Shown piece after piece: positions 1 to 64,000 of a stretch of DNA of 64,000 bases (positions are counted from its first letter, which is position 1; each line of letters begins with the position of its first letter). A program made the position numbers and the translations under genes. The notes beneath the pieces are model-generated. The model saw only the letters and a list, made by a program, of their open reading frames with translations, made no database searches and was not told the DNA's origin. Source of the stretch: Geothermobacter ehrlichii. GTDB taxonomy: Bacteria; Desulfobacterota; Desulfuromonadia; Desulfuromonadales; Geothermobacteraceae. The stretch covers positions 186,001-250,000 of the forward strand of contig NZ_VNIB01000001.1 in NCBI RefSeq assembly GCF_008124615.1. Reading direction: 5' to 3'.

Positions 1-453
1 CAGCAGTTCGATAGCGGCGGCGCGGACATCGAACGCCAGCTTGCGGCGGGCGGCCTCCAGATCCCAGGCGGCCAGGTCGGCGCCGATCGCGGCCAGCTTC
101 TGCCGGGCACTAAGGGCAAAACCGGTGAACAGGGGCTGGGTCAGGGAGAGCTGGTAGTGCACCAGATCTTCGTCGTTGACGGTGAACGACAGGCCGTTGA
201 AGCGCTCGAAAGGACGCTCGTCAAGCCGGTCGTAGCTGTAGGCGGCATCGATGCGGAACAAGCGCTCGGCTTTGGCCGCCCGTGCCTCCGCCCGGGCGGC
301 CGCCAGGCGTTCCTTGGCCTGTTCGATCCTCTCGTGACTGGACAGGGCGATGCTCACCGCCTGGTCGATGTCGAGCCGGGCGGGGGCCTCCGCCCGGCCC
401 CGGACGGGGAGCAGGCAGAGTATCAACAGTACGACAACGGGCAATCGGCTCAT
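1..453 (-). CDS. TolC-like outer membrane efflux protein (5' part only)
   Basis: The gene runs off the left edge, so only the first 151 codons are visible. The ATG is the complement of 451-453. The protein opens with a signal peptide (hydrophobic stretch LPVVVLLILCLLP, then a likely cleavage after RGRA). A TolC/OEP-type start follows: LDIDQAVSIAL, then an Ala/Glu-rich helix (AKERLAAARAEARAAKAE), then beta segments containing LSLTQPLFTGF. This pattern is typical of outer membrane channels of tripartite efflux pumps or type I secretion. Partner pump genes would lie outside the window to the left. A near-consensus sigma-70 promoter and a palindrome at the expected transcription start lie directly upstream, so control by a repressor such as a TetR-type protein is likely but not shown. 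Confidence 0.85.
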   Translation of the reverse strand, partial: MSRLPVVVLLILCLLPVRGRAEAPARLDIDQAVSIALSSHERIEQAKERLAAARAEARAAKAERLFRIDAAYSYDRLDERPFERFNGLSFTVNDEDLVHYQLSLTQPLFTGFALSARQKLAAIGADLAAWDLEAARRKLAFDVRAAAIELL

Positions 454-474
454 GGTCGGCCTCCGGATGGATTA

Positions 475-486
475 AAACGAACGTTT
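475..486. promoter_or_regulatory. Candidate repressor operator
   Basis: The inverted repeat AAACG-AA-CGTTT lies across the predicted transcription start of the TolC-like gene, just after its -10 box. Palindromes of this kind are common operators for TetR-family regulators of efflux operons. No regulator gene is visible in the window, so the assignment is inference. Confidence 0.4.
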
Positions 487-489
487 GAT

Positions 490-518
490 ACTATAGGAAG
501 GTGCCGGCCCGGTGTCAA
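490..518 (-). promoter_or_regulatory. Sigma-70 promoter for the TolC-like gene
   Basis: Read on the minus strand, TTGACA (complement of 513-518) and TATAGT (complement of 490-495) are separated by exactly 17 bases. The -35 box is perfect and the -10 box matches 5 of 6. The predicted start near 483 lies about 30 bases before the ATG. Confidence 0.75.
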
Positions 519-592
519 GGAGGCAGGTGATGTTTTTCCCTGTTGGCACGGTGCGGCTTGCGTCCGGCGTCCGAATTCTCTACCCTTGCTTC

Positions 593-1117
593 ATGCGTAA
601 CCTGCTGGGATCCATCCTTGTTGTCATTCTGCTGCTCTGGCCGCTGGCATCCGCCGGCCCGGCGGCGATCAGCGCCTTTCAGTTCCAGTCCTTTGCCGAG
701 CAGTGTTTCCGTCTGCTGAAGGCGGGCCGTTTCGAACAGCTGGCGCGGCTCTATCATCTTCCCGCCGGTTATCCGCCGGAACGGATCCGGCGGGAGCGAA
801 GGGAAATCACTGCAGGGCTCGAGCGGTTGACGGAGGTATTTGGCGCGCCAGACGGCTGTGCCGAGGTGGAAGGGGAGGCGGCGATGCAACTTTTCGAACT
901 GGAAGGGCTGGATGCCGGCTACTGGCGTGACCGGCCGCGTTCGAACCGGGTGGCCTGTCGGACCACCTTCGACCGCATGGGGTCGGGCCGCGTCGTCTTC
1001 CGCATCGTGGTCTACGACCGGCGGCTGCAGTTGCGCTCTGTCGGTTTTGCCCTGCCCGGTGGCAGCAAGCGGGCACAAAGGGCCGGGCGGGAGCTGGGGC
1101 GGCAGCCGACGGAATGA
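593..1117 (+). CDS. Exported protein of unknown function
   Basis: A 174-residue protein. The ATG at 593 is preferred over upstream in-frame starts because it directly gives a signal peptide (MRNLLGSILVVILLLWPLASAG). The mature part is soluble and mostly alpha-helical, with one pair of cysteines (CAEVEG... and ACRTTF). It resembles small periplasmic proteins that are weakly conserved across families, and no domain is recognised. It ends ten bases before the MazG-like gene and probably shares its transcript. The divergent TolC-like promoter starts about 75 bases upstream. Confidence 0.6.
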   Translation: MRNLLGSILVVILLLWPLASAGPAAISAFQFQSFAEQCFRLLKAGRFEQLARLYHLPAGYPPERIRRERREITAGLERLTEVFGAPDGCAEVEGEAAMQLFELEGLDAGYWRDRPRSNRVACRTTFDRMGSGRVVFRIVVYDRRLQLRSVGFALPGGSKRAQRAGRELGRQPTE

Positions 1118-1127
1118 AGGAGGAAAA

Positions 1128-1496
1128 ATGACCGACAGGGAGACGACCCTGGCCGAGCTGAAGGCGGCCATGGCCCGCTTTGTCGAGGAGCGCAACTGGC
1201 GGCAGTATCACACGCCCAAGAACCTGGCCATGTCCGTCGCCATCGAGGCGGCCGAACTGATGGAGCACTTCCAGTGGGACGGCGACATCGACCCCGGTGC
1301 GCTCGACGAGCGGCAGCGTCGCGAGATCGGCGCGGAGATGGCCGATGTCCTGCTCTATCTCTGCTCCCTGAGCACCTGTCTCGACATCGACCTGGCGGCG
1401 GCGACCGCCGACAAACTGGCCTGTAACCGGCGGCGATTCCCCGTCGAGCGGGTGAAGGGGCGCGCCCATCGTCATCAGTGGAAGGACGGAGGCTGA
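1128..1496 (+). CDS. MazG-like nucleotide pyrophosphohydrolase
   Basis: A 122-residue single-domain enzyme of the all-alpha NTP-pyrophosphatase superfamily (MazG-like, dCTPase/RS21-C6 group). It likely hydrolyses a non-canonical or surplus nucleoside triphosphate to the monophosphate and pyrophosphate. The metal-binding motif is visible as AIEAAELMEHFQW near residues 37-50, followed by EMADVLLYL with the second acidic pair around residues 70-78. The ATG at 1128 has a strong AAGGAGGA ribosome site. Its stop is directly followed by the ATG of the WYL regulator. The substrate cannot be told from sequence. Confidence 0.85.
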   Translation: MTDRETTLAELKAAMARFVEERNWRQYHTPKNLAMSVAIEAAELMEHFQWDGDIDPGALDERQRREIGAEMADVLLYLCSLSTCLDIDLAAATADKLACNRRRFPVERVKGRAHRHQWKDGG

Positions 1497-2504
1497 ATGT
1501 CAGGGGCGAAACGCAGGCCGGGCAAGCCGGCCAAAAAGTACAGCCAGGCGGCGCGGCTGCATGATGTGATCCGCATTCTCGAGGCCCGCTACGGTGCCAC
1601 GGTCGACGAGCTGGCAGAGGAATGCGGCGTTACCCGGCGCACCGTTTATCGCGACCTGCGGGCCATTGCCGACGCCGGCTATCCCCTGGTCAGCGAGCCG
1701 GGCGGGGACGGTCGGGTGGTCTACCGTTTTCTGACCGGCTTCAAGCAGGTACCGCCGGTCACCTTCTCCCTCGAGGAGCTGATGACCCTCTATCTGTGCC
1801 GCAACCAGCTGGCCTTTCTGCGCGGCACTCCCTTCCAGGACGATCTGGACGCCATTTTCGCCCGTATCAGGTCGTCGCTGCCACCGCGCAGCGTCGCCCA
1901 TCTGGAGCGGATCGCCACGGCGATGGCGCCGAAATTTTCCGGCGTGCGCGACTATGCCTCCCGCCGGGAGCAGCTGGTTCTGCTGCGCCGTGCCCTGCTG
2001 TTCCAGTATCGTTGCCGGCTGCGCTACCGGCCGCCGCGGCGGGAGGTTGCGACCTATCTCTTCGACCCCTATACCCTCATTTTTCACCAGCAAGCCCTCT
2101 ACCTGGCCGGCTACGCCCACAACCGCAAGGCGCTGCGGCTTTTTCTGGTCGACCGGATCGAGGCGGTCGAGCTGACCGACGAGAGGTTCGAGGTGCCGGA
2201 AGACTACCGGCCGCAGCAGCTGACCGACGGCAGTTTCGGCCTGATCAGCGAGGAGGAGATGGATGTCCGGGTCCGGTTCGGACCGGTTGTCGCCCATCTC
2301 GTTCGCGAGCGGCAATGGCATGAGAGCCAGAGCATCACCCGTCTCGAAGACGGTTCCCTCGAGCTGCGGATGCGGGTCGGGGGGCGCACCGAGCTGCTGG
2401 CCTGGCTCTATTCCTATCTGCCGCACGTGCAGGTTCTCGAGCCCGAAGAGCTGCGTCGTGCCTTTGTCGACGGCCTGCAACAGGCCCTGGCTGGCACAGT
2501 GTGA
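1497..2504 (+). CDS. HTH-WYL transcriptional regulator
   Basis: A 335-residue regulator. An N-terminal DeoR/HTH_11-type winged helix spans about residues 17-75 (TVDELAEECGVTRRTVYRDL). A WYL sensor domain lies around 165-235, with the pattern YLFDPYTLIFHQQALYLAGY and LFLVDRIEAVEL, and a C-terminal WCX-like extension follows. WYL proteins often sense nucleic acid or nucleotide ligands and commonly control DNA-damage, phage-defence or nucleotide functions. The gene starts at the base after the stop of the MazG-like pyrophosphatase, so the two are co-expressed. An inverted repeat overlaps its stop codon (2502-2516) and precedes the next gene. Its targets are unknown. Confidence 0.9.
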   Translation: MSGAKRRPGKPAKKYSQAARLHDVIRILEARYGATVDELAEECGVTRRTVYRDLRAIADAGYPLVSEPGGDGRVVYRFLTGFKQVPPVTFSLEELMTLYLCRNQLAFLRGTPFQDDLDAIFARIRSSLPPRSVAHLERIATAMAPKFSGVRDYASRREQLVLLRRALLFQYRCRLRYRPPRREVATYLFDPYTLIFHQQALYLAGYAHNRKALRLFLVDRIEAVELTDERFEVPEDYRPQQLTDGSFGLISEEEMDVRVRFGPVVAHLVRERQWHESQSITRLEDGSLELRMRVGGRTELLAWLYSYLPHVQVLEPEELRRAFVDGLQQALAGTV

Positions 2505-2516
2505 CATATTGTGTCA
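2502..2516. promoter_or_regulatory. Inverted repeat, candidate operator
   Basis: TGACA-TATTG-TGTCA is a perfect 5-base dyad with a 5-base centre. It overlaps the stop codon of the WYL gene and lies 60 bases before the next ATG. It could be a binding site for the adjacent WYL regulator, but only position supports this. Confidence 0.3.
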
Positions 2517-2575
2517 TAAGTGGTGTCTATCCTCAGGCTGCAGCAGAACACAACTTTCTGGCAGGAGGATGCACC

Positions 2576-2965
2576 ATGATCTGGCTCGATCTGATGACGG
2601 AAGGCGGACAGGGGCTCTATTTCGAGGCCTGGAAACGGGAGCGGCAGCGGACGGGGAGCGGCGGCGAGCTGGTTTCCGGCCTGATCGGCGACGGCAGTTA
2701 CGAGGGCGAGGTGCTGGTCGAGCTGGCTGACGACGGCTGCGACCTGACCTTTGTCGACAGCTTTCTCGCTCCAGCGGACCTGCGGGCGTTCCTCTCGCGC
2801 GTTTCCGTCGAGGAGCTGAAGGCCGCCCTGCGGGAGAGTCTCGCCGGTTCGATCGACGACTCGCCCCTGGCGTCGTCCCGGCGCCGCCGCGACGATGCGA
2901 CCAGGTTTTTTTTGGCGGCCCCGGCCGCTGAACGGGGCCGTTTCGGCCGGCGCTGCGTGGCCTGA
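2576..2965 (+). CDS. Small protein of unknown function
   Basis: A 129-residue acidic protein. The ATG at 2576 follows a good AGGAGG site at 2563-2568, which is why the longer upstream start was not used. The first ~100 residues look like an ordinary soluble protein (IWLDLMTEGGQGLYFEAWKR...). The C-terminus turns into an Arg-rich and then Gly/Ala/Arg-rich tail (SSRRRRDDATRFF...). That tail is encoded by GC-rich hairpins flanking a run of eight T at 2906-2913, so it may be readthrough of terminator DNA or the result of a frameshift. No family is recognised. Confidence 0.5.
   Translation: MIWLDLMTEGGQGLYFEAWKRERQRTGSGGELVSGLIGDGSYEGEVLVELADDGCDLTFVDSFLAPADLRAFLSRVSVEELKAALRESLAGSIDDSPLASSRRRRDDATRFFLAAPAAERGRFGRRCVA
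2906..2940. terminator. Possible terminator hairpin inside the 3' end of a gene
   Basis: Eight T (2906-2913) are followed by CGGCCCC (2916-2922) pairing with GGGGCCG (2934-2940). A second imperfect GC-rich stem precedes the T run. The arrangement resembles an intrinsic terminator between the small unknown gene and maf, although it lies within the open frame. Confidence 0.3.
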
Positions 2966-3054
2966 GCGCCGTCGGCGGGGAAAAGGCGGGCAGGGGGTTG
3001 GCAAGTTCCCGTCCCCTGCGCTACAAAAGGGGGCAAATCCTTCGGAGGAGCGTC

Positions 3055-3642
3055 ATGCGCACCATCGTTCTTGCTTCGACAAGCCCCTATCGCCGGCGCC
3101 TGCTCGACCAGCTCGGCATTCCCTTTCTGACCGCCGCGCCGAAATTCGACGAGCAGCTGGAGCAGCATGTCGCTCCCGAACTGCTGGTCAAGCATCTGGC
3201 CGCCGGCAAGGCCCTGAGCCTGGCCCAGCGCTTTCCCGACGCACTGATCATCGGTTCCGACCAGATTTTCGTCGATCCACGCGGCCGGATTCACGGCAAG
3301 CCCGGAACCGCCCGCCAGGCCGAAAAGCAGCTTCGGGCCATGGCCGGTCGCAGCCATACCTTCTACACCGGTTTGTCGGTGCTCGACAGCGCCAGCGGGC
3401 AGGCCCTGACCGACTATGCCACCTTCACCGTCACCCTGCGCAAGCTTTCCGACGAAGAGATCCGCCACTATCTCGAGCGGGAGCGTCCCTTCGACTGCGC
3501 CGGCTCCTTCAAGGTGGAGGGGCTGGGCATCGCCCTGATGGAACGCATGGAGGGAGACGATTTCAACACTCTGATCGGCCTGCCGCTGATCCGCCTGGTC
3601 GACATGCTCGGCCAGTTCGGTGTCCGGGTACTGGCCCCGTAG
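3055..3642 (+). CDS. Maf-family nucleotide pyrophosphatase (YceF type)
   Basis: A 195-residue protein of normal Maf length. It hydrolyses nucleoside triphosphates to monophosphate plus pyrophosphate. The N-terminal LASTSPYRRRLLDQL loop, IIGSDQIF (catalytic Asp), HGKPGT, and the CAGSFKVEGLGIALMERMEGDD stretch match the YceF subgroup, which in E. coli acts on m7GTP, better than the dTTP/UTP-type Maf, which has GADT at the catalytic motif. The ATG at 3055 has GGAGGAG just upstream, so the 19 in-frame residues before it are not counted. It appears to be the last gene of its block; a 290-base gap with an unusual inverted repeat follows. Confidence 0.92.
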   Translation: MRTIVLASTSPYRRRLLDQLGIPFLTAAPKFDEQLEQHVAPELLVKHLAAGKALSLAQRFPDALIIGSDQIFVDPRGRIHGKPGTARQAEKQLRAMAGRSHTFYTGLSVLDSASGQALTDYATFTVTLRKLSDEEIRHYLERERPFDCAGSFKVEGLGIALMERMEGDDFNTLIGLPLIRLVDMLGQFGVRVLAP

Positions 3643-3761
3643 GCGGCGGCCGCCGCTTTCGTTGACCCCTTCGCGGCGGCGGTGGTAGAATCCGGCCGCT
3701 TTCGCCAGACCGTCCTTTCTTCTTTCGATTCTGATGCTCAGGAGTGGGTCGGGCTATCCAT

Positions 3762-3889
3762 GAACTGGCTGCAAATCCGGCTGTTTGGCCCAGTTTTCAG
3801 CTCCTTTTTGCCCCGTAGCTACGGCTATGCGGCTGCAAACGAGCCAAAATCTGGTCTCAAACATCCTTTTGCTTCAGCTCGCATAGTTC
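3762..3889. repeat. Large imperfect inverted repeat upstream of dnaE, with a mini-ORF on the minus strand
   Basis: The 3643-3932 gap has no conventional gene. About 55 bases from 3762 pair imperfectly with about 70 bases ending at 3889, around the perfect 12-base palindrome CCGTAGCTACGG (3813-3824). Matching arm pieces include GTTTTCAGCTC against GATTTTGGCTC (read in reverse complement) and TGTTTGG against TGTTTGAG. On the minus strand a full AGGAGGG (3894-3900) lies nine bases before an ATG (3884-3882) that opens a 19-codon frame ending in TAG at 3825-3827. The base composition is less GC-rich than the flanking genes. It looks like a dispersed, mobile or RNA-level element, but copy number cannot be seen here. 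Confidence 0.55.
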
Positions 3890-3932
3890 GACACCCTCCT
3901 AGTTCGTTTTTTGAAGCGCTACCGGAGCGGGA

Positions 3933-6900
3933 ATGCAACACGCCAATTTCGTCCATCTTCATCTGCACAGCCAGTACAGCCTGCTTGACGGCGCCATCAA
4001 GATCGACGACCTGGTGAACCGGGTCCGCGATCTGAACATGCCCGCCGTGGCCATAACCGACCACGGCAACATGCACGGCGCCATCGAATTCTACAAGAAG
4101 GCGCATGCCGCCGGCATCAAGCCGATCATCGGCAGCGAGCTCTATGTCGCGCCCGATTCCCGTTTCAAGAAGAGCGACGCCCGTGGCTCCTCCGAGGCTT
4201 CCTACCACCTGGTTCTGCTCTGCATGAACCAGACCGGGTACCGCAACCTCTGCCATCTGGTGACGGCGGCCAACATCGAGGGGTTCTACTACCGGCCGCG
4301 CATCGACTGGGAGCTGCTCAAGGAATACAATGAGGGGCTGATCGCCATGACCGCCTGCCTCGGCGGCGAGATTCCGGTGCTGATCAATCTCGGCCAGATG
4401 GACGAAGCGAAAAAGCGCGCCCGGGCCATGGCCGAGATCTTCGACGACGGCCGTCTCTACCTCGAACTGCAGGAAAACCACATTCCCGAACAGGCGGTGG
4501 TCAACGCCGGCCTGAAGGAGATCGCCGCCGAGCTCGGTCTGCCCCTGGTCGCCACCAACGACTGCCACTACCTGAACCGGGAGGATGCCCAGGCGCACGA
4601 GGTGCTGCTCTGCATCCAGACCGGCAAGTCGATGGACGATCCCAACCGTTTCCGCTTTGCCAACGACCAGTTCTATCTCAAGACGCCGGAAGAGATGGCG
4701 GCCATGTTCGGCGACTGTCCCGAGTCGCTGGACAACACCGTCCGCATTGCCGAACGCTGCAACCTCGAACTCGACCTGAAGACCTATCATTTTCCGCAAT
4801 ACGAAAAACCGGCCGACAAGAGCCTCGACGAGGTGCTGGCCGAGATGGCGTGGCAGGGGCTGGAAGAGCGGCTGCGGGCCATCCGCCGTCTGCGTCCTGA
4901 TTTCAGCGCCGAGGACGAGGAGCGCTACCGGGAGCGGCTGCAGACGGAGCTCGACTGCATCAGGCAGATGGGTTTTCCCGGCTACTTTCTGATCGTCGCC
5001 GACTTCATCAACTGGGCCAAGGATCACGACATTCCGGTCGGTCCGGGGCGCGGTTCGGCGGCCGGCTCGCTGGTCGCCTACGCCATCCGCATCACCGACA
5101 TCGATCCGATGCCGTACAACCTGCTGTTCGAGCGCTTTCTCAACCCGGAGCGGATATCGATGCCGGATATCGACGTCGATTTCTGCATCTACGGCCGCGA
5201 GGAAGTGATCAACTACGTTCGGGAGAAATACGGCGAGAAAAACGTCGCCCAGATCATCACCTTCGGCACCATGCAGGCCAAGGGCGTGGTGCGCGATGTC
5301 GGCCGCGCCCTGGGCATGACCTACGCCGAGGTCGACAAGATCGCCAAGCTGATCCCCTCGGTGCTGGGCATGACCCTCGAGCAGGCGCTGAAGCAGGAGC
5401 CGAAGCTGGTCGAACTGCGGGAGAAGGATCCCAAGGTCAGGGAGCTGATCCGCATCGCCCTGGCGCTGGAGGGGCTGACCCGCCACGCCTCCACCCATGC
5501 CGCCGGCGTGGTGGTGACGCCGAAGCCGCTGCCCGAATACCTGCCGCTGTACAAGGACCAGAAGGCCAATTCGCTGGTCACCCAGTACTCGATGAGCTAT
5601 GTCGAACAGATCGGCCTGGTCAAGTTCGACTTCCTCGGTCTGAAGACCCTGACCGTCATCAACAACGCCGTGCGCCTGATCCGCGAGGGGGTCAACCCCG
5701 ATTTCGACCTGAAGACGGTGCCCGACGACGACGAGAAGACCTACCAGCTTCTCTCCCGCGGCGAGACCACCGGCGTCTTCCAGCTCGAATCGAGCGGCAT
5801 GAAGGAGTATCTGGTCAAGCTGAAGCCGAACTGCTTCGAGGACCTGATCGCCATGGTCGCCCTCTACCGGCCGGGGCCCCTCGGCTCGGGCATGGTCGAC
5901 TCCTTCATCAAGCGCAAGCACGGGCTGGAGGATTTCGACTACCCCTTTCCGCAGCTCGAGCCGATCCTGAAGGACACCTACGGCGTCATCGTCTACCAGG
6001 AACAGGTCATGCTGATCGCGCAGACCCTGGCCAACTACAGCCTTGGCGGCGCCGACCTGCTGCGGCGGGCGATGGGCAAGAAGAAGCCCGAGGAGATGGC
6101 CAAGCAGAAGGAGATCTTCCTCGCCGGCGCCAAGGAGAACAAGCTCGACCTGAAGAAGGCCGAGGCGGTCTTCGACCTGATGGAGAAGTTCGCCGCCTAC
6201 GGCTTCAACAAGTCGCACTCGGCGGCCTACGCCCTGGTGGCCTACCAGACCGCCTACCTGAAGGCGCACTACCCGGTCGAGTTCATGGCGGCACTGCTCA
6301 CCGAGGACATGGAAAACACCGACAAGGTGATCAAGAACATCAACGAAGTGCGCTCCATGGGCATCGAGGTTCTGCCGCCGGACATCAACGCCTCGGATCG
6401 CACCTTCACCGTGCATGACGGCCAGATCCGCTTCGGCCTCGGCGCGGTCAAGGGCGCCGGCAGCGCCGCCCTCGACGCCATTCTGGCGGCACGGCAGGAA
6501 GCGCCGTTCGCCTCGCTGCACGATTTCTGCGAGCGGGTCGATCTGCGCAAGGTCAACAAGAAGGTGGTCGAGGCGCTGATCAAGTGCGGCGCTTTCGACT
6601 CGCTGGGCGGACATCGCGCCCAGTACCTGGCGGCCCTGGAAGATGCCATGGAGACAGCCGCCCGCATCCAGCGCGAGCGCGAAATCGGCCAGGAATCCCT
6701 GTTCGGCAGCGAGGAGATCCACACCACCGCCAACGGCGACGGCTACGGTCGCCTGCCGGACGTTCCCGAGTGGGACGATAAGACCAAGCTCGGCTTCGAG
6801 AAGGAATCGCTCGGCTTCTACATCTCCGGTCATCCGCTGGCCCGGCACGCCGAATCGATCAGGCGCTTCGCCACCGTCGACACCGCCGGGCTCGCCGAAT

Positions 6901-7409
6901 GCAGTGACAAGGAAGAGGTTCGTATCTGCGGTATCGTCAGCGGCCTGAAGGAGCTGACCACCAAGAAGGGCGACCGGATGGCGTTTGTCACCCTGGAGGA
7001 TCTGAACGGCTTCGTCGAGATGGTTGTCTTTCCCGAGACCTATGCCGAATCGCGCGAGCTGCTGCAGAGCGAGGAGGCTCTGCTGATCACCGGCAACGTC
7101 GACGCCGGCGAAGAGAGCAACAAGCTGATGGTGAACAAGGTCCAGAACCTGAGCGAGGTTCAGGCCAGCGAAACCCGGCGGGTTCATTTCCGGCTGACCA
7201 CGCCGGGGCTCGACGAAACCCGTCTGCGGCAACTGCGCGAGGTGATCGAGAAACACCGCGGCGAGTGCCAGGTCATGCTGCACATGGTCATTCCCGACCG
7301 CAGCGAGACGACCTTGCGGCTGCCGGACAATCTGAGGGTTGCGGCGACGGACCAAATGTTGGATGATGCCGAACGCCTTTTCGGCTATAATATCGTCACT
7401 TTTGAGTAG
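3933..7409 (+). CDS. dnaE: DNA polymerase III alpha subunit
   Basis: The replicative polymerase catalytic subunit, 1158 residues, close to E. coli DnaE (1160). The PHP domain opens with FVHLHLHSQYSLLDG and ITDHGNMHG. The polymerase palm shows PGRGSAAGSLV and the catalytic MPDIDVDFC with Asp412 and Asp414. ASTHAAGVV and YGFNKSHSAAYALVAYQTAYLK follow, then the helix-hairpin-helix region and an OB fold around residues 985-1045 (VRICGIVSGLKEL...VTLEDLNG). The ATG at 3933 follows GGAGCGGG. It is probably the first gene of a dnaE-accA-pfkB operon, with 81 bases to accA. The long antisense frame over it is a GC-rich shadow. Confidence 0.97.
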   Translation: MQHANFVHLHLHSQYSLLDGAIKIDDLVNRVRDLNMPAVAITDHGNMHGAIEFYKKAHAAGIKPIIGSELYVAPDSRFKKSDARGSSEASYHLVLLCMNQTGYRNLCHLVTAANIEGFYYRPRIDWELLKEYNEGLIAMTACLGGEIPVLINLGQMDEAKKRARAMAEIFDDGRLYLELQENHIPEQAVVNAGLKEIAAELGLPLVATNDCHYLNREDAQAHEVLLCIQTGKSMDDPNRFRFANDQFYLKTPEEMAAMFGDCPESLDNTVRIAERCNLELDLKTYHFPQYEKPADKSLDEVLAEMAWQGLEERLRAIRRLRPDFSAEDEERYRERLQTELDCIRQMGFPGYFLIVADFINWAKDHDIPVGPGRGSAAGSLVAYAIRITDIDPMPYNLLFERFLNPERISMPDIDVDFCIYGREEVINYVREKYGEKNVAQIITFGTMQAKGVVRDVGRALGMTYAEVDKIAKLIPSVLGMTLEQALKQEPKLVELREKDPKVRELIRIALALEGLTRHASTHAAGVVVTPKPLPEYLPLYKDQKANSLVTQYSMSYVEQIGLVKFDFLGLKTLTVINNAVRLIREGVNPDFDLKTVPDDDEKTYQLLSRGETTGVFQLESSGMKEYLVKLKPNCFEDLIAMVALYRPGPLGSGMVDSFIKRKHGLEDFDYPFPQLEPILKDTYGVIVYQEQVMLIAQTLANYSLGGADLLRRAMGKKKPEEMAKQKEIFLAGAKENKLDLKKAEAVFDLMEKFAAYGFNKSHSAAYALVAYQTAYLKAHYPVEFMAALLTEDMENTDKVIKNINEVRSMGIEVLPPDINASDRTFTVHDGQIRFGLGAVKGAGSAALDAILAARQEAPFASLHDFCERVDLRKVNKKVVEALIKCGAFDSLGGHRAQYLAALEDAMETAARIQREREIGQESLFGSEEIHTTANGDGYGRLPDVPEWDDKTKLGFEKESLGFYISGHPLARHAESIRRFATVDTAGLAECSDKEEVRICGIVSGLKELTTKKGDRMAFVTLEDLNGFVEMVVFPETYAESRELLQSEEALLITGNVDAGEESNKLMVNKVQNLSEVQASETRRVHFRLTTPGLDETRLRQLREVIEKHRGECQVMLHMVIPDRSETTLRLPDNLRVAATDQMLDDAERLFGYNIVTFE

Positions 7410-7490
7410 GACATGCTGTCGGCGGGAGCCTGCCATGGATGGTGGAGACGCCCGTCGGATACCGCAAGACAAACCGTTCGGGAGAGTCGA

Positions 7491-8444
7491 ATGCACTATT
7501 ACCTCGATTTTGAAAAGCCACTGGTCGAACTCGAGCAGAAGATCCGCGAGTTGCGGGACTACTCGACGGCCAACGTCGATTTTTCCAGCGATATCCGCAA
7601 ACTGGAAAAGAAGGCGACCAAGTTGCGGGAAGAGATCTTCTCCAAACTGACTCGCTGGCAGCGCACCCAGCTGGCACGTCACCAGAACCGTCCCTACACC
7701 CTGGACTATATCGAACACATTTTCACCGACTGGTTCGAGGTGCACGGCGACCGCAATTTTCGCGACGATCCGGCCCTGGTCTGCGGCTTCGCCCGTCTCG
7801 ACGGGGAACCCTGTGCCATCATCGGCCACCAGAAGGGGAGGGACACAAAGGAGAAGGTGCATCGCAATTTCGGCATGCCCAATCCCGAGGGCTACCGCAA
7901 GGCCCTGCGGGTGATGAAGATGGCCGAGCAGTTCGGTCTGCCGATCTTCACCTTCGTCGATACGCCGGGGGCCTTTCCCGGCATCGGCGCCGAGGAGCGC
8001 GGCCAGGCCGAAGCGATCGCCCGCAACCTGCGGGAGATGGCCGGTCTCAGGGTGCCGGTCATCGTCACGGTCACCGGCGAAGGCGGTTCGGGCGGTGCCC
8101 TGGCCATCGCTGTCGGCAACCGGGTGATGATGATGCAGTACTCGGTCTACGCCGTCATCTCCCCGGAGGGCTGCGCCGCCATTCTCTGGTCGGATGGCAG
8201 CCGTGGTCCGGAAGCGGCCGAGGCCCTCAAGCTGACCTCCACCGACATCGACGCTCTGGGATGTGTCATCGACGACATCATTCCCGAGCCACCGGGAGGC
8301 GCCCACACCGATCCCGTAGCGGCCGCAGCCAGCGTGAAGCAGTATCTGAAGAAACATCTCGAGGAGCTGAAGCAGCTTTCGCCCGACGAGCTGGTCGAGC
8401 AACGCTACCAGAAATTCCGCGCCATGACGCGGGTCAAGGAGTAG
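7491..8444 (+). CDS. accA: Acetyl-CoA carboxylase carboxyltransferase subunit alpha
   Basis: A 317-residue subunit (E. coli 319). With AccD it transfers the carboxyl group from biotin to acetyl-CoA, the first step of fatty acid synthesis. Diagnostic stretches are [16 protein letters not shown]-like at the start ([17 protein letters not shown]), [47 protein letters not shown] and [11 protein letters not shown]. The ATG at 7491 with GGAGAG upstream is the family start; the longer frame from 7413 is not used. accD is not in the window, so the two subunits are encoded apart. The dnaE-accA pairing is common in proteobacteria. Confidence 0.96.
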
Positions 8445-8471
8445 CTTCTGGCGTCAGGGGCCTGTTTCGAG

Positions 8472-9395
8472 GTGGTCGGTCTCGGCCAGTGCTGCTGGGA
8501 CCAGGTCGGGTTGGTCGAACAATGGCCGCATCCCGACGCGAAAACCGAGCTGCTCGCCAGCTGCGAGCAGGCCGGTGGGCCGGTTGCGACTGCCCTGGTG
8601 ACCCTGGCGCGGCTGGGTGTGCGGACGGCCTTTTTCGGTGCCGTCGGTGGCGACGAGGCCGGCCGTCTGATCCGGTGGAGTCTGGTGGCCGAGGGAGTTG
8701 ACTGCCGCCTGCTGCAGGTCGATCCCGAAGGGGAGAGCCAGCGTGCCTGGGTGATTGCCGACCGGACGACCGGCAAGCGGAACATCTTCTGGAAGAGGGG
8801 CGCGAGGCGCCCCTTTCACTTGACGGACGAGACCGCGGAGCTGATTGCTGCGGCAAAAGTGCTGCTGCTGGACGATCTCGATTTCGACGCCGCTCTGGCC
8901 GCCGCCCGGGCGGCCCGCGAAGCCGGGGTGACGACGGTGCTGGACGGCGGGTCGTTGCGGCCGCGAACCGCCGAGCTGCTGCCCCTGATCGATCACCTGG
9001 TGGTCAGCGAAAAATTCGCCCGGCAGTGGACCGGACGGCCCGAGCCTCCGGCGGCGCTCGAGCCGCTGGCAGCCTTCGGCGGCACGGTGACGGTCACCGC
9101 CGGTGCCGAAGGCTGCTGGTCGCTGCTCGCCGGCGAGGTGATCCACCAGCCGGCTTTCGGCGTCGATGTGATCGATACCACGGGGTGCGGCGATGTCTTT
9201 CACGGCGGCTATGTTTTCGGGCTGCTGCAGGCCTGGCCGCTGCCGGCGGTGCTGGCCTTCGCCTCGGCCTGCGCCGCGCTCAAGGCGCGGGGCCTCGGCG
9301 GGCAGGCCGCCATCGCCGGACTGGATGAAACCCTGCGGTTTCTGGCCCGGGAAACCGGCGACATCCGCTGGACGACTCTCCGCATCACCGAGTGA
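8472..9395 (+). CDS. PfkB-family carbohydrate kinase
   Basis: A ribokinase-fold sugar or nucleoside kinase of about 307 residues. Visible are the N-terminal VGLGQCCWD strand, the substrate-binding GGPVATALVTLARLG, and the C-terminal signature DTTGCGDVFHGGYVFGLL with the anion hole and catalytic Asp. The substrate cannot be assigned. The start is uncertain. GTG at 8472 begins inside what looks like the first beta strand (CFEVVGLG), whereas a CTG at 8448 sits six bases after a perfect AAGGAG (8436-8441) and would add eight residues. The gene is in the same frame as accA, directly after its TAG. Confidence 0.85.
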   Translation: MVGLGQCCWDQVGLVEQWPHPDAKTELLASCEQAGGPVATALVTLARLGVRTAFFGAVGGDEAGRLIRWSLVAEGVDCRLLQVDPEGESQRAWVIADRTTGKRNIFWKRGARRPFHLTDETAELIAAAKVLLLDDLDFDAALAAARAAREAGVTTVLDGGSLRPRTAELLPLIDHLVVSEKFARQWTGRPEPPAALEPLAAFGGTVTVTAGAEGCWSLLAGEVIHQPAFGVDVIDTTGCGDVFHGGYVFGLLQAWPLPAVLAFASACAALKARGLGGQAAIAGLDETLRFLARETGDIRWTTLRITE

Positions 9396-10147
9396 CGAGA
9401 ATGCGCCTGTTCATTTTCTGCTGTCTGCTCTGCACGTTGCTGCTGACCGCCTGTGGCGGTCCCGCCTACCGGACCCGGGTGCTCGACACGCCCGAAAGCC
9501 GCCGGCTGAAGGGGTACGAGCGGCCCTACATGGTCAATGGCCGGCGCTACGATCCGCTGCCTGATCACCGTGGATTCGTGCAGGAGGGCATCGCCAGCTG
9601 GTATGGCCGCAAGTTTCACGGCCGCAAGACCAGCAACGGCGAGATCTACGACATGTACGCCATGACCGCCGCTCACAAGACCCTGCCGCTGGGCGTGTAC
9701 GTGCGGGTGACCAACAGGCGCAACGGCCGGCAGGCGGTGGTGCGGATCAACGACCGCGGCCCCTTTGTCGCCGGCCGCATCATCGATCTTTCCTACGCCG
9801 CCGCCCGGCAGCTCGACATCGTCGAGACGGGGACCGCACCGGTGCGCATCGAGGCGCTCGGTTACCGCGCCGACGGGCGGGACGGCTACCGGCAACCGAA
9901 GAGCTACGACGCCGGAGTCTTCGCCGTCCAGGTCGGTGCCTTTTCCCTGGCGGACAATGCCTATCGCCTGGCCGCCAGGCTGCGCGGCCTTTTCGGCACG
10001 GCCAGTGTCGCCGAGGGCGTTGTCGCCGGCCGTCGTTTCTTCCGGGTGCGGGTCGGCCGTTTCGTCAGTCTGGCGGCCGCCGAGAAGGTTCGCGCCGAGC
10101 TGGCCGCCGGCGATTTTGCCGGCGCCTTCGTGGTGTCTCTGCAGTGA
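9392..10147 (+). CDS. rlpA: RlpA-like septal ring lytic transglycosylase lipoprotein with SPOR domain
   Basis: A 251-residue outer membrane lipoprotein. The signal peptide ends in the lipobox LLLTAC near residue 20. A double-psi beta-barrel domain follows (GIASWYGRKFHGRKTSNGE, NDRGPFVAGRIIDLS), which cleaves denuded glycan strands in RlpA. A C-terminal SPOR domain (FAVQVGAFSLADNAYRLAARL) binds peptidoglycan at the septum. GTG at 9392 overlaps the pfkB stop (GTGA); an ATG three codons later (9401) is equally possible. It probably belongs to the same operon as accA and pfkB. Confidence 0.9.
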   Translation: MTRMRLFIFCCLLCTLLLTACGGPAYRTRVLDTPESRRLKGYERPYMVNGRRYDPLPDHRGFVQEGIASWYGRKFHGRKTSNGEIYDMYAMTAAHKTLPLGVYVRVTNRRNGRQAVVRINDRGPFVAGRIIDLSYAAARQLDIVETGTAPVRIEALGYRADGRDGYRQPKSYDAGVFAVQVGAFSLADNAYRLAARLRGLFGTASVAEGVVAGRRFFRVRVGRFVSLAAAEKVRAELAAGDFAGAFVVSLQ

Positions 10148-10449
10148 AGCCCGAAACTCTGCTGCAGCGGCTGGGCGATGAGGAGACGCTGGTCATCGAT
10201 GTCCGGCTGCGCTTCGAATTCCGGGCCGGCCATATTCCGGGTGCGGTCAACATTCCCTGGTGGCGCGGCGGGTTGCTGGCGGAAGCGGTCGCCGGGGCAA
10301 AAGGGTCGGTGGTGCTGACCTGCGAGCACGGTCCGCGCGCATGGCTCGCGGCCGGGCTGCTGCTGTTGCGCGGGCAGACGGACGTGTCACTGCTTTCCGG
10401 ACACATGCGGGGCTGGCGCCGGAAACGTCTGCCGCTGGTGAAGGAATGA
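10144..10449 (+). CDS. Single-domain rhodanese-like protein
   Basis: A 101-residue protein covering one rhodanese domain. The entry motif LVIDVRLRFEFRAGHIPGAVNIPW is typical, and the active-site loop is CEHGPRA, with the persulfide-forming Cys in the usual position. Likely roles are sulfur transfer or thiol redox chemistry; no specific partner can be named. The GTG start overlaps the rlpA stop (GTGA), indicating translational coupling. Confidence 0.85.
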   Translation: MKPETLLQRLGDEETLVIDVRLRFEFRAGHIPGAVNIPWWRGGLLAEAVAGAKGSVVLTCEHGPRAWLAAGLLLLRGQTDVSLLSGHMRGWRRKRLPLVKE

Positions 10450-10474
10450 ACGCCAGACCAATACCGAGGTCGTC

Positions 10475-10813
10475 ATGGTGAGTCGAGGCAAGAAAATCTA
10501 CCGCATCTACTTCAACAGTATGGGAAAATCTTACGAACTCTACGCCCGCCAGGTGGAGCAGGCCGATCTCTACGGTTTTGTCGAGGTGCGGGATCTGCTC
10601 TTCGGCGAGAAATCGTCCATTGTCGTCGATCCGTCGGAAGAGAGCCTGAAGAAGGAGTTCAGCGGCGTCCGGCGGCTGCTCATCCCCTTTCAGGCGGTCA
10701 GTCGTATCGAAGAGGTGGAAAAGGAAGGTCCCGGCAAGGTGCTTCCCATGACCCCGACCGGGCAGCCGGGCGGCCCGGGTCTGCCTCCCTCCGCCCCCAT
10801 GGTCAGGGACTGA
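10475..10813 (+). CDS. DUF1820 family protein
   Basis: A 112-residue protein matching the DUF1820 family. Characteristic stretches are IYRIYFNSMGKSYELYARQVEQADLYGFVEVRDLLFGE and the VVDPSEESLKKEF segment, ending in a Pro/Gly-rich tail. The function is unknown. It is soluble, with no signal peptide or membrane segment. It follows the rhodanese gene by 25 bases and closes the plus-strand block, convergent with the tgt block; only eight bases separate the two stops. Confidence 0.85.
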   Translation: MVSRGKKIYRIYFNSMGKSYELYARQVEQADLYGFVEVRDLLFGEKSSIVVDPSEESLKKEFSGVRRLLIPFQAVSRIEEVEKEGPGKVLPMTPTGQPGGPGLPPSAPMVRD

Positions 10814-10821
10814 GCCCGTCT

Positions 10822-11607
10822 TCATCCCCGCCGGTTCAGAAGATCCCTTATCCGCTGCCGTTTCTCCGCCGGAATGTTCCGGCTGTGCAGCAGCTCTTTC
10901 AGCTGTGTTCCCTTCAGTGCCGGCAGCCAGCAGACGTACCAGACCATCGGCGTTCGCGGATGCTTGAGGATCGCCATTTTCAGGTTCGGCCTGTGCTGCC
11001 AGCGCGGATGCCGGGCGATCTGCGAGATGGTTTCCGCCGTGGCGGCGCCTGTGCGCAGGAACTGGAGCAGGGCGACTTCCTTGAGGCGCGGGTTGTCGAG
11101 ACAGGGCCCGACGATCTGCGGATGGCCCTCCTTGACCAGTTCCGCCAGGATGGCGTTGGTTCCGCGCCGCGCAAGGGTGATCTTCTGGCCGAGCGGGATT
11201 TCCGGCAGGCGGCGGATGATCTGCCGTTCGGCGGCCAGGCGCTGGTCGGGCGTCATGCCGGGCAGCAGGCAGAAGTCGAGCAGTTCGAACAGGTAGAGGT
11301 GCGGCAGCAGGCTCAGGGCGATGGCGGCGGGAAGGTCCGGGTTGCGGGCCATGGCCAGGATCAGCCGGTGGCTGGCGCCTTCCCGGAAGCGCTGGTGCAG
11401 GGCCTTGAGCAGGTCCTCGCCGAGATCGCGCCTCTTCAGCAGGACCAGCAGGTGGTCTTCGTTCAGGTGGGGATTCTTCAACAGGTTGCGCACGACCAGC
11501 GGGTCCGGGTCGTGGACCAGTCGGAACAGCTCCTCCGGCCCGGCCCGGAGCGCCAGCAGCAGGCGCCGGGCCTGATCGGTCGTTCCGGGAAGTGCCCCGT
11601 CGTTCAT
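10822..11607 (-). CDS. Conserved protein of unknown function downstream of tgt
   Basis: A 261-residue soluble protein built from repeated short helices (for example LVHDPDPLVVRNLLKNPHLNEDHLLVLLK, MARNPDLPAAIALSLL, CLDNPRLKEVALLQFL). The recurring N-P-x-L units about 35-70 residues apart suggest a HEAT/leucine-rich-variant-like solenoid. No catalytic motif is seen. The ATG (complement of 11605-11607) lies two bases after the tgt stop, so the two are co-translated. A role near tRNA modification is only guilt by association. Confidence 0.65.
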   Translation of the reverse strand: MNDGALPGTTDQARRLLLALRAGPEELFRLVHDPDPLVVRNLLKNPHLNEDHLLVLLKRRDLGEDLLKALHQRFREGASHRLILAMARNPDLPAAIALSLLPHLYLFELLDFCLLPGMTPDQRLAAERQIIRRLPEIPLGQKITLARRGTNAILAELVKEGHPQIVGPCLDNPRLKEVALLQFLRTGAATAETISQIARHPRWQHRPNLKMAILKHPRTPMVWYVCWLPALKGTQLKELLHSRNIPAEKRQRIRDLLNRRG

Positions 11608-11609
11608 GC

Positions 11610-12737
11610 TCAGCCGCCCTTTTTGCTCTTTTCGTAAAAGCCGTATTCCTCGAGAAACGCCGTCTTGAACGCCCGGTAGCGTCCCTCTTCGATCGCCTTG
11701 CGCGCCTGCGCCACCATATCGAGGTAGAAGTGGACGTTGTGGATGGCGGCCAGGGTGGCCGAGAGCACCTCGTTGGCGTTGAACAGGTGGTGCAGATAGG
11801 CGCGGGAGAAGTTGCGGCAGCAGTAGCATTCGCAGCGGGTGTCGACCGGGTAGAAGTCGCGCCGGTATTTGCGCTGCGTCAGCCGCATGCGGCCGCGGCG
11901 GGTGAAGAGGGTGGCGCTGCGCGCATAGCGGGTCGGAATGACGCAGTCGAACATGTCCATGCCCCGCTCGATGCTTTCGAGAATGTCTTCCGGCAGGCCG
12001 ACGCCCATCAGGTAGCGGGGTTTGTCCTGAGGCAGCCAGGGCTCGGTGAATTCGACTACCTGCTTCAGCAGTTCCAGCCCCTCCCCGACGCTGACCCCGC
12101 CGATGGCGTAGCCGGGAAAATCCATCTCCGTCAGCGCTTGGGCGCACTGGCGGCGCAGATCCTCGTAGACACTCCCCTGGACGATGCCGAACAGGGCCTG
12201 GTCGCTGCGGGCATGGGCCTTGCGGCAGGCTTCGGCCCAGCGGATGGTCTTGCGGATCGATTTCGCCGCGTAGTCGTGACTGGCCGGGTAGGGGATGCAC
12301 TCGTCGAAGGCCATGATGATGTCGGCGCCGAGGGCGTTTTCGATGGCGATCGCCTCCCGCGGGCCGAGAAAGGTCGATTGGCCGGTCACCTCGTTGCGGA
12401 AGGTGACGCCGTCCTCGCCGATCTCCTTGTTGGGCAGGGAGAAGACCTGAAAGCCGCCGCTGTCGGTCAGGATCGGCCCCTGCCAGTTCATGAACCGGTG
12501 CAGTCCTCCCGCCTTTGCGACCAGACCTTCGCCCGGCCGCAGGTGGAGGTGGTAGGTGTTGGCGAGGATGATCTGTGCCCCTGCGGCCGCGACCTGGTCC
12601 GGCGTCATGGCCTTGAGGGCACCGTGGGTGCCGACTGGCATGAAAATGGGGGTCTCGATGGTTCCGTGCGGCGTGTGAATCCGGCCGCGCCGGGCGCAGG
12701 TGGTGCTGTCTTGTGCCAGAAGTTCGAAACGAAACAT
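11610..12737 (-). CDS. tgt: tRNA-guanine(34) transglycosylase
   Basis: A 375-residue enzyme (E. coli 375) that exchanges guanine 34 for preQ1 in tRNAs with GUN anticodons on the way to queuosine. Visible are TPIFMPVGTHGALK, the nucleophile region LTDSGGFQVFSL, GGVSVGEG, MGVGLPEDI, DCVIPTRYARSA, and the zinc site CECYCCRNFSRAYLHHLF near the C-terminus. The ATG (complement of 12735-12737) gives the standard MFRFELLAQD start; the longer frame upstream is not used. The gene diverges from the sdh/frd operon across a 408-base gap. Confidence 0.96.
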   Translation of the reverse strand: MFRFELLAQDSTTCARRGRIHTPHGTIETPIFMPVGTHGALKAMTPDQVAAAGAQIILANTYHLHLRPGEGLVAKAGGLHRFMNWQGPILTDSGGFQVFSLPNKEIGEDGVTFRNEVTGQSTFLGPREAIAIENALGADIIMAFDECIPYPASHDYAAKSIRKTIRWAEACRKAHARSDQALFGIVQGSVYEDLRRQCAQALTEMDFPGYAIGGVSVGEGLELLKQVVEFTEPWLPQDKPRYLMGVGLPEDILESIERGMDMFDCVIPTRYARSATLFTRRGRMRLTQRKYRRDFYPVDTRCECYCCRNFSRAYLHHLFNANEVLSATLAAIHNVHFYLDMVAQARKAIEEGRYRAFKTAFLEEYGFYEKSKKGG

Positions 12738-12888
12738 GAACGGCCTTTCTGCTGTGGTGTGGAGTATGGGTTCTTGTAACAGAAAACGGCCGGCGCAACA
12801 AGCCGTCGGTTGTCGCACGGAGGCTGGCAAAAGTGGTTGTCTCAAAGGTGGTTACGGCCCGTTTTCGTATCCGAACGGGGTTTGAAAA

Positions 12889-12900
12889 ACTGTATACAGT
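12889..12900. promoter_or_regulatory. 12-base palindrome, candidate GntR-type operator
   Basis: ACTGTATACAGT is a perfect palindrome. A related site, CACGTATACAGG, is centred 30 bases downstream. GTATAC-centred dyads are typical of the FadR/PdhR branch of GntR repressors, which often control central carbon genes. This fits a site upstream of succinate dehydrogenase genes, but the regulator is not identified. Confidence 0.45.
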
Positions 12901-12914
12901 GTGCATCTTTTCGG

Positions 12915-12944
12915 TTGACACGTATACAGGTTCGATGGTATCTA
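12915..12944 (+). promoter_or_regulatory. Candidate promoter for the sdh/frd operon
   Basis: A perfect TTGACA at 12915-12920 is followed after 18 bases by TATCTA (12939-12944), a weak -10. The second GTATAC site overlaps the spacer, so a bound repressor would block it. A small stem plus T run starts about 15 bases later, which could attenuate this transcript. Confidence 0.35.
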
Positions 12945-13145
12945 GTCCACGCTTGCAGGGCCCGTTTTCCGGGCGCTTTTTCCCTATTGACTGTGCCTTT
13001 AAAACTCTTGTTGAACAGGGGGTTTGCCGATGTCGTCAGATACCGAGTGGAGAGGACCACCAGCCCGCCGCAGTCTATCCGATCCAGATTGTAAGCACCG
13101 CTTTCCCCTGAACGTTCCGAACTTACATTTCGAGGGATTAAAAAC

Positions 13146-13820
13146 ATGAGTATGCTGAAAAGTTCCGTAGGTCGAAAGGTCATCATGGCCGTCACCGGCC
13201 TGATCCTGATTCTTTTCATTACCGGGCATGTTCTGGGTAACATGTCGCTCTATGCCGGACCTGACGGCATCAACGCCTATGCGGTCCATCTGCGCGATCT
13301 CGGTCCGCTGCTCTGGGTTGTGCGCCTGGTCATGCTGGTCGTGTTCGTGGCCCACATCTGGCTCGGCATCTCCCTGACCCTGGAGAACCGCTCGGCCCGC
13401 CCGGTCAGCTACACCCAGAAGGTGAACCAGAAGACCTCGTTCGCCGCCGAGACCATGATCGTCAGCGGTCTGGTGATTCTGGTCTTCGTGGTCTATCACC
13501 TTCTCAACTTCACCCTGCACGCCGTCGGTGTGCCGGCCGGGACCGGCGAACTGATGGACGCCGCCGGGCGTTTCGACGTCTACACCATGGTGGTGACCAG
13601 CTTCAAGCAGGTCAAGCTGAACGTCCTGCTCTACGTCGTCGGCATGGTGGCCCTCTTCCTCCATGTCAGCCACGGTTTCCAGAGCTGGATCCAGACCCTG
13701 GGCTGGAACAACACCAGAACCCTGCCGGCCTTCACCAAGGTCAGCAAGCTCTACGCCTTCGTCGTGGCGCTGGCCTATATCTCGATTCCGATTCTTGCTC
13801 TCGCGATTCTCAAAGCTTAG
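13146..13820 (+). CDS. frdC: Succinate dehydrogenase/fumarate reductase cytochrome b subunit
   Basis: A 224-residue integral membrane subunit with five hydrophobic segments (starting VIMAVTGLILILFITGHVLGN). It anchors the flavoprotein and iron-sulfur subunits and carries heme b between quinone and the FeS chain. Likely heme-ligand histidines lie in ITGHVLGN, FVAHIWLG, VVYHLLNF and LFLHVSHGF. It belongs to the single-subunit cytochrome b type (Bacteroidetes/Geobacter/Wolinella-like), which in Geobacter works both as succinate dehydrogenase and as fumarate reductase. The ATG at 13146 follows GAGGGA. It is the first gene of a three-gene operon with frdA and frdB. Confidence 0.93.
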   Translation: MSMLKSSVGRKVIMAVTGLILILFITGHVLGNMSLYAGPDGINAYAVHLRDLGPLLWVVRLVMLVVFVAHIWLGISLTLENRSARPVSYTQKVNQKTSFAAETMIVSGLVILVFVVYHLLNFTLHAVGVPAGTGELMDAAGRFDVYTMVVTSFKQVKLNVLLYVVGMVALFLHVSHGFQSWIQTLGWNNTRTLPAFTKVSKLYAFVVALAYISIPILALAILKA

Positions 13821-13832
13821 GGGGTACCGACT

Positions 13833-15749
13833 GTGATACTCGATGGAAAATGTCCGACCGGACCGATTCAGGAAAGCTGGGACAAGCACCGTTTTGAACT
13901 CAAACTGGTGAATCCCGCGAACAAGCGCAAATTCAAGATTCTCGTGGTTGGTACTGGCCTTGCCGGCGGCGCCGCCGCCGCGACTCTCGGCGAGCTTGGC
14001 TACAATGTCGAGGCCTTCTGTTATCAGGACAGTGCCCGCCGCGCCCATTCGATCGCCGCCCAGGGCGGCATCAACGCCGCCAAGAACTATCCGAACGACG
14101 GCGACAGCATCTTCCGCCTCTTCTACGACACCATGAAGGGCGGCGACTTCCGCGCCCGCGAGGCCGACGTCTGGCGTCTGGCCCAGGTTTCGAACAACAT
14201 CATCGACCAGTGCGTCGCCCAGGGCGTGCCCTTCGCCCGCGATTACGCCGGTTATCTCGACAACCGCTCCTTCGGCGGCGCCCAGGTCTCCCGGACCTTC
14301 TACGCCCGCGGCCAGACGGGGCAGCAGCTGCTGCTCGGCGCCTACCAGGCGCTGTCGCGCCAGGTGAAGGCCGGTACGGTGAAGATTTTCGCCCGCCGCG
14401 AAATGCTTGATTTGGTCGTGGTCGACGGTGTCGCCAAGGGGATCACCTGCCGCAACCTGGTGACCGGCGAGATCGAATCCTACTGGGGTGATGCCGTGGT
14501 GCTGGCCACCGGCGGTTACGTCAACGTCTTCTACCTGTCGACCAACGCCATGGGCTGCAGCGTCACCGCCACCTGGAAGGCGGCGAAGAAGGGCGCGTTT
14601 TTCGCCAACCCCTGCTACACCCAGATTCATCCGACCTGCATCCCGCAGTCGGGCGACCATCAGTCGAAGCTGACCCTGATGTCCGAGTCGCTGCGTAACG
14701 ACGGCCGCTGCTGGGTGCCGAAGAAGAAGGAGGACTGCGGCAAGGCTCCGGGCGAGATTCCGGACGAGGACCGCGACTACTACCTGGAGCGCAAATACCC
14801 CTCCTTCGGCAACCTGGCCCCGCGCGACATCGCCTCGCGTGCCGCCAAGGAGCAGTGCGACGACGGTCGCGGCATCGGCCCCGGCGGTCGTGGCGTCTAC
14901 CTCGACTTCGCCGACGCCATCAAACGCTTCGGCAAGGACGTGATCGCCGCCCGCTACGGCAACCTGTTCCAGATGTACGAAAAGATCACCGACGAGGATG
15001 CCTACCAGGTGCCGATGCGCATCTATCCGGCGCCGCACTACGCCATGGGCGGTCTCTGGGTCGACTACAACCTGATGAGCAACATCCCCGGCCTGTTCGT
15101 GCTCGGTGAAGCCAACTTCTCGGTGCATGGAGCCAACCGTCTCGGTGCTTCGGCGCTGATGCAGGGTCTGGCCGACGGCTATTTCGTCATCCCCTACACC
15201 ATCGCCGGCTACCTGGCCACTGTCACTCCCGGTACCGTCAAGACCGATGCTCCCGAATTCCGGGAGTCGGCCGAGCAGGTCAAGGCGCAGATCGACAAGC
15301 TGCTCTCCATCAAGGGCAAGAAGACCGTTGCTGAGCTGCACCGCGAGCTGGGCCGGGTCATGTGGGAAGACGTCGGCATGGCCCGCTCGAAGGAGAGCCT
15401 CGAGCACGCTCTGAAGCGGATTCCGGAAATCCGCAACGAGTTCTGGGAGAACGTCAACGTCACCGGCACCAACGAAGAGATCAACCAGCAGCTGGAGAAC
15501 GCCGGCCGCCTGGCCGATTTCCTCGAATTTGCCGAACTCCTCGCCAAGGACGCCCTGCACCGCGAAGAATCCTGCGGCGGGCACTTCCGCGTCGAGCATC
15601 AGACCGAGGACGGCGAAGCCAAGCGCGATGACGAGAACTTCGCCTACGTGGCCGCCTGGGAGTTCAAGGGCACCGACAAGGAGCCCGAACTGCACAAGGA
15701 GCCGCTGAAATTCGAGAACGTCAAACTTGCTGTGAGGAGTTACAAATAA
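13833..15749 (+). CDS. frdA: Succinate dehydrogenase/fumarate reductase flavoprotein subunit
   Basis: A 638-residue catalytic subunit that interconverts succinate and fumarate. It has an FAD-binding Rossmann motif ([20 protein letters not shown], residues ~36-55), the flavin-linking region [15 protein letters not shown], the [12 protein letters not shown] segment, and the active-site stretch [39 protein letters not shown] is also typical. The start is GTG at 13833 behind GGGGGT. The family member length and the extended N-terminus ([16 protein letters not shown]) match the Geobacter/Bacteroidetes type rather than E. coli SdhA. Its stop overlaps the frdB start. Confidence 0.95.
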
Positions 15750-16510
15750 TGGCTGAAAAAGGTATGAATCTGACACTGCACGTCTGGCGGCAGAAGAACG
15801 CCAGCGACCCCGGACGGTTGGAGCAGTACCAGGCAAAGAATATCAGCCCGGACAGCTCCTTTCTGGAAATGCTCGACCAGGTCAACGAAGAGCTGATCAA
15901 GGAGGGCAAGGAGCCGATCGTCTTCGATCACGACTGTCGCGAGGGCATCTGCGGCATGTGTTCGCAGGTCATCAACGGCATTCCTCACGGCCCCGAGAAG
16001 GAGGCGACCGTCTGCCAGCTGCACATGCGGCGCTTCAAGGATGGCGACGCCATCTTCATCGAGCCCTGGCGCTCGCGTGCCTTCCCGGTGATGAAGGACC
16101 TGATCGTCGACCGCAGCGCCCTGGACCGCATCATCCAGGCCTATGGCTACACCTCGGCTCATACCGGCGGTGTTCCCGACGGCAATGCCATTCCGGTGTC
16201 GAAGACCTACGCCGACGCCGCCATGGACGCCGCCGCCTGCATCGGTTGCGGTGCCTGCGTCGCGGCCTGCCCCAACGCTTCCGCCATGCTGTTCACCGCG
16301 GCCAAGGTGTCGCATCTCGCCCTGCTGCCTCAGGGCAAGGTCGAGGCCACCCGCCGGGTCAAGGCGATGGTCGCCCAGCATGACGAGGAAGGTTTCGGCA
16401 ACTGCACCAATCATTACGAGTGCGAGGCTGCCTGCCCGAAGGGCATCAGCGTCAATTTCATTGCCCGGATGAACCGGGAGTATCTCAAGGCCCTGCCCAA
16501 GGCCGACTGA
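15749..16510 (+). CDS. frdB: Succinate dehydrogenase/fumarate reductase iron-sulfur subunit
   Basis: A 253-residue electron-transfer subunit linking the flavoprotein to the cytochrome b anchor. The plant-type [2Fe-2S] ligands are in [15 protein letters not shown], the [4Fe-4S] cluster in [12 protein letters not shown], and the [3Fe-4S] ligands in [15 protein letters not shown]. The ATG at 15749 overlaps the frdA TAA (ATAATG), so it is translationally coupled. A strong intrinsic terminator follows at 16532-16560 and ends the operon. Confidence 0.95.
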
Positions 16511-16531
16511 TACAGTCGCATGTCCGACTCG

Positions 16532-16560
16532 GGGCGGATCTTCGGATCCGCCCTTTTTTT
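16532..16560 (+). terminator. Intrinsic terminator of the sdh/frd operon
   Basis: A perfect 9-base stem GGGCGGATC / GATCCGCCC with a TTCG tetraloop (16532-16553) is followed by seven T. It begins 21 bases after the frdB stop. Confidence 0.93.
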
Positions 16561-16618
16561 ATCGGCGGCCATGGGGTAAAAGGGAGAAAAGCGCGACCGG
16601 CATGATGGGGGCGAGAGA

Positions 16619-17563
16619 ATGGAATTGCGACCTGCCAGCGGCGACTGGAAGGATATCGACGCGGGATTGCTGCGTCTGCATCTGGAATTCGAGGAGGATT
16701 TTCGCCTCGACCTGCCGCAGCTGCTCCTTCTGCGCCGGGAGGTGAACCGGGCGGCAAAGGCCCTGGCGAAGATGCGCTCCGGCGACGAATGCCGCTCCCT
16801 GCGCCTGCTGACGGCGCCGCCACCATCGGACGATCCGCAGGTCAGGCGCTATCTCGCCAAGCCGCCGGTGCCCTACGTGCTCCGTCCCGTTCCCGGCCTG
16901 CCGCGGATCCTGACGGCAGGCGATTCTCTCGATCTCGACTTCTTTCTTTTCGGCGGCGGCAGGGAACTGGCGGCAACCCTGATCGATCTCTTCGTCTACA
17001 TCGGCGAATGCGGTTTCTGCAACGGGGAGGGGAAATTTTCCCTAAGCCGGGTCAGTGTCGTCGACGAGCGAGGCGAAGCCGTTGCCGTCTGGTGTCCGGG
17101 ACAGGTTTGGACCAGCCCGCAATGGCCGCTCTTCTTTTTCGATCGTGAGCCGCAGCTTTTGCCGGGCCAGCGTGGCGCGATCCGCTTCATCACGCCCGCC
17201 CGGCTGATGCGGAGGGGCAAACCCCTCTTCAGGCCGTCGCTGGCGCAGCTCTTCCCTTTTATTGTCCGTCGTGTCTGCGGTATGTGCCACTACTGGTGCG
17301 GCGTCGACCTGCTGGCCGATCCGGGCGATTTCTTTGCCAACCTTCCGCAAGAAGATATTCGGGGTGGCCTGCAATGGCGGGACTGGCGGACGCTGTCCGG
17401 TGACAGGGGGGAACAGCCGGTCGGCGGGCTCGTCGGCCGCATTGCCGTGCCGGCAGAATGGCTTGCGTACGGAGCTCCCTTCTTTATGCTCGGAGCGCGT
17501 CTCAATCTCGGCAAGGGAGCGGCCTGCGGTGCCGGGGCCTGGGAGCTGGTTCTGGAACCGTGA
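16619..17563 (+). CDS. Cas6-like RAMP protein (orphan, no CRISPR in window)
   Basis: A 314-residue protein whose C-terminal half resembles the Cas6 C-terminal RAMP domain family (CRISPR pre-crRNA endoribonuclease group). Support: VGGLVGRIAVPAEW, then AYGAPFFMLGARLNLGKGAACGAGAWEL, the glycine-rich loop that ends such proteins. No other cas gene or repeat array lies in the window. Two cysteine knuckles, C131-x2-C134 and C220-x2-C223 (with H224 and C227 close by), could bind zinc, which is not a feature of classical Cas6. The ATG at 16619 follows GGCGAGAG. The role could be RNA binding or cleavage outside CRISPR; this is inference. Confidence 0.6.
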   Translation: MELRPASGDWKDIDAGLLRLHLEFEEDFRLDLPQLLLLRREVNRAAKALAKMRSGDECRSLRLLTAPPPSDDPQVRRYLAKPPVPYVLRPVPGLPRILTAGDSLDLDFFLFGGGRELAATLIDLFVYIGECGFCNGEGKFSLSRVSVVDERGEAVAVWCPGQVWTSPQWPLFFFDREPQLLPGQRGAIRFITPARLMRRGKPLFRPSLAQLFPFIVRRVCGMCHYWCGVDLLADPGDFFANLPQEDIRGGLQWRDWRTLSGDRGEQPVGGLVGRIAVPAEWLAYGAPFFMLGARLNLGKGAACGAGAWELVLEP

Positions 17564-17576
17564 TCTCCCTGATCGC

Positions 17577-17604
17577 TTGCGACCGCCGCCCTCTTGGTTA
17601 TACT
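17577..17604 (+). promoter_or_regulatory. Candidate promoter for the zinc-ribbon gene
   Basis: TTGCGA (17577-17582) and TATACT (17599-17604) are spaced by 16 bases. They lie 35 bases before the ATG at 17639. Confidence 0.4.
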
Positions 17605-17614
17605 TTTGTAAAAT

Positions 17615-17628
17615 CCTGTAAATACAGG
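17615..17628. promoter_or_regulatory. Inverted repeat over the zinc-ribbon gene leader
   Basis: CCTGTA-AA-TACAGG is a perfect 6-base dyad between the predicted start site and the ribosome site GGGAGG (17627-17632). It could be an operator, or a small hairpin that partly hides the ribosome site. Its CTGTA/TACAG half-sites resemble those of the palindrome before frdC. Confidence 0.35.
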
Positions 17629-17638
17629 GAGGTACTTT

Positions 17639-17965
17639 ATGGCGGACATCTGGAAAGAGCGGGAACGGGCCCTGGAAAACGAATACATCTACCGTCGGGA
17701 GAGAGAGCTGATCCAGAAGATGCGCAAGGAAACGAAGGAGCGGCTGATCCGGGAGCTCTGCCGCAATCGCTGTCCCAAGTGCGGCGAAGAGATTCAGGCG
17801 ATGACCTTTCGCGGCGTTCCGCTCGACAAGTGTCCCGGTTGCGGTGGTGTCTGGCTCGGTCCGCGCGATCTGCAGATCCTCTCCGAAAAGGATCACCGGA
17901 CCTGGTTCGAAAAATGGTTCAAGGACGAGGAAGCCGCCGAGACGAGCCGGGCGGCCGGCGAATAG
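17639..17965 (+). CDS. TFIIB-type zinc-ribbon protein
   Basis: A 108-residue cytoplasmic protein. The first ~40 residues form a highly charged helix (IWKERERALENEYIYRRERE), likely a coiled coil. A zf-TFIIB-type zinc ribbon follows: CPKCGEEIQ and CPGCGGVWL, giving the four zinc ligands. The function of these small bacterial proteins is unknown. It has its own plausible promoter and a strong GGGAGG site, and is followed 21 bases later by the winged-helix membrane protein. Confidence 0.8.
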   Translation: MADIWKERERALENEYIYRRERELIQKMRKETKERLIRELCRNRCPKCGEEIQAMTFRGVPLDKCPGCGGVWLGPRDLQILSEKDHRTWFEKWFKDEEAAETSRAAGE

Positions 17966-17986
17966 GCGCCAGGGGGGCAGCGTACG

Positions 17987-18388
17987 ATGTCGTTTTTCGG
18001 TTTTTTGCTGCTTGCGGTCCTGATTCTCGCCGGAGCCTGGTTTTACCAGTGGTTGCGCCGGGTCGAGGAGGAGATCCGGGCCGAGCTCGGCACCGGTGAC
18101 GAGCCGGCTGAAGGGTCGACAACAGACGCTGAAGATTCGGCCACGGATGGTGAGGAGATCGGCACTGCCAGAAGTGCGAATGCGTCCGGAGTAGATGGAG
18201 ACGAGCTGGTTCGGGCTGTGCTGGCGGCGGTTGCCGCCGAGCCGGGCGTGAAACAGACCGCGCTGTACGACCGGTTTTCCGAACTGCCGAAGAAACGGCT
18301 GCAGGAGCTCTTTCGCCGACTGGAGAAGGACGGGCTGCTGACCAGGGAGAAGGAGAGGGGGACCTACCGGCTCTATCGCCGGAAGTGA
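17987..18388 (+). CDS. Membrane-anchored protein with C-terminal winged helix
   Basis: A 133-residue protein. One N-terminal transmembrane segment (FFGFLLLAVLILAGAWFYQWL) is followed by an acidic, Ser/Thr-rich linker (residues ~35-65). A C-terminal domain with a clear winged-helix pattern follows (ELVRAVLAAVAAEPGVKQTALYDRFSELPKKRLQELFRRLEKDGLLTREKERGTYRLY), resembling MarR/DprA-type wHTH. This suggests DNA- or protein-binding near the membrane, with no known role. It is the last gene before the shared terminator with eno. Confidence 0.6.
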   Translation: MSFFGFLLLAVLILAGAWFYQWLRRVEEEIRAELGTGDEPAEGSTTDAEDSATDGEEIGTARSANASGVDGDELVRAVLAAVAAEPGVKQTALYDRFSELPKKRLQELFRRLEKDGLLTREKERGTYRLYRRK

Positions 18389-18420
18389 AAGGCAAATACG
18401 ACCGGAAAGATGATGGACAG

Positions 18421-18456
18421 AAGGCCCGCCGGAATTGCCGGCGGGCCTTGTTTTTT
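18421..18456 (+). terminator. Intrinsic terminator between the wHTH gene and eno
   Basis: A perfect 12-base stem AAGGCCCGCCGG / CCGGCGGGCCTT with a 5-base loop (18421-18449) is followed by six T (18451-18456). The T run serves the plus strand. The strong stem lies just after the end of convergent eno and may also block transcription from that side. Confidence 0.9.
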
Positions 18457-18474
18457 CATGGTGCGCAGCGTGAG

Positions 18475-19812
<1,338 letters not shown>

Positions 19813-19815
19813 CTA

Positions 19816-19821
19816 TTTATA
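19816..19821 (-). promoter_or_regulatory. Candidate -10 box for eno
   Basis: TATAAA reads on the minus strand 55 bases before the eno ATG. The matching -35 region (complement of 19839-19844, CTTCCA) is weak, so only the -10 is supported. Confidence 0.35.
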
Positions 19822-19874
19822 GCACAGAGCCGGTTGAATGGAAGCCTTTTCTGGAGCGCCGGCTGGCCATGCAA

Positions 19875-19903
19875 TTGATTTTCCCTGGCCCTGGTGGTAT
19901 TTT
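19875..19903 (+). promoter_or_regulatory. Candidate promoter for phoH
   Basis: TTGATT (19875-19880), 17 bases, TATTTT (19898-19903). It lies about 30-40 bases before the phoH start codon. Confidence 0.45.
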
Positions 19904-19932
19904 GTCGGTCTTAAACGCTTTCGCAGTGAAAG

Positions 19933-20937
19933 GTGCCCCATTTGAACGAGAGCGACAGTTCACACCTTCTTGATCTGTCCGATCCGGAGCTGACGGCCCG
20001 CCTTCTTGGCCGGCAGAACCGTCATCTCAAACAGGCTGAAAGACTTCTTGGGCTGAAGATCGGCTCCAAGGGGACCAGCCTCCATTTTCGCGGAGAACCT
20101 CACCAGGTCGCGCTTGCCCGACGGCTGTTCGAGGAGCTGGCCGACCTGCTCCGGGAAGGGTATCCGCTCTATCCACCGGACATCGATTACGCGGTGCGCA
20201 TCCTCAGTGCTGATTCGCGGGCGCGTTTGCGCGACATCTTTCTCGATACCATCTATGTCTCCGCGCGCAAGAAGGTGATCACGCCGAAAAGTCTGGCCCA
20301 AAAAAACTATATTGACGCCATTCGCGAGCACGACGTGGTCTTCGGGGTGGGGCCGGCCGGTACGGGCAAGACCTATCTGGCCATGGCCATGGCAGTGGCC
20401 AGCCTGACGCGCAAGGAAGTGAGCCGCATCATTCTGGTCCGACCCGCGGTCGAGGCAGGGGAGAAACTCGGGTTTCTGCCCGGCGACATCGCCGAGAAGG
20501 TCAACCCCTACCTGCGGCCGCTCTACGATGCCCTCTACGACATGGTCGATCTGTCCAGGGGCCAGGAGATGATCGAGCAGGGGACGGTCGAAGTCGCGCC
20601 GCTGGCCTTCATGCGAGGACGAACTCTCAACGACGCCTTTGTGATTCTGGACGAGGCCCAGAATACCACCACCGAACAGATGAAGATGTTTCTGACCCGG
20701 CTCGGTTTCGGCAGCCGTGCCGTGGTGACCGGAGACGTGACGCAGATCGACCTGCCGGCCGGAAGGGCGTCCGGCCTGCTGGAGGCGATGGATGTGTTGC
20801 GTGGCGTGTCCGGCATCGCCATGGTCCGTTTTTCAGACCGCGACGTGGTCAGGCATCCCATCGTGCAGTCGATCGTGCAGGCTTACGAAAAACGTTCCCG
20901 CCGGACCAGGGGGCGGGAGCAGGGCGAACAACCATGA
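19933..20937 (+). CDS. phoH: PhoH-like ATPase
   Basis: A PhoH-family protein of about 334 residues (PhoL/YbeZ type). It has an N-terminal KH-like region, then a P-loop NTPase domain with Walker A GPAGTGKTYLA and Walker B FVILDEAQN, then RVVTGD-like (RAVVTGDVTQIDLP). YbeZ partners YbeY in ribosome/RNA quality control, and here phoH, a PgpH-like gene and ybeY lie in one operon, which supports this. The frame opens at GTG 19933, but TTG at 19942 sits eight bases after AAAGG and may be the true start. Its stop overlaps the start of the next gene. Confidence 0.92.
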   Translation: MPHLNESDSSHLLDLSDPELTARLLGRQNRHLKQAERLLGLKIGSKGTSLHFRGEPHQVALARRLFEELADLLREGYPLYPPDIDYAVRILSADSRARLRDIFLDTIYVSARKKVITPKSLAQKNYIDAIREHDVVFGVGPAGTGKTYLAMAMAVASLTRKEVSRIILVRPAVEAGEKLGFLPGDIAEKVNPYLRPLYDALYDMVDLSRGQEMIEQGTVEVAPLAFMRGRTLNDAFVILDEAQNTTTEQMKMFLTRLGFGSRAVVTGDVTQIDLPAGRASGLLEAMDVLRGVSGIAMVRFSDRDVVRHPIVQSIVQAYEKRSRRTRGREQGEQP

Positions 20938-23306
20938 GCAGACCGGAAAAGAAAACCGATGCCGTGCCTCGCAAGCTGGCGCGCGGGGCGGCGGACAACG
21001 GCCGTTTCTGGGGGATCGACAAAAAATACCAGCCCTATCTGCTGCTCTGCCTGCTGGCGTTTGTCCTCACCCTGATCATCGTCCCCAAGGGGGGATTCAC
21101 CCCGGCGCATTACGCGCCCGGCGATGTCGCGGCCATCGACATCAAGGCACCCCGGGATCTGCTGATTCCGGATGAGAAACTGACCGCGAAAAAGCGCCAG
21201 GAAGCGCAGCAGGCCGTGTTGCCGCTCTACGATTTCGATCCGGCGGTCGGCAGCGACCTGACCGACCGGCTGCGGCAGGTCTTCGGCATCCTGGCGCCGG
21301 AAAGGCTCGAGGAGGGGGATCTGCATCGTGTCGAGTCGGAAGTTGAGGGCGTGCTCGGGCTCGACGTCGATGAAGGGCAGTTCGCGATCCTGCGCCAGCT
21401 CGCTGCGAAAAGCGAGCTGCACCAGCCTCTGCTCGACGAGGTGACCCGTGCCCTGTCAGTGAAGGCGGTCGCCAACCTGCAGCTGTTCAAGCAGGACCGG
21501 GAAAAGGGCGTTGTCGTTCGCGACCTGGTCGCCGGAACGGAAGCGGAGCTGGCCGACCTTACCGAAGTTGTCGGCGTCGGTGAAATCCGAGATCGGTTAC
21601 TTGCCGGTCTGAAGCGGGCCGGCCTCGATCGCCGGCAGCGCAAGGTGCTGCACGGTCTGCTGGTCCGGATGGTGCGTCCCAATCTGACCTTCAACAAGAA
21701 CGAAACCGAAGAGCGGAAGCGGCGGGCGGCCGAGGCGGTGCAGCCCATCCTGATACAGGTCAAGAAAGGGGAGATGATCGTTCGCGAGGGGGCGAGGGTC
21801 ACCGAGGAGCAGGTGCGCAAGCTCAAGGCGCTGCGCGATCTGAAGAAGGATCGTCGCAACCTGAGCGCGGCGGCCGGGATGCTGCTGGTTCTGCTGCTGG
21901 TTCTGCTGGTCAGTTTTCAGTTTGCCGGCAAAAACATCTCCAAGTTCCGGCTGCAGCCTCGCGACATGCTCTTTCTGGTTCTGACCTTCAGTGGTCTGTT
22001 CGTGCTGATCAAGCTGGCCATCTTTCTCGCCGCGGCGGTGGAAACGGCCTTTCCCTACATCGACTCGGCCAGCTTCTATTACCTGATTCCCTTTGCCGCC
22101 GGCGCCGTTCTGGTGCGCATCGTCCTCAATTCGGAAGTTGCCCTGGTCTTTTCCGCCCTGGTGGCGCTGGCGGTCGGCCTGCTCTTCAGCAACAGCCTCT
22201 TTCTCGCCCTTTACGTTCTGATCGGTTCGCTGACCGGCGCCCATTTCGTTCGCCACTGTGGAACCCGTTCCGCCCTCTACCGGGCTGGCTGGCAGGTCTC
22301 CCTGGTTAACATGGCGATGGTGTTCGGTCTGCACCTGATGGCCGGCCATTCTCTGTCGATCCAGCTGCTCTACAAACTCGGCTTTGCCATGGCCGGCGGT
22401 TTTTTCTGCGCCATCGTCGCCACGGCGGCGGTGCCGCTGATCGAGGCCGTTTTCAAGTACACCACCGATATCAAGCTGCTGGAGCTGGCCAACCTGAACA
22501 CGCCGGTTCTGCGGCAGCTGATGGTGCAGGCGCCGGGGACCTATCATCACTCCATTGTTGTCGGCAACCTCGCCGAGGCCGGCGCCGAGGCCATCGGCGC
22601 CAATCCGCTGCTGGCCCGGGTGGCCGCCTACTATCACGACATCGGCAAGATCAAAAAGCCGCTCTACTTCGTCGAGAACCAGAGCGGCACGGAGAACAAG
22701 CACGACAAGTTGAGCCCCTCCATGAGCGCCCTGATCCTGATGGCCCATATCAAGGACGGGGTTGAACTCGCCCGGGAGAACAGGCTGGGTCGGGAGTTGA
22801 TCGACATTCTGCGCCAGCACCACGGCACCGCCCTGATGAAATATTTCTACGACAAGGCAAAGAACCAGCAGGACCCCGAGGTGCAGCAGGTCGACGAACG
22901 GGACTACCGTTATCCGGGGCCCAAGCCGCAGACCCGGGAGGCGGCGCTCATCATGCTGGCCGACGCGGTCGAGGCCGCCGGACGCACCCTGACCGACCCG
23001 ACCCCCGCCCGTATCCAGGGAATGGTGCAGAAGATCATCAACAACATTTTCATCGACGGTCAGCTCGACGAGTGTGAACTGACCCTGAAGGATCTGCACA
23101 AGATCGCACGCAGCTTCAACCGCATTCTTGCGGGCATATTCCACTACCGGATCGACTACCCCGAACCGGTACACAAGGAAAAGGAACCGACCAGGAAGAA
23201 GAATGGCGACCATACAGATCGAGAATCGGCAGGCGAGGCAGCAGATCGACCTGGACGAACTGGAAAAGGCGGCGCAGAAGATCTTAAACGTCTTGGGATG
23301 TCCTGA
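20934..23306 (+). CDS. PgpH/YqfF-type membrane HD hydrolase (probable c-di-AMP phosphodiesterase)
   Basis: A 790-residue inner membrane protein. One N-terminal membrane segment (YLLLCLLAFVLTLIIVP), an extracytoplasmic 7TMR-HDED-type domain (residues ~60-310), a seven-helix bundle (~315-500), and a cytoplasmic HD domain with HHSIVVGNLAEAGAE and YYHDIGKIKKP, then ILRQHHGT. PgpH in Listeria degrades cyclic di-AMP, and this family lies beside phoH/ybeY in many genomes. The last ~35 residues (KKNGDHTDRESAGEAADR...) overlap the first 104 bases of ybeY in another frame and look like a shadow extension. Confidence 0.9.
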   Translation: MSRPEKKTDAVPRKLARGAADNGRFWGIDKKYQPYLLLCLLAFVLTLIIVPKGGFTPAHYAPGDVAAIDIKAPRDLLIPDEKLTAKKRQEAQQAVLPLYDFDPAVGSDLTDRLRQVFGILAPERLEEGDLHRVESEVEGVLGLDVDEGQFAILRQLAAKSELHQPLLDEVTRALSVKAVANLQLFKQDREKGVVVRDLVAGTEAELADLTEVVGVGEIRDRLLAGLKRAGLDRRQRKVLHGLLVRMVRPNLTFNKNETEERKRRAAEAVQPILIQVKKGEMIVREGARVTEEQVRKLKALRDLKKDRRNLSAAAGMLLVLLLVLLVSFQFAGKNISKFRLQPRDMLFLVLTFSGLFVLIKLAIFLAAAVETAFPYIDSASFYYLIPFAAGAVLVRIVLNSEVALVFSALVALAVGLLFSNSLFLALYVLIGSLTGAHFVRHCGTRSALYRAGWQVSLVNMAMVFGLHLMAGHSLSIQLLYKLGFAMAGGFFCAIVATAAVPLIEAVFKYTTDIKLLELANLNTPVLRQLMVQAPGTYHHSIVVGNLAEAGAEAIGANPLLARVAAYYHDIGKIKKPLYFVENQSGTENKHDKLSPSMSALILMAHIKDGVELARENRLGRELIDILRQHHGTALMKYFYDKAKNQQDPEVQQVDERDYRYPGPKPQTREAALIMLADAVEAAGRTLTDPTPARIQGMVQKIINNIFIDGQLDECELTLKDLHKIARSFNRILAGIFHYRIDYPEPVHKEKEPTRKKNGDHTDRESAGEAADRPGRTGKGGAEDLKRLGMS

Positions 23307-23661
23307 GGGTGAGCTTTCGGTTCTGCTGGTCGACGACGAGCGGATCCGGGAGATCAACCGCGACTATCTCGACCGCGATCGGCCGACCAACGTCATCTCT
23401 TTTTCGATGCGTGAGGGGGAGGGAGCAGATCTCTGTCCCGGATTGCTCGGGGATGTGGTGATTTCCACTGAAACGGCCGCCAGGGATGCTCTGGAAGCCG
23501 GACTCTCGTTTCGGCACGAGCTCTATTTTCTGCTTCTGCACGGCATTCTGCACCTGCTGGGCTATGACCACGAACGCAGCGGCGAGGATGAAGCGGCCCG
23601 CATGGAGGCAAAGGAACGGGAGGTTTTCGCCCTGCTTCGTCGGGAATTTCGGTTGTCGTGA
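23203..23661 (+). CDS. ybeY: Endoribonuclease YbeY
   Basis: A 152-residue metal-dependent RNase that takes part in 16S rRNA 3'-end maturation and ribosome quality control. The zinc motif HGILHLLGYDHE supplies the three histidines. RPTNVISFSM and LGDVVIS are also standard. The ATG at 23203 (GGAAGAA upstream) begins inside the 3' end of the PgpH-like gene; this 104-base overlap is unusually long. The family start (MATIQIENRQ) fits here and no later ATG would keep the first strand. Confidence 0.93.
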   Translation: MATIQIENRQARQQIDLDELEKAAQKILNVLGCPEGELSVLLVDDERIREINRDYLDRDRPTNVISFSMREGEGADLCPGLLGDVVISTETAARDALEAGLSFRHELYFLLLHGILHLLGYDHERSGEDEAARMEAKEREVFALLRREFRLS

Positions 23662-24368
23662 CCCGCGAACCCGTCAAACCCTCGACCTGGCTCGAGAGCG
23701 TCAACTGCGCCATCGAAGGCATTCTCTGGGCAGCGCGGACCCAGAGACACCTGCGCTGGCATTTTCTCGCCGCCATGGCGGTCTTCATGGCGGCGCTCTA
23801 CCTTCGGATTCCGGTGGTCGAGCTGATTCTGCTGGCTTTCGCCGTCACCCTGGTGCTGTTCGCCGAACTGGTCAATACGGCCGTCGAAATCGTCGTCGAC
23901 ATGGTTTCGCCCGGTGCCAGCGAGAAGGCCAGGCTCGCCAAGGACGTCGCCGCCGGGGCGGTGCTCATGGCGACGGTCGGTGCGGCGGCGGTCGGCTATT
24001 TCGCCTTTTCCCGCTACGTATTTCCCGTTGTCAGGGAGGGGATCGCTCCTTTGCAGCGGGCGCCGGGGGAGGTGGCGGTCGTTGCCGTGATTGCCGTGAC
24101 CATCATGGTGGTGCTGTTCAAGGCCCGGTTTGGCCGGGGAACACCCCTGCACGGCGGAATGCCGAGCGGGCATGCCGCCGTCGCTTTTTCCATCGCCACA
24201 TCGATTGCGCTCTCCGATGTCGGTGTGGTCATCGTCGTACTGGCTCTGGCGTTGGCGGTTATGGTCAGCCACAGCCGGTTGCTGATGCGCATTCATGATG
24301 TCAGGGAAGTCGTCGCGGGAGCGGGGCTGGGCATTCTGCTGACACTGCTGGTGCATCTGCTGCTGTGA
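23658..24368 (+). CDS. Fused diacylglycerol/undecaprenol kinase - PAP2 phosphatase
   Basis: A 236-residue membrane protein with two catalytic halves. Residues 1-125 are DgkA-like (AARTQRHLRWHFLAAM, FAELVNTAVEIVVDMVS, SEKARLAKDVAAGAVL). Residues ~140-236 are a PAP2-type phosphatase with PSGHAAVAFS and SHSRLLMRIHDVREVVAG; the usual catalytic-triad Asp near the end appears as Glu. Such a pair could phosphorylate and dephosphorylate lipid carriers such as undecaprenol or recycle diacylglycerol. The GTG start overlaps the ybeY stop (GTGA). Fusions of this kind occur in Gram-positive and delta lineages, but the substrate is not known. Confidence 0.85.
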   Translation: MTREPVKPSTWLESVNCAIEGILWAARTQRHLRWHFLAAMAVFMAALYLRIPVVELILLAFAVTLVLFAELVNTAVEIVVDMVSPGASEKARLAKDVAAGAVLMATVGAAAVGYFAFSRYVFPVVREGIAPLQRAPGEVAVVAVIAVTIMVVLFKARFGRGTPLHGGMPSGHAAVAFSIATSIALSDVGVVIVVLALALAVMVSHSRLLMRIHDVREVVAGAGLGILLTLLVHLLL

Positions 24369-24426
24369 CTCCAGGGACGTCAAGAGCGGCAGTCAGGATG
24401 AAGGGTGTTTTTCTCGGGAGGAACTG

Positions 24427-25284
24427 TTGGCTGACGAACAGAGACGACAACCGGATGAATCGCTACTGAGCAGGTTCGGGCGCCTGTTGCGTGGCCGGCG
24501 GCGGGCGCTGTCGGAAAGAGAGCTGCAGGCCATGATCGAGGAGTCGGAGGAAGAGGGGCTGATCAACGAGGAAGAGAGCGAAATGCTCGCTTCCATTTTC
24601 GAGTTCGGCGAAACCATCGTCCGGGAGGTGATGGTTCCCAGAACCGAGATGGTCTGCTGCCCGGTCGATGCTCCCATGGAGAAGCTTCTCGCCATCATCA
24701 TCAATTCCGGCCATTCACGTTTTCCCATCTTCGAGGGAACGACGGACCGCATTGTCGGGGTTGTCTACGCCAAGGACCTGCTCCGCTACTGGGGGCGGTC
24801 TCCCGACGAGGTCAGCATCCGCCAGGTCATGCGGAAACCCTTCTTCGTTCCGGAAACCAAGAAGATCGAGGAACTGCTGAAGGACTTCAGGACCAGGCGG
24901 GTTCATCTCGCCATTGCCGTCGACGAATACGGCGGCACGTCGGGGCTGATCACCATCGAGGATCTGCTGGAGGAGATCGTCGGCGACATTCAGGACGAAT
25001 ATGACCTGGAGGACGTGCAGCTTCGTCAGGAAGCAGAAGGCGTCTTTGTCGTTGATGCGCGCATCGGCATGTCGGAGCTGGAAGAAAGCCTCGACATCGA
25101 CATCGATTGCCCGGAGGATGTCGATACCCTGGGCGGCTATCTCTGCCATCTCTGCGGCTCGGTTCCCGCGCCCGGCCGGCAAGTCGAAGCCGGCCGGCTG
25201 CGGCTCGATGTACTCGAAGCCGATGAGCGGCGCATCAGCAGGGTGAGGGTCACCCTGCTGCCCGAGAGTACCGATGAAGACTGA
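24427..25284 (+). CDS. corC: CorC/HlyC-family CBS-domain protein
   Basis: A 285-residue cytoplasmic protein with two CBS domains (residues ~75-200: VMVPRTEMVCCPVDAPMEKL, VMRKPFFVPETKKIEELL) and the C-terminal CorC_HlyC transporter-associated domain (VDARIGMSELEESLDIDI). It lacks the N-terminal DUF21 membrane domain, as in E. coli CorC, where it is linked to magnesium/cobalt efflux. The start is TTG at 24427 behind GGGAGGA. It overlaps lnt by 11 bases; the corC-lnt pair is conserved in Gram-negatives. Confidence 0.9.
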   Translation: MADEQRRQPDESLLSRFGRLLRGRRRALSERELQAMIEESEEEGLINEEESEMLASIFEFGETIVREVMVPRTEMVCCPVDAPMEKLLAIIINSGHSRFPIFEGTTDRIVGVVYAKDLLRYWGRSPDEVSIRQVMRKPFFVPETKKIEELLKDFRTRRVHLAIAVDEYGGTSGLITIEDLLEEIVGDIQDEYDLEDVQLRQEAEGVFVVDARIGMSELEESLDIDIDCPEDVDTLGGYLCHLCGSVPAPGRQVEAGRLRLDVLEADERRISRVRVTLLPESTDED

Positions 25285-26812
25285 AACGGCGGTGCGGCGG
25301 TTTTTCCGGCCGGATCTGGTCGCCGCGGCCGGCTCGGGTCTGCTGGTCGCCCTGGCCTTTCCCCGCCCGTCCCTCTACCCGCTGGCCTGGATCGGATTTG
25401 CTCCCCTGCTGGTGTCCGGCAGCCGCCGGCCCTTTCGCGCCGGCATGTTGGCCGGCACGGTCTTTTTCGGCCTGGTCCTCTACTGGCTGAATATCGTCAT
25501 GACCACCTACGGTCGGCTCGCCCTGCCGCTGGCGCTGGCGGCCTGGCTTCTGCTTTCCGTCTATCTCGCCCTTTTCTGGGCCGTCCCTTTCTGGGGGGCG
25601 CTTCGGCTTCGGGCGGTTTGCCGTTTTCCTCTGACCCTGGTCTTTCCGGTTTTCTGGGTCGGTTGCGAATATCTGCGCGGCTGGCTGCTGACCGGTTTTC
25701 CCTGGGCCCTGCTCGGCTATTCGCAGCACCCCTTTTCGCTGGTGTTGCAGACGGCCGACCTGTTCGGAGTCTATGGCGTCAGCTTTCTCGTCGCCCTGGT
25801 CAATGCCCTGCTTGCCGAAATCGTCCTGGGCCGGAAGGACGGCCACCCGCTGCCGGTCAGGTCGCTTCTGGCTGTCGGCTGCCTGCTGGCCGCCGCCCTC
25901 GGCTACGGCGCCTGGCGGCTGGACACCCCTGCGGCTTCGCCGCAACAGGGATTTACGGTGGCGCTGGCGCAGGGGAACATCGACCAGGCGCAGAAGTGGG
26001 ATGCCCGGTTTCTGTATGAAACCCTCGACATCTACCGCCGGCTGAGCCGGCAGGCGTCACGGGCGGGGGCCGAGCTGACGGTCTGGCCGGAAAGCGCGAC
26101 CCCCTTCTATTTCCAGGAGCCGGGCAGACCCCGTTCGCTGGTGGTCGGGGCGGCCCGCGAGCTGGGCGGTTTCCTGCTGTTCGGCGCGCCGGCCTACGAA
26201 AGGGAAGGAGACAGAGTCAGGTTTTACAACAGTGCCTACCTGCTGAATGCCGCCGGCGAGGTTCTGGGCCGCAGCGATAAGATTCACCTGGTTCCCTTCG
26301 GCGAATACGTGCCGCTCAAGTGGCTGCTGCCGTTTGTCGACAAGCTGGTGGCCGGCATCGGGGATTTTTCTTCTGGGAGGGTCATGCCCCTGAAGATGAA
26401 CGGTCAGGCTCTCGGCGTACTGGTTTGTTATGAGGCGATCTTTCCCGATATCGCCCGCAGTTATGTCCGCCGGGGCAGCGATCTTCTGGTCAATATCACC
26501 AACGACGCCTGGTTCGGCCGTTCTTCCGCGCCCTGGCAGCATCTGGAAATGGCAGCCTTTCGCGCCGTGGAGCAGCGCGTCTGGCTGGTGCGCGCCGCCA
26601 ATACGGGGGTTTCGGCCCTGATCAGTCCGACAGGTAAAGTCGTCAGCCACTCAAGGCTGTTCGAACCGGCGCTGGTCGTCGGCCGGGTCGTGCCCGGAGC
26701 CGGTCCGTCCCTCTACCGGCGGATCGGTGACGTTCTGCCGTTTTTCTGCCTTTTGACGGCGGCAGGGTGGCTCTGGATCCTCTGGCGTCGGTCGTCGGGC
26801 AGGGCAGGCTGA
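25274..26812 (+). CDS. lnt: Apolipoprotein N-acyltransferase
   Basis: A 512-residue inner membrane enzyme that adds the third acyl chain to the N-terminal Cys of lipoproteins. Six or more N-terminal membrane helices are followed by a periplasmic nitrilase-like domain with the catalytic triad: Glu in WPESATPFYF, Lys in SDKIHLVPFGEY, and Cys in GVLVCYEAIFPD. Also present is VNITNDAWFGRSSAPWQH. The length equals E. coli Lnt (512). It works with lolCDE in this operon, because only triacylated lipoproteins are exported by Lol. Confidence 0.95.
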   Translation: MKTETAVRRFFRPDLVAAAGSGLLVALAFPRPSLYPLAWIGFAPLLVSGSRRPFRAGMLAGTVFFGLVLYWLNIVMTTYGRLALPLALAAWLLLSVYLALFWAVPFWGALRLRAVCRFPLTLVFPVFWVGCEYLRGWLLTGFPWALLGYSQHPFSLVLQTADLFGVYGVSFLVALVNALLAEIVLGRKDGHPLPVRSLLAVGCLLAAALGYGAWRLDTPAASPQQGFTVALAQGNIDQAQKWDARFLYETLDIYRRLSRQASRAGAELTVWPESATPFYFQEPGRPRSLVVGAARELGGFLLFGAPAYEREGDRVRFYNSAYLLNAAGEVLGRSDKIHLVPFGEYVPLKWLLPFVDKLVAGIGDFSSGRVMPLKMNGQALGVLVCYEAIFPDIARSYVRRGSDLLVNITNDAWFGRSSAPWQHLEMAAFRAVEQRVWLVRAANTGVSALISPTGKVVSHSRLFEPALVVGRVVPGAGPSLYRRIGDVLPFFCLLTAAGWLWILWRRSSGRAG

Positions 26813-26896
26813 TTTTCCGGCAGGAGCGGCTTGCCCCATGCCTCCTCAGCGGGTATAATCGCGCACCCGATTCAAATCCAGATCACGAGGTTGCTG

Positions 26897-27995
26897 ATGT
26901 TCAGAGAAGAGATAGACAAACTCCGGTCGCTGAAGGAAAAGCTCGTCGAGCTGAGGAGGTATCTTTGACCTCGACGGCAAGAAAGAGCGGATTCAGGAAC
27001 TGGAGGCCGAAATAGCGCGTCCCGGTTTCTGGGACCGGGGAGACGAATCCCAGGATGTCCTGCGGGAACGGACCAGCCTGCAGAAAACGGTCGAGGGCTG
27101 GGAAGAAGCCTACGGCGAGCTGGAGGATCTGCTGGTTCTGTGCGAACTCGGCGAGGAGAGTGAGGACGAGGAAACCCTCGCCGAGGTGAAATCCCTGCTT
27201 CCCGAACTGGAAAAGAAGATCGGGAAGATGGAATTCGCCCGCATGCTCAATGGCGAGTATGACGCCAACAACGCCATCGTCAGCATCAATGCCGGTGCCG
27301 GCGGTACCGAGGCGCAGGACTGGGCGGAGATGCTGCTGCGCATGTATCTGCGGTTCTGTGAGCGGCGCGGATTCAAAACGGAAATCACAGATTACCAGCC
27401 CGGCGAGGAAGCGGGCGTCAAGAGTGTGACCTTTTCGGTCGGAGGCGACTACGCCTACGGCTGGTTGCGGGCGGAAAAGGGCATTCACCGGCTGGTGCGC
27501 ATCTCGCCTTACGATTCGAGCGCCCGGCGCCATACCTCGTTCTGTTCGGTGTTCGTCTTTCCCGAGCTGAACGACGATGTTGAGATCGATATCCAGGAGA
27601 AGGATCTGAAGATCGATACCTATCGCGCCAGCGGCGCCGGCGGGCAGCACGTCAACAAGACCGATTCGGCCATCCGGATCACTCATGTCCCGACCGGCAT
27701 CGTGGTCTCCTGCCAGAACGAGCGCTCCCAGCACAAGAACAAGGCGGTGGCGATGAAGCAGCTCAAGGCTCGGCTGTTCGAGCTCGAGCTGCGCAAGAAG
27801 GAGGAAGAGGCGGCGGCGCTGGCCGGCGACAAGAAGGAGATCGCCTGGGGCAGCCAGATCCGCTCCTACGTGCTGCATCCCTACCGGATGGTCAAGGATC
27901 ACCGGACCGGCTACGAGGTCAGCAACACCGACGCGGTGCTCGACGGTGACCTTGACGGCTTCATCGAGGCCTATCTGCTGGGCGGACAGAACTGA
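26897..27995 (+). CDS. prfB: Peptide chain release factor 2 (programmed +1 frameshift)
   Basis: RF2 is encoded in two frames: 26897-26965 (23 codons, [16 protein letters not shown]...), then a shift past T26966 and on from 26967 to 27995, giving 365 residues, the same as E. coli RF2. RF2 terminates at UGA and UAA. The SPYDS-type motif appears as [14 protein letters not shown], and the catalytic GGQ loop as [15 protein letters not shown]. The frame-1 stop TGA makes expression autoregulated: low RF2 favours the shift. A naive gene caller would truncate this gene at the second frame, starting near 27186. Confidence 0.95.
26954..26969 (+). promoter_or_regulatory. RF2 programmed frameshift signal
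   Basis: AGGAGG-TAT-CTT-TGA-C. The internal Shine-Dalgarno-like AGGAGG (26954-26959) lies three bases before the slippery CTT at 26963-26965, followed by the in-frame TGA (26966-26968). This matches the classical RF2 site almost base for base. Confidence 0.95.
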
Positions 27996-28075
27996 TTTCG
28001 GGGCCGGCCGTCCGGTTTTGCCGGCGCGGTCGGCGCGACTCGATCGAACGGGTTGAGGAAAGGCTTTTGAAGACG

Positions 28076-29560
<1,485 letters not shown>

Positions 29561-29585
29561 TCACGGACCGGGAACCGGACCTGTC

Positions 29586-30842
29586 ATGGGATACGAATGG
29601 TTTGTCAGCCTGCGCTATCTGCGGGCCAAGCGCAAGCAGACCTTCATATCGGTCATCTCCTTCATCTCCATCGCCGGGGTCACCCTCGGTGTCGCCGCCC
29701 TGATTCTGGTGCTGGCGGTGATGACCGGTTTTCATGACGGTGTCCGCAAGCAGATCCTCGGCAACATTCCGCACGTTCTGGTGCAGAAATACGGTGGCGC
29801 CCTGGAAGACTCGCCCGGTTTTCTCGACGATCTGCGTCAGGTTTCGCCACATGTCGTGGCCGTCACGCCATTCGTTGCCCGGGAGTCGATGCTGCTGGCG
29901 AACGGGAATGTCTCCGCCGTCAGTCTCAAGGGGATTCCCCGCAGCCACAAGGTGCTGAAAAAGGAATTTTTGAGCCTCGACAACCAGGATGTCGCCTCCC
30001 TGCTTTTCCGTGAAGATGACAACCACCTGCCCGGTATTCTCGTCGGCATCGACACGGCGACCGCCCTCGGTGTTTCCCTCGGAGACACCATCAATGTCAT
30101 CCCGCCGATGTTCACCATGACCCCTTTCGGCATGATTCCGAAGATGAAGCCCTTCAGGGTGGTCGGCATCTTCAGGCAGGGTGGCGGTTTTCTCGATACC
30201 TTTTTCGCCTATGTCTCTCTGCCGCAGGCCCAGGCCTTTCTCGACAGCAGGGAGCAGCTGACCGGCATCGAGATCGATGTCGACCGTTATGACCATGCCG
30301 CCGGTGTTGCCGAGGCCCTGCGCGCCAGGTACGGATTTCCTTACGTGATCCGCTCCTGGGAGGATATGTTCGGCTCTTTCCTTTCGGCGCTGAAGCTGGA
30401 GAAGCTCGGACTGTTCATCGTGCTCGGCATCATCGTGCTGGTCGCCGCCTTCAACATCGCCTCCACCCTGATCATGGTGGTGATGGAAAAGAACAAGGAT
30501 ATCGCCATTCTGCGTTCGATGGGAGCGACCTCGCGCAGCATCATGAAGATCTTTCTGTTCGAGGGGCTGGTCATTGGCGTGGTCGGCACGTCGCTGGGGA
30601 CGGTTTTCGGCCTGTTGCTGGCCTGGAATGCCGATCCGGTGATCAAGTGGGCCGAGAGGACTTTCGGCCTGAAGATCTTCGACCAGGCGGTCTACGGGAT
30701 GGACCATTTCCCCTCGGTGGTCAACTCCGGAGATGTCCTCGCGGTGGTGGCCGTCTCCTTGGGCATTTCCCTGTTGGCAACCCTCTATCCTGCCTGGCAT
30801 GCCGCCAGGACGGATCCTGCCGAGGCCCTGCGCTATGAGTGA
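29586..30842 (+). CDS. lolC: Lipoprotein-releasing system permease LolC/LolE
   Basis: A 418-residue inner membrane protein of the FtsX/MacB family. It has one membrane helix near the N-terminus (FISVISFISIAGVTLGVAALILVLAVMTGF), a large periplasmic domain (~50-270), and three helices in the C-terminal FtsX domain (LGLFIVLGIIVLVAAFNIASTLIMVVMEK...). With LolD it releases mature lipoproteins to the periplasmic carrier. Only one permease gene is present, so a homodimer (LolF-like arrangement) is likely; the C versus E label is arbitrary. It overlaps lolD by eight bases. Confidence 0.93.
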   Translation: MGYEWFVSLRYLRAKRKQTFISVISFISIAGVTLGVAALILVLAVMTGFHDGVRKQILGNIPHVLVQKYGGALEDSPGFLDDLRQVSPHVVAVTPFVARESMLLANGNVSAVSLKGIPRSHKVLKKEFLSLDNQDVASLLFREDDNHLPGILVGIDTATALGVSLGDTINVIPPMFTMTPFGMIPKMKPFRVVGIFRQGGGFLDTFFAYVSLPQAQAFLDSREQLTGIEIDVDRYDHAAGVAEALRARYGFPYVIRSWEDMFGSFLSALKLEKLGLFIVLGIIVLVAAFNIASTLIMVVMEKNKDIAILRSMGATSRSIMKIFLFEGLVIGVVGTSLGTVFGLLLAWNADPVIKWAERTFGLKIFDQAVYGMDHFPSVVNSGDVLAVVAVSLGISLLATLYPAWHAARTDPAEALRYE

Positions 30843-31512
30843 CGACAGAATCAGCGTCCGGAATCTGGTCAAGTCCTATCCGACCGCCGAGGGGACGGTC
30901 GAGGTCCTGCGTGGAATCGATCTCGACATCATGACCGGTGAGCGACTGGCCATTGTCGGCGCTTCCGGAGCCGGGAAGAGCACTCTTATGCATATCTTGG
31001 GCGGGCTGGACCGTCCCACCGATGGCCGGGTCTGCTATTCCGGTCAGAACATCTGGGCGTTGCCGGAGGCGGGGATCGATTCTTTTCGCAACCGGACCAT
31101 CGGATTTGTTTTTCAGTTCCATCAGCTGTTGCCGGAGTTCACTGCGCTCGAAAATGTCATGATGCCGATGCTTGTCGGAGGAAGCGGTCGCAGGGAGGCG
31201 AGGGAAAACGCCGAGCGGCTGTTGCGGGAGGTCGGCCTCGGGCACCGGCTTGGACACAAGCCGGGGCAGCTTTCCGGCGGGGAGCAGCAACGGGTCGCCA
31301 TCGCCCGTGCCCTGGTGATGGAGCCGAAAGTCCTGCTGGCCGACGAGCCGACAGGCAATCTTGATTCAACTACCAGCGAAAGCGTTTGGCGGCTATTGGA
31401 ACAGGTTCACGAGCGGTACCAGCTGACCATGATCATCGTGACCCACAGCGAGACTCTGGCCGGGCGGATGGATCGGATTGTCCGCATGGCGGATGGCCGG
31501 ATCCTGCCTTGA
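30835..31512 (+). CDS. lolD: Lipoprotein-releasing system ATP-binding protein LolD
   Basis: A 225-residue ABC ATPase. Walker [11 protein letters not shown]-loop [18 protein letters not shown], signature [15 protein letters not shown], Walker [13 protein letters not shown] and the H-loop VTHSE are all present. The Q-loop region FHQLLPEF is a hallmark of LolD. The ATG at 30835 lies inside the 3' end of lolC/E, so the upstream frame extension is a shadow. Confidence 0.95.
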
Positions 31513-31518
31513 AAAAGG

Positions 31519-31548
31519 TTTACACTCTGGCATTCCATTCTCTATAAT
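31519..31548 (+). promoter_or_regulatory. Strong promoter before bamA
   Basis: TTTACA (31519-31524), 18 bases, perfect TATAAT (31543-31548). It lies 43 bases before the bamA ATG and would allow separate expression of the bamA-lpx-msbA genes. Confidence 0.65.
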
Positions 31549-31590
31549 GACCCATTTTGTGGTCCCAGAACGCAGGAGATTGCCGGTTCC

Positions 31591-33873
31591 ATGCTGAAAT
31601 TTCGCCGTTTGGCCCTTGCCATTCTTCTTCTTGTTATTTGCAGCAGCATACCTGCCTGGTCGGTTACCTATCGTGTCGATGATGTCGTGGTCAGAGGAAA
31701 CCGGCGGGTCGAGCTCGATTCCATCCTGCCGCTGCTAACGGTAAAACCGGGAACCACGGTTATGACAGAACAGATCGATGCCGATATCCGGGCCATCTAC
31801 GGCCTGGGACGTTTCGAGGACATTTCGGCGGAAATCATCGAAGAGAACGGCGCGAAAATCCTGATCTACAACCTCAAGGAACGCCCCCTGGTTCGAAAGA
31901 TCATTTTCGAGGGGAACGATGAATTCGATGAGAGCAAGCTGCAGACCCTGATTACCCTGCGCACTCCGGATATTTACGAACCGCGGGTGGTGGAGGAGAG
32001 CGTTCGGGCGATTCGCGACGAGTACGTCAAGGAAGGTTACTACGGTGTCGAGGTCAAGCCCGAGGTCAAGGTGAACGACCGGGCGGAAGCCGAGGTGACC
32101 TTCAGGATCAGGGAAGGGGAAAAGGTACTGGTCGATCACATCGTTTTTGACGGCAATACGGTCATTTCCGACCGAAAGCTGAAGAAGGTGATGCAGACCA
32201 AGGAGCGCTGGTTCCTCTCCTGGCTGACCGGCCGGGGTACGTTTCTCGAGGATGTCCTCAAAAACGACCTTCTGCTCATTGCCGATGAATACCTCAATCA
32301 GGGGTATCTGCAGGTGAAAGTCAAGGATCCGGTCATCCTGATCAGTGAGGATCGCAAGTCTCTTGATATCTATATCGAAATCGAGGAGGGGGACCAGTTT
32401 CGGATCGGCAAAATCGATGTCGATGGCGATCTGCTGCTGCCGCGTGAGGAACTGCTCGCAAAAATCACCCTGAAACCGGGCGACGTCTTCAGTCGCAGGC
32501 AGTTGCGGGAGAATGTCATCAGGCTCAGCGATCTCTATGCCGATCGTGGCTACGCCTTTGTCAATGTCGCTCCGCTGTCGCATCTCGACACGGAAAAAAG
32601 GCAGATCGACCTGAAGTTCGACATTGAAAAGGGTGACAAGGTTCATATTCATCGCATCAAAATTTCGGGGAACACCAAGACGCGCGACAAGGTGATTCGC
32701 CGGGAGATCAAGTTGGCCGAGGGAGATCTGTTCAGTGCCTCGAAAATCAAGGCCAGCCGGCGCAACATCAACAATCTCGGCTTTTTTGAGGAAGTCGAAC
32801 TCAATACCCGTAAAATATCCGAAAAAGGCCTGATGGATATCGATGTCCAGGTCAAGGAACGCCCGACAGGAACCTTCAGTGTCGGAGCCGGTTATTCATC
32901 GGTGGACGGGTTGGTGGCGCAGGGGTCGGTGAGCCAGAGCAACTTTCTCGGCCTTGGATTGAAACTCGATGTCTCCGGTTCCTTCGGCGGCAAGTCGACC
33001 ACCTACAACCTGGGCCTGCTCGATCCGCATTTTCTCGACACCCGTTTCGCTCTGGGCGGCGACCTGTACAAGACCGACCGTGAATATACCGATTACGACA
33101 AGGCGACGGTCGGCGGCGATGTCAAGCTTGGTTTCAGCATCGCGGAGGACAACCGGTTCTTCTTTGTCTATCGCTACGAAGAGAAAGAGATCACCAACGT
33201 CGATCCGACAGCTGCCATCGAAATACTGGAGGCGGCCGGGGTTTCGACCCTTTCGGCACTCACAGCCTCCTTCACGCGTGATCGAACCGATTACCGTCCC
33301 GATCCGACCCGGGGGTACATCGGGGAGATATCGGCCGAGTATGCCGGTCTGGGTGGCACTGAGAAGTACGCCAAGCTCATCCTCGACTACCGTCATTACA
33401 TTCCGGCCATCTGGAAGACCTACTTCATGCTGCATGGCCAGATCGGCCACGCCTTCAAGGTGTCCGGCGACCCGATTCCCCTGGATGAAAAGTTCCGTCT
33501 TGGCGGCATCAGCACCCTGCGCGGTTTCGATTCGCGCGAGGTCGGCCCCCGTGTTCAGCAGGTCGACGAGTTCGGCGTGCCGATTCCCGGCGCCTATGAC
33601 TATCCCGGCGGCAACAAGGAGGCCTTTGCCAACATCGAGTATCTCTTCCCGCTGTTCCCGGAAGTCAAGATGAAAGGCGTGGTCTTTTTCGATGTCGGCA
33701 ATGCCTGGGCATCCGGCGAAAACTATTTCGACGATGTGCGATACAGTGCCGGAGCCGGCATCCGCTGGATGAGCCCGCTTGGACCGCTGCGGCTGGAGTG
33801 GGGGCGCAACCTCGATCCCCGCGACGGTGAGGAAACAAGCCGTTTCGATTTTTCCATGGGACGATTCTACTGA
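31591..33873 (+). CDS. bamA: Outer membrane protein assembly factor BamA
   Basis: A 760-residue outer membrane protein. A signal peptide (LALAILLLVICSSIPAWS) is followed by five POTRA domains (residues ~24-420, each with a GN-type strand such as VVVRGNRRV, IIFEGNDEF, IVFDGNTVI, IDVDGDLL, IKISGNTKT) and a 16-strand barrel, ending in the conserved loop 6 LGGISTLRGF and a C-terminal aromatic FDFSMGRFY. It folds and inserts beta-barrel proteins, recognising their C-terminal aromatic residue. It is followed by skp and lpxD, the classic order. Confidence 0.96.
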   Translation: MLKFRRLALAILLLVICSSIPAWSVTYRVDDVVVRGNRRVELDSILPLLTVKPGTTVMTEQIDADIRAIYGLGRFEDISAEIIEENGAKILIYNLKERPLVRKIIFEGNDEFDESKLQTLITLRTPDIYEPRVVEESVRAIRDEYVKEGYYGVEVKPEVKVNDRAEAEVTFRIREGEKVLVDHIVFDGNTVISDRKLKKVMQTKERWFLSWLTGRGTFLEDVLKNDLLLIADEYLNQGYLQVKVKDPVILISEDRKSLDIYIEIEEGDQFRIGKIDVDGDLLLPREELLAKITLKPGDVFSRRQLRENVIRLSDLYADRGYAFVNVAPLSHLDTEKRQIDLKFDIEKGDKVHIHRIKISGNTKTRDKVIRREIKLAEGDLFSASKIKASRRNINNLGFFEEVELNTRKISEKGLMDIDVQVKERPTGTFSVGAGYSSVDGLVAQGSVSQSNFLGLGLKLDVSGSFGGKSTTYNLGLLDPHFLDTRFALGGDLYKTDREYTDYDKATVGGDVKLGFSIAEDNRFFFVYRYEEKEITNVDPTAAIEILEAAGVSTLSALTASFTRDRTDYRPDPTRGYIGEISAEYAGLGGTEKYAKLILDYRHYIPAIWKTYFMLHGQIGHAFKVSGDPIPLDEKFRLGGISTLRGFDSREVGPRVQQVDEFGVPIPGAYDYPGGNKEAFANIEYLFPLFPEVKMKGVVFFDVGNAWASGENYFDDVRYSAGAGIRWMSPLGPLRLEWGRNLDPRDGEETSRFDFSMGRFY

Positions 33874-33916
33874 ATAAACGGACAAAGTCAGTCAGATGGA
33901 TGAAAGGATGATAAAC

Positions 33917-34438
33917 ATGAAAAGATGTGTACTGCTGTTGGCGCTTCTGGGCATGGTTTTTCTGGGGGTGAACGGAATGGCGGCCGACCTCAAGATCGGC
34001 TATGTCGATCTGCAGAAAGTTCTCAACGAGTCCGATGCCGGCAAGGCTGCCAAGCAGAAGATCGGTGAAAAGGTCAAGGAATACGAAATCCAGATCCAGG
34101 CCAGGCAGAAGGAGCTGCAGGCCGCCAAGGAGGAACTCGAGAAACAGGCTCTTCTGCTGTCGGACGAGGCGCGTTCCAAGAAGGAACGGGAATATCAGCA
34201 GAAGCTGAAGGAGCTGCAGCGCTTCACCAAGGATGTGAGGGAAGATCTGCAGATGCGGGATTCGGATGCTACCAAGAAGATTCTGGCCGAGATTCTGAAG
34301 ATCGTTTCCAGTTATGGCGAAGAGCAGGGGTACACCCTCATCCTGGAAAAGAATGAGAGCTCCCTGATCTATGCCAGTGACAAGATCGATCTGACCGACG
34401 CCATTCTCGAGCGCTACAACCAGAGCAGAAAAAAGTAG
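33917..34438 (+). CDS. skp: Periplasmic chaperone Skp/OmpH family
   Basis: A 173-residue periplasmic chaperone that holds unfolded outer membrane proteins on the way to BamA. The ATG at 33917 is preferred because AAAGGA lies about nine bases upstream and it directly gives the signal peptide (MKRCVLLLALLGMVFLGVNGMA). ATGs at 33896 and 33908 are in frame and cannot be excluded. After the short first strand (LKIGYVDLQKVLNES), most of the protein is a long charged coiled coil, which in Skp forms the tentacles. Confidence 0.9.
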   Translation: MKRCVLLLALLGMVFLGVNGMAADLKIGYVDLQKVLNESDAGKAAKQKIGEKVKEYEIQIQARQKELQAAKEELEKQALLLSDEARSKKEREYQQKLKELQRFTKDVREDLQMRDSDATKKILAEILKIVSSYGEEQGYTLILEKNESSLIYASDKIDLTDAILERYNQSRKK

Positions 34439-34451
34439 AACGGGGACTCTC

Positions 34452-35492
34452 ATGGCGCGATTGAAGGAACTGGCGGAGCTGGTTGGTGGCCGGGTGGTCG
34501 GTGATCCCGAGCTTGAAATCAGGCGTCTGGCCGACTTCGATGAAGCGGGGGAGGGGGATATCGCCTTCGTGAGCCGGGCCAGTTATGCCCGGCGACTGCA
34601 CCAGCTCAAGGCCTCCGCGGTGATTCTCAGCGCCGAGGCGCCGATATCCTGCAGCCAGCTGATATGTGCCAACCCTTATCTGGCCTTTGCCCGTATCCTG
34701 GCTTTTCTCGAGGTCGAGAAACCCCGGCCGCTCGGCATCATGGACGGGGCCTGGGTCGACCCGTCGGCGGAAATCGGCGATGAGGTGACCATCTATCCCG
34801 GCTGCCATGTCGCTGCTGGTGCCCGTGTCGGTCGCGGGACCATCCTCTACCCCAACGTGGTGCTCTATCCGGATGTGGTGCTCGGTGAGGACTGTGTTTT
34901 GCACGCCGGCGTCATTGTCCGGGAGAAATGCCACCTCGGAGACCGGGTGATTGTGCAGCCCAATGCCGTTATCGGATCCGACGGATTCGGGTTCGCTCCC
35001 GACGGGGAACGTTACGAGAAGATTCCGCAGGTCGGTGTTGTCGTGATCGAAAATGATGTCGAGATCGGGGCCGGGACCTGTATCGATCGGGCCGCTCTTG
35101 GAGAAACCCGCATCGGCGAGGGATGCAAGCTCGACAACCTGGTGCAGATCGGCCACAACGTTCGGGTCGGTCCCCATACGGTCATGGCCGGTCAGACCGG
35201 TATCGCCGGTAGCACGATCATCGGCCGGCACTGTACCTTCGGCGGCCAGTCCGGGACCGCTGGTCATATCAAGGTCGGTGACAACGTTACGGTCGCCGGC
35301 AGGGGAGGTGTCGCCTCCGATACCGAAGGGGGCCAGGTTCTTTCCGGTGCTCCCGCCATGCCGCACAAGGAGTGGCTCAAGGCATCACTGACGTATGTCA
35401 AGTTGCCTGAAATGCGCCGGGAGTTGAACCGGTTGAAAAAGGAGGTTGCGGCGCTGACTGCCGCCATGAAAGAGTTGGGGGACGAGGTATGA
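34452..35492 (+). CDS. lpxD: UDP-3-O-acyl-glucosamine N-acyltransferase
   Basis: A 346-residue enzyme that adds the second acyl chain in lipid A synthesis. An N-terminal uridine-binding domain (residues 1-100) is followed by a left-handed beta-helix of hexapeptide repeats and a C-terminal helix that packs in the trimer. Motifs include [20 protein letters not shown] and the catalytic His in [12 protein letters not shown]. It overlaps fabZ by four bases, as in most Gram-negatives. Confidence 0.95.
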
Positions 35493-35920
35493 TGGATATC
35501 CGTAAAATCATGGAGCTGCTGCCGCACCGCTACCCGTTTTTGCTGGTTGACCGGATCATCGAGGTTGTTCCCGGCAAGAGGGTGGTCGGTTTGAAAAATG
35601 TCACTATCAATGAGCCCTGTTTTCAGGGGCATTTTCCTGAGCACCCCATTCTTCCCGGCGTGTTGATTGTCGAGGCCATGGCCCAGGTGGGAGGGGTGTT
35701 TGCTCTGACCAGTGACAATATCGGCGAGAACAAGGTGTCCTACTTTGTCGGGATCGACAAGGCACGCTTTCGCCGTCCGGTCCGTCCGGGCGACACCATC
35801 CGTATCGAAATGGAACAGGTCAGCGTCAAGCGGGGTATCTACACTTTTGCCGGCAAGGCCTATGTCGACGGCAAGGTGGTGGCTGAAGCGCAGCTGATGG
35901 CTACTTTTGCCGACAAATAA
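35489..35920 (+). CDS. fabZ: 3-hydroxyacyl-ACP dehydratase FabZ
   Basis: A 143-residue hotdog-fold dehydratase that supplies unsaturated acyl-ACP for fatty acid elongation. The catalytic His is in [14 protein letters not shown] and the catalytic Glu in [16 protein letters not shown]. It competes with LpxA and LpxD for 3-hydroxyacyl-ACP, so co-expression here matches the balance between phospholipid and lipid A. The ATG overlaps the lpxD stop (ATGA); a second ATG follows directly. Confidence 0.96.
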
Positions 35921-35934
35921 AAGAGGTTTGCACG

Positions 35935-36705
35935 ATGATTCATCCGACAGCGCAGATTCATCCCGGAGCCGAGATCGCCGATGATGTCGAAGTCGGTCCC
36001 TACGCTGTGATCGGCGAGCATGTCCGTATCGGTTCCGGAACCCGCATTGGCGCCCATGCGGTTATCGACAACTACACCGAGATCGGATGCGACAACAAGA
36101 TCTACCAGTTCGCATCGGTCGGGGCCGAGCCCCAGGATCTGAAGTTCGCCGGCGAAAAGTCCTGGTTGCGCATCGGCGACAGGAATAAGATTCGCGAATT
36201 CGCCACCCTGCATCGGGGGACGGCCGATGGCGGGGGCGAGACGGTGGTCGGCAACGACTGCCTGTTCATGGCCTATTCGCACGTGGCGCATGACTGCCGG
36301 GTCGGTGATCATGTGATTCTGGCCAACGCCGCAACCCTGGCCGGGCATGTCGTCGTCGAGGACCATGCCATTCTTGGTGGTCTGTCGGCCGTGCACCAGT
36401 TTACCCGTATCGGTGCGCATGTGATGCTCAGCGGCGGCACCATGGTGGTGCAGGATGTCGTCCCCTATGCCATGGCCCAGGGAGACCGGGCGCGGATTGC
36501 CGGCATCAATCTGGTCGGACTCAAACGGCGGGGATTTTCCGACGAGGCGCTGAAGCGGATCAAGGCGGCCTACAAACTGGTCTTCCGCAGCGATTTGCGG
36601 CTCGACGAGGCGCTGAAACGGCTCGAGAGCGAACTCGGAGGAAATCCGGAAATCGATCACATGCTCGCTTTTCTCCGGGGCAGCGAACGCGGCATCACCC
36701 GCTGA
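35935..36705 (+). CDS. lpxA: Acyl-ACP--UDP-N-acetylglucosamine O-acyltransferase
   Basis: A 256-residue hexapeptide-repeat enzyme that starts lipid A synthesis by 3-O-acylation of UDP-GlcNAc. The beta-helix begins IHPTAQIHPGAEIADDVEVGPYAVIG and carries the catalytic His region YSHVAHDCRVGDHVILANAATLAGHVVV. The C-terminal helical part (LKRRGFSDEALKRIKAAYKLVF) is standard. It lies 14 bases after fabZ and 18 before lpxB; no lpxI or lpxH lies between them. Confidence 0.95.
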   Translation: MIHPTAQIHPGAEIADDVEVGPYAVIGEHVRIGSGTRIGAHAVIDNYTEIGCDNKIYQFASVGAEPQDLKFAGEKSWLRIGDRNKIREFATLHRGTADGGGETVVGNDCLFMAYSHVAHDCRVGDHVILANAATLAGHVVVEDHAILGGLSAVHQFTRIGAHVMLSGGTMVVQDVVPYAMAQGDRARIAGINLVGLKRRGFSDEALKRIKAAYKLVFRSDLRLDEALKRLESELGGNPEIDHMLAFLRGSERGITR

Positions 36706-36723
36706 AGTCCGGGAGTGCGCTAG

Positions 36724-37884
36724 ATGGTGGATCCGTCATCGGAACGCCACAGGGTTCTTGTTGTTGCCGGGGAAGCTTCCGGCGATCTGCACGGCGCCAA
36801 TCTGATCAGGGCGGCCCGGGAGCATGCTCCCGGGCTCTCCTTTTTCGGTGTCGGCGGAAAGAAGATGGCCGCCGAAGGATGTGAAGTCCTGATTTCGGCC
36901 GACCATCTCGCGGTGATGGGGCTGTTCGAGGTCGCCGGCAAGTTTCCCGTCATCCGCAAGGCCTTTCGACGGCTGTCGCAGATATTGCGCGGGAACGACA
37001 GACCGGACCTGCTGATCCTGATCGACTACCCGGGTTTCAACCTGCGGCTGGCCAAGGTGGCGCACGAGGCGGGGGTGCCCGTTCTCTATTACATCTGTCC
37101 CAAGGTCTGGGCCTGGGGACGCAGGCGCATCAAGCTGCTTGCCGAACGGGTCGACCGTCTGGCCTGCATCTTTCCCTTCGAGCCGGAGCTGTTCGCGGGA
37201 ACCGGTCTCGATGCCCGGTACGTGGGCAATCCGCTGCTCGACGAGTACCGGCCGGGACGGTCGCGTCAGGATTATCTCGAGGCTGTTGGCTTCGATCCCC
37301 GGCAGGCCGTTGTCGGCCTTTTCCCTGGCAGCCGGCGGTCGGAGATCCGTTATATCTTCGACACCATTCTGCAGACCGGCCGCAGGTTGCAGGCCGACGC
37401 CGGCATCCGTCAGTTCCTGATGCCGGTGGCGCCGTCTCTCGATCCGGCGGAGCTGCAGCGACGGGTCGATGCCTGTGGGTTGCCGGTCAGACTGGTGACT
37501 GGCGATATCTACGAGATTGCGGCGGCCTGCGACGCCGTTCTCTGCGTTTCCGGCACCGTGACCCTGCAGGTGGCGCTTGCCGGGACACCGATGGCCGTCA
37601 TCTACCGTACCTCGCCGCTCAGCTACGCCATCGGCCGGCGGCTGGTCCGGATACCGCATTTCAGTCTGGTGAATATTGTCGGCGGTCGCGAAATCGTCCG
37701 TGAATTTCTCCAGGAGCAGGCCGAGCCGGTGGCGCTGGCGGCGGAGTTGCGCCGGTTGCTTGAGGATGTTGCCACCCGTGAATCGATGCGGGCCGAGCTG
37801 GCGGCTCTGCGCGAAAAGATGGGGAGTCCCGGCTGTTCGCGGCGCGTTGCGGCCATGGCCGTGGAACTTTTGCAGAAAAAATAG
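36724..37884 (+). CDS. lpxB: Lipid-A-disaccharide synthase
   Basis: A 386-residue peripheral membrane GT19 enzyme that joins UDP-diacylglucosamine to lipid X. Typical stretches are VVAGEASGDLHGANL, the hydrophobic loop around FFGVGGKKMAAEGCE, IDYPGFNLRLAKVAHEAGVPVLYYICPKVWAW, FPFEPELF, GLFPGSRRSEI and CVSGTVTLQVALAGTPMAVIY. The start at 36724 follows a GGGAGTGC site. It ends 15 bases before msbA. Confidence 0.95.
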   Translation: MVDPSSERHRVLVVAGEASGDLHGANLIRAAREHAPGLSFFGVGGKKMAAEGCEVLISADHLAVMGLFEVAGKFPVIRKAFRRLSQILRGNDRPDLLILIDYPGFNLRLAKVAHEAGVPVLYYICPKVWAWGRRRIKLLAERVDRLACIFPFEPELFAGTGLDARYVGNPLLDEYRPGRSRQDYLEAVGFDPRQAVVGLFPGSRRSEIRYIFDTILQTGRRLQADAGIRQFLMPVAPSLDPAELQRRVDACGLPVRLVTGDIYEIAAACDAVLCVSGTVTLQVALAGTPMAVIYRTSPLSYAIGRRLVRIPHFSLVNIVGGREIVREFLQEQAEPVALAAELRRLLEDVATRESMRAELAALREKMGSPGCSRRVAAMAVELLQKK

Positions 37885-37899
37885 AAATGGAAACCGGTT

Positions 37900-39645
37900 T
37901 TGTCTGACACTGCCAAGAAAAACATCTATCTGCGGCTGGTAGCCTATGCCGCGCCCTACAAGTGGCGCATCGCCCTGTCGATGGTCGCCTCGCTGCTGGT
38001 CGGCGGTTCGGATGCCCTGATCGCCTATCTGGTCAAGCCCTTCATCGACGAGATGATCGTCGCCGGAAACATGCAGCTGGCGAAGCTGGTGCCGCTTCTG
38101 GTCGTCGGCCTGGCCGCCACCAAGGGGGCGGCGCGTTTCATCCAGATGTACTACATCCGCTATGCCGGCCAGGGGGCCATCCAGGACATTCGCAACCAGC
38201 TCTACGGCCACCTGGTCAGGCTGTCGATGCCTTTTTTCGTCCGCCATTCTTCCGGTACGGTGATGTCGCGGGTGCTGAATGACGTCAACCTGATGCAATC
38301 GGTCCTGTCGGACGTTTTGGTGACCCTGCTGCGGGAGTCGACCTCCATGATCGCCCTGGTCGCCTATGCCTTCTATGCCGACTGGAAGATGGCGCTGATG
38401 GCTTTCGTGGTGATTCCCGCCTCGGCCGGCCCGGCGGCGGCCATCGGCAGGAAGATCAAGACCTTTTCGCGTCGTGGCCAGAGCGCCATGGGCGAGGTGA
38501 CCAAAAGCCTCGAGCAGACCCTGTCCGGCATCAAGGTGATCAAGGCGTTCGGTACCGAGCGGGAGGAAGAGGAGCAGTTCCGGCGCGAAAACGCCGGTTT
38601 CTTCCGCCTGATCTGCAAGACGTTCCGTTACGATGCGGCCTCGTCGCCGATCATTGAGGTGCTGACCTCGATCGGCGTGGCAACAGTGCTCTGGTACGGT
38701 CTCTACCGGGTCGGGTCCGGCGACATGACCAAGGGGGAGCTCTTTTCGATCCTGGCGGCCATCCTGCTCATGTACTCGCCGCTGAAGCGACTGACCCGGG
38801 TGAACAACGTCTTCCAGCAGGCGCTCGGCGCGGCGGAGCGGGTCTTCGAGATGCTCGACCACGAACCCGAGGTCGTCGATGCGCCCGACGCGATCGAGAT
38901 GCCGCTGTGCCGGGGCGAGGTCCGGTTCGAGCAAGTCACCTTCGCCTACGAGGACGAGCCGGTGTTGCGGGACTTCTCCCTGGTCGCCCCGCCCGGCCAG
39001 GTGATCGCCCTGGTCGGTCCGAGTGGCGCCGGCAAGAGCACGGTCATCAGCCTGCTCAACCGGTTCTACGACCCGCAGCAGGGGCGGGTCCTGATCGACG
39101 GCTATGACATCCGGAAAGTGACCCAGGAAAGCCTGCATCGCAACCTCTCGCTGGTGGACCAGGAAACTTTCCTTTTTCATCGCAGCATTCGCGACAACAT
39201 CCGCTACGGTCGTCCCGAGGCCACCGACGACGAAGTCGTCGAGGCCGCCCGCAAGGCCTGCGCCGACGAATTCATCCGCCAGCTGCCAAACGGCTACGAC
39301 ACCCAGATTGGCGATCGTGGCGTCCGGCTTTCCGGCGGCCAGCGACAGCGCATCTGCATCGCCCGGGCTATTCTGCGCAACGCGCCGATCCTGCTGCTCG
39401 ACGAGGCGACCAGCGCCCTCGATACCGAAAGCGAATCGCTGGTGCAGCAGGCCCTGGTCAATCTGATGCAGGGAAGAACGACCTTCGTCATCGCCCATCG
39501 TCTGTCGACGGTCATGCACGCCGACCGGATCCTGGTGCTCGACCAGGGGAGGGTGGTCGAAGCGGGCAGTCATCAGGAACTGCTCGGCCGTGACGGGCTC
39601 TACCGGCGGCTGTACGACATGCAGTTCAAGGACGGGGAAGCATGA
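37900..39645 (+). CDS. msbA: Lipid A export ABC transporter MsbA
   Basis: A 581-residue half-transporter that flips lipid A-core across the inner membrane. The N-terminal six-helix domain (residues ~1-310) is followed by the ATPase domain with Walker A GPSGAGKST, signature LSGGQRQRICIARA, Walker B ILLLDEATSALD and H-loop AHRLSTV. The TTG start at 37900 follows GGAAA and gives the family N-terminus (KKNIYLRLVAYAAPYKWRI). It overlaps the DUF374 gene by four bases. Confidence 0.93.
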   Translation: MSDTAKKNIYLRLVAYAAPYKWRIALSMVASLLVGGSDALIAYLVKPFIDEMIVAGNMQLAKLVPLLVVGLAATKGAARFIQMYYIRYAGQGAIQDIRNQLYGHLVRLSMPFFVRHSSGTVMSRVLNDVNLMQSVLSDVLVTLLRESTSMIALVAYAFYADWKMALMAFVVIPASAGPAAAIGRKIKTFSRRGQSAMGEVTKSLEQTLSGIKVIKAFGTEREEEEQFRRENAGFFRLICKTFRYDAASSPIIEVLTSIGVATVLWYGLYRVGSGDMTKGELFSILAAILLMYSPLKRLTRVNNVFQQALGAAERVFEMLDHEPEVVDAPDAIEMPLCRGEVRFEQVTFAYEDEPVLRDFSLVAPPGQVIALVGPSGAGKSTVISLLNRFYDPQQGRVLIDGYDIRKVTQESLHRNLSLVDQETFLFHRSIRDNIRYGRPEATDDEVVEAARKACADEFIRQLPNGYDTQIGDRGVRLSGGQRQRICIARAILRNAPILLLDEATSALDTESESLVQQALVNLMQGRTTFVIAHRLSTVMHADRILVLDQGRVVEAGSHQELLGRDGLYRRLYDMQFKDGEA

Positions 39646-40310
39646 GCGGCTGGAAGGATCGTCTGCTGCTCGGTCTGGCGCCGCCGGCCGCCGCCCTGGT
39701 CATCCGCCTGCTTCATGCCAGCATGCGGACCGAGATCATCGGTGAGGAGCATCCTGCCCGGTTCTGGGAGCAGGGGAAGAATGTCATTCTCGCCTTCTGG
39801 CACGATCAGCTGCTGCTCATGGTGCTCGGCTATCGGGGACCCGGGGCGAAGATTCTCATCAGTGCCTCCAAGGACGGCGAACTGATCGCCCGCACCATGC
39901 GCTTTTTCGGCCAGGATGCAGTGCGCGGTTCTTCGAGCCGCGGCGGACGGGCCGCTTTTCGCGAAATGCTCAAGCTGGCCGAGGAGAAGGTCGATCTGGT
40001 CTTCACTCCTGACGGTCCGCGCGGCCCCAGGCACGAACTGAAGGACGGCGTGGTGCAGCTGGCCCGCATGACGGGCATGCCGGTGATCCCGATGGCTTTC
40101 GTCGCCAGCGCCGGGCACCGTTTCGGTTCCTGGGACAGATTTCTGTTGCCTCGCCCTTTTGCGCGCGGAGTCTACGCCTTCGGCGAACCGGTCCATTATT
40201 CGCGCGCAGAGGGGCCGGAAAAATTCCGCTTGCGTCTGGAATCGGCCATGAAGGAGAATCAGCGGCGGGCCGAGGCCAGGCTGGAGGACCATGGTTTATC
40301 TGCTGTATGA
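39642..40310 (+). CDS. DUF374 lysophospholipid acyltransferase-like protein
   Basis: A 222-residue protein of the LPLAT/DUF374 family. Characteristic are VILAFWHDQLLLMV (the H-x4-D-like acyltransferase motif as HDQLLLM), ISASKDGELIARTMRFFG, RGSSSRGGRAAFREM, and FTPDGPRGPRHELKDGVVQLA. It is found between msbA and waaA in many delta-proteobacteria and probably acts on lipid A or its precursors. Its 3' end overlaps the waaA start by 20 bases. Confidence 0.9.
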   Translation: MSGWKDRLLLGLAPPAAALVIRLLHASMRTEIIGEEHPARFWEQGKNVILAFWHDQLLLMVLGYRGPGAKILISASKDGELIARTMRFFGQDAVRGSSSRGGRAAFREMLKLAEEKVDLVFTPDGPRGPRHELKDGVVQLARMTGMPVIPMAFVASAGHRFGSWDRFLLPRPFARGVYAFGEPVHYSRAEGPEKFRLRLESAMKENQRRAEARLEDHGLSAV

Positions 40311-41589
40311 TCTCATACTGCTGCTGGCGGCGATCGTCCTGACCCCCTACTACCTCTGGCGGGGGCTGAAGTACGGCAAGAGCCGGCGCGGCATCCGTGA
40401 ACGTCTCGGGCGATTCGCCCCCGAAAGCCTGCGCCGGATCACCGGAAGGAAGGTGATCTGGGTGCACGCGGTTTCGGTGGGGGAAACCCGGGCAGTGGTG
40501 CCGCTGCTCAGGGAACTGAAAAAGGGATACCCGGAGCATGCCCTTGTCCTGACCAATGTCACTGAAACCGGTCGGTCGGTGGCAGCCGGCCTCGATTGCG
40601 TCGATCTCTGCCTCTTCTTCCCCTTCGATCTCTCCTGGGTTGTCCGAAGGGTGCTCAGGCGGCTCGATCCGGAGATCATCATTCTCGTCGAAACGGAGCT
40701 CTGGCCGAATCTGGTGCGGCAGGCTCATGCCAGAAATGTTCCGGTGGCGCTGGTCAACGGCAGAATCTCCGATCGTTCCTTTCCCCGCTATCGCAGGGTC
40801 CGGCCGCTGCTCGCCCCCCTGCTGAAAAAGATCGTCCTGTTCGGGATGCAGACCGAACTGGATGCCGAGCGGGTCCGCCGGCTCGGCGCTCCGCCGGAAC
40901 GGATTCGGGTCACCGGCAACCTCAAGTTCGACATGGCCGTTCCCGAGATCGGCGACGGCGAGCTGGCCCGCTTCCGCTCTTTGCTGGGACTCGCTCCGGA
41001 GGCTCCGGTTCTGGTCGCCGGCAGCACCCACCAGGGCGAGGAAGAACTTCTGCTGCAGGCGTTCGAAGTCTGCCGGGCGGCCCATCCCGCCCTGCGCCTC
41101 GTTCTCGTGCCGCGGCATCCCGAAAGGGCCGCCGAGGTGGGCGAGCTTGTCCGGTCACGCGGATTTGTACCGGTGCTGCGGAGCCAGTGCCCGCAGAACG
41201 CCGCCGGCGAGGGAGTGCCGGTCGTCATTGGCGATACCCTCGGCGAGATGCTGCGCTTCTACGCCCTGGCCGACATCGTCTTTGTCGGTGGCAGTCTGGT
41301 TCCGATCGGGGGGCACAACATCCTCGAAGCCTCACTGCTGAAAAAGGCCGTTCTTTTCGGGCCTCACATGAACAACTTCAAGGAGATCGCCCAGCTGGTC
41401 CTGTTTGCCGCCGGTGGGCGTCAGGTCGACGATCTGGACGAACTGGTGGCGGCGCTGACGGATCTGTTCGGTGACCGCGAACAGCGTGAAAGGATGGGCC
41501 GGGCTGGGCACGCCCTGATCGAGCGGCATGCCGGCGCCACGGCGCGCACCCGGTCCTGTCTGGATGACCTGCTGGGAAGCGGACGATGA
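40291..41589 (+). CDS. waaA: 3-deoxy-D-manno-octulosonic acid transferase
   Basis: A 432-residue Kdo transferase (GT30) that adds Kdo to the lipid A precursor, the first core sugars. An N-terminal membrane anchor ([21 protein letters not shown]) is followed by the GT-B fold with [67 protein letters not shown] and the sugar-binding [28 protein letters not shown]. The ATG at 40291 lies inside the DUF374 gene; its stop overlaps lpxK. Confidence 0.95.
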
Positions 41590-42836
41590 GTGCCACCGGC
41601 CGATATCGCCGTTTTGCCGTCGAAGGTCCGCGCGGTGCCGGGGAATGGCTGCTTTTTCTGCTTCTGCTTCCCCTGTCCGTCATTTACGACGGTATTACCC
41701 GGTTGCGGGCCCTGGCCTACCGTCGTGGGTGGTTGCCGGTTGTTCGACTGCCCGTTCCCGTGGTGTCAGTCGGCAATCTGACGGCGGGTGGTACGGGCAA
41801 GACGCCGATGACCGGCTGGCTCCTTTCGTGGTGCGCCGCCAACGACCTGAAGGCGGCTGTCATCTCGCGCGGCTACGGCGGCCGGCGGTCGGTCGAACCG
41901 CTGACGGTCTGCGCCGGCAAGGGGCCGATGGTGGGGCCGGAAGAGGCCGGCGACGAGCCTTTTCTGCTGGCGCGGCGTCACCCGGATGCGATCGTCGTCG
42001 TCGGTGCCGACCGGGTGCGGGCGGGCAGGATGGCGATCGAAGAGCACGGAGCGCAGATTCTGCTGCTGGATGACGGCTACCAGCATCTGAGGCTGGCGAG
42101 GGATCTGAACATTCTGCTGGCCGATGCCGGGCGCCCCTTCGGCAACGGCCGGGTGCTGCCCGCCGGTTACCTGCGGGAGGGACGGCAGGCCGCCGGCAGG
42201 GCCGATCTGCTCATTCTCACCAGGGCCGACGTGGCGGGCCGGCAAGAGCCCGTTCTCGACCTTGATCTTCCCGTGATCCGGACCGGGCACCGGCTGTCGC
42301 AGCGGGTCGTTCCCCTGCGGGGAACGTCTCTGGCTGTCGACCGGCTTCGCGGCCGAAAAGGCGTTGCCTTTTGCGGCATTGCCGACCCCGAGGCCTTTTT
42401 CGCCCAGCTTCGCGACCTGGGACTGACGTTGCGGGAGACGGTCGCCTTTCCCGATCACCACACCTATCCACCGCAGTCCCTGCAGGCTCTGAACAGGCTC
42501 GGGGAGGATGGCGATTATTTCATAACCACTGAAAAGGATGCTGTCAAACTGTCCGCCGATTCCCTTGTCCGTCCCTGCTACCGGATCGGACTGGACATCG
42601 TTTTTCTGCAGGGACGGGATATTCTCGAACAGAAGCTGAAGGTGATCAGAGAAAGGATACGCAAGCCGATGGCTGTACCGAAGGATCTGCTGGACATCCT
42701 GGCCTGTCCCCAGTGCAAGGGAAAGGTGCGTTTCGACGAGGACAATGCGGAAATTATCTGTGAATCCTGTCGACTCGCCTATCCCGTCAGGGACGAGATT
42801 CCGGTGATGCTGATCGATGAAGCCCGGACGATCTGA
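41586..42836 (+). CDS. lpxK: Tetraacyldisaccharide 4'-kinase fused to a Trm112-like domain
   Basis: A 416-residue protein. Residues 1-360 are LpxK, which phosphorylates the 4' position of lipid A disaccharide: an N-terminal membrane segment, Walker [24 protein letters not shown] and [14 protein letters not shown]. Residues ~362-416 (from ATG 42669) are a complete Trm112/YcaR domain: [19 protein letters not shown] and [20 protein letters not shown], with four zinc cysteines. E. coli has lpxK and ycaR as separate adjacent genes; here there is no stop between them. An AAAGGA 11 bases before 42669 could also allow a free Trm112 product. Confidence 0.92.
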
Positions 42837-43746
42837 AAGCGACGGTCTGCCGCTGCTGATCCTGAGTGACGGCCGGCCCGGGCATGTCAACCAGTCCGTC
42901 GCCTTTGCCCGGCACCTGGGCAGGGACTATCGCCTGTGCCGGGTGCGGTTTCGCAGCCGTTGGGCGAAGGGGCTTTCCTATCTGCTTGACCGTTGCGGTA
43001 TCGAGACGGCGGCGTTGTTTGACCACGACGAGGTGACCGGCCCCTTTGCCGCCGTTGTTTCCGCCGGGTCGGACACCTATTACGCCAACCGGGGGCTGGC
43101 CCGGCACCTGGGCTGCAAATCGGTGGCCATCATGCTGCCGCGCGGCTATCGGCTCGGGTTCGACCTGATTGTCGCCCAGGAACACGACAACCCGCCGCGG
43201 CGGTCGAATTTGATCTCTTTGCCGGTGAACCTGAGCTGGGTCGAGCCCGCCGGGCATGTGCGTCCCGACGGCGAAGGAGGAATCGTTTCGGTGATTGTCG
43301 GTGGCGTCAGCAAGCGCGGCCGGATCGACCCCGCGCGTCTCGAGGGGCAGGTCCGGAAGATCTTCGATCATTTTCCCGGGCAGACGATCTGGCTGACGAC
43401 CTCCCGCCGCACCTCGCCCGCGGTGGAGGCCATGCTGCGCCGCTTTCCCTTCGCCTATGCCGTCTTCTATTCCGAAAGGCAGATCAATCCGATTCCCGAT
43501 TTTCTGCTGCACAGCGACTATGTCTTTCTGACCGACGATTCGACCTCGATGATCAGCGAGGCGGTAAGCTGGGGACGCTCCAGGGTCGAGATTTTGCCGT
43601 CCGCCGACGGTCTGCCGGCCGGGAAGCCGGGGAGATTTCTGCGCCGTCTGCAACAGGGGGGCTATCTGCATCTGTTTGAGGGTGAACCGGGTTGTGCCGA
43701 CCGGAAGGTCGATCTGCGGGCGATGCTGAGCGAGGTTGCGTTGTGA
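42817..43746 (+). CDS. ELM1/GtrOC1-family putative glycosyltransferase
   Basis: A 309-residue protein of the mitochondrial fission ELM1-like family (formerly DUF1022), which has a GT-B-like fold and in bacteria is linked to surface-glycan loci. Supporting stretches are [63 protein letters not shown] and [18 protein letters not shown]. The ATG at 42817 overlaps the lpxK-Trm112 3' end by 20 bases, so it belongs to the lipid A/core operon. Acceptor and donor are unknown. Confidence 0.8.
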
Positions 43747-44849
43747 AGATTGTCCAGTTGTTGCCGGAGCTGAACGAAGGCGGTGTCGAGCGGGGCGTGG
43801 TCGAGCTGAACCGCGAACTGGTGCGGCGCGGCCACGAAAGTGTCGTCATCAGCGCCGGCGGCAGGCAGGCATCGCAGATCGAGGTCGACGGCGGCCGGCA
43901 TGTCACTTTCGATGTCTGCAGCAAGAATCCGCTGACCGCTTTTCAGCGGGTGAGGGGACTGAGGCGTCTGCTGCGGGAACTGGCCCCCGACATTCTGCAC
44001 GCCCGCAGTCGCGTCCCCGCCTGGCTGGCCTGGCTGGCCAACCGGCGGCTGCAGATCCCTTTCGTGACCACAGTGCACGGCTTCAACAGCGTCAACGCCT
44101 ACAGCCGGGTGATGACCTTCGGCGACCGGGTCATCTGTGTCAGCGGTGCCATCCGCGACCATGTGCGCCGGCACTATGACGTTCCGGAGGAAAAGCTGGT
44201 GGTGATTCCCCGCGGCGTGGATCTGGATGCCTTCGATCCTAACCGGGTCGACCGGGAGTTCATGACCCGCTTCCGGGCAGAACACCGGCTCGAGGGCAGG
44301 TGGGTCGTCACCGCCGTCGGCCGCATTACCCAGCTCAAGGACTACGAGACCTTCATCCGCGCCATCGGAGAGCTCGGCCGGCAGCGGCCCGAGGCCGTTG
44401 GCCTGATCGTTGGCGGAGTACGGGAGGACAAACGCGACTATTTTGCCTCGTTGCAACGCCTGGTGACAGAGCTTGGCCTGGAGGACAGGATCGTTTTCGC
44501 CGGCAGCCAGCAGAGAATCGCCGAAATCTACGCCCTGAGCGACGTGGTGGTGTCGAGTTCGAAAAAGCCCGAGAGCTTCGGCCGGGCCGCAGCCGAGGCG
44601 CTGGCGATGAATGTGCCGGTCGTCGCCAGCAGGCACGGCGGTGTGCTCGACATCGTCAGGGAAGGGCAGACGGGCTTTTTGTTCGCTCCCGGCGACGATG
44701 CAGAGCTGGCGCGGCAGATCATGCGGGCGGCAGGCCTGGATCGTTCCGGGTTGCGAAAGATGGTGGAAGAGAATTTCAGTCTGGAAATGATGGTCGATCG
44801 CACCCGGGCCGTATATGCCGATCTCGGCTGCGGGCAAGGTTCCAGCTGA
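43743..44849 (+). CDS. GT4-family glycosyltransferase
   Basis: A 368-residue GT-B enzyme. The N-terminal LPELNEGGVERGVVELNRELVRRGHE is the acceptor-side glycine loop, and the C-terminal domain has VTAVGRITQLKDYETFIRAI and the donor-binding SSSKKPESFGRAAAEALAMNVPVVASRHGG. The GTG start at 43743 overlaps the stop of the ELM1-like gene (GTGA). Probably an LPS core or O-chain sugar transferase; specificity cannot be read from sequence. Confidence 0.9.
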   Translation: MKIVQLLPELNEGGVERGVVELNRELVRRGHESVVISAGGRQASQIEVDGGRHVTFDVCSKNPLTAFQRVRGLRRLLRELAPDILHARSRVPAWLAWLANRRLQIPFVTTVHGFNSVNAYSRVMTFGDRVICVSGAIRDHVRRHYDVPEEKLVVIPRGVDLDAFDPNRVDREFMTRFRAEHRLEGRWVVTAVGRITQLKDYETFIRAIGELGRQRPEAVGLIVGGVREDKRDYFASLQRLVTELGLEDRIVFAGSQQRIAEIYALSDVVVSSSKKPESFGRAAAEALAMNVPVVASRHGGVLDIVREGQTGFLFAPGDDAELARQIMRAAGLDRSGLRKMVEENFSLEMMVDRTRAVYADLGCGQGSS

Positions 44850-44871
44850 TGTAAAGGTCCCCGAGGATTCG

Positions 44872-45600
44872 ATGAAAAGATTTTCCATTATCACGGTATC
44901 GTTGAATGAGGAGGAGAGCATCAGAAGGACCTGTGAAAGCATCTGTTCACAGGAGTTTGACGATTACGAATGGATCGTGATCGATGGAGGTTCGACGGAC
45001 AGAACACTCGATATCCTGAACGAATACGGACACAAGATAAGCCATATGTCATCCGAACCGGACGATGGCATTTACGATGCGATGAACAAGGGTGTGGAGA
45101 GGGCCTCCGGCGACTATCTGGTCTTCATGAACGCTGGCGATTCCTTCTACGACACCCGGGCGTTGGGGCTGGTCTCGGAAGCTCCGGAGAAGGATATCCT
45201 GTACGGAGATTTCATGTGCGTGGCCGTGGACGGAAGGAGTTTCGTCAAGAAGTTTCCGGACGTGCTGCCGAAGGATTTTCTGGTGGGCAACATGCTGCCG
45301 CATCAGGCTTCTTTTTTCAAAAGAGACCTCTTTGCCCGATATGGCGGTTATGATACGTCCTATCGAATCGCCGGAGACTATGAACTGTTCGTCCGCTTTC
45401 TCTACGCGAACGGGGCTTCGTCCTGGCATGTTCCGCATGTCGTTGCCGTTTTCGGTACCGATGGCATCAGCAGCGACCGGGCGTACAAGAAACTGCGGAG
45501 GATTGAAAACCACAGGGTCAGAAAAAGGTATTTCCCCTGGTCACTTTATGGCCTGAAACGCATAGAAAATGAACTGAAAATAAGATTTTTCAATAGATAA
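44872..45600 (+). CDS. GT2-family glycosyltransferase
   Basis: A 242-residue GT-A enzyme similar to WcaA/colanic-acid type transferases. Visible are FSIITVSLNEEESIRRTCESI, WIVIDGGSTDRTLDILNEY, PDDGIYDAMNKGVERASGDYLVFMNAGD and the acceptor region YRIAGDYELFVRF. The ATG at 44872 follows GAGGATTC and is preferred over the in-frame start at 44815 inside the GT4 gene. The GC content begins to fall here relative to upstream genes. Confidence 0.88.
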   Translation: MKRFSIITVSLNEEESIRRTCESICSQEFDDYEWIVIDGGSTDRTLDILNEYGHKISHMSSEPDDGIYDAMNKGVERASGDYLVFMNAGDSFYDTRALGLVSEAPEKDILYGDFMCVAVDGRSFVKKFPDVLPKDFLVGNMLPHQASFFKRDLFARYGGYDTSYRIAGDYELFVRFLYANGASSWHVPHVVAVFGTDGISSDRAYKKLRRIENHRVRKRYFPWSLYGLKRIENELKIRFFNR

Positions 45601-45610
45601 AGAATAAATT

Positions 45611-46582
45611 ATGACCAAGCCTGTTTTTATTCTGTCCTTGCCGAGATCAGGGTCCACTTTATTGCAGCGCCTGCTTTTGATGAGCGGCCATTGTGCAACT
45701 TTGGGAGAGCCCAGTTTGCTGTTGCGATTTCTTGGGGAAGATGACGTTGTTGTCAGAAAAGCCACATATTGGGAATTTCTTGTTTCCATTGGAATGAAAG
45801 ATATTCGCGAAAATTGGAGTGGCTTTGATGACGCGTATTATTCGGGTGTAAAGGATCTGATGCTGAAGATCTACACCGGCCTTGCTGGTGGAAAAGAATG
45901 GTTCGTTGATAAAACTCCCAGATATACACTTATTTGCGAGGAAATTCATAAGGTTTTTCCTGATGCAAAGATAATCGTATTGTGGCGACACCCCTTGGCC
46001 GTGGCTGCTTCAATGTATAAAACTGCCAATAAAGGGTTTTGGTATCCCGAGGAATTTTCAATAGACTTATATGAAGGGATGATGCGTTTGCACGCTTTCT
46101 CTCGCTCTCATGAGGACGAGATTTGTGAAGTGCGCTACGAAGATCTAGTTGTCAATCCTGCAGCTGAACTCAAGCGTATAGGTGAATACCTGGGCTGGGA
46201 TGGCTTGGAAGAGGTTTTGCGGACCCCGCTGATATCGTCGGCTGGAGGGTCGCTAGGGGATCCGACAGGTGTGAAAAAATTTAAAACAGTTTCTTCCTCA
46301 AATCTGAACAAGTGGGAAGAACTGTATAATAATTGGTACCGGCGATGTTGGGCACGCCGGTATTTTAGAGGTGAGCGGCTGGCTGCTATGCGGCAGTATG
46401 GATATGAGCTGCCGGAAGGCATTTCTGGAATGCGATTCTGGAGGTGGAACCTGTTGGCAGGGATGAAAGATTGGATTTTGGCTGCGAGCCGAAACTCTCG
46501 TCGAATCAGGAACCCTGTATTGATTACCCGCTTTCTGCGAAAATTCAGAAAGAAATATGGGTATGGGGTCATGTTCCGATAG
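45611..46582 (+). CDS. Sulfotransferase family protein
   Basis: A 323-residue cytoplasmic enzyme that likely transfers sulfate from PAPS to a glycan or lipid. The 5'-phosphosulfate loop is at the N-terminus ([16 protein letters not shown], residues ~6-21), and the 3'-phosphate-binding part is [26 protein letters not shown] and [17 protein letters not shown] are also typical. The gene is clearly AT-richer than its neighbours, suggesting transfer. It pairs functionally with the sulfate-activation genes at 61352-64000 in the same locus. The acceptor is unknown. Confidence 0.85.
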
Positions 46583-46664
46583 AATCACTCTCACTCTGTT
46601 TGTACAGAGATAGTTGTCACGTTGTAACTGGAATTTACCACGTCATCCTTTTCGGCTGTTTGTG

Positions 46665-47417
46665 TCAGAAGGAAGGGACACGGTCTGTCATGGTCTGACG
46701 ATAGTATTTCCTTCGATGAAACCGCCGTTCGAGACGGGTCCGCAGGTGAAACAGGTGAAAGGTGGTCGCCCGAAACAGGCGGATGCGTTTCGCCTTGGGA
46801 ATCTGGCCGGGGAATTCTTCTTCCAGCCGGATCGGCAGCGGCACGATGCAGGCGGTCCTGAAGCCGTAGTCCCATTCCCGGTCGAGAGCCACATCAAAGG
46901 GCAGGCACATCGGCAGCATTCTGTCGACGCAGCATTGTGCAGCATGCCGGTTGACAAAATAGGCGCCGGTGTTCTTCAGCACCCTGAGATTGTAGGCCAG
47001 CCGGTACCCTCCGGAAATCTCGGCGAAGGGCAGATACTCTCCCTCGCGCGAAGAGGTCAGGCGCAGCATGTCCCAGTAGGTTTCGTGTTCGCAGGCGCTT
47101 TGCAGGATGCCGGCTATGTTTTCCGGCAGGGTGACGTCGTCCTCAAGAATCAGGGCGTGGGAACACTCCGACTGCAGAAAGGTCCGCAGGGCCTTGATGT
47201 GACTCAGATAACATCCTATTTCACGCTTGTTCGTCTCTTTGCCGGTGAGGATGTGGTAGCGCCGCTCGTCGTATCCTTCGACCGGCTCCTGTAGCCTGTC
47301 GCCGTAGATGCCGTCGATCCGCTGAAAGGGGATCTGCAACGTTTCCAGCTGGCGGCGCATATGGTCCCAGCGCTGGGTGGCGTGTTCGAGATTGATGACG
47401 TATGCATGAAAATTCAC
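46665..47417 (-). CDS. GT25-family LPS glycosyltransferase (a)
   Basis: A 250-residue enzyme of the LgtB/Lex2B-type GT25 family. The pattern is AYVINLEHATQRWDHMRRQLE at the N-terminus, REIGCYLSHIKALRTFL, ALILEDDVTLPENI (acidic metal-site motif), and LPFDVALDREWDYGF. The GTG (complement of 47415-47417) with AGAGG upstream gives the family start VNFHAYVINL; the longer frame is not supported. It is the last gene of a five-gene minus-strand block. Confidence 0.85.
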   Translation of the reverse strand: MNFHAYVINLEHATQRWDHMRRQLETLQIPFQRIDGIYGDRLQEPVEGYDERRYHILTGKETNKREIGCYLSHIKALRTFLQSECSHALILEDDVTLPENIAGILQSACEHETYWDMLRLTSSREGEYLPFAEISGGYRLAYNLRVLKNTGAYFVNRHAAQCCVDRMLPMCLPFDVALDREWDYGFRTACIVPLPIRLEEEFPGQIPKAKRIRLFRATTFHLFHLRTRLERRFHRRKYYRQTMTDRVPSF

Positions 47418-47445
47418 GGGAGCACTACCTCTGCGTGTCTGAACA

Positions 47446-48267
47446 TCAGTCCTGTGGCCGGGCCTGGCGGGCCAGTTTCCTGTCCTTGGCAAGCGTACTG
47501 AACCTAACATATTGCGTGCAACAATTCAGGTAGAATTTCCACAGGCCGCGGGTCAGCGGATAGAGCAGGCGCATGGTGCCTTCGAGCCGGACCGTTTTGT
47601 CCCAGCGCAGGTTGTCGTCGAGGGTGTCGATGCAGGACGGGGCCTGGTCGTTGGGCAGAACCGGCGAGGGGGTGACCGAAAAGGTTCGAAGTCCGGTCAG
47701 CCAGACGGCTCCGTGCAGGGTATCGACGGCGAGCCAGTTTTTCTGCATCAGCTTCTCGAGACGTTCGGCGGCCCGCAGGTTGAGCATGTACCCATAGGCG
47801 CCTCCCGGGATGCCCAGTTGCCGCGACAGCATGGCGCTCGTTCCTGGAAGGGGACGGATGGTTCGGGTGGAGCGGTAGTTCTTCTGCCGGCCTAGAAAGC
47901 GGACCAGATCCCAGCAGTCCCGTTCGTGACGAAGGGCTGCCAGGACTGCCGGCAGTTCGTCGGTGAGAATGGAGTCGTCCTCGAGTACGACCGCGCACTC
48001 GATTCGATGTTCGATCATGTGACGGTACACGTTGCGGTGCCCGAGGACACAGCCGAACTCCCCGTTGGAGAGGTCGCGTCCGTAAAAGAGGCGCCGCTTG
48101 ACCGGTTCGTAGGCCGGGTGGGCCAGCAGGTCGAGTTTGCGGCCGTCGACGCCAGGGATGAACTGAAAGCTGAGGCCGAGTTCAGTCAGTCTCCTGCGGA
48201 TGCTCTCCTGCCGGGATGTGGCGTCTTCCAGGGTGATGATGAAGATGGGACAGCCGTTGTCTGTCAT
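47446..48267 (-). CDS. GT25-family LPS glycosyltransferase (b)
   Basis: A 273-residue paralogue of the preceding type. FIITLEDATSRQESIRRRLTELG, GEFGCVLGHRNVYRHMI and CAVVLEDDSILTDELPAVL show the GT25 domain; AVDTLHGAVWLTGLRTFSVTPSPVL is the donor-side end. It diverges strongly from (a), so it is not a recent duplicate. It lies 28 bases upstream of (a) in the minus-strand block. Confidence 0.85.
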   Translation of the reverse strand: MTDNGCPIFIITLEDATSRQESIRRRLTELGLSFQFIPGVDGRKLDLLAHPAYEPVKRRLFYGRDLSNGEFGCVLGHRNVYRHMIEHRIECAVVLEDDSILTDELPAVLAALRHERDCWDLVRFLGRQKNYRSTRTIRPLPGTSAMLSRQLGIPGGAYGYMLNLRAAERLEKLMQKNWLAVDTLHGAVWLTGLRTFSVTPSPVLPNDQAPSCIDTLDDNLRWDKTVRLEGTMRLLYPLTRGLWKFYLNCCTQYVRFSTLAKDRKLARQARPQD

Positions 48268-48321
48268 GGTCCTCGATCGGGTTGTCGGATGGTTAGGGCC
48301 CGGTGCCGTCGAAGATCGCGG

Positions 48322-49320
48322 TCAGTACTTTTTTCGGCGCGGCAGAAACAGGCGCCAGAACCGTCGCCAGGCCCTGCGCATCTGCCGGTAGGCCTGCATC
48401 TGTGGTCGGTGGTACATGTCGTACAGCTGCCGTTCCCGTTTCAGTCCCCACCGGCTGCGGTTGCGGCGAAAGGCCAGCGGCAGGGGCTGGTCGAAGATGT
48501 TGGCGAGAAAGGTGGCGTAGGTCTGCGCCCGCAGAGATTCCGGCTCCCGGCCGTCCCGGAACCAGGGCTGAGCCAGCATGCTTTTGTAAAGCTCCTCGTC
48601 CTGGTCGATACGCCTGACTTCCTCGACCACGGCTTCCAGGGAAGCGAACTGGTGGCAGTTGACGAATGCCCGCGGGTTGAAGATGTTCGCGATGTCCGGG
48701 TCTCCCCAGTAGATGGGGATGGCGTCGACGGCCGCCGCCTGCGCGAACTTTTCCGTCAGGTAGCCTGGGTGGGAGCAGTTTTCGAAGGCGATGGCGAACT
48801 TGTGTCGGGCCTGAAAGGCATGCTTGTCTGTCACCGGACCGCCGACGTTGTTGCGCCAGCTGCCGCCTGAGTTAACCTGCCTGTACTGTGAGAGCAGCTC
48901 GAAGATGCGGACCCGCTCCTCGGCACTGTTGCGGGTATTGGACATGACGTAGGCGCAGAAGTCGGTTTTCTGTCGCGCCACTTCGTCGGGATTCTTGCGG
49001 GGGCGGAGCAGGGCGGCATAGTCCCGGCGGTAGAGCCTGATCAGCGGCAGCCAGACGTACCGGTCGGCAAAAGAGAGCTTTTCGAAGGCCATGGCATAGT
49101 CGCTGACGGCGAAGTCGGGAGTGACGTTTTCGCCGGTGACGAAGATCCGCACGCCGGGACATTTCAGTACATCATAACCGTCGATGGAGTGAAAGACATA
49201 GTCGGCCTTATGGCCGTCGGTCCACACGAAATCATAGCGGTCGTCGACGAACGCGAGAATGTTTTCGATAAAATCCCGTTGGGAATCGACGGCGGCTATG
49301 CATTTGACGGCTCTGGTCAT
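48322..49320 (-). CDS. GT10-family fucosyltransferase-like protein (a)
   Basis: A 332-residue protein with the GT10 core pattern: FCAYVMSNTRNSAEERVRIFELLSQY, HKFAIAFENCSHPGYLTEKFAQAAAVDAIPIYWGDPDIANIFNPRAFVNCHQF. This matches alpha-1,3/1,4-fucosyltransferases that use GDP-fucose, though donors vary in LPS loci. The basic C-terminus (RRAWRRFWRLFLPRRKKY) could aid membrane association, as in Helicobacter FucT. Confidence 0.85.
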   Translation of the reverse strand: MTRAVKCIAAVDSQRDFIENILAFVDDRYDFVWTDGHKADYVFHSIDGYDVLKCPGVRIFVTGENVTPDFAVSDYAMAFEKLSFADRYVWLPLIRLYRRDYAALLRPRKNPDEVARQKTDFCAYVMSNTRNSAEERVRIFELLSQYRQVNSGGSWRNNVGGPVTDKHAFQARHKFAIAFENCSHPGYLTEKFAQAAAVDAIPIYWGDPDIANIFNPRAFVNCHQFASLEAVVEEVRRIDQDEELYKSMLAQPWFRDGREPESLRAQTYATFLANIFDQPLPLAFRRNRSRWGLKRERQLYDMYHRPQMQAYRQMRRAWRRFWRLFLPRRKKY

Positions 49321-49356
49321 GATCCGGTCCGGTGCGCCCCTTCGTGGAGGCCTCCC

Positions 49357-50157
49357 TCAGGATTCGCGCCAGTAATCCCTGATCCAGGGAGTGGGGCGGC
49401 AGGCCTTGTAGATCCGTTTCCATCCACGGGCCGCCTTGGGCGAATCCGGAGAGGACCATCGGCCGGCCATGGCGTCCCTGATGTCGGGGTGTCCGTGAAA
49501 GGCCAGCACCTTGGTTCCTGCCGGCGGCCGTGACGGCGTGACGAAGTGGCGCAGGACGGCCCAGGGCAGGCAATGGAACTTGAACGACCTGAACCAGGCT
49601 TCCGGCCAGAAGTTCAGCTTGCCGTATTTCCGGATCACCATGGCAGACAGGTATTCCTGGGAGGCGGTGCCGTACTGGCGGATGATCGGCTCCGGGTCCG
49701 CTTCGAATGTAGTGCGGACATATCCCAGGGTGCCGACAACGAACGAATAGCAGGTGGCCTGGCCGACATGGTCGCCCTTGGTGTTCCAGTCGTTGATGAT
49801 GTAGAAACCGTCCCCTTGCGGATAGGCGAACAGCTCGTCGAGATTGTCCATGATCAGGACATCGAGATCGAAGAAGAAGACCCTTTGCCCCTGCAGCCCA
49901 CCGAGGTCGTCGGCACACAGCCCGGCTTCCTTGCGGTAGGCGTAGCGGTTGTGCTCGGGTGCGATGTCCATTGCCGGTTCGGGATGCCGGATGATCTCCG
50001 GGTTGAGCCCTGGCAGCGGCTCGTCGGAGAAGAGATGGAAGGCGACCGGGAACGAAGTATTTCGCCTGATCATGGCGTAGAGGATGTTGACGTCCTCTTC
50101 GCCGTAGGCGTCGCCCCACAGGATGCTGATGATGTGAACGGGAGATTTCTCGGGCAT
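49357..50157 (-). CDS. Putative GT-A glycosyltransferase
   Basis: A 266-residue protein. VHIISILWGDAYGEEDVNILYAMIRRN at the start, RVFFFDLDVLIMDNLDELF (DxD motif around residues 97-99) and the C-terminal FHGHPDIRDA resemble GT8-like or related sugar transferases. No close subfamily could be named. It lies between the two GT10-like genes on the minus strand. Confidence 0.7.
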   Translation of the reverse strand: MPEKSPVHIISILWGDAYGEEDVNILYAMIRRNTSFPVAFHLFSDEPLPGLNPEIIRHPEPAMDIAPEHNRYAYRKEAGLCADDLGGLQGQRVFFFDLDVLIMDNLDELFAYPQGDGFYIINDWNTKGDHVGQATCYSFVVGTLGYVRTTFEADPEPIIRQYGTASQEYLSAMVIRKYGKLNFWPEAWFRSFKFHCLPWAVLRHFVTPSRPPAGTKVLAFHGHPDIRDAMAGRWSSPDSPKAARGWKRIYKACRPTPWIRDYWRES

Positions 50158-50190
50158 GAATAATCCGTTGGTGCTCAGGGTCTGATTGAT

Positions 50191-51219
50191 TCAACCAAGG
50201 AATGTTCGCACTTTTTTCAGCGCATTTCCAGTTTTCCAGCACGCAAAGGAGAGAAAGTCGGCTGGATGGCGCATCCGCATTACCCGTCGGCCGTAGATGA
50301 CGCCTCCCGGCTTCTGGTCCGGCGAATCGTCGGTCGTTATGATGCGCTCGAGCATGGCGGGCAGGTTGTAGTCCTCGAGGACGCGCCTTCTCGCTTCCAG
50401 TACCGCGTCGAGGCGCCGCTCGTATTCGCCTTCGCGGGAAAGAACCGCGCGGATGGTCGCCAGGGCGCCGTCGAAATCATCGATATTGATCGGAATCAGG
50501 CTGTCTTCCGGAAAGTAGTCGAAGACATTCGGGCAGCCGCAGTAGATCGGAACCGAGCAGGCGAGAAAGGCGTCGGCGAGTTTCTCGGTCCACAGGTGCG
50601 GCGCGATGTGGTTTTCGATCACCAGGTGAAATTTGAAGGGATCGAGAGCCTCGTATTTCTTTTCGACGAACCTGACTCCGTGGCCGAAGATTTCGAGTTC
50701 GGGCAGTTCCTTTTTCAGCCGCCAGGTGAAATCAAAGCGCCGGGCGTGCATGGTGTGGGCCTGCCGTTTGGATGAGCAGACGGTCGAGATCAGCTCGGTT
50801 TTGGGAACCGTCGGTGCGTTCTTGATGTCGTCGTAGCTCTTGCCGTAGAACCAGATGTTGCCGGTCTGGGAGCGGATGGCGTTGGGATGGGGCAGGGCCC
50901 ATTCTTCCTGGTTGGTCAACACCCTGGCGAACTGGCCCGCAAAGGCCTTGCCGTAGCGGGTGACGGCGGAAGGCTCAGAGGTGATCAGGATGGTGTTGCT
51001 CCGGGGACAGGCCAGCTCTTCCCGGCTGCCCGGCAGGATGCGCGGGAGGTCGTCCAGCACGACCAGCCAGTCGTAGTCGCGACAGAAGGGGTCGGAAGTG
51101 AATGCACACGCCCCCCATTCAGGACGACCGCCTGGGCATTGTCGTGCCCAGGGGAAGTCGGGTTTGCTGCCGCTTCGGAAGACAAGTTTGACTCGGATTT
51201 TGTTTTTTGGCTTTGCCAT
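50191..51219 (-). CDS. GT10-family fucosyltransferase-like protein (b)
   Basis: A 342-residue protein with the GT10 C-terminal pattern: FHLVIENHIAPHLWTEKLADAFLACSVPIYCGCPNVFDYFPEDSLIPIN. The N-terminal half (LVVLDDLPRILPGSREELACP, ILITSEPSAVTRYG) differs from the other GT10-like protein. It is the first gene of the minus-strand block; its ATG is the complement of 51217-51219, and the 188-base gap to 51407 should hold its promoter. Confidence 0.8.
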   Translation of the reverse strand: MAKPKNKIRVKLVFRSGSKPDFPWARQCPGGRPEWGACAFTSDPFCRDYDWLVVLDDLPRILPGSREELACPRSNTILITSEPSAVTRYGKAFAGQFARVLTNQEEWALPHPNAIRSQTGNIWFYGKSYDDIKNAPTVPKTELISTVCSSKRQAHTMHARRFDFTWRLKKELPELEIFGHGVRFVEKKYEALDPFKFHLVIENHIAPHLWTEKLADAFLACSVPIYCGCPNVFDYFPEDSLIPINIDDFDGALATIRAVLSREGEYERRLDAVLEARRRVLEDYNLPAMLERIITTDDSPDQKPGGVIYGRRVMRMRHPADFLSFACWKTGNALKKVRTFLG

Positions 51220-51407
51220 GGGATGGAATTTTGCTAAACCTGAACCGGCAAAAAAAGTGTAAGGGCTTGTTTGCCGGATTATTTGAAAGTTTTGGCTCGA
51301 CGTTTGTAAAAACCACCTCTTTTATCCTCGTTTCATGCCTGTTGTCAAATCCAAAAGGGCTGAAGACGGGTCTCGTAGATCGGTCTCCCGACGCAAGAGA
51401 GTTTTTC

Positions 51408-51675
51408 ATGGATCTTCCACTGCATTCCGTCTGTATCCCCGCCTATAATCACGAACGCTACATTCTCTCCTGTCTGGAAAGCATCAGGGCTCAGACCTAT
51501 CCAAGGCTGGAACTGACCGTCATCAATGACGGCTCCCGGGACCGGACAGCCGAACTGCGGAAGCTTTTCTCGAGCGTTGCCGCCATCGTTTCGAGCGGGT
51601 CGAACTGGTGCGAAGCAGAACAGGGGGGGCTCAGACGTGTAACGGGTTGCTGGAATTGGAGCAAGGGGACGAGTT
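51408..51675 (+). pseudogene. Broken GT2 glycosyltransferase (5' fragment with frameshift)
   Basis: From the ATG at 51408 the frame reads a normal GT2 start: SVCIPAYNHERYILSCLESIRAQTYPRLELTVINDGSRDRTAE (in two parts of the usual domain). Near 51555 the GT2 sequence continues in another frame (EAFLERCRHRFERVEL, then VRSRTGG and TCNGLLELEQGDEF), implying loss of one base. It then stops at about 51675 where an IS30 transposase tail takes over. About a quarter of a usual GT2 remains, so it is not functional. The intact open frame running from here to 51806 is a chance chimera. Confidence 0.7.
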
Positions 51676-51830
51676 TCAAACGCCTGGCAGAGGCGACTCT
51701 GAAACGAGTCGTTGACAAGCTGAACACCCGGCCGAGAAAGTGCCTCTGCTACCGGACACCCCTGGAGGTCTTCAACGAGACTGTGGGTGGTGCACTTGCA
51801 ACTTGAATCTGCTTTCTTTGAAAATTGATT
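51660..51830 (+). mobile_element. IS30-family transposase remnant (C-terminal end)
   Basis: From about 51663 the frame reads KGTSFKRLAEATLKRV, then DKLNTRPRKCLCYRTPLEVF, then a stop at 51804-51806. This is the well-conserved C-terminus of IS30-type DDE transposases (the LN-RPRK-LGYRTP-EVF pattern). Only the last ~47 codons remain, with perhaps the right end of the element just after the stop (GGTGGTGCACTTGCAAC region); the left end and the catalytic core are gone. It marks an old insertion and deletion within a GT2 gene. Confidence 0.7.
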
Positions 51831-51874
51831 GTCGGTGGGCAGTAGTAAGGTAGAGGTGCTTGTGGATATTTATA

Positions 51875-53086
51875 ATGGATTCAGGGGTGTTCTCCTTGTA
51901 TAGCAACTTTGTTTCGTGTCCGGAAAAGTATGTAACTGTCTGCATCATCCTGATGTATGTCGCCATTCTTTTTTGGTGCGTACCGTGGATGATGACGTCG
52001 TCGATTCCTGTTGTTCTGTTGATTGCTCTTTTCTTGCTGGAAAAGGAGGCCCTTTTTGCTGAATTGAGGTCTTATCGGACTGAAATTGTTCTTGTTCTGC
52101 TGATTCTTTGCCTTGGTGTCGTGTTCTCCTGGCTGCCGGAGAAATCGGTCAAAGGGGGCTATGACTTTGCACGCGGTATCGTGTTTTTTTTCCCTGCTTG
52201 TATTTTGGTGCGGCGATATCCTGAGAAGGTGAAAAGCTTGTTCTGGCCATTATTGATCACGGCCATTATTTTTTTCTTGGCAGCAGCGATCTGGGTTTAT
52301 ACGCAAAATTTTGCAGTTCCACGTGGTTTTCTCAAAGGTCTTATTTCCTGCTTTCGGCATTACAATGCCTTTGGTACCTGTACGGCGTTGCTGGCGGGGC
52401 TGAGTCTGGTCGGGTTGCTGTTTCATGATGGAGCCCTGGCGGTTCGCCGGCTGGCGTGGGCACTGCCTGTCGCCGGGATGGCACTGACCGTCGTCAGTGG
52501 TTCCCGTGGAAGCGTTGTCGCCCTGCTGGTTGCCATTGCCGTCACTGTCGGTTGCCGCCTGAAGCGCGGGCGCCTTGCGTGGTTTCTCGGTGGCAGTACC
52601 CTGTTGGCCTTTTTTCTGTACCTGCTGCAGTCCGGAATCCTTGGACGACTTCTTCCCGGCTGGTATCGGGGCGGTGATTTTACCAGCGGACGAGTACTGA
52701 TCTTCCGGTCCATACTCGATGCCGTCTGGGAGCAGGGGCGGTGGTTCGGTTTTGGCATCAACAGCTACAGGTATCTCGACGTGGCTCAGCCACTCAGGTA
52801 TCGCCTCATGCTGCCGCACAATGTTTTTCTCGAAGCCTGGTTTTCGCTGGGGATTGTCGGCTGTCTGCTGGCTGCGCTGCTGGTGGCAAGGCTTCTGTTC
52901 AGACTGCATCGTCGACCTGTGCACGGTATGCTTTACTATTCAGGGCTGGCAATTGTTGTTTTCTATCTGATGCGCGGGCTGGTGGACATGAAACTTTTCA
53001 GCCAGTATTATCCGGCGGCTCTGGCCTTCGGCTTCGGGTTGATGCAGGGGGCGGGGAGTCCGTCTTCGGGAAGGTTGGAACAATGA
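51875..53086 (+). CDS. O-antigen ligase/polymerase family membrane protein
   Basis: A protein of about 403 residues with ten or more membrane helices and a large periplasmic loop (residues ~250-320), the architecture of WaaL/Wzy proteins. The Wzy_C-like stretch has SGSRGSVVALLVAI and, in the loop, GGDFTSGRVLIFRSILDAVWEQGRWFGFGINSYRYL and LPHNVFLEAWFSLGIVG (the HN-type motif seen in ligases). Ligation of O-antigen to core is the likely role; polymerisation is the alternative. The 5' end is AT-rich. An upstream TTG at 51860 is a possible start. Confidence 0.83.
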   Translation: MDSGVFSLYSNFVSCPEKYVTVCIILMYVAILFWCVPWMMTSSIPVVLLIALFLLEKEALFAELRSYRTEIVLVLLILCLGVVFSWLPEKSVKGGYDFARGIVFFFPACILVRRYPEKVKSLFWPLLITAIIFFLAAAIWVYTQNFAVPRGFLKGLISCFRHYNAFGTCTALLAGLSLVGLLFHDGALAVRRLAWALPVAGMALTVVSGSRGSVVALLVAIAVTVGCRLKRGRLAWFLGGSTLLAFFLYLLQSGILGRLLPGWYRGGDFTSGRVLIFRSILDAVWEQGRWFGFGINSYRYLDVAQPLRYRLMLPHNVFLEAWFSLGIVGCLLAALLVARLLFRLHRRPVHGMLYYSGLAIVVFYLMRGLVDMKLFSQYYPAALAFGFGLMQGAGSPSSGRLEQ

Positions 53087-53658
53087 AGGACGTGGTTCAG
53101 GGCTATCTTCGGGCCCATCTCGACCTGATTGAACAGTTGCACCGGCATCCCGGGCCGATGCTGGATCTGGCGGCCCGACTGACACGGACCCTGTCATCGG
53201 GAGGGCGGGTCTTCGCCTTCGGCAACGGTGGCTCGGCGGCCGACGCCCAACACTTCTGCGCTGAACTGGTTGGTGGTTTTCGGCTGAAGAACGCTCATCG
53301 CGCCGCCGTTTCCCTGGTGGCGGATGCAGCTGTCCTGACAGCCCTGGGCAACGACTACGGCTACGACGAAATCTTTGCCGTACAGCTCAGGGCGCTGGCC
53401 GCTCCCGGTGATCTGGCCCTGGGGCTGACGACCAGTGGCCGCTCGCCGAATGTGCTGCGCGGGCTTGAAACCGCCCGCGAACTCGGAGCACAGACGGTCT
53501 GTCTCTGTGGCAACCATACCGAATTGGTCGGACCGCTTGCCGACCTGGTCCTTTCGATTCCCGCCGACGAGACATCGCTGATCCAGGAGGCGCACGGCAT
53601 CGTTCTGCATCTTTGCGCCCTGCTGGTCGAGCGTGCGGAACAGGAGCGATGCCGATGA
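53083..53658 (+). CDS. gmhA: Sedoheptulose-7-phosphate isomerase
   Basis: A 191-residue SIS-domain enzyme that makes D-glycero-D-manno-heptose 7-phosphate, the first step to ADP-heptose for the LPS inner core. Motifs: GGRVFAFGNGGSAADAQHFCAELVGGF, LTALGNDYGYDEIF, GLTTSGRSPNVLRGLE and the C-terminal QEAHGIVLHLCALL with the catalytic His. It overlaps the end of the ligase gene and its stop overlaps hldE (ATGA). Confidence 0.95.
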   Translation: MKDVVQGYLRAHLDLIEQLHRHPGPMLDLAARLTRTLSSGGRVFAFGNGGSAADAQHFCAELVGGFRLKNAHRAAVSLVADAAVLTALGNDYGYDEIFAVQLRALAAPGDLALGLTTSGRSPNVLRGLETARELGAQTVCLCGNHTELVGPLADLVLSIPADETSLIQEAHGIVLHLCALLVERAEQERCR

Positions 53659-55109
53659 CCGCCGTCGAGCACTTTCTGGCCGGTTGTGCCGATCTCGAGG
53701 TTCTGGTGGTCGGCGACCTGATGCTCGACCACTACCTGTTCGGTCAGACCGGACGCATTTCTCCGGAAGCGCCGGTACCGGTGGTCCGTTTTCTGTCCGA
53801 AGAATTCCGCCCCGGTGGTGCCGCCAATGTCGCCCTGAACCTGCGCCGACTGGGCTGCCGGGTTCACCTGGCGGGGGTGGTGGGGGATGATGCCGATGGC
53901 CGTTCGCTGCGGCGGCTGGTGGAACGGGAAGCCGTCTGCACCGCCGGCATTGAAACCGATGAGGGGCGTCGGACGACCCGCAAGACCCGGATCATCTCCC
54001 GCAATCAGCAGGTTCTGCGCATCGATCGCGAGGATGTGGTTCCCCTGGGAGCGGAATGGGTCGATCTGCTGCTGAACCGGCTGCTGCCCATGATCGAGAC
54101 CTGCCGCCTGGTTCTCTGCTCCGACTATGGCAAGGGCAGCCTGCCGCCGGCGCTTCTTTCAGTGCTTGTCGACCGTTGTCGCCAGAGACAAGTGCCGGTG
54201 CTGATCGATCCCAAGGGAGTCGACTACACGCCGTACCGGGGTGCGTCGCTGCTGACGCCGAACAGAAGCGAACTCTGCCGGGCGGCGCGGCTCGATCCGG
54301 GCGACAGTGACGATGCACGCCTGTTTGCCGCCGCCCGGCGTCTGGTCGGCGAGCTCGACCTGGATGGGATGCTCGTCACGCGCAGTGAAGAGGGGATGAC
54401 CCATGTCGACCGTGAGGGCCGTCTGCTGCACAGCAGCGCCCGGGTCAGGGAAGTTCACGATGTCGCCGGCGCCGGGGACACGGTGCTGGCGGTGGTCGGC
54501 GCTGCGGTCGCTCTCGGTCTGGAGATGCCGGAAGCCATGCGGCTGGCCAACCTGGCCGCCGGCATCGTGGTTGGAAAGCCGGGGGTAGCGGCGGTGTCCC
54601 CCGATGAGCTGAAAAATGCCGATCGTCCCCGTGACAAGCGCATCGCGGCGTCCCGGCTGGAGCAGATTGGAAACGAGGCGCGTGCTCTCGGGCGCCGCAT
54701 CGTCTTCACCAACGGCTGTTTCGATCTGCTGCATGTCGGTCATGTCAGGTATCTGCAGAAGGCCAGGGAGTTCGGCGACCTGCTGGTGCTCGGCCTGAAT
54801 TCGGATGCTTCCATCCGGCGGCTCAAAGGGGAGCGACGACCGCTGATCGGCCAGGAGGAGCGGGCGCAGATTCTGGCTGCTCTGGACAGTGTCGATTACA
54901 TCGTCGTTTTTGACGAGGACACTCCCATCGAGCTGATCCGGGCCCTGCGGCCGGACATTCTGGTCAAGGGCGGTGACTACGCACCCGAAGAGGTGGTCGG
55001 CAGGGAATTCGTCGAAAGTTATGGCGGTCGTCTCGAGCTGGTGACCTTCGAGGCCGGCAAGTCGACCACGGCCATTGTCGAGAAGATTCTCGATACCTAT
55101 CGCGACTGA
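53655..55109 (+). CDS. hldE: Bifunctional heptose-7-P kinase / heptose-1-P adenylyltransferase
   Basis: A 484-residue two-domain enzyme. Residues ~1-320 are a ribokinase-type kinase (VLVVGDLMLDHYLFGQTGRISPEAPVPVVR, DPKGVDY, DVAGAGDTVLAV), and ~345-484 a nucleotidyltransferase with the HxGH site in TNGCFDLLHVGHVRYLQ and LNSDASIRRLKG. The ATG at 53655 has AGGAG eight bases upstream; the ATG two codons earlier is too close to it. Length and order match E. coli HldE (477). Confidence 0.96.
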   Translation: MTAVEHFLAGCADLEVLVVGDLMLDHYLFGQTGRISPEAPVPVVRFLSEEFRPGGAANVALNLRRLGCRVHLAGVVGDDADGRSLRRLVEREAVCTAGIETDEGRRTTRKTRIISRNQQVLRIDREDVVPLGAEWVDLLLNRLLPMIETCRLVLCSDYGKGSLPPALLSVLVDRCRQRQVPVLIDPKGVDYTPYRGASLLTPNRSELCRAARLDPGDSDDARLFAAARRLVGELDLDGMLVTRSEEGMTHVDREGRLLHSSARVREVHDVAGAGDTVLAVVGAAVALGLEMPEAMRLANLAAGIVVGKPGVAAVSPDELKNADRPRDKRIAASRLEQIGNEARALGRRIVFTNGCFDLLHVGHVRYLQKAREFGDLLVLGLNSDASIRRLKGERRPLIGQEERAQILAALDSVDYIVVFDEDTPIELIRALRPDILVKGGDYAPEEVVGREFVESYGGRLELVTFEAGKSTTAIVEKILDTYRD

Positions 55110-55738
55110 TGACGTCCGTGCCCGTAAGAGGACGCCCCGCGGTCTTTCTCGATCGTGACGGAACCCTGATCGAAGAGCGCGATTACCTGTGTCGTCCGGA
55201 AGATGTCGTTCTTCTGCCGGGGGCGGCCGAAGCGGTTTGCCGGCTCAACCGGGCCGGCATCGCCGTTGTTGTCGTGACCAACCAGTCGGGGGTGGCGCGT
55301 GGTTATTTCGATCTGGCAGTGGTTGGACGGATTCACAGGCATCTCGACCGTCAGCTGGCCTGTTCGGGGGCCCGTATCGATGGTTATTATGTCTGTCCGC
55401 ACCATCCGACGGAGGGCGATACGCCCTGGCGTTGCGACTGTGAGTGTCGCAAGCCGAAGCCGGGGCTTCTGCTGCGGGCTGCCACCGAGATGGGGATCGA
55501 CCTGTCCCGTTCCTTCATGATCGGTGACAAGATATCGGATTTGCAGGCCGGCGAGAAGGCGGGGTGTCTGTCCCTGCTCGTGCGCACCGGTTACGGCGAA
55601 TGGGTGCTGACCAGCCATCCGCACCGGGCGGAGCGTGCCTTTTCCAGTCTTGCCGCCGCCGTCGATTTTGTCCTGCAGGACCAGGGACTGTGGCGGGGCA
55701 ACGGCACTGGCCGGCGCATTGACCCTAAAGAGGATTAA
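55109..55738 (+). CDS. gmhB: D,D-heptose 1,7-bisphosphate phosphatase
   Basis: A 209-residue HAD phosphatase that removes the 7-phosphate between the two HldE steps. Motif I is VFLDRDGTLIEE, motif II VVTNQSG, and the zinc-binding loop reads CPHHPTEGDTPWRCDCECRKPKPG, followed by MIGDKISDLQAGEKAG. With gmhA and hldE this completes ADP-heptose synthesis except the epimerase HldD, which is not in the window. Confidence 0.95.
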   Translation: MTSVPVRGRPAVFLDRDGTLIEERDYLCRPEDVVLLPGAAEAVCRLNRAGIAVVVVTNQSGVARGYFDLAVVGRIHRHLDRQLACSGARIDGYYVCPHHPTEGDTPWRCDCECRKPKPGLLLRAATEMGIDLSRSFMIGDKISDLQAGEKAGCLSLLVRTGYGEWVLTSHPHRAERAFSSLAAAVDFVLQDQGLWRGNGTGRRIDPKED

Positions 55739-55834
55739 TGGTATGTTTCGAATCCTGAAAAAGGGCTGGAGATGACAGGTGCTCAATCGGCTCTGAACGA
55801 TCTGTTCGGGGCTTTTTGACTTTTGGGGGACTTG

Positions 55835-57139
55835 GTGAATCTGGAAAAGGTTGTTCAGGATACAGGTATTGCCGTTGTCGGGCTCGGCTATGTCGGTTTG
55901 CCGCTGGCCGTGGCCTTCGCCCGGCATCTGAAGGTGACCGGGTTCGACATCGACGAGCGGAAACTCGGGCAGCTGCGGCGGGGTCAGGATGTCACCGGCG
56001 AGGTGGCGCCGGAAGATCTGAAGCGGGCCGACATCGTCTTTACCTCCGATCCGGCGAAGCTGAAGTCGGCGGCCGTGGTGATCGTCACCGTGCCGACCCC
56101 TATCGATTCGAACCGCAAGCCGGATTTGGGGCCGCTTCGGTCGGCCTGCAGGACCATCGGTCCGCACCTCGCCCCGGGCGCCGTGGTTGTCTTCGAATCG
56201 ACGGTCTACCCGGGGGTGACCGAGGAGGAATGCGTTCCCTGGCTCGAAGAGGCCTCCGGCGGGAAATGCGGCGTCGATTTCAAGGTGGCCTATTCGCCCG
56301 AGCGGATCAACCCCGGCGACAAGGTGCATACCGTCGAGAATATCGTCAAGGTGGTGGCGGCCCAGGATGCCGAAAGCCTGGAACTGGTGGCCGGTCTGTA
56401 CGGCCTGATCGTCAGGGCGGGAATTCATCGCGCTCCCTCGATCCGGGTTGCCGAGGCGGCCAAGGTAATCGAGAATACCCAGCGTGATCTCAACATCGCC
56501 CTGATGAACGAGCTGGCGCTGATCTTCAACCGGCTCGGCATCTCCACCCGTGACGTGCTGGCGGCTGCCGGTACCAAGTGGAACTTTCTGCCGTTCACGC
56601 CAGGCCTGGTCGGCGGCCACTGCATTGGGGTCGATCCCTATTATCTGACCTACAAGGCGGAGGCGATCGGTTACCATCCCGAGGTGATCCTGGCCGGCCG
56701 GCGCATCAACGACGGCATGGGTAAGTATGTCGCCGAGATGACGGTCAAGAAGCTGATTGAGGCCGATCTTCCGGTCAAGGGGAGCCGGGTGCTGGTGCTC
56801 GGCCTGACCTTCAAGGAGAACTGTCCCGATATCCGCAACAGCAAGGTGGTCGATATCCTGAACGAACTGCGCAGTTTCGGCGTCGAAACCCTGGTGTACG
56901 ATCCGGTCGCCGATCCTGAAGATGCCCGTCGCGAATATGGTGTCGAGCTTCTGTCAAGCCTGGAGAGCGTCGGGGTCGATGCTGTCGTCTGGGCCGTCGC
57001 TCACGAAGCCTTTCGGAAACTGGCCGACACCCTTCCCGCGCTTTACCGTCACTCCGGGGGGCGGGTGCTGGTGGACGTCAAGCATCAACTCTCTGTCGAG
57101 GCAGCCCGGCGGCTCGGTCTGCTGTACTGGAGTCTCTGA
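55835..57139 (+). CDS. UDP-N-acetylhexosamine 6-dehydrogenase (WbpO/TviB type)
   Basis: A nucleotide-sugar dehydrogenase of about 434 residues. The NAD-binding [18 protein letters not shown], the [18 protein letters not shown] stretch and the catalytic Cys in [19 protein letters not shown] fit the UDP-GalNAc/ManNAc dehydrogenase group (residual WbpO, TviB, Cap5O) rather than UDP-glucose dehydrogenase. It would make a HexNAc uronic acid for the O-chain. The GTG at 55835 with GGGGGA four bases upstream is preferred over TTG at 55823. An 84-base non-coding gap precedes it. Confidence 0.85.
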
Positions 57140-57141
57140 TC

Positions 57142-58203
57142 GTGACGGGCAAGCGACTGCTGGTTACCGGCGGAGCCGGTTTCATCGGTTCGAATTTCGT
57201 GCGCATGGCCCTGGCCGAGGCGGATATCGCTTGCCTGGTCAATCTCGACAAGCTGACCTATGCCGGCAACCTGCGGAGCCTGGCCGACGTCGAGGATGAT
57301 GCGCGATACGTTTTCGTCCGGGGAGACATCTGTGACCGGCCGCTGGTCGAAAGGCTGCTGCGCGAGCATGATATCGGCACCATTGTTCATTTTGCGGCCG
57401 AGTCGCATGTCGACCGGAGTATCGTCGGGCCGGACGCGTTCGTGCGTACCAATGTCGTGGGTACCTTCACCCTGCTGGAAGCGGCGCGGACGGTCTGGGG
57501 GGACGATGTCGCAAACAGGCGCTTTTTGCATGTCAGCACCGACGAGGTGTATGGCTCTCTGGGAGAAACGGGCTACTTCAGCGAAACGACTCCCTACGAT
57601 CCCCGCTCGCCCTATTCGGCGAGCAAGGCCGGCTCGGATCATCTGGCCAGCGCCTATTTTCACACCTACGGCCTGCCGGTTCTCATCACCAACTGCTCCA
57701 ACAATTACGGCCCCTACCAGTTTCCCGAAAAACTGATCCCCCTGATCATCAACAACGCCCGCCAGGGCAAGGAGCTGCCGGTCTACGGCGACGGCAGGAA
57801 CGTGCGCGACTGGCTTTATGTCGACGATCACTGCCGGGCGATCCTGGCCGTGCTCCAGGGGGGGCGGCCGGGGGAAACCTACAACATCGGTGGCAACAGC
57901 GAGAAGCAGAACATCGAGGTCGTTCAGACCATCTGCGACCTGCTCGACGTGAAGCTGGGGCTGCTCGACGGTCGGCCCCGGCGCAGTCTGATCCGTTTTG
58001 TCAAGGATCGGGCCGGGCACGACCGGCGCTATGCCATCGATGCCACCAAGATCAGAAACGAACTCGGCTGGAAGCCGCAGGTGCGATTCGAAGAAGGAAT
58101 CCAAAAAACCATCGACTGGTACCTCGAGCACCAGGACTGGCTGGATGCGGTGCTCGACGGCAGCTATCAGGACTATTATGCCCGGATGTACGAAAATCGC
58201 TGA
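57142..58203 (+). CDS. rfbB: dTDP-glucose 4,6-dehydratase
   Basis: A 353-residue short-chain dehydrogenase of the dTDP-rhamnose pathway. [16 protein letters not shown] (NAD site), [22 protein letters not shown], the [11 protein letters not shown] catalytic Tyr/Lys, and [20 protein letters not shown] are all present. GTG start two bases after the dehydrogenase stop. The four rhamnose genes follow in the order rfbB-D-A-C. Confidence 0.96.
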
Positions 58204-58210
58204 GATTGCC

Positions 58211-59086
58211 ATGGAGCCGGCCCGCGTTGCGTTGATCGGCGCCAAGGGGATGCTGGCCCGGGCGGTTCGGTCCGTGCTCCCGCAAACGGCCGTGGTGCAG
58301 GGCTATGACCTGCCGGAATTCGACCTGACCGACCGGCGTCAGGTGCTTGATCGGCTTGCCGCCTTTGCTCCGACACTGATCATCAACTGCGCCGCCTATA
58401 CCGATGTCGATGGTTGTGAGACAGCGGAAGAGCTCGCGACTTGCGTCAATGGCAAGGGGCCGGGTTTTTTAGCCGAGGCGGCGATGGATACCGGTGCCGT
58501 TCTGGTGCATATCTCCACTGATTACGTTTTCGACGGCCGGGCGGAGTGCCCCTGCCGCGAGGAGGATCCGACCGCGCCTCTTTCGGCCTACGGTCGAAGC
58601 AAGCTGGCCGGCGAGACGGCCATTAGAGATTCCGGCCTCGGGGATTACCTGATCGTTCGCACCAGCTGGCTGTACGGGCCGGGTGGCAGAAACTTCGTCG
58701 AGACCATGCTGCGCCTGATGGCCGAACGCGAAGAGTTGCGGGTGGTTGCCGACCAGGTCGGTTCTCCGACCCTGACCTTCGATCTGGCGGAGGCCATTCT
58801 GAGGCTGCTGGCTGCCGGGGGACGGGGAATCGTACATTTTTCCAACAGTGGTCAGTGCAGCTGGCACCAGTTCGCCGAGGCGATACGCGACGAGGCACTG
58901 GCAGCCGGCATGTCGCTGAAGGTGCGGCGGATCGATCCGATCGCGACAGTCGATTATCCGCTGCCGGCGCGCCGGCCGGCCTGGTCGGTTCTGGACAAGA
59001 GCCGGTACACGCAACTGACCGGCGTTTTTCCGCCCGACTGGCGGCAGAGCCTGAAGCGCTACATGAAAACGAGACAGGAGGGATGA
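58211..59086 (+). CDS. rfbD: dTDP-4-dehydrorhamnose reductase
   Basis: A 291-residue enzyme for the last step to dTDP-L-rhamnose. [12 protein letters not shown] at the N-terminus, [31 protein letters not shown] (catalytic Tyr and Lys), [10 protein letters not shown] and [16 protein letters not shown] are the standard motifs. The ATG at 58211, eight bases after the rfbB stop, is used; upstream in-frame codons lie within rfbB. Confidence 0.95.
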
Positions 59087-59090
59087 ACCC

Positions 59091-59975
59091 ATGTCCGGGG
59101 TGAAAAAGGGGATTGTCCTGGCCGGCGGCGCCGGCACCAGGCTCTACCCCCTGACCAAGGTGGCCAGCAAGCAGTTGATGCCGGTCTACGACAAACCGAT
59201 GATCTATTATCCCCTGTCGACCCTGATGCGGGCTGGCGTCCGGGATATTCTGCTGATCTCCACGCCGCAGGATATCCACCGTTTCGAGAACCTGCTCGGG
59301 GATGGTCGCCAGTGGGGGATTTCCATCACCTATGCCGTGCAGCCGGAGCCGAAGGGAATCGCCCAGGCGTTCCAGATTGGTGCCGACTTCATCGCCGGCG
59401 ACAATGTCAGCCTCATTCTCGGGGACAACATTTTTTATGGACGGATGGGACTGGAGAGGATTTTTGCCGAATTTTGCGACGGAGCGCTGATTTTCGGCTA
59501 CCCGGTGGTCGATCCCGAGCGTTACGGCGTGGTCGAGTTCGATGAGGACGGCCGCGCTGTCGGCATTGAGGAGAAACCGGCGAAGCCCAAGTCGCACTAT
59601 GCCGTTCCCGGGCTCTACATCTACGACGGCCGGGTGGTCGAGCTGGCGGATGCCCTGAAACCCTCGGCGCGCGGCGAGCTGGAGATCACCGACCTCAACC
59701 TGGCCTATCTCGAGCGGGGACTGCTGCGGGTCGAGAAGCTGGAACGGGGGATCGCCTGGCTCGACACCGGCACCCATCAGAGCCTGCTCGAGGCGAGCCA
59801 TTTTATCGGTACCCTGGAAGTCAGGCAGGGGCTGAAGATCGCCTGCCTGGAGGAAGTCGCCCTGAACAAGGGATATATCAGCCGCGAAGAGTTCTCCCGT
59901 CTGCTCGACGATGTTCCCAGATCGAGCTATCGCGACTATCTGCTGCAGGTACTCAGGGATTTCCGTGAACGATGA
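59091..59975 (+). CDS. rfbA: Glucose-1-phosphate thymidylyltransferase
   Basis: A 294-residue enzyme that makes dTDP-glucose. [74 protein letters not shown], and [12 protein letters not shown] are all canonical. It overlaps rfbC by four bases. Confidence 0.97.
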
Positions 59976-60517
59976 AGATCATTCCGACCGAAATACCGGA
60001 CGTTCTGCTGATTGAGCCGCAGGTGTTCGGCGATGCCCGGGGATTCTTTCTCGAATCCTTCAACCAGCGTCGCTGGGAAGATATGACGGGGCAGTCGGTG
60101 GTTTTTGTCCAGGACAATCACTCGCGGTCGGTCAGGGGAGTGCTGCGGGGCCTGCATTACCAGTTGCCGCCGGCGGAACAGGGCAAGCTGGTGCGCTGTG
60201 TTGTCGGCCGGATTTTCGATGTCGCGGTCGACATCCGCAAGAATTCCCCCACCTTCGGTCGCTGGGTCGGGCGGTACCTTTCCGCGGACAATTTCCGCCA
60301 GCTGTGGATGCCGCCGGGATTCGCCCACGGTTTTCTGGTTCTTTCCGAGCGGGCCGAGGTGCTGTACAAGACGACAGCCTACTACGCGCCGGAACATGAT
60401 CGCGCCATCCGCTGGGACGATCCCGAACTGGCAATTGACTGGCCGCTCGATGCTGCGCCGAAACTTTCGGAAAAGGATCGGCTCGCCCCCCCGATTGCCG
60501 AGGCGGAGTTGCCCTGA
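59972..60517 (+). CDS. rfbC: dTDP-4-dehydrorhamnose 3,5-epimerase
   Basis: A 181-residue cupin epimerase. [39 protein letters not shown] with the catalytic His, [19 protein letters not shown]-like ([19 protein letters not shown]), and [14 protein letters not shown] are all present. With rfbA, B and D this gives a complete dTDP-L-rhamnose pathway. Its last base overlaps the next ATG. Confidence 0.96.
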
Positions 60518-61248
60518 TGCAGCTGGAAACCCGCACCCGCTCGATCCTCAAGGCCGTTTCCTGGCGTACCCTGGCAACCCTGACCACGGCGGTGATTGTC
60601 TTCCTCTTTACCGGCAGGGTGGCGCTGGCGCTGACCGTAGGCGTCCTGGAAGTGTTCGCCAAGATGGCGCTCTATTTCTTTCACGAGCGGCTCTGGCAGA
60701 AGATCCGCTTCGGCCGGCGGGACGTTCCGTCCTTCGTCGTCTGGTTTACGGGGTTGCCCGCCTCCGGCAAGAAGGATGTGGCGGACAGGGTCTACCGGAA
60801 GCTCGAACGCACCGGCATCAAGGTGGAACGACTGGACAGCCACGATGTCCGGCATCTCTTTCCGAAGCTCGGTTTCTCCCCCGAGGAGGTCGATCGGCAT
60901 GTCAAAAGGGCCGGCCATCTCTGTTCGATGCTGGAGAAGAACGGAGTCAGTGTGGTCGCGTCCTTTGTATCACCCTACCGGGAAGGCCGCCAGTTCGCCC
61001 GGTCTCTGGCGCGCAATTTCGTCGAGGTCTACATGAAGAGCACGGTCGAGGCCTGTGAACGCCGCGACCGCAAGGGACACTACGCCAAAGCCCGGCGCGG
61101 GGAGTACCGTTTTTTCCCCGGTGTGGACGTGACCTACGAAGAGCCGGAATCCGCCGAAATCGTCATCGAGATCGACCGGATGACGGCGGACGAGGCCGCA
61201 GACCGGATCTATGGGTATCTGCGGCGGAATTATCTAAATGGTGTTTAG
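60517..61248 (+). CDS. DUF2061 - APS-kinase-like fusion with altered P-loop
   Basis: A 243-residue protein. Residues ~1-62 are a DUF2061 membrane module (RSILKAVSWRTLATLTTAV, then a helix, then ALTVGVLEVFAKMALYFFHER). Residues ~70-243 align with adenylylsulfate kinase CysC: VVWFTGLPASGKKDVADRVYRKL, LDSHDVRHLF, SFVSPYREGRQFAR and FVEVYMKSTVEACERRDRKGHYAKARRGE. The P-loop reads GLPASGKK-D where active CysC has GLxGxGKST, so the Ser/Thr that binds Mg is missing. Loss of kinase activity, or a changed substrate, is likely. A canonical CysC domain lies in CysN/C downstream. Confidence 0.8.
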   Translation: MQLETRTRSILKAVSWRTLATLTTAVIVFLFTGRVALALTVGVLEVFAKMALYFFHERLWQKIRFGRRDVPSFVVWFTGLPASGKKDVADRVYRKLERTGIKVERLDSHDVRHLFPKLGFSPEEVDRHVKRAGHLCSMLEKNGVSVVASFVSPYREGRQFARSLARNFVEVYMKSTVEACERRDRKGHYAKARRGEYRFFPGVDVTYEEPESAEIVIEIDRMTADEAADRIYGYLRRNYLNGV

Positions 61249-61256
61249 GAAAAAGC

Positions 61257-61331
61257 GGCTGGAGGCTGGAGGCTGGACGTGTCACGCGTCACGGGTGTTT
61301 ACGCGTCACGCGTCACTCGTCACTCGTCACT
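61257..61331. repeat. Short tandem repeats between the DUF2061 gene and cysD
   Basis: GGCTGGAGGCTGGAGGCTGG (a 7-base unit, GGAGGCT, about 2.5 copies) is followed by repeated CGTCAC units (GTCACGCGTCAC, ACGCGTCACGCGTCAC, TCGTCACTCGTCACTC). The latter form local CACGCGTCAC near-palindromes. The 103-base gap has no gene; the cysD ribosome site is AAAAGGAAAAG at 61338-61348. Confidence 0.7.
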
Positions 61332-61351
61332 GATTAGAAAAGGAAAAGCTC

Positions 61352-62245
61352 ATGACCCATCTGGAACAACTCGAAGCCGAAAGCATTCACATCATGCGGG
61401 AAGTCGCCGCCGAGTTCGAGAACCCGGTGATGCTCTACTCGATCGGCAAGGACTCCTCGGTGATGCTGCACCTGGCCCGCAAGGCCTTCTACCCGGGAAA
61501 GATCCCCTTTCCGCTGCTGCACGTCGACACCACCTGGAAGTTCCGCGACATGATCGCCTTTCGCGACCGGATGGCGGCCGAGCACGGTTTCGAGCTGATC
61601 GTGCACGTCAACGAGGAGGGTGTCGCCCAGGGGATCAATCCCTTCACCCACGGCAGCGCCCTGTACACCGACGTGATGAAGACCGAGGGGCTGAAGCAGG
61701 CGCTGGACAAGTACGGTTTCGACGCCGCCTTCGGCGGCGCCCGCCGGGACGAGGAGAAGTCGCGGGCCAAGGAACGCATCTTCTCCTTCCGCAGCGCCAA
61801 CCACCGCTGGGATCCGAAGAACCAGCGGCCCGAGCTGTGGAACCTGTACAACACCCGGGTGCGGCCGAAAGAGAGCATCCGCGTCTTCCCCCTGTCCAAC
61901 TGGACCGAGCTCGACATCTGGCAATACATCTACCTGGAGAACATTCCCATCGTGCCGCTCTACTTCGCCGCCGAGCGGCCGGTGGTCGAGCGCGACGGCA
62001 TGCTGATCATGGTCGACGACGACCGGCTCGAGCTGCTTCCCGGCGAGCAGGTGCAGAAAAAGATGGTGCGCTTCCGCACCCTGGGCTGCTATCCGCTGAC
62101 CGGGGCCATCGAATCGACGGCCACCACGTTGCCGGAGATCATCCGCGAGATGCTGCTGACCCGCACTTCCGAGCGGCAGGGGAGGCTGATCGACCACGAC
62201 CAGGCCGGCTCCATGGAGAAGAAGAAGGCGGAAGGATACTTTTGA
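61352..62245 (+). CDS. cysD: Sulfate adenylyltransferase subunit 2
   Basis: A 297-residue PAPS-reductase-fold subunit (E. coli 302). With CysN it makes adenylylsulfate (APS) from ATP and sulfate. The PP-loop is [22 protein letters not shown]; also [35 protein letters not shown] and [11 protein letters not shown]. Present here without reductase genes (cysH, cysIJ) in view, which favours a PAPS supply for sulfation rather than assimilation alone. Confidence 0.95.
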
Positions 62246-62253
62246 AAAACGGT

Positions 62254-62285
62254 GTCGGCGAAGCCCCCCCTTCGCCCTTCGCCGA
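62254..62285 (+). other. Hairpin in the cysD-cysN spacer
   Basis: TCGGCGAAG pairs perfectly with CTTCGCCGA across a C-rich loop in the 53-base gap. No T run follows, so it is more likely a transcript-stability stem than a terminator. Confidence 0.4.
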
Positions 62286-62298
62286 ATCTGGAGCTTGT

Positions 62299-64000
62299 AT
62301 GAACAGCCAATCGGAACTGATTGCCGAAGACATTCACGCCTACCTGAAGGAACAGGAAGAGAAGTCCCTGCTGCGCTTCATCACCTGCGGCAGCGTCGAT
62401 GACGGCAAGTCGACCCTCATCGGCCGGCTGCTGTGGGACTCGAAGCTGATCTTCGAGGACCAGCTGGCAGCGCTGCAGGCCGACAGCCGCCGCATCGGCA
62501 CCCAGGGGGACGACATCGACTACGCCCTGCTGCTCGACGGTCTGCAGGCCGAGCGCGAACAGGGGATCACCATCGACGTCGCCTACCGCTTCTTCAGCAC
62601 CGACCGGCGCAAGTTCATCGTCGCCGACACCCCGGGCCACGAGCAGTACACCCGCAACATGGTGACCGGGGCCAGCACGGCGCAGGTGGCGGTGATCCTG
62701 GTCGACGCCCGCAAAGGCGTGCTGACCCAGACCCGGCGGCACAGCTACCTGGTGTCGCTGGTGGGCATCCGGCACGTGGTGCTGGCGGTGAACAAGATGG
62801 ACCTGGTCGACTACCGGCAGGAGCGGTTCGAACAGATCCGGCGCGACTACGAACTGTTCGCCGGCAACCTCGGTTTCGACGAGATCGTCGCCATCCCCAT
62901 CTCGGCACTGAAGGGTGACAACGTGCTCAAGGCGCGCGGGAACACCGAGTGGTATGACGGACCGAGCCTGATGAACTACCTGGAAACGGTTCAGGTGGAG
63001 GACGAGACGCGGAAGAAGCCGTTCCGCTTTGCCGTGCAGTGGGTCAACCGTCCGAACCTCGATTTTCGCGGCTTTTCCGGCACCGTCGCCTCGGGGCAGA
63101 TCGCCGTGGGTGACGAGGTGGTAGTGGCCGCCTCGGGGCAAACCAGCCGCGTCAGCCGCATCGTCACCATGGACGGCGACCTGGAGCAGGCCCGCGCCGG
63201 TCAGGCGGTCACCCTCTGCCTGGCCGACGAAATCGACATCAGCCGGGGGGATGTCCTGTCCCGACCCGATGAACGACCGGCCTTCGCCGACCAGTTCGAG
63301 GCGCATCTGGTCTGGCTGCACGAGGATGCCATGCTGCCCGGCCGGACCTATCTGCTGAAGGCGGGATGCAAGACGGTGCCGGTCCAGATCGGCCAGCTCA
63401 AGTACCGGGTGGACGTGAACAGCATGGAACACCTGCCTGCCAGGTCCCTGCAGTTGAATGAGATCGGTGTTGCCAATCTGGCCACCGGGCAGCCCATCGC
63501 CTTTGATCCCTACCGGGAAAACCGTGCCACCGGCAGCTTCATCCTCATCGACCGGCTGACCAACGCCACCGTCGGCGCCGGCATGATCGATTTTCCGTTG
63601 CGCCGGGCGACCAACATCCACTGGCAGTCGGTCGATATCGACAAGATGGCGCGGGCGGTGATCAAGGGGCAGAAGCCCTGTGTCCTCTGGTTCACGGGGT
63701 TGTCAGGCGCCGGCAAGTCGACTCTGGCCAATCTCGTGGAGAAGAAGCTGCATTCCCTCGGATATCATACCTACCTGCTCGATGGTGACAACGTCCGGCA
63801 CGGCCTGAACAGGGATCTGGGTTTTACCGACGCCGATCGGGTCGAGAATATTCGCCGGGTCGCGGAAGCCGCCAAGCTCTTTGTCGATGCCGGTCTCATC
63901 GTGCTGACGGCCTTCATCTCGCCGTTTCGCAGCGAGCGCAAGATGGCCAGAGACCTGCTGGAAGAAGGCGAGTTCATCGAGATCTACGTCAGCACTCCGC
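62299..64000 (+). CDS. cysNC: Bifunctional sulfate adenylyltransferase subunit 1 / APS kinase (3' end beyond window)
   Basis: Open from ATG 62299 to the window end (567 codons seen). Residues ~1-430 are the EF-Tu-like GTPase CysN: P-loop [43 protein letters not shown] hydrolysis drives APS synthesis with CysD. From about residue 450 a complete APS kinase start follows: [24 protein letters not shown] (canonical Walker A), [21 protein letters not shown], then [18 protein letters not shown]. CysNC fusions are typical of loci that make PAPS for sulfotransferases and are used in rhizobial NodQ. GGAG precedes the ATG. Confidence 0.94.

Follow-up and report, generated by a model that had tools for sequence, protein, structure and literature searches.

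Between a maf-like ORF and dnaE, the window (the whole 64,000-nucleotide stretch of Geothermobacter ehrlichii DNA analysed here) carries a long imperfect inverted repeat with a small minus-strand frame inside it. The original prediction left three identities for it: a dispersed MITE- or REP-like repeat, a structured RNA or a leader peptide. Which of these is it, and what is it doing ahead of a replication gene?

The inverted repeat ahead of dnaE

The features of the locus are listed in Table 1. The upstream ORF (2998–3642) we take from its sequence to be maf. Structure was present over the 3762–3889 first assigned to the repeat, but the true element was wider, about 3738–3902 (~165 bp, with the left limit uncertain by 1–2 bases), and formed an imperfect palindrome. 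Folding of the element gave −54.5 kcal/mol on the plus strand (z −4.07) and −58.2 kcal/mol on the minus strand (z −3.67), and none of 200 shuffled sequences equalled it on either strand, confirming the long inverted repeat. An ungapped repeat finder run on the window reported no inverted repeat there, because the arms are imperfect and gapped. GC content over the element was 0.49–0.55 in 100-base windows against mostly 0.57–0.72 in the neighbouring genes, so that the element was indeed the poorer in GC. A covariance model built from 24 copies matched the window copy at 3736–3905 of the minus strand with 153.1 bits; its plus-strand match scored 54.6 bits.

Table 1. Features at the dnaE locus, in window coordinates
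Feature	Position	Strand	Basis
Whole element, very probably a decayed copy of a dispersed IS1182-type MITE with CTAG-type ends	3738–3902	.	Covariance-model match, BLASTN, alignment
Left terminal repeat, decayed	3738–3759	+	Comparison with ends in genome G017, alignment
Right terminal repeat, containing the AGGAGGG taken for a ribosome site	3881–3902	−	Sequence, G017 ends, alignment
Central palindrome CCGTAGCTACGG, hairpin apex	3813–3824	.	Sequence, consensus fold
19-codon mini-ORF, not conserved	3825–3884	−	ATG near right end in 5 of 25 copies
Open frame through the element, no coding selection across copies	3682–4017	+	ORF list, frame survey, synonymous test
Promoter-like box TTGACC-18-TAGAAT ahead of the element, probably dnaE's	3662–3691	+	Similar boxes at other dnaE loci
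dnaE, downstream of the element	3933–7409	+	Homologues in 57 of 58 relatives by first 300 residues

Of 30 dnaE loci, 18 had a promoter-like box upstream of the gene, at distances of 101 to 271 bases from the start codon. The box in the window was the farthest, and the window copy sat between it and the start codon of dnaE. When the loci were searched for an exact 14-base core motif of the element within 330 bases upstream of dnaE, one of the 30 was positive, the window's own, and the motif was not found there in the 29 relatives. The window copy offers a naturally occurring example of a cell tolerating an insertion that separates a promoter-like box from a replication gene. Six of the 30 loci (L089, L092, L095, L108, L109 and L087) had a separate, terminator-like hairpin, ACCGGT...ATCGGTTTT, after the promoter-like box and before dnaE, which could be a conserved dnaE leader attenuator.

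Copies across the order and their insertion sites

In the window's own genome one full copy was found by BLASTN, the remaining matches being 14–23 bases long. The covariance model gave two matches in this genome; within the window it matched the single copy on both strands, and both genome matches most likely come from that one copy. The family became visible only in relatives. BLASTN matches at E ≤ 0.001 were obtained in 26 of 58 relatives, and the covariance model matched 90 of the 136 genomes searched in the order (53 of the 84 that were of good quality) and 37 of 53 genera, in favour of a dispersed repeat of the MITE kind. As the model is palindromic and matches a single copy on both strands, its match counts overstate the number of copies, and lone weak matches in three genomes (G001, G075 and G092; E 1.6e-4 to 5.8e-4) may be chance. 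A degenerate core pattern was found in 116 stretches of genome contigs, of which the 80 listed all came from Desulfuromonadales groups or unresolved "Deltaproteobacteria". An exact 22-base pattern gave no match in the genome contigs collection, and at the settings used plasmids, phages and viral contigs gave no match to the element.

The full dispersed element was about 169 bp long, and copies were most readily compared in genome G017 (one contig, 4.13 Mb), where the left arm was matched 73 times at up to three mismatches and a control pattern not at all. Pieces of G017 adding up to 836 kb, about one fifth of the genome and mostly picked because they contained copies, yielded 63 element copies with both ends paired, at unrelated sites with differing flanks. 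Measured between TA pairs, 43 of them were 163 bp, 15 were 70 bp and 5 were of other sizes, and 163 bp leaves no room for a transposase-size ORF. Copies were flanked by TA within CTAG; most ended CTAGGAGGCTGTCGGACTATCC, and of the 63 copies 48 had CTA as the left trinucleotide and 51 had TAG as the right. The inverted ends of the full copies (~19 bp) matched each other, and all 43 lay 0–8 bases from their own consensus. The 15 short copies were internal-deletion forms of about 76 bp, which by eye look like the product of a loss between two GGCCCGGA repeats. At four inspected loci the left end was present alone.

One clean presence/absence site was observed. The element at 2372334 of G017 is lacking in G033, a congener free of the family by the covariance model, in which both flanks aligned (over about 7.1 kb at 79.9% and over 7.5 kb at 81.5%) and the two matches lay 26 bp apart. 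Near the same site, genome G051 was aligned by BLAST on the right side only and matched by eye on the left. The spacers at the site in relatives had no CTAG and were too diverged for a target duplication to be read.

Gene context in G017, judged with ORFs called by a length rule, was tandem for 25 of the 63 copies, divergent for 11 and convergent for 10, with 5 inside ORFs and 12 unclassed. In the tandem pairs the copies divided 14 to 11 by strand, with no orientation to the genes. Left-arm matches on the minus and plus strands numbered 24 and 16 in the first half of the contig, 18 and 15 in the second; counted by eye with an assumed origin position, there was no replichore bias of insertion.

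Two further loci deserve record. In genomes G003 and G004 (L021 and L023, about 1497–1671) a common insertion stood at the apparent stop codon of a P-II-like gene, presumably of glnB type by its sequence, whose TAG stop seems to come from the CTAG of the element. This insertion differed at 1 of 174 bases between the two genomes, and 100-base blocks within about 300 bases differed by 0–8; as a sign of constraint the low divergence is mild at best. The other locus, in G017 (L126, 670001–674919), had near-identical segments in tandem, about 1 kb (96.6%) and 0.45 kb (93.4%) long.

The small frames were then judged over a working set of copies. Thirty loci were examined, of which L024 and L033–L036 (shortened or divergent) and L037 (the same sequence as L012) were left out, giving 24 copies and, with the window copy, 25; L023 was additionally omitted from the alignment, consensus folds and covariation. 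In the window, AGGAGGG was present on the minus strand (3900–3894) nine bases before an ATG (3884–3882), and the 19-codon frame ended at a TAG (3827–3825) adjoining the central palindrome, all as originally described. The supposed perfect ribosome site, however, belongs to the transposon end. A minus-strand ATG near the right end was present in five of the 25 copies, the window's among them, and their frames differed, so that the mini-ORF was not conserved in relatives; in the alignment the window copy had a 4-base deletion at the mini-ORF region. On the plus strand some features fitted a small protein: an ATG followed the left end in 23 of 25 copies, 19 of these 23 had no stop before the last codons, an internal stop broke the frame in 3 of the 43 full G017 copies, and synonymous changes within G017 were in mild excess (39 of 102 against 0.295 expected). 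Across genera this was not borne out. Synonymous changes numbered 100 of 387 (0.258 against 0.278 expected), changes by codon position were flat (122/150/115), and the product had no Pfam match. As the minus-strand ATG was rare with differing frames and the synonymous test failed across genera, neither frame was accepted as a gene. The mini-ORF is most likely not a real gene, and a leader peptide or other small protein gene inside the repeat is very improbable.

Ends shared with IS1182-family insertion sequences

The ends of the element carried the terminus CTAG(C/G)AGnnTGTCGGACT, which was common to those of ISAzo2-type insertion sequences of the IS1182 family. When nine IS1182 ends were compared with the two MITE end types, eight had 0–2 mismatches in 18 positions and one had 5; in a background control, 1 of 230,118 18-mers had four or fewer mismatches. 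Four IS1182 copies were taken from plasmid records: the terminus was at both ends in three, one of which was annotated as ISAzo2 family, and at one end in the fourth.

Within the order, a search with PF01609 gave matches in 7 genomes and led to an IS1182 in G050 with the ends CTAGCAGTTTGTCGGACT and CTAGCAGTTTTACGGATT and a shortened protein (233.5 bits to NF033551, cut-off 270). Of 58 genomes, 18 had a match to this protein, in most cases a distant one; in six the match was close (73–100%: G050, G041, G056, G029, G006 and G028). G041 had an intact 1590-bp IS1182 with both ends of MITE type, whose 468-aa transposase was assigned to IS1182 by NCBIfam (365.8 bits, cut-off 270); the IS1182 remnants in G056, G029, G006 and G028 had surviving ends of MITE type. 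Copy-rich G017 itself contained only a distant IS1182 match, with different terminal repeats, and self-comparison of its pieces, about a fifth of the genome, revealed no insertion sequence with the element's ends.

On the strength of the shared ~18-bp terminus, the element was assigned to the IS1182 group as a non-autonomous member. It differs from the ISAzo2-type sequences, which are about 1.5–1.6 kb with a transposase gene, in having no transposase; by eye nothing beyond ~18 bp was common to the two, and as far as compared its core is not derived from them. The short extent of the match weighs against the link, as do the small number of genomes with a close IS1182 and the lack of one in G017.

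Two other families had been first guesses from the CTAG ends, and both were wrong. IS630/Tc1 (PF13358), suggested by the TA in CTAG, was matched in 2 of the 10 genomes searched, G017 not among them, and IS427-type IS5 (PF13340) was found in 3 of 58 genomes, in 2 above the cut-off. In G047 an IS630-type transposase gene adjoined a left end and a full element copy (L111, 1387–3198); by eye the ends of this IS630 were other than the element's, and it may have inserted independently at the CTAG of the element.

A REP- or REPIN-like repeat moved by Y1 (RAYT) transposases would likewise be palindromic, extragenic and present in many copies, as the element is. Y1_Tnp genes (PF01797) were almost universal in the relatives (52 of 58, with 26 matches in G041), and in G017 a cut-down left end stood ~0.5 kb from such a gene (L202, position 992), a proximity judged within chance. 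The Y1 genes were, however, as common in genomes without the element, and element ends showed no excess around them: 3 occurred in 158,583 bases near Y1 genes, compared with 4 in the 115,779 bases of dnaE loci used as background. Insertions had no replichore strand preference by eye, and the ends were those of IS1182 elements, a DDE transposon family. The REP-like option is therefore hardly credible.

The hairpin core and the place of the family among known elements

In the ~125-bp core, which as far as compared is not shared with the insertion sequences, compensatory changes have preserved the hairpin in many genera. The RNAalifold consensus of the minus strand contained 60 pairs at −74.4 kcal/mol, and that of the plus strand 42 pairs at −40.7 kcal/mol. 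In the minus-strand structure 24 pairs were changed on both sides, against 9.1 in shuffles and at most 12 in slid versions, and 60 cells had both-side changes, against 13.8 and at most 26. Since helices 2–4, inside the element ends, contained 15 of the 24 double-changed pairs, the covariation is not only the symmetry of transposase sites. A single copy with no covariation and no minus-strand transcript would have been read as chance structure; the copy was single in its own genome, but covariation across relatives was present. With strand-neutral arm pairing in 45 copies, wobbles in the core numbered 234 on the minus and 70 on the plus strand, and in the ends 18 and 14. Counted by sites, core wobbles were 19 against 8 (p = 0.05), and 12 against 5 at Watson-Crick-dominant sites (p = 0.14). 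The lean was to the minus strand in 44 of the 45 copies, the window copy being equal at 3 and 3. Because the copies share ancestry, this preference of the core for the minus strand is suggestive only.

Such a hairpin could be a structured RNA selected by the host, an attenuator, sRNA or mRNA stabiliser acting on dnaE or on many genes; the strong covariation, the more stable consensus fold of the minus strand and the place of the window copy downstream of a promoter-like box are all consistent with this. Against it, the tandem copies of G017 favoured neither strand, divergent and convergent sites were occupied as well, the 29 other dnaE loci did not share the element, and the wobbles of the window copy were balanced. 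Rfam had no match in the window, the best weak match scoring 18.7 bits against a gathering score of 104. A host-selected RNA is thus improbable: the structure itself stood, and as the copies are not oriented to genes the fold is read as the element's own substrate and not as a host regulator.

The window element is very probably, to judge from sequence comparison, a decayed single copy of a MITE family of the order, mobilised in trans by ISAzo2-type IS1182 transposases. Such a transposase would act in trans on the shared ~18-bp terminus, with insertion at CTAG or with CTAG carried along by the element, and copies would be mostly neutral and then decay. In this genome one copy would have inserted downstream of the promoter-like box and ahead of the dnaE start codon; with its ends decayed, it is presumably now immobile. 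The core keeps its full-length hairpin probably since the folded form matters in the life cycle of the element. More tentatively, the element may be a structure-dependent parasite which the ISAzo2-type transposase handles via a stem-loop or cruciform, a possible but doubtful reading under which this handling would be why a core foreign to the insertion sequences keeps its hairpin through compensatory change in many genera, leaning to one strand. Two weak points of the fold as substrate are that the ~76-bp form, with most of the core lost, stands at 15 G017 sites, and that the single empty site shows no replaced stem-loop.

With this assignment, a repeat that occurs in two thirds of the searched genomes of the order acquires an identity and a link to a transposase family, and spurious small ORFs and "ribosome sites" in those genomes are explained. 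The covarying core is also a ready data set for examining whether IS1182-type transposition needs stem-loops.

Among known palindromic repeats, ERIC is not known to have a transposase link, whereas the element shares IS1182 ends. ERIC, which a review (PMC10969869) covers, is otherwise similar, an imperfect palindrome, intergenic and spread over a whole bacterial group, with another sequence and other hosts. For IS1272, which belongs to the IS1182 family, insertion is proposed to replace a stem-loop and to produce no duplication (PMC5678879). IS1272 resembles the element in its transposase family and in the central role of a palindrome, and differs in being a full insertion sequence, in staphylococci, and in the proposed replacement, the element's one empty site showing none. 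If the structure-dependent reading were true, this family would offer a series of natural substrates for the stem-loop transposition proposed for IS1272.

Within open-licence full text, no description of this element family was found. The bacterial MITEs outlined in the review PMC10969869, including Chunjie of Geobacter uraniireducens, Correia and QMITE2, are like the element small and non-autonomous; they too have inverted ends, reach dozens of copies, vary in size through internal loss and give transcripts able to fold. They are from other hosts, and Chunjie, at 178–235 bp, is of another size. Geobacter and Pelobacter genome papers (PMC2700814, PMC2996986, PMC3543383) mention unnamed palindromic intergenic "multicopy nucleotide sequences", families of the same wider group; unlike the element, these have no transposase link in the descriptions compared, their alignments being supplementary. 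Because such unnamed palindromic families are mentioned there, the present one may be catalogued without a name.
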